Shown here piece after piece: positions 1 through 23,286 of a stretch of 23,286 bases of DNA (positions are counted from its first letter, which is position 1; each line of letters begins with the position of its first letter). A program made the translations under genes and the position numbers. The DNA is taken from contig FN649743.1 of the NCBI GenBank assembly GCA_000310025.1, positions 2,326,362 to 2,349,647 on the forward strand, in the 5' to 3' direction. Below the pieces are notes generated by a model, which saw nothing but the letters and a program-made list of their open reading frames with translations, made no database searches and was not told the origin of the DNA. Origin of the DNA: Ectocarpus siliculosus (Eukaryota; Sar; Phaeophyceae; Ectocarpales; Ectocarpaceae).

Positions 1-2760
1 TTTTTTTCGATAACCATTTTTTCTTTGTTTTTTCTTAGGGTTTTTCCCAACCCCCCCCCCCCCCCCCCCCCGCCCGCCGAGCGCGCCCCGAAAAAATACA
101 GAGGAAATGCGTGGAGAAGGCATTCACTGGAGCAGTCAGAAACATATACTGAGTACTGCTGTGCACGTGTCGTCTGTTCGTTTCGTGTTGTGTCGCAGTG
201 ACTGCGGTGCTCTGGAGTCTCGTGAAATCCTGGCATGATTCTGAGGCGCCCGTCCCCTGCTGACCGCCATTACAACGCGAAATACAACAACATTTGAACA
301 AGCGGAGGAGAGATGAAGGACGACCGGCCGGCAAGGTAAGATCGCCCTCAGAGAGTGCAAACACGCCTCGCGGCAAGCCCGTACATAGCCTTGCCTCGCC
401 CAGCCAAGCTAAAAAACAGAACATTTGTGCCACCTGGCAGCTGTGTAACCTGCCAACCAGCAGGCTAATAAAATAGCCAGGAGAGAGAAGGAAACCAACA
501 AATAAATAAGAGGCCCGGCCCGCGGCCTACCCTTGTCTTGTTTACTCTTCACTGTACTTCAGTAACAACACACGGAAAACGCTCAGCTGTGGCACCTGCT
601 ACAATGGAGAGTTGAGGTCGAGCACGCCACGGACAACACTTCCTTCATCGCGTACATTAACATGTACAGCAGCATCTTGCACGCGGGCACGCCGGACAAC
701 GGGAAATCAACGTCCAGCGCCGAATCATTGACAACAACCCTTGCAATATAATCCGGGTACGAATGGTCGTGTTCCCCTACGGAAAAAGGCCTCCAACGAC
801 GGCACTCCTCATCTTTCCGGCACAGACTAGATGAAACCTTCGAGGTCGCATGACAGCGAACCGCATACTCACGGGCAGGTCGAGCACCTTGGACCACTTC
901 CCCAGCTCCTCCGTAGTGCCGTCGCTGAGCCAGATCTGCCGTCGCGCCACAAAGAAGGAGGTGAGTAGCGAGGGAGGAAGGGGGGGGGGGGGGGAGGGAG
1001 GGTAAGGAAAGGAATGCAAAAATCAGAAGCCGGAAGCGGACGTAAAATCAACCAATAACTCACGGAGAGATGATAATACTTTCATTAGGATTGGCGTTTC
1101 AATGTGAACCTAAAGAGCAAAAGTTGCGGTTTCCAACCGCTCGGTGATGCCGACACACCCCAAAGGCTGAGAGCCAAATCGGCTAGTCTCGCATTACGTT
1201 TTTATTTTTGGACTTCACTTCAAATCAGTGCCCACAACATTTGTGCCGTTTGCTCCGACCCGTGGTCACACAGAAGGGTTTCCCCCTACCCACCCCTCCT
1301 GCGGTAGAGTGCTTGCCTTCGATTTTTAATGCGATAAGAGTACATCACTCTCTTCCCTCTGTGTACACACGAACTATGTATTATAGCGCTTTCCACCCAG
1401 GCCAGGAACGCAAGCGAGAGAAAACTCACTTTGTAAGAAAAGCTCGCTTACGCCGGGATTCGAACCCCTGACCCTGGCCACTAGGCTACCGCTACAAAGA
1501 GAAAAAAAACAAAAAGGAATGCGGTTTTAAACCTGTCGTTCTTCGCGACACACCTGCGCAAAACTACGACTCCTGTGCCTGTGATTGTGGACCAAAATCG
1601 AGCTACACCGCACACGCCAGGTCCAAAAGTGCTTCGCCGTCACAATATACGTAGACTTCTTAGAGTCATGCAAGGTGTGCAGTGCACGCTACAAGCTCGA
1701 CAGCTGCAGCTGCAGGGCGACAGTCAGACAGGAAAATTCTGAGAAAAACTGAACCGAATCGTTCGAAACTCTCGCAGCAACACACGGGAATCAAAGCGTT
1801 GGCAGAGGATCGATCGCATGCAAAAACTGAGTGCAGAAATCATGGCAGTTTAGAGAACTCGATGATACGAATCGTTCCCGCTACTGGGATGAACAGACAC
1901 GGTTTTTTACGTTTCCTAGCTCCAACATCAGGGGACCCCTCCTGTGGTCGGAGCAGGCGTGTCCTATTCTTGAAGAAAAGTTTGTCATGCGTTTCGGGGG
2001 ACAGCACTCCCTGGTAGTACCTGAACTAAACCCGACATGGTGCCCACCACCAACAGCGGCTTCAGGAAGGGCGAGCTGCACCACGAGATGCACGTCACTC
2101 CCAGGCCATCGGGACACGGCACGAAGGACCAAGGCGCCATCTTCCAACCGCTGACCGAAGACAGGTCGGTGGCCTTGTACACCCGCACGTGCCTTGTGTC
2201 GTCCCGGCCGACATCATCGCGATGCGGCGAACAACGAAGGGGAACGGCGGGCGGAGGGTGACAGAACGGGGAGGGGGTAGGGGAGGGGGTAGGTGCCTGC
2301 GTAAGGTCAAACTGCTTCACCTTCGCGTTCGCTGCGTGCGCTCGTTAGCGGGGTTCGGAGTCTCGGGTAGCTCCCTATGGCGGGGACAAAATAATTCTTG
2401 CTTTCACTCGAGAACTGCCCTTCGCAAAATAAAAGACATAAATATTTGGTCACTCGAGGTAGGCTGCAGAGTTCCCTCTCGCGGGTGGGCATGCGACAGT
2501 TTCTGATTATGGTTTTTCTTCGGGACAATGCCTCCCGACGGCTTCGTTTACAATAACGTGGGCTTATCTCGAGACGGTTAGGAGAAAGGAACGCGGCCAT
2601 CCCCCCTCCAGCTTATCTTTCGTCGCCACCCCATACCAACTCACCTCTCCATTCACGCGAACTATTTACTATATACAGTACAATAGATCACTCTCTCGTC
2701 CCTGACGCTGTTCCTCACTGGTCGCGCCCCACCAACCTCGCCGAGCCTTGCCCAACCCTC

Positions 2761-2822
<62 letters not shown>

Positions 2823-4747
2823 CTTACCCATCCTCAGAGGCGGACGCTATCCTCAAGCCCAGGTGACGCGGCGCGAACTTGACGTCCACGACGCCGTAGC
2901 GGCTGTCCTTCAGGGTGGTCGCGACTATCCAGCGCGCCGGCGCCCCTCTCGACAGCCCGATCCCGCTTCGCTCTTGCCCGGGGGCAGCCTCGCTGTGTTC
3001 CTCCTGTGTTGTGATTTTTTGGTTGATTTTTTTCGGGTCATGGTTAGCCCATGGCCAAGACAACAGCCGGCGCTGACAAACCGGGGAACAAGAGCAGCGC
3101 GTCATTGCGGGCATGCACAGATTGAAGCAGCAGCGTGCATCCCCCCCCTCTCCCCCCAAGGAATCCATACATAGCTTGAGCCTCACGTTCGGATTTACGG
3201 CGGAGTACAGTCGTCGCCACGTCTTAGCTCTATTCGAGGCTTGTTCCACCCCAACTTTAACACGACTAGAAAACACAAACAGCGGCAGTCAGCACAGCCC
3301 AAAGAGCTGCACCGGGGGGTGTCTGTCCCTCCGAGCCCAAAGAGCGTGCCGCTTTCATCCGAACGGGTGGGTGGATTCTGACCCGGTCCGACGGTTAAGC
3401 ACAGTGATAGTCCCGCATCGTTCCCAACCGCAGAGCCACCCACCCATATCTTGACGGTTCTATCCTGCGAGCACGTCGCCAGAAGCTGCTTCCCGAAGCC
3501 GGGATGCGCCCAATCCACCTTCCAAAGGGTACCCTGTCGATTGATCCAACAACAACGCATACGCCGACACGGGTTCACGCGTCCAGGTCAGTCGTGATCA
3601 ACACGCCAATTGGTGCGACACGATTCGAAAGGTGGAGACAGAAGACATGGGGTGTAATGACTACATAGCCGGCGGCGACACAGGCGAACAAACAAAAATA
3701 TATCACCAGGCACACAGTTTGGTACAAGGCACGTTCTGGCGCGGCGGACTCTACGAAGGCTGCCGTCGGTGTTGCTGCACCCTAAATCGTCATCCGGCCG
3801 ACAGAAATGAAACATGAAAAGCTATACAGTTTGAGAGTTAGAATTAAATTGCCAACAAGTATTTGATGTTTGAGTATTTCACCTTTACAATAGCCTGTGT
3901 CTTGTGCCTCCACGCCGACCGTAAGCTATGTAGACTACATGAACCAGGGGGGGGGGCTGGATCTCAAGTGTTGGATGACATCAGCACTTTGTGAGCCAGT
4001 TTGAGCAGAGGCGTGACGAACAAATGTGAAGTACGTCCAGGAAAGCATGGAGAGTGGTACTCGACAGCCAGGCAACGCTTTGATGATTACACGGCCGCGG
4101 TATACTTGATAAGTAATACGCTTGTAAATAGGGGCATCCAGCCATCGCTTGGTTCCCTTCATTATGTGCTGTACCACCTTTGGCGAACATGCGATGATTC
4201 GGTTATTCCGCTGGGCGACTACCGTGCTGTACTCAAAAGCATGCGTGCAATGGTACAGTGCAGCAGTCCGTCCTTCTCCACCACGATCCCGGCACACACA
4301 CCGCGCACCCACTGACTACAATACTGGGAGGGGGAGGAGGAGGAGGAGGAGGAGGAGGACCGATGCCGTCGGCGGGAAAGCATGAACATGTCAACATGTT
4401 CCAATAGCCGCTGTGTGCGGGAAGAGTCGCGTGATGATCTTCGTCCAATATCCCGACTCTAATTCTCTGTGTGCAACAACAACCACTCTTTTGGGAGCTG
4501 CAAAGCCCAACGTGTGTGTACGTACAACCGCGTCGGGTCTCCTCATCACCTGATGCGCCGGCTTGATCTCGCAGCCTTCTTCGACGCACCAGACGCCGTT
4601 GTCGTCGAGATCCCGTATTCGAATCACACCGTCTGCCGACACCGAGGCTAGTCGTCTGCCGTGGTAGTCGTACGCCAAGTCCGTGACGATACTATCGCTC
4701 TGATCGTCCACAAACTCAAGCACAGGGCAAGACGCCGGCATCGCCAT
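1..4747 (-). CDS. SEH1: Nucleoporin SEH1 homologue (WD40 repeat), 5' part, cut by the window edge
   Basis: Five coding exons join in frame with GT-AG introns: 4747-4550, 3533-3444, 3003-2828, 2192-2021 and 935-873 (junction phases 0, 0, 2, 0, then 0 into the next intron). They encode 233 residues. The protein shows the SEH1 pattern: a first WD blade with DLAYDYHGRRLASVSADG (about 23-40), then LWKVDWAHPGFGKQ (69-82), CSQDRTVKIW (87-96), DVKFAPRHLGLRIASASEDG (about 136-155), HVRVYKATDL (156-165) and a piece ending GKWSKVLDLP. These match animal SEH1 blade by blade. SEH1 is about 350-360 residues, so roughly the last third is missing. No matching exon is visible between 1 and 872, which must be intron 5. 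Known role of the family: Y-complex (Nup107-160) scaffold of the nuclear pore and GATOR2 subunit in TORC1 signalling. The start at 4747 was chosen by family alignment; the frame stays open upstream to an ATG at 4882, and 4741 is also possible. Introns 1-4 are 1016, 440, 635 and 1085 bp. Confidence 0.9.
51..71. repeat. Homopolymer run C21
   Basis: Twenty-one consecutive C on the plus strand, inside intron 5 of the SEH1 gene (G run in the transcript). The rest of positions 1-872 holds no exon I can recognise and no other element. Confidence 0.9.
980..994. repeat. Homopolymer run G15 in SEH1 intron 4
   Basis: Fifteen G on the plus strand, read as a C tract in the SEH1 transcript about 45 nt upstream of the exon 5 acceptor (CGGCAG, exon starting at 935). 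It may form part of an unusually C-rich pyrimidine tract. Confidence 0.85.
1446..1495 (-). pseudogene. tRNA-like relic with A and B boxes, no anticodon arm
   Basis: On the minus strand TAGCCTAGTGG (1488-1478) fits the pol III A box and GGTTCGAATCC (1466-1456) fits the B box exactly. Only 11 nt separate them, so there is no room for an anticodon stem-loop. The flanking 7-mers do not pair as an acceptor stem, and only three T-stem pairs form. It is therefore a deleted tRNA pseudogene or the head of a tRNA-derived SINE rather than a working tRNA. It lies antisense-neutral inside SEH1 intron 4, on the same strand as that gene. Confidence 0.6.
2268..2293. repeat. G-rich tract in SEH1 intron 3, G-quadruplex capable
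   Basis: Four G runs of 4-5 bases separated by 1-3 bases on the plus strand, with the pattern GGGGAGGGGGTAGGGGAGGG. In the SEH1 transcript this is a C-rich tract about 75 nt before the exon 4 acceptor. Confidence 0.7.
2764..2819. repeat. (TC)28 dinucleotide microsatellite
   Basis: An uninterrupted TC array of 56 bp. Read along the SEH1 transcript it is (GA)28 beginning about eight bases after the 5' splice site of intron 3 (GTAAGACT at 2827-2820). Confidence 0.97.
4327..4359. repeat. GGA trinucleotide microsatellite
   Basis: GGGAGGGGGAGG followed by repeated AGG units in intron 1 of the SEH1 gene. The rest of that 1-kb intron (3534-4549) shows nothing recognisable apart from a G10 run at 3947-3956. 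Confidence 0.9.
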
Positions 4748-5275
4748 CGCCACTGCCAGCCAGCACAGCGGTGTCACGAGCTTTGTGTGTGTGCCTGTCG
4801 CAACACGCTTCGACTTGCTTGTACACACAGCTGTACAGCAGCGGAGGGGTTCCGCGAACATGAAAAATGGGGGGGGGGGCATGCCGGGTGCGTACTCTCC
4901 CTGTTCCTATCAGCAGCTGGGCGTTCGTGTGCGAGGTTGCCTTCTCAGTATCTGGTATACGTCTCCAACGAAGCGTACCGATCAGCCAGACCTTCCCCCT
5001 ATGTGAGTGCGCTTGTTCTTCTCTTTTCCGTAGTGCCTAGCTTGCGCTGTTGGTTTCCAAGGTACGGTGTTCGTGGTTCTTCCATCATGGTACGGCTTTG
5101 CACCAAACACTCCATTTTCCGGCAACAACACCCCACTCACACGCACGCTTCGCGCTCCCTGCTGCCGAGACCTCAACAGACAACAACACCTCCGGCGCCC
5201 CAAGAGTCTTGGACAAGACCCTTTAATAACGATCTACCCTTACTGTGCTTCTCGCGGCAGCGGAAAACTATCACC
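4748..5275. promoter_or_regulatory. Divergent intergenic region between SEH1 and the CBS-pair gene
   Basis: The two start codons face away from each other, 528 bp apart, so this stretch must hold both 5' UTRs and both promoters. I see no clear TATA box or named motif. It contains a G11 run at 4869-4879. The frame upstream of the CBS gene start has no stop for several hundred bases, but the residues it encodes look random, as expected in GC-rich DNA. Promoter activity is inferred from gene orientation only. Confidence 0.5.
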
Positions 5276-8200
5276 ATGATCCGCAACGTCGTGAGAGCGG
5301 TTGGGGGACGAGCGTCGTTGAAGGTGGCGGCAGGAGCACCAGCACAGCAGGTCCCTGCGGCAGCAAGAGCTACCGCCACTGCGCAAGGGGTGCGAGCGGC
5401 GTCCGCGTGTCTGGGCAGGGAAGTGCGGAGTTTCAGCGACGCTGCCGCGCCTGCTGCCGATGGTGAGCCCTCGTTTTCTTGACACCACGTTTGTGTGATA
5501 TTTTTCATCTCTCTCTTTTCTCCTAAGGCACACATACATGCAAGCAAAGTGCCGCCATGCTTCACACGAAAAGGCGGTGCAACAGCCGGGTAGGTGCTGG
5601 GGTGGGTTTCCCGGCCGGAGAGCACCGCGCTACTACACGGCCGAGAGGCGGCAGCATGGCGTGGGCGTACGCTCGGCGGGCACGTGTTGCAGCGATATCC
5701 CCGCAGGAGACACATGTCAACCAAGTTGCCGGAATATTATGCTCTCCTACATATGTAGTCTATGTACAAATGCTGCGTAGCCTCGAATTTTTGCTCTTTC
5801 GGCGTGTAGCTGCCGTTTACTGGTAGGAGGCTGTAAGCACATGTGCATAGATACACGCATCGTTGCGCGAGTGTTCCCGGCGAGCTGGGGGACCCGAAAG
5901 CCGATCAGTGCTCGGGTGTCACGCAAATGTATTTATCGTCTGGATTGCCTCCGATGCTGTTGCACCTTTTGTCGATTCCTGTTGTGAGGGGGGGCGGGCT
6001 CTTTGTGCGGGGGGTACCATCCCACTGCGGATCAAGTACTTGAGGTGGCCGCGTCACGATTTCACGATCAGAGGGATGCGATGGCTTGTTGACACCACGT
6101 TAGTTGTTCTAGGACCCAATGCTCTGTAGGTCTAAGGCGAGACGTCCTCAATGATATGAAAAATATGAAAAATTACGCAATATTTACGTGTAAAGCTTTC
6201 TATATCGTGTCGCGTTCTCTCTCCCTGGCTTGGGCCACTTCCATTAACATCTCGTGGATGACCAGTCTTGTATTGCGTGTGGTTGCATCGGTTGCAGTGA
6301 GCAGATGGACGCCCGCTCAAGCGTACTCACGGCGAAAAACCCTCTGCTAGTACGGGCCTGGCAACAACCACCACGATGCCCGAGTTAACAAGCATCTTGC
6401 ATGCAGAAAACCGGTTGTATGCATAGTACTCCTCGGAGTATACTGCTACGTGATCACGGACGACGGTGGATGTTCCCTACGCCAATTTTTTGCCAACGCC
6501 GCCGTCGCTGCCCTCCTTCCCTGTCATTGTCATGGCTCTTGGACGCCCATTGATAACCAGATGTGCGCACGGCGCAGCACGCGTGGGAGAAGTCGTGCTA
6601 CTTCAACATCGACTACAAGATCGACGAGGCCTCCACGGTCTACGACGCCATCAGCAGAATGTCGGCCTACAACGTCGGCTGCCTCATCGTCACGAAGAAC
6701 GGGGTGGTAAGCCTGCGTCGGAAGGACTCACGGAGTCATCAAAGCGTTGGACTGTACAGCTATTAATAATGCTTTCGGATTGTCGTTCCCTGCCTTGATC
6801 GTAACTTTCTTAGCGTAGTTGTTGTGCTTCTTCGTCCTGTTTCGCGAGTCTCCACAGAGACACTTTCGAGTTGTTGCATTGATTCTAATTTTACCTTGAC
6901 TGGGATGTCCGGTGCGAAAAGAACCGCAGCAAGCAGTGCGTTTGAAAACCCGTGTTAAACTCATCGCATCAATAACTCAAAGCCTTCGTTGGAGTTTTTA
7001 CACACCAATTCGATTCGTATCGTGCCATCCCACTGGGTCTCGGGTTGTTGTTAATGCTCTGTGTGGTTCTTGCTTAGGTGGTTTTTCTGGCCCCTGCAGT
7101 CTGCATCATTGTCATTCTCAACGTAGACGGGAGAGCTTGGATGGACCCTCTCGACAATCCGAAGTGTGTCCTGATATGCACCCCCAACTGCTGTTGTATT
7201 GCAGTATTCCCTCACCCTCCTGGAGTCTACAGATGGCGTTGAACGGGTGGACACACATCAGCCAGGGGAGTTTCCGCGCCTGCTTTTCTAGTTCCAACCG
7301 TTGTCCTGGAAAGTTCCTGCGTGGCAAGGATTCGTGTGGTAGCGAACCTGGCAAAGGTTCTACGAGTCTTATAGGAACACTTGTGCGTGTGCGTCGGATG
7401 CGCTTGAATTTATTAAGGTGTCTGGCATCATCTCAGAGCGCGACTACGTCTGCAAGATCGCTCTGCTGGGCAAGGCTTCCAAGGACACCACGGTAAGACA
7501 CAAGCGCTACAATAGCACGCCGAAAGTCAACCGCATGCAGAGACTGCTGTGCCGTCGACAGCCAATCTTTCGATCAGCATCGGGGGTAGATAGCTTAAGA
7601 TAGACAGCGTAAGGCCGCGTCGGGATGGTCGTGACAGGTGGGGAATTTCCCGCAGACATCTCACGTCATACCTTTGGAATGTTTGGTTTGTTTGGCAAGA
7701 GAAATTGTGGGGTTTCTCATTGTTGAGGGATCCGTGGCAGCAGAAGTTTCGTCGCTCCCGTCGCGTGTGTTTTTTTTGTGTGGCCCCGTCGTCGGTGGCG
7801 GTAAACGTGGTGGCATGCCAACGCAAACACCATTTTCGTTGCATACCTTGATTTTCAACATGACATTTTTATCCAAGCATGCTCGAGTAGGCGACACCAA
7901 CAGCAGCAACAGGAGTGGTCATTGTCGTGTTATTTTTTTTTGCACGTGCGGGGTCCAGGTTAAGGAGATTTGCACCCGGGGCCCCAAGATGGTGGCTGCG
8001 GCACGTTCGGACACGATCGAGGCGTGCGTGAAGAAGATGATCGCCGCTGACGTGCGCCACCTGCCCGTCATCGACGACGACACGGGCGAAGTCTTCGGCC
8101 TCATCTCCGTCAAGGCAAGTCGACAAAAAACATCTTTTTTGTGATCACTCTTTCCCGGTGTGTTTTTTGGCCTCTTCTTGTCCGACGTCTCTTCTTTCAT

Positions 8201-8697
8201 TTGCAGTGATTTCCTTGCTATTTATGATTCCCTTCCTTTTGAGTCCCCGTGTCTATTCGTAGTCTGAAGTTGTTTGTTGCTGTTCAAGTCGAGGCGGTTC
8301 TAGTTTCGTATTCGGCCAAGTTAAGGAAGTGACGGCACGTGCGGCGCGGCGCAAGCATATGTCGTTGCGTTTGTTGCGCTCTCTTTGTCTAGCGACTTAA
8401 TTCTCGTCGTCCGTGCACCCATCATGGGTGCTACGCCTCGTGACGAGCTCCTACGTGTGTTTGAAACCATGTTTTATCTTCGTTGTGCGGCACCTCCTAC
8501 TTGCGGTTCAAGTCCCGATGTACTAGGTACCGCAATCAATCGTCGTTGAATACACAGGCCTTTCTCTGTCGTTCACAACCCCTTTTTTCTCTTGCAACCC
8601 TCTGGACGTGCTGCTGCAGGACCTGGTGAAGGAGTACACCAAGGAACGCGATGACCTGCTCATGAAGATGCTTGGACTCCCGCCGTCTTCCGTCTAA
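5276..8697 (+). CDS. Mitochondrial CBS-domain-pair protein, CBSX3-like
   Basis: Five exons, 5276-5462, 6561-6706, 7418-7492, 7959-8114 and 8620-8697, join in frame (phases 1, 0, 0, 0) to give 213 residues and a TAA stop. The start is in good context (ACCATG). Residues 1-53 are rich in Arg and Ala with almost no acidic residues, typical of a mitochondrial presequence, and RSF before SDAAAP (51-53) fits an R-3 cleavage site. CBS domain 1 spans about 72-136 and includes TVYDAISRMSAYNVGCLIV and GIISERDY (114-121). CBS domain 2 spans about 137-195 and includes RHLPVID (169-175) and GLISVKDLV. Length and order match plant CBSX3 (about 206 residues), a mitochondrial CBS-only protein known to interact with thioredoxin-o. 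CBS pairs bind adenosyl ligands; the ligand here is unknown. Introns are 1098, 711, 466 and 505 bp, and the last one uses a GC donor (AAG|GCAAGT at 8115). Confidence 0.88.
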
Positions 8698-11600
8698 AGC
8701 TACCTGTATCTACAGCGCTAGCTTCGTTTTTCTTGTGGCGCCCACGTGTTCCGTTGCATTGAGCTTGGTATGACGTAAGAACAGCTTCGAACTACTCTTG
8801 TGTAGCGAACTGGCGCTTAATATCTTGGTTGAAGCAAGCGCCTTCGATCGATTGCCACTCATGGATCCTACACGCCTATGTTTTCCCTCCAGCGCGATAT
8901 AGCTCTTCGGGTGGTTTTATATCTGTTGCGGCGCGTGAGACGTAATCACTCCCGCTTGGCGAAGGAGAGGACTGCACCTGGAAAACCAGGGAGGATATAG
9001 GCCAAAAGTGTACGGGCACTCTGTGGTGTTGGGGCGGAGAGCATGGTGTCAAGGGTAATCATTTTTCCGCCTGCTGTCTCAGTAGTGGCGGTTGCATCTG
9101 GGTGGGCTCACGAGCAATTTGCGTATGCACTTGAGGAGTTTTCCGCCATGATTCCACGCAGTTCCTCATGGCGAGATGAGTCATGGGTACGTGGGCACAG
9201 CTACTGGAGACTTAAAATTCGATTTTCGTTTTGTGCATAGATACGGGCTGCAGGGTACGGTAAACTTAGCTGGGCCTTCATGGAGCCACTTTTCACTGTC
9301 GAGACCTGAAGCGTGCGGTAAACAAAGGTGTTGTCGGTGAGCTCAGTTGCGGTTGTGTGATTAGATGAACGGAAGACTTGGCTTCCAGTTTGTCAGCCGG
9401 CGTATGGTGCTTGCTCCGCCTCCGCCGTATGTATGCTGGTTGTGCCGAGGTGCACAGCTACACGGCACAAGCAATAGTTTTTCGCACCCAAACAAGCCCG
9501 TAAGGAGGTGCCTCTTCCGTGACTGCACTCCTTGGCTATTGAGCCCTGCGAACGCCCACTTCTGCGTGCGCAAAAAAGTGACACCGCACTACGCATGACT
9601 TTCGAATCACGAGGTGCGAGCCCCTGTTATATTTTCTTTTCATGTCAGTATTTCTCCGCCGCTCGGCACGCCAGTACCGTCTGGTGTTGCTTCAGTTCTT
9701 CTTGAAGAGCACCAATCCGGGGTCATGCGCAGGCAACCTCTGTATGTGGTAGTACGCGAGGAGGGTTCAGTCGTCCTCCCTTCAACCTGATGGCGTGTTG
9801 ACGATCTAACTGCAAGCATCACCAACAAAAAGAGCTCGACTTACATAGATAGCTCCGGTAGCTTGCATTTCAGGTTTGGAAACACCTGAACGGCGCGTTC
9901 CGTACTCATCTAATCTATGCATGCGTGAATTCGGTGGGTTTTGGTCCTCGGAGCAAACGACACAAGCGTGACGACAACCGAAACGCACATTCGGGTATGC
10001 TTATGCAGTAGTAGTGCTCCACGACCCAACACGGTTGGGTGCGTACGTGCGCACACCCAGATGTTCGTCAACCAACCAAAACCTGCCGTCCTCCCAAGAA
10101 GTAGTAAGTGAAGAGAAACACTTGTTCTAGCTTCAGGTGGAGGCGTTGCGCGTTGATTGAAACCGAAAATCAAAGACAACTAGTCTAGCCTTTTATGTGA
10201 GCAAAAAAACTCCCGCAGCAAGTAGGTAGGGTACGCTCGGAGGTCCCGTGCTGTAACGCACCCAGCCTGTTCGAGAGTGCGACACGTCGTGAGACCAAAG
10301 TTGACCTGTCTACAGTATACCAAGCACATCCCGTATCTTCGTTCTCAGCCACCCGAAAAGATTTTGGGCCAACACAAAGCAGCTGACAGCTGCCCATTCG
10401 ACTTGTGCTGATCCCCCAGTCTATGCCCTCAGCTGATCCCCCAGGCGCGGCCTCCCAGGCGTGAGGGGGGAGGCCGAGCGACCAAGCCCCCTGTGACAGG
10501 GTGAAAAGTGTTTGGGAGTAGAGAGTCCCCCCGGTCGGGAAAAACAACGAGATACCATCATCATCTCCGGATACATCCAAGCCCCAACATGAAGAGTCCT
10601 GTCTTCACGAAAAAAAAATGTTTCGACGTCTCCCCTGCGATGCAAGGAAACAGAAAATGATGCGTGCTTCCCATTCAAAGAAAGTTTCACTCCTCTTCCG
10701 CCCCCCAATAATCTGCAAGGATGTCCAGACTACACATAGCTCTGTATCCGCACCGCGTTGGGGTTTCCGTACTACAGAACTGCAAATCAGAAGGAGGAAC
10801 GTCAGTCCTCATCATCCCGTCTCATTCATGCTCTCTGAGGCCATGTTTGCATGCTTGGCAGGAGCGGATACATACGTACGTCTGATTGTCTGAAGTGATA
10901 CAAACACGTCCAGTGCCATCATCTCCAGGAGAACCGTGAAACCCCATTTGGCTTTGTGCCGCAGGGCATTCGGGGACATCATTTTTTCCTTGCAGGATGA
11001 TGATAGGGATGGGTAGGGTGGGCGCTCCAATTTCTCCTCGTTCAACCAAGTGGGTGTCACAAGCCCGAAGTTTGGTGTGCGCCAGTCTCTGTTGACCCCA
11101 GGATCTCCCTCGGCGTCATCCGCGGCGTCCACCAATAGAGCGCTGGGCTTCATCCCAGCGGGCGGGAGGTTGGTGGGCAGCCATTCATCGCCAGTGGGTC
11201 AGGCCGCCAGACCTTACTGTCCTTCAAGTACTTGGTTTTCTTGTCAAGTACAACAGTATATGTGATGATCGGCGGCCGTTTCGACGCGCCTACACGCAGC
11301 CAGTCGGCTTGACGTTTGTGGAGTCGCAATCGATTGGACGGAGGAGGCCATTCACCCCAAGGCAGCCACAACAGCACGACTTGCGGCGGACTGCCCGTCG
11401 ATGTGCGAGGGATCTGACTGAATCAATCGGGAGACACCGCGGAGGGCATCAGAAAGCTGACAGCGCGAAACGGATGGAGACTGCGGCGGCGAGGAACACC
11501 AAACACAAGTTACCGATCGCCGTCTGTTTCTGTTTCCTGGAAATAAGAAAAACAACATGCCATCGATCGACGCTCGCATCAAAAGCCACATTAACCCTGC

Positions 11601-11961
11601 TGGATAGATACAGACGGCGGGCGGGTGGCGGGGGAGCATAGAGCAGGCTTCTACGGACACGTCAGAAGGACGGGAAAAGTTGCACGCACAGAAGCAGTGG
11701 TGGTACATATCTTCACCAGCATATCTATACATATACATGCCTCCACCGCAGGATGCGGCCAGCATGCTCAGCAGCAGCGGTACCAAGGAGGCAGGAGCTT
11801 AGCGGGCATCACAGGCAAGGTCCGGGGTAAGTTGAGCCCTTAACCCGCCCACCCATCGGCAGAGGAACGTTCGGCAGCGGCACCTACGGGCGAGCGGTGA
11901 GTGGTGCCACAGCTCCGGTGCCGCCTCCTTTAAGCTGCTTGCTAGGCTCACGATTTGAAAG

Positions 11962-12010
11962 CTATGAATTGGACTAAATTGAAATTTGAATTGGAAAATT
12001 GATGAATTGA
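11962..12010. repeat. Degenerate GAATTG-like short repeats
   Basis: An AT-rich patch in otherwise mixed sequence in which variants of GAATTG, AAATTGAA and GAATTGAACT recur about six times. It probably arose by slippage. Confidence 0.5.
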
Positions 12011-12151
12011 ACTCGTAAAATAAACCCATGCGCATCACATGCCCGTACCGCCTGTTTCCCTCAGCCCAGCAACCCGGTAATATCCAGTCCAGTTTCCCAG
12101 TTTCGCTCTCGTCAGTTCATCAGAGACCAGAACCCGAAATTTCCATATGGA

Positions 12152-12329
12152 ACCAGACCACAGACCACAGATCTCAGTCCACAGATCTCAGATGGGATTC
12201 TTCGAGCCCAGGGCCCAGGGAATGCACCGCTGACAAAATGCAGCACATCACTGCCACCATGATCGCCCTGGCGAAGGACGTCCAGAACCCCAGAGAACTA
12301 TACACCAGACCAGACCAGACCTGATCTGG
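12152..12329. repeat. Degenerate CAGACCA / CCACAGATCTCAG repeats
   Basis: CAGACCACAGACCACAG is followed by two copies of CCACAGATCTCAG-like sequence. Near 12303-12321 there are about three and a half copies of the pentamer CCAGA. A related CCAGACCAGGCCAGG patch lies at about 13087-13101. These look like simple-sequence expansions in intergenic DNA. Confidence 0.6.
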
Positions 12330-13940
12330 AACACCTGTTGTAACGTTTCTCCGCCTTAAACCCGTATCGCATGATAAGTGGCATTCAGGGACAGCGGGAG
12401 GATGGATGATGCAACATTCCATCGCGGCGTATCCCACCGTAAACACAGGGGCACCGTTCTTAGACTACTATTAACGCGCTGTCTTTCGTGTGCGAGCGCG
12501 AGGTTGGGTCGCTGGTTCTCTGCAGCCGCAACAAATGCGCCAATTGGTCCGAACTCTTTGTTGGTCGGGTAGACATCGGTGCACATGATGTGACTGCCAC
12601 TAACAAGTGCCCTTGGCACACGGGTACCCTGAGCCGTGTTGGCGTCGTTCAGCCATTTTTTCTCGGTTGTACTACAACAGCGAGCGTGCAAGATCTTATG
12701 GCATCGGGCTCGCGCTTCTCTCAACAAACTAATCGCTAATATCCCGAGCGTGCAACACATACGACTACTATGTAGCACCTATGATACTACGGTTCAACAA
12801 ATGAAACTGTTCCGTACTATTTATTACGAAGTACACACCGCGGGGACTAGGGAAGCGGGCCAGAAAAAAAAAACAGGAGGGAGCGATGAAGCAAGACAAT
12901 CAAAGCCTCCCTTCATTCCTCATACCACAAGTGTCCGGCCTGTCACGAGCGAGCATGCCCCACAGCGGTGCACCCTTCGCTCTTTTGATCATCGCACACG
13001 TCTCCCTCCTCTCTCGACTTTCCCCTCCTCACCAACCAGGAGGAACCTGATGACCCCAGGCCACTTGGAGCCAGATAGGTACCAGTCCAGACCAGGCCAG
13101 GCAAATCAAACCCGAAAAAACTACATACTTTGAACACACACGAATTGAGCCGAAAAAAAATAGCGACGACACAAAGATTAGAGAAAGACACAGGTACACT
13201 TGGTGAAGGGAGCGCATGTAATCGAACCGCGTTGAAAATTGTTGAACCGACCAACCGGACGGACTCCGCGAGACAAAAAAACAACAACCGGGGTCGAAAC
13301 AACGGGCGGCAGCATACAACATCCGACGAATTTCACTTACGCCATTTTAGCTTTTTCACCCCGCCGTCATCAATCGTCCGTTGCAATCCAGACACGTCCA
13401 TCCCGTCCTTAAGAGCCTAAACTTTCCACCATCGTCTTCCTTAGGCACTGCCGGTCGAGCGCCTGGCCTCATTCGTTGGGACCCGTGCGGGAGAGGTGAG
13501 CCGGCCCGATCCGCTAGGTTGTCCGGAGGATGTCATGGACAAGCCGACTTGCCGGCCTTCCTCAAACAAACAAGTGCTTCCTCTTCCCCTCTCTTCCCTC
13601 CCACAAGATTCGAGCCGCGATTGATGGTTCTGGTGGTGTGTCACCGACCCTTTGCCGAAATAGGCCAGCGGCTCAGAAACGAATCCAAAACTGATGAAAG
13701 GCGTTTGTGATACAGCAGTAGATACCACGAAGCAGGAAAGAAGAAAAGACGGAGAGACACTACTGTAGAGGGAGAGAAGGGAGGAGGGAGAAAGAGCAAC
13801 AAAACAAGAAGAGAAAGAGAGCACCCGACCAATCGATCGAAAACGACAGTCTCCAGAGAGTCTTCCTCTTCCTCTCCTCTTCTCTTGTCTGCTCTCATGT
13901 TGTCCGTTCCCCGCTCCCTTCTTCTCTCACTATAATAGTC

Positions 13941-16900
13941 TCAGCGAGAGTGACGGCTCCTGCTGCGGCTGCCCGGCAAGAAAAGCCAACAGAGAAATTC
14001 GGTTCCGGACGAAGCACGCAAAGAACGTGATTTGAGGGTTAGCTGGTCATGAGTCCTCCAAAATCAACATGCATCGTCCGCACTTCGCGTCTTCTACTAC
14101 CCATGTACTCACTCCTATAACTGGAGAGGCGACAACCAAAGTCGTGGTATGAGTACGTGGATGAAACTCGAAAACACACTCACCTGTGGCGGGCGGGAGA
14201 GCGGCTACGGCTGCGGCTGTAGTCGCGGGCGCGCCCCCGCCCCCGTCCCCGGTCATCGGGCGACGGCGACCGCTCGCGCCGGCGGGCGGGCGGGGAGCGG
14301 GAGCGGGAGTAGCTGCGGGAGCGGCGGCGGGATCGGGAGCGGCTGCGGGAGCGGCTGCGAGAGCGGCTGTCGCGACCGCTGTTCTCCTGCGCGGCATACG
14401 CACGAAATTCAAGAAGTGATGGCAAAAATCAGGTTTGGGAGGAGACAACAACGTGCCGCAGGGTAGAAGGACAACGTGTTGTTCTATGATCTTTTCCTGC
14501 AAGGGTACATGGGTGATGCGAAAAAAAGCAACGTTTTGTAGAGGCAAATAGTGCGGCAGGGCTGAAGGACGGGGTGATAAATTGCGATAACCAAAACTTT
14601 GGGGTTCAACCAAGGTGGTTGAAAGCTACATGCTAGGGTGCAAGGCATCATGCATGCTCACCAAGCTCTCTCCTTCTTCAACAACATAAAACTACACGGA
14701 AGAATCCTCTCACGCTGCCTCCCCGTACGGGCAAAGCAGTCCAGCACGCTTGTCTCTGCGCACACAACCCGCCGCGCTGCTTCCCTAGAGCAAGAAGTCT
14801 CTACTAAACACGCGCTCCCTTCGTCTTGTTGTCGGCGATGTGCTGCACGGATCGTGGATCTCACCTCCCTCACGCGGATGTACTTCCCGCCGAGTCGTGT
14901 GTCGTCAAGGGTGCGGATGGCCGCCTTCATGTCGTCCCGTGACACGTACTCCACAACCCCTGAGAGAGGCAGGCCATCATAGTGCAGATGGATGAATCAC
15001 GGGACGGGACAGATGGGCCATGGGACGGGACGAATAAGATCACGGGGCGCAATGCAACGAATTTTCAGCGCGGCGTGCATTTCACGCCTCATCGAGAGCT
15101 GCTTTTGTGTGCGCACCTTGTAGCTTGTTAAAAAGACAGGATACAACCGACAGAGCTAGGAAGGTCCTCGGCAAGCTGTAACTTCATCTACGAAATACAT
15201 GAAAACCTCTCGGGGTGCTATCATGTACGTACCTGGCAGGCGTCAGCGTCCTGCACCGACCAGGTTCTTCGAATCAGTCACCATTTTACCGCAGCGGCTA
15301 GAAAAGTTGCCAGAAACAAGGGTCGGTCCTGGGAGGCGTTCACTCACGAACGATATTATCTACAGAGGTGCATCCGACGCCCTCAAACCGTCACTTACGG
15401 ACGGCACGGTATGGTGCGCCGCTCATCTCGGCGGAAAAGATCGGGAAAACTCACGTCAGTAACTAGGGAGATAGATCCCATCCAGGACTCTCAGTCAACA
15501 CAAATATTGACAAAAAAAAAATAGTTTTTTGAGTGACACTGAACCAACCCACAACAACCCTGCCTCTTTAATCTCGCTGCACACATACAGAAGCAGCAGT
15601 CCCGATCCTTCACCAACGCAGCAAAAAGCTACCTACCCACGAACTCGGTTCACAATAAAACAAAACCCGCGTGCGCTGTACGCCCACGTGTCCAGAAAGC
15701 CACTTACCCCAGCGGCGGCCTTGTCGGAAGAAGACATCGCTGTAGAGCACCTGGCCTGCCTGCCGCCCGAAGTCCTGAGAGACATCGCGTCGGCGGGGAT
15801 CGTTTGCGAAGCGACGGCGAGAACGCGTTTCAGAGATCGTGACCAATATTTTTGTTGTTGTTGCGCTGAATAGGCCCGACACACACGGTCGCACGCCACT
15901 GACTTGTTTTCATTGGTCAGCCGGTTAGCGCGGTCGACGCAAATGGTACAAGGGAATAACCACAGCAAACACACGCGGGGAGTCACGCTTCCTGTGCACA
16001 AGCAGGCAGCAGCGGCGCTCGTCGCGAGAGCAGCAGCGCTTGTCGCGAGAGCAGCAGCGCTTGTCGCGAGCAAAGAGCCGCATTCTTGTACGCATGAACC
16101 CACCGAGAATGATATGCAAGGACACCCGCAGACGATAGATAATCACAACAATCGGCCTCGCTCTTCTTCCTGTCCGTCCCCGCTTACGACTTGGCGGGGG
16201 GAAAACAAAAAAAAATACAGCAGCATCGATCCCAGCAAGCAAAACCGACAAAAAACAAGATTATCTTGGACTCTCATCGGTGAATAGAGATGGATTTGTT
16301 GTGTACATGTAGAAAAAAAAAAAACACACGCACGTGTACACAGAGGATACACAACACCTACAGCCACCCACGAACACACGAACCAAAACACACACCTTGA
16401 GATCCTGCCAGCTGGTGTGGGAGTCAAGGCCCTCCACGGTGATGCGGTGCTCCGTGCGGCGGGTAGCGAACTTGGGGCCGTTGGGGCGGTGCCCGCGGCC
16501 GGGCTGGACGACGATGCGCGCACCGTCGAACTCGCGGCCGTCCATTTCTGCGGACAACAACACCGTCCGCGTCCCACAGGCAGCAGAGGTAGATTAGACA
16601 CACGGCTGGGTGGAGCCGTCGATGCAAAGGAAAGAAGCACGAGCACACCAATCGTACGAGGCACACCCTACTAAGTATCGGCTCGTCCGTTGGTACGGAA
16701 GCTACGCCCTTGTTCTGAACGTTTTGGTACGAGCGGGTGCTACCCATCTTTCACGTGCGCCACGCCTCCCCGAACTTCATCTCCAGCGTTTACCGCTGGT
16801 GGAGGGCAACAGCTGCCCTGCTCTGCGGTGCGGGACAAAGCACCGAATGTTGCTGAGGCTGATGCTGGTTCGCAACGTTCATGTCGGAGTCGCTAGACTC

Positions 16901-17411
16901 AAAAAGCCACAGCTTGGCATCGCTTGACTCAAAAAAGTCTAAAATAAAAAGCTAACATATCTCACTACAATAGAGCTTTAGGCCACCAGCTAGGCAGCCT
17001 CGTGGATGTCGGTCGTCCTCAGCCACGGGTATCAAAAATGCATCATGACCAAACGATAGGGTCTAATTGGCATCGACCCGTCTATTTCTGTTATCCGGGC
17101 GCCGCGCCAGGGTCACCGTACACTTTTTCTCAAGAGTGATGCGCACTATCCGCGGTCACACAAACAGGAGGAAGGTCATGTTTCGTGTGCGCGTCCAACG
17201 CAAAATCCTAACAAGAAGTGATACAAATGTAGGTGCTTGTTGCCAGTGTTATTATTATCTCACCGGCGACAGCGTCCTCCGCGTCGCGGCGGTCCTCGAA
17301 CTCGATGAAGGCGAACCCCATCCGGACATCAATTTTCTGGACGAAAATGTCACATAAAAAAACAAAAATCGAGAAGGGGGGGGGGGGGCCCAACAAACCC
17401 CGACGGGGGAT

Positions 17412-17461
<50 letters not shown>

Positions 17462-19399
17462 GTGTTAAATTACATGGAAGATGCCAGCAACAAGATAGGG
17501 GAGCCAAACCAGGTTTACTCTTTTCTTGCACATGTATTCGGGGAGCCAGTCACTACACCTCTCGGTACGGTAGTGAGTAAACGTTTTATGCACCAACCCG
17601 GGTCACACAGGAGGGAGGGAGGTAGCACTTTCTTTCCGCCGTTCTCCGGGCGGTGTTTTCGTTTACCTTCTGTTTCAATGTGGAAGGGTGCTTCCCTCCA
17701 TTTGCGTCTGTTCACGACTACAAACGCGCTTTCAAGAAAGCAGCTCCAAACCACGACAAACGCAGACACGACCGAACCCAGCCAAGGTGAGCAATAGCGA
17801 TCTGGTAGCAAGTGTGGGAAGCCTAATCGCGGCTGCGCCGCCTTGCGCGACTCCACCTCCTAGCGTGCCTGGGTCTCTCCTCCCTCTCTCTCCCTTCTCC
17901 ACGTTGTTTCTCCGCACTCTACGGTATGTCATCATTCTTGTGCTTACCTCGATCCTGCCGTATCTGCCGAACGCCCGGTCGAGGTCCCTGTCCCGCGTGT
18001 GCCTGACAGAAAAGGTACGGGACGAAGTCCGACAAATCCGATCTGTGAGCCCCACGAAAGACAAAGACTAATGGGGCTTTGTGTGTCATGTTACTGCCGC
18101 TGTGCGGCATCTCATTCATAGCTGGCCTGTCGTGTATCTCGTGAAAGTGTGTTCCGAGAGTCCTGGATATAGGCCGCCAAAGGAATCGAGCGATAGTACT
18201 GCTGTATAGGGGGATTGGTGCCTCGTTGTTCGTGGTTGGTATACGAATCCCCCCAACGTCTCCTAGAGCCCTGGATATGCCGGGTCAGGGTTGTAGATCT
18301 TAACCCTTTCGCACCTTCGGGAACAGCAGTGCCAGAACAATACCAACATTTCGGGAACAGCAGTATAAGAACAGCAGTGCATGAAAGAGACTCCCCAACA
18401 GATGCACCAAAGCGTTTTTCAATGCGGTCGTATGTCCACTACTGTACCCTCCGCTACGGCTCTATGAGGGTGCCCCTTTTCAGCGTGCCAGGCGGAGTTA
18501 GATGTATCCTAAGCACACGCATGCCATAACCCTAGGCAAGATAAAACCTGTGGTGGCGAGGCGGGGTATTGCGTAACCGTACTGCTGTAGGTTGCACAAT
18601 TGAACAAGATACAATTTGGACCGATTTTCAGAGCCCATTTTCTGCAGCAAAAACAGTAGTGACCGTGCCCGAAAATGGCTGCGGGAACCGCCTTGTAGAG
18701 GACTTTCCTATTTCCGATAACGTACCGTTTGATTTTGTCATCCTCTTCGTGATGGAGTAATTGAGCTTTTTGAATTGGCCCAAAACGGATGTGGTATCTC
18801 ATGCACTCTATTTAGGTACATACCCCAGGGCCTTTTGATTTTTCCTATATGTTAATACCGATCTCTGCCGAAAAAAAAAAAAACTGAAAGGAGCGAAATT
18901 CCCCCGCTTCGATTACACAAAAACGAACTTGCTTGTTGCTTGTTCCGTGTGTATGCTACCGCACGCAAGGCAGAGGTGCACGGTGAGGTCACCAGTCGAA
19001 CATCGGCCCTGCTGATGTGGGCGAAAGGCACTGCTCGCAAAGGGGCCGCTCGCAGTTTACTACCGACACAGAATAGGCATCTCACGACAAGTTGTAAACT
19101 GCCTGTCGTGCTGGGACCACCTTGTGAAGAATAAGAATTGGCCCAAAGTTTGATGGTCTTTATCGAACATCCAAGCTGTCGAGGGGGTACTCTCGCGATC
19201 GCCCCCGACACAGGCCGCCGTGTAGTCCCTAGGGGCTTCATACCCCTTCACCCTTCCCACAGCCCCTTACAACTCTCCCTGAGATCAGACCAAAGAGGGA
19301 TTCGAAGACCCGTCCACTACGCTCTGCGGCAGCCAAAAAAAACGCCGCGGAGGCTGAGACTCACGGGGAAAGGTGCCCGATGTAGATCCTGTTCGTCAT
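13941..19399 (-). CDS. SR splicing factor with two RRMs and RS tail (SRSF1/SR34-like)
   Basis: Eight exons, 19399-19365, 18002-17948, 17336-17264, 16547-16396, 15774-15708, 14959-14865, 14386-14184 and 13968-13941, join in frame (phases 2, 0, 1, 0, 1, 0, 2) to encode 235 residues. RRM1 is about 4-70, with RNP2 IYIGHL (5-10) and RNP1 RMGFAFIEF (35-43), followed by EMDGREFDGARI. The linker is PGRGHRPNGPKFATRR. RRM2 is about 88-159, with HRITVEGL and the SR-specific SWQDLKD at 100-106, split across an exon junction. The tail (160-235) has RS/SR dipeptides and a GRGRGRARD stretch. This is the dual-RRM class (SRSF1, plant SR30/SR34), nuclear proteins that bind exonic enhancers and recruit U1/U2AF; the RS tail is a target of SRPK/CLK kinases. 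The last exon (28 nt) was chosen because it continues the RS pattern to a stop; an alternative terminal exon at 14120-14039 is also in frame. Introns 1-7 are 1362, 611, 716, 621, 748, 478 and 215 bp. Confidence 0.9.
14998..15032. repeat. GGGACGGGAC short repeat pair
   Basis: Two copies of GGGACGGGAC separated by about 12 bp, in intron 5 of the SR gene. Nothing else is recognisable in that intron. Confidence 0.6.
16006..16070. repeat. Three-copy 21-bp tandem repeat
   Basis: The unit GCAGCAGCGCTTGTCGCGAG plus A occurs in two near-perfect copies, preceded by a 24-bp variant that carries an extra GGC-like triplet. It lies in intron 4 of the SR gene. The 21-bp period keeps one frame open on both strands, but no product is supported. 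Confidence 0.85.
16890..16936. repeat. Two direct repeats TCGCTNGACTCAAAAA
   Basis: Two copies 30 bp apart differ at one position, in intron 3 of the SR gene. No function is apparent. Confidence 0.6.
17376..17388. repeat. Homopolymer run G13 in SR gene intron 2
   Basis: In the SR transcript this is C13, about 40 nt upstream of the exon 3 acceptor (TCGTCCAG, exon starting at 17336). It may contribute to the pyrimidine tract. Confidence 0.85.
17412..17460. repeat. (CAG)16 trinucleotide microsatellite
   Basis: Sixteen uninterrupted CAG units on the plus strand, read as (CTG)16 in the SR gene transcript. It lies in intron 2 of that gene, about 75 bp upstream of exon 3, and is not translated. 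Confidence 0.97.
18314..18383. repeat. GAACAGCAGT repeat cluster
   Basis: Three copies of GAACAGCAGT, plus a partial one, occur within 70 bp in intron 1 of the SR gene. Related ACTGCTGTA words lie at about 18198 and 18586. Otherwise this 1362-bp intron shows no recognisable feature. Confidence 0.6.
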
Positions 19400-20280
19400 A
19401 TTTGTCGGTTGGAGGCTAGGGCTTGCTCGTTCTGTCGTTCCCTCTGTCAGCTGCAGGCTGGGTGGTATCAGCGTTTGTCAGCGGGTGCACAGGTCGGTCC
19501 GTCGGTTGTGTGTGTTGCCGTCCGTCCCGGTTTTGCTGGTGTCCCGGTGGCTGGGTGAGGCGGGGCACTTTTTATATTGTCCTGTTTGCGAGCCCCCTCG
19601 CAGGATCTCTAGGCCCTGTGACTGTGTGCCTGTTGGCTAGTCGTTCACAACGAGGTGCACCTCCAAGATGAAGGTATCCCGCGATGCGTATGTCTTATGT
19701 CTAAGGTTTCGCTTGATGGAGTTGAGCTTGTGTAGATCAGTAGGAAAACTCGTCACCACGCCGGACAATACCGCCCTACCTTTTATTGCGCCACGAGATG
19801 GTGCAAATTTGCACCACGGTGGGGGGGCGGCTGCCAGATGATGCTGGAGGAACAGACTACGTTGCACTCTGCGCTTGTGGACGCATGGTCGAGCCGTTCA
19901 TCCAGTGCGGATCCCAATGACCCAATTGCATCGGGTGGTGGTGCACACAAAGCAGATGTTGGATACGTAGACTACAGCAGTATCCCTCCGCACTTTTCAA
20001 ATATGTCTGGGAAATCGTAGACATACAGGTACTTTTCTGACGCTATGAATCCATTGCTAATTTGTCTCAGACTCTTTTCTACGATGGAGATGGCTCCGTG
20101 GTGTCATATTAAGAAAAATAAAAAAATATGTACGCCGCCATTCCTGTTTTTCCCACCCACATGCCCGGAAATCCAGGCCGGAGCATTAGCGAGAGTGTCA
20201 TCCGCTGCCATCATACTGCTTTCCTCCTCCAGTTGCGGCTGACACGGTTGTACGGAGGGCTTGGTCGCTCGTCTTTCGCG
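19400..20280. promoter_or_regulatory. Divergent intergenic region between the SR gene and the SPRING-family gene
   Basis: Start codons point away from each other with 881 bp between them, so both promoters and 5' UTRs should be here. No TATA box or named element was recognised. An in-frame stop-free stretch reaches upstream from the plus-strand gene to 20128, but the residues it would add do not look conserved. The regulatory role is inferred from position only. Confidence 0.45.
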
Positions 20281-21277
20281 ATGGACGCTACCCCTCGTTT
20301 CCGGCTGTTCGACAACCGCCGGGGGAGCAGCATCAACCAGATGGACGAAGAAGCAGGTCGTCAGACGGCGACGACCCTGCCCCGCCGGCGCACACTTATT
20401 ACCTCCTCCGTCGCCGTCGCAAGGCAGCGAAGGCGGAACCGGAGGAGGCCCGGCGCCCGCCGAGGCCTAGCGGCTCTCGTCCCGCGACTGCTGGCTTCTT
20501 CCGTCTCTAGTAGAGCAAGCCGGCGCCGAGCGCTGCTGCTCCTGCTGGTGCTCGCGGCGTGCGGCGCCGGGGTGCTCGCGAGCGCTCGGCTGCTGGCCCG
20601 GGCGTCGTCGTCGCATTCGTCCTGGCCGTCCTCGTCGTCCGCGCCAGGATACTTGCATTCTTCCGGCGCAGGCTCCGCTGATAGAGACGACGACGATGGT
20701 GATGATGATAATGATGATGCCGATCGCCATAAGCACCGCCGCCCCGCCGTGAGTCTCGGCCCAGACGCGATCCCTTCCGTGCTGCTGGTAGAGCGAGGGC
20801 CGTCAGGCTTGCCGTCTGGACCGGCGCTGCCCGGCGGCGCGCGGAAAGCGAGCAGCCTTGTTGATCCGGCGGGCGCCGTGCCAGGCGGCGGCGGAGGCGA
20901 GACTCGGGGGGGGAGGGGGCGAGAGAACAGTAGTAATCCCTACCGGTGTCGAAACACCGTTCAGGGGGCTACGCTCGTGGCGGACTCGGAAGGGAGGGTG
21001 TGTCACCGTGCGGAGCTAGTAGTAGAGGAAGGCGACGATGATGATGTCCGCCACCGCCCGGGGTGTTGCGCCGCGCGCCCGCCAGCGCTGCCGCTGCTTC
21101 CGCCGCGCGACGGCGGCGGCGGCGGCGATCTCGCCGCCAGTTCTCCTCCTGCGGCTGACGACAAGCACAAGCGTCCTCCCGCGGCGACACGTTCCGTCCC
21201 GACGACGACATCAACGGAGACCCGCCGCGGGGGAGAGGGAGTGGTGGTCGTGGAGCTGGCGGCTCTGGCGCACGGCA

Positions 21278-21317
<40 letters not shown>

Positions 21318-21933
21318 GGGGGGGGTTCCACCGGAAGAGGCCCTGTCGACGCCATTCTCGTGCTGGAGCTGCGACGTGGGAGAAGACGGCCCCTCCGGGA
21401 GCAACGGCGGCGGCAACGACAGCCCTTCTTTCTCATCGTGCTGCAGCTCGTACGAGTTTTGTGTGTCGTGCTGCCAGAACCCCCAGCGGGGGGAGGAGCG
21501 GGAGGCCATCCAGGCGTCAGCCGCGCTCTCGGGACACCCGGCCTATCGCGACCTCCTAGGGTCCGGTAACAACGACGCGGCGAACGGGAGAGAACCCCCG
21601 CCCCCGCGTCAACTCCGGGCTTCGGCTGCGGCGGCGGAAGCAGGAGGAGTTGAAAAAAACGGCCAACAAGTGGAAGCAGAAGAACGCGACGCGCGAGAAT
21701 TGGCCTTCGCCCACTGCGCCTTCAGATGTCGGACCTACTCCGGAAGCGTCGCGCACGAGAACTCTTACCGCAGCCCGCTCAAGCACTGCTTCGGGAGGTT
21801 CCGCCCTCCAGCTGCATCAGCAGCGGCGGCTGCGTTGCCCGGGGGATGGGGTGGGGTGGTAGAGGGCGGGGAGAGCCGAGGCGCGCCGCCACTCCAGTTG
21901 GACCCTCTTCTTTTTGCCTTGGCGGAGCCATGA
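20281..21933 (+). CDS. SPRING/C12orf49-family (SREBP-regulating gene) type II membrane protein
   Basis: A single open exon of 550 residues ending in TGA. Arg-rich residues 45-83 precede one hydrophobic segment (about 84-106, ALLLLLVLAACGAGVLASAR), giving a short cytosolic tail and a long luminal part. The luminal part carries the family's cysteine landmarks in order: YRCRNTVQG (221-229), SEGRVCHRAEL (236-246), CC (262-263), FSCWSC (359-364), CCSSYEFCVSCC (387-398), HCAFRCRTYS (478-487), then SVAHENSYRSPLKHCFG (489-505). These match human SPRING nearly motif for motif. SPRING is a Golgi/ER protein that aids site-1 protease (MBTPS1) maturation and so SREBP processing. The human protein is about 205 residues; the extra length here is Asp-, Gly-, Pro- and Ala-rich low-complexity sequence, mainly 107-220, 265-358 and 400-470. 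The start at 20281 is the first Met after unconvincing sequence; 20341 is an alternative. Whether a site-1 protease or SREBP is the partner in this organism is unknown. Confidence 0.88.
21273..21326. repeat. (GGC)n trinucleotide run coding for poly-glycine
   Basis: GGC units followed by a G10 run encode about 15 consecutive Gly at residues 334-348 of the SPRING-family protein. Length variation here would normally stay in frame in the GGC part, but slippage in the G10 run would shift the frame. Confidence 0.9.
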
Positions 21934-23180
21934 GCTTTGAAGCCGAAGGGTGGATGGACCCGGGTCTACACGTCTGTCTGTACATAGCCAATTGTGTTGT
22001 TTTCTCGGTGGATAGACGAGTGTTCCCGCCGAGACTCGACAGAGGCGTTTTGCTGCTGGCAAAGGTTGCCGAAGTCGTACACCATACAATAGAGCTTTTA
22101 AGATATATTGTACATATTCTATGCGTATCACTGGCTGGTTTTTTCTTCTTGCGTGTGTGAAGGAACTTAACGTGTACATCTTGATGCCGTTTCTCGCTCT
22201 TGGGCGGATCGGTTGGGATAGCTTGAGATATCGATGTAGCTCAGTTAATGTTTGTTTGGAGGCCTTTTCGTGGCTCCCTTACCTTCGTGTCCTCTTTCGT
22301 GTACTGTGCCTGGCTGGCAATAGGAGATGTATGTGTGGATGGGTGCATACGTGCGAAAACCAGAGGCAAGCGTACCGCAGGTGGTGATACGTACAGGGGC
22401 AACAAAAATGAGAGGAGGCCTTGTCGGTGGATGCCTTCAGCTTCGAACCGAACAATGCGCCGCAGAGAATGAATGAGCACATACAGCAGTATTATTATTC
22501 CTTTCTTCCCAGCCGGAATCGACAATTGTTTTTGGGTGGAAGAACAGATGATGAATGCATAAGGACTGACGGCCGCCGGCAATAGCTAGCCACAGCAACC
22601 GACAATAATTGGCCGACTAGACTAAAACTCAAATCCAAGTTAGCCGGTGACAACGGGAATCGACCGCGTCTAGGGTTTGATCAGTACGGACAGCTGGAGG
22701 AACTGGATAGAGAGATCGGAACGTTTTTTCATGTGAAGACAACAACACCAAAACATCCTCGGGCGCCCCGCCGGGTCGCTCAGCTGGAAACCTCCTTTAC
22801 CTGAAGATTTTTGGGCGTTAGCGAGGGCGAATCTCAGCGCAACCTCTCCTGCAGAACTTGATGTATCTGTCTGTGTGCGTCACGATTGCGAATCGTGGAT
22901 ACGCGAGGTTCGAAGTCACGGTCGACAGGGAGACCGGGAGGACGGCTGAATCCTTCTCGCGATAAAAATAAAATGGCATGAATGCATGTTCCGCAGGAGG
23001 AAGGTAAGGAACGTAGAGAAGAAGTGAAGGTCCACTACTACTGTGTGGACGTCCCTCCTGTTGTGGATGACACCCAGGCTACAGAGTGAGTGCGTCCAAG
23101 AGCACCGAAAGCTGTACAGCTGGAAGGCAGCACGCAAGGCTGTGTTTATCCTTCGACCAGGGCAGCCCCAGTCTGCTTCA

Positions 23181-23184
<4 letters not shown>
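21934..23184. other. 3' flank of the SPRING-family gene, no gene seen
   Basis: The stretch begins with the 3' UTR of the plus-strand gene. Open frames are short (at most about 120 codons) and show no recognisable domain. A small perfect hairpin, CACGATT-GCG-AATCGTG, lies at about 22881-22897, without a T run after it. No polyadenylation signal could be fixed with confidence. Confidence 0.55.
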
Positions 23185-23253
<69 letters not shown>

Positions 23254-23286
23254 TACATATCTCTCTCTCTCTCTCTCTCTCTCTCT
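23185..23286. repeat. (CT)n microsatellite running off the window end
   Basis: A CT array of about 64 bp, an interruption CCTCATACATAT, then a further CT array to the window end, so its true length is unknown. Its complement gives a meaningless Arg-Glu repeat frame. Confidence 0.97.

Follow-up and report, generated by a model that had tools for sequence, protein, structure and literature searches.

A SPRING-family protein in the brown alga Ectocarpus siliculosus and its possible pairing with site-1 protease apart from SREBP control

What would SPRING (C12orf49), a Golgi protein studied in animals as a cofactor of site-1 protease (S1P), the protease that governs cholesterol genes, in SREBP activation, be doing in a lineage where SREBP control is not established? 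The question is raised by one reading frame in a 23,286-nucleotide stretch of Ectocarpus siliculosus DNA (the window), which an earlier sequence-only reading assigned to the SPRING family in a probable brown alga, proposing for the protein a role older than SREBP control. The window is internal to a 4.59-Mb contig (C18) of the genome searched here (189,456,909 bases, 492 contigs). That genome contains at least 150 matches to the EsV-1-7 family (150 of 150 scored, among 880 candidates), in agreement with the proposed origin. EsV-1-7 is described in passages of PMC7457493 as expanded in brown algae, patchy in other eukaryotes and also found in viruses; it is the number of matches, not their occurrence as such, that makes the marker strong.

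The frame runs uninterrupted for 550 residues on the + strand, from an ATG at 20281 to a stop codon ending at 21933, and its product is a member of the SPRING family. In a Pfam-A comparison listed to E 1, the SPRING1 family PF10218 was the sole match, with E = 1.8e-20 and 73.8 bits over three stretches (family cut-off, 22 bits). The SPRING/DUF2054 profile check suggested earlier thus gave a significant match, and the four signatures on which the assignment had been based (CRNTVQG, RVCHRAEL, CCSSYEFCVSCC and RTYSGSVAHENSYRSPL) follow one another in the translation in that order. The best solved relative was human SPRING (8uw8_B, E = 8.1e-11), identical at 46 of 90 residues over three aligned pieces by hand count in the PDB alignment; the remaining 34 of the 35 PDB rows lay within residues 296–428, around a glycine-rich insert, none with E below 0.0057. 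NCBIfam gave no match for the protein. When the whole genome was searched in six frames with PF10218, two stretches of this locus scored 31.2 and 30.6 bits, each above the cut-off, and no second SPRING locus was found at E 0.001 (5/5 candidates scored). Pattern scans, which detect close relatives only and for which several query peptides came from low-complexity stretches, gave 295 and 21 matches in viral contigs and 219 in prokaryote genomes, none encoding a SPRING relative. The features of the locus, in coordinates of the window, are as follows.

20281..21933, + strand: SPRING-like open reading frame, 550 amino acids, no intron needed (translation; Pfam PF10218 E 1.8e-20)
20530..20586, + strand: strongest hydrophobic segment, residues 84–102, the sole strong one; probable type II signal anchor (Kyte-Doolittle scan)
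20926..20934, + strand: N-glycosylation sequon NSS (N216), aligned with NSS at human residue 67
20947..21018, + strand: first CREST segment, CRNTVQG...VCHRAEL (PDB alignment to human SPRING)
20947-20967, + strand: signature CRNTVQG (translation)
20995-21018, + strand: signature RVCHRAEL (translation)
21007-21009, + strand: Arg243, aligned with human interface residue R95
21061..21069, + strand: GCC cysteine pair of the CREST region (translation)
21070..21360, + strand: low-complexity insert inside the CREST region, cysteine-free, with polyglycine at about 21280-21325 (translation)
21361..21474, + strand: cysteine cluster CWSC ... CCSSYEFCVSCC, the CCSSYEFCVSCC part within the printed human alignment
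21439-21474, + strand: signature CCSSYEFCVSCC (translation)
21475..21711, + strand: second low-complexity insert, cysteine-free (translation)
21712..21795, + strand: last CREST segment, HCAFRCRTYSGSVAHENSYRSPLKHCFG (PDB alignment and PF10218 genome match)
inside 21712-21795, + strand: signature RTYSGSVAHENSYRSPL (translation)
21730-21732, + strand: Arg484, aligned with human interface residue R174
21748-21750, + strand: Val490, aligned with human interface residue V180

The start codon is uncertain because the surrounding open stretch begins upstream, at 20122, and an in-frame ATG at 20128 is a possible alternative. The frame has a single GTRAG donor-like site, at 20749, and a different gene model may apply. 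Rfam and tRNA scans across the window returned nothing. Elsewhere in the window, two frames at 3198-4906 (− strand) appear to be exons of a WD40 protein (Pfam WD40 below cut-off, E 0.0072 and 0.00038) that by eye resembles a Seh1/Sec13-type propeller. Exons of a CBS-domain protein occupy 6557-8141 (+ strand), with Pfam CBS above cut-off for 7635-8141 (E 4.3e-7) and below it for 6557-6763. An Arg/Ser-rich frame at 14180-14428 and an RRM match at 14661-14996 (E 0.0014, below cut-off), both on the − strand, together span 14180-14996 and are perhaps an SR splicing factor. A long (CT)n tract closes the window at about 23184-23286.

The layout of the algal protein resembles that of human SPRING (C12ORF49/POST1; PF10218; 8uw8/9csd), with a basic N-terminus (22 Lys/Arg versus 5 Asp/Glu in residues 1–84) followed by one membrane anchor, an NSS sequon just before the domain, and CREST segments and cysteine clusters in the same order. 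Hydropathy fits a predicted type II single-pass membrane protein with a lumenal CREST domain. The human NSS that faces the algal sequon is, we assume, the human glycosylation site. Fourteen of the 15 algal cysteines lie C-terminal to the anchor, in groups at residues 223–263, 361–398 and 479–503. Ten of these 14 fall inside the pieces aligned to the human protein and four between pieces (262, 263, 361 and 364); the latter presumably have human counterparts, and the GCC pair, outside the printed alignment, is one that we take to be equivalent to a human GCC. The two long inserts hold no cysteines. These low-complexity inserts enlarge the protein and, with a longer N-terminus, account for its 550 residues against 205 in the human one. 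Human SPRING is likewise described with a type II anchor in sections of PMC12419022, and parts of PMC11231238 give its ectodomain 15 cysteines and seven predicted disulfides. The algal protein, unlike the human one, has 14 lumenal cysteines, an even number, so all of them could pair.

According to passages of PMC11231238, cleavage of human SPRING by S1P was lowered by SPRING R174A alone, by SPRING R95A jointly with S1P P317A, and by SPRING V180A jointly with S1P W556A. With human numbering taken from the construct (a 21-residue leader, then residue 36), R95, R174 and V180 correspond to chain positions 81, 160 and 166 and face algal R243, R484 and V490 in the PDB alignment, an identity at 3/3 positions. 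Since about half of the aligned positions are identical, such agreement is weak alone (about 1 in 8 by chance), and the apparent conservation of S1P-contact residues is supportive, not decisive. The human protein also carries an S1P cleavage motif, RNLL, between the anchor and the CREST domain; the algal one, unlike it, has no RX[LIV]X in residues 104–222, and the nearest instance, RLLA at 103, abuts the anchor. Because SPRING cleavage is reported in portions of PMC12419022 to be dispensable for SREBP signalling, the motif is not taken as family-defining.

S1P, the partner that had been proposed for the algal protein, is probably present in the genome, readable as one exon. An S1P protein query picked out an S1P-type catalytic exon at C30:1045691-1045846 (E = 5.6e-11, with 54% identity across 52 residues), the sole candidate scored. 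The 52-residue exon carries the Asp and His catalytic motifs and has the stretch NWTNEPTL..GHGT in common with human S1P (MBTPS1/SKI-1; plant SBT6.1 = SBT7). Against PDB, its translation matched human S1P (8uwc_A) at E 3e-13 and, as the next molecule, a bacterial subtilisin at 5.9e-6 (70 sequences matched); in this comparison it is closer to S1P than to other subtilases. From 367 bases past the match, contig C30 is N over 1046213-1062565 (16,353 bases), which is either a gap in the assembly or sequence that was withheld, so that the human interface residues of S1P, P317, N328 and W556, have no readable counterparts, and tblastn over 40 kb around the exon, N included, gave no further exon match better than E = 0.52. 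Unlike in known S1P, the pro-domain and fourth domain were not found: the domain models PF23001 and PF23090 had no match in the genome, a silence that proves little because 14 prokaryotic control genomes were equally silent. Passages of PMC6713707 report S1P as widespread across eukaryotes, and two matches to S1P are tabulated for the stramenopile Pythium insidiosum in part of PMC5841299.

The reach of these genome searches, which operate exon by exon, can be gauged from the same protease. A search with the subtilase family returned 8 matches among 19 candidates scored, none S1P-like by serine-motif context (8/8 inspected), and missed the C30 exon. This is a demonstrated false negative, and the silence of the genome searches is therefore given limited trust. 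With this in mind, we looked for the SREBP machinery. INSIG had 0 matches genome-wide (2 candidates scored). The HLH search gave 2 matches among 5 candidates (E 1.2e-5 and 0.06); the first is accompanied by PAS matches just under cut-off, and a PAS-like piece of the second had no score in Pfam. EKRYR, a signature of SREBPs, is absent from both HLH frames.

Eight of 20 candidates matched the Sterol-sensing domain, a Pfam model that spans NPC1 as well as SCAP, and all five pieces tested scored higher as Sterol-sensing than as Patched. Compared with PDB, two of three exons put NPC1L1 first, one of them also listing SCAP at E 0.017; the third ranked human SCAP (6.1e-4) slightly ahead of NPC1 (3.5e-3). 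All four loci holding this SCAP-like exon type encode GIGVDDM nearby, a motif that marks transporters of the Patched/NPC1 type and is not known from SCAP. Sterol-sensing exons that closely resemble one another and have a Patched/NPC1 look occur three times on C25 (two within 27 kb) and once on C9, which suggests an expanded family.

Five candidates for the site-2 protease family PF02163 yielded 4 matches, located at 3 places. As candidates for an animal-type site-2 protease these were rejected, since on inspection they look like plastid-type proteases: exons at two places match RseP of NCBIfam at 25.1 and 68.5 bits, far below its cut-off of 147.6, and the third place is one that we take to be EGY. 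The best hit in the genome for a human site-2 protease query had E = 5.1. The pattern HExGH[G/A] had 70 genome matches, versus 19 for a backward control; among the 45 viewed in context no site-2 protease was recognized by eye, and the remaining 25 contain precisely the pair of 17-mers belonging to a repeat met among those 45. That repeat, in which the 17-mers CACGAGATAGGCCATGG and CATGAGATCGGCCATGG lie inverted at a distance of about 55 bases, is found on many contigs and is possibly a mobile or satellite element.

In sum, SREBP, SCAP, INSIG and an animal-type site-2 protease were not detected by a method that had demonstrably missed the S1P exon. The setting appears to differ from the human one, and the searches speak against a full SREBP system, short of excluding one. 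Of the four components that the sequence-only reading had singled out for a genome check, MBTPS1 was recovered, as a single exon; MBTPS2 of animal type, SCAP and SREBP were not detected by these weak means.

We consider it probable, from homology and the S1P-type exon, that the algal protein is a SPRING orthologue that activates S1P on substrates other than SREBP. It would sit in the secretory pathway as a type II membrane protein; its CREST domain would bind S1P and, as in human, push the cleaved inhibitory pro-domain off the active site; S1P so freed could then cut other proteins, presumably non-SREBP clients of the secretory pathway. Both the binding and the displacement of the pro-domain are described for human SPRING in sections of PMC12419022 and PMC11231238, and PMC9468337 presents SPRING, in the part available, as an S1P maturation factor giving no substrate specificity. 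Plant S1P cuts bZIP17, bZIP28 and other proteins (passages of PMC6713707), which makes membrane-bound transcription factors of the kind cut in plants, or else proteins that are secreted or belong to the cell wall, the natural candidate clients; if site-2 protease is truly missing, secreted clients would be likelier. The arrangement has a functional analogue, with no relationship claimed, in 7B2, the PCSK2 helper, another helper needed by a pro-protein convertase (parts of PMC12419022).

Several observations count against S1P activation. Losing SPRING reportedly affects SREBP and nothing else in mouse liver or mammalian cells (sections of PMC12419022), which counts against a general S1P role. 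The large inserts splitting the CREST domain, the missing S1P cleavage motif and the silent models PF23001 and PF23090 would each count against it as well. Long inserts and an absent motif are what might be seen had the family member turned to another secretory protease or lumenal task and lost its contact with S1P, and the genome does offer other subtilases, with 8 matches among 19 candidates scored; the retained R243, R484 and V490, with an S1P-type exon in the same genome, stand against such a loss and leave it quite unlikely. It is also unlikely that SPRING does its animal job here within a complete but undetected SREBP-like system, comprising a divergent SREBP, SCAP, INSIG and site-2 protease. 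Exon-by-exon searches do miss things, as the absence of the S1P exon from the subtilase list illustrates, and one sterol-sensing exon ranks SCAP (6.1e-4) just above NPC1 (3.5e-3) while another lists SCAP weakly (0.017). But the four loci with the SCAP-like exon encode GIGVDDM, the two other exons rank NPC1L1 first, INSIG is silent for both candidates scored, neither of the two HLH matches among five candidates carries EKRYR (one stands at E 0.06, and the first is near the PAS cut-off), and no animal-type site-2 protease emerged by family, protein or pattern search.

A further alternative questions the frame itself. The region has 63–68% G+C, a composition in which long frames arise easily, the frame contains a polyglycine run, and third-position G+C (0.72, 0.72 and 0.63 in three frames) does not favour the SPRING frame, all as might be seen if the frame had arisen by chance, or had decayed, within repeat-rich DNA of high G+C. 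Such an origin, like animal contamination, is highly improbable for an uninterrupted frame with three family stretches at E 1.8e-20; contamination is further countered by the position of the window inside a 4.59-Mb contig and by the richness of the genome in EsV-1-7 repeats.

Activation of S1P on non-SREBP substrates thus remains the preferred reading. A broader proposal, which we put forward tentatively and rate a little below even, is that S1P activation by SPRING is an ancient eukaryotic function, older than SREBP–SCAP–INSIG and in brown algae independent of that system, and that the dedication to SREBP described in mammals came later, as a general chaperone for pro-domain release narrowed in scope. 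The results are consistent with the earlier idea of a role that preceded SREBP control, in that SPRING and an S1P exon were detected and SREBP, SCAP, INSIG and site-2 protease were not, the negative half coming from searches with a known false negative.

The algal protein adds a member to a family already known; the novelty would lie in its setting, SPRING and S1P without SREBP. No report of SPRING in algae was found among titles and abstract starts of the open-licence literature, although public protein databases may hold records, and the same literature yielded nothing on site-1 protease together with Ectocarpus. A term look-up in the accessible parts of PMC7048761, PMC8019017 and PMC10457316 returned nothing on SPRING distribution or conservation. 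Specificity is disputed: a review by the discoverers of SPRING holds, in the sections available, that S1P is licensed for SREBP only and that SPRING is dispensable for other mammalian S1P clients, while work on HeLa cells and zebrafish that it cites points the other way (PMC12419022). An S1P–SPRING pair in a lineage without SREBP machinery would, if true, bear on this dispute, since SPRING could then not have arisen for SREBP. It would also offer a natural setting in which to examine the general effect of SPRING on S1P, and would point to brown-algal S1P clients yet to be discovered. For the family, the algal sequence, a distant one, reveals positions at which the CREST domain can accommodate inserts.
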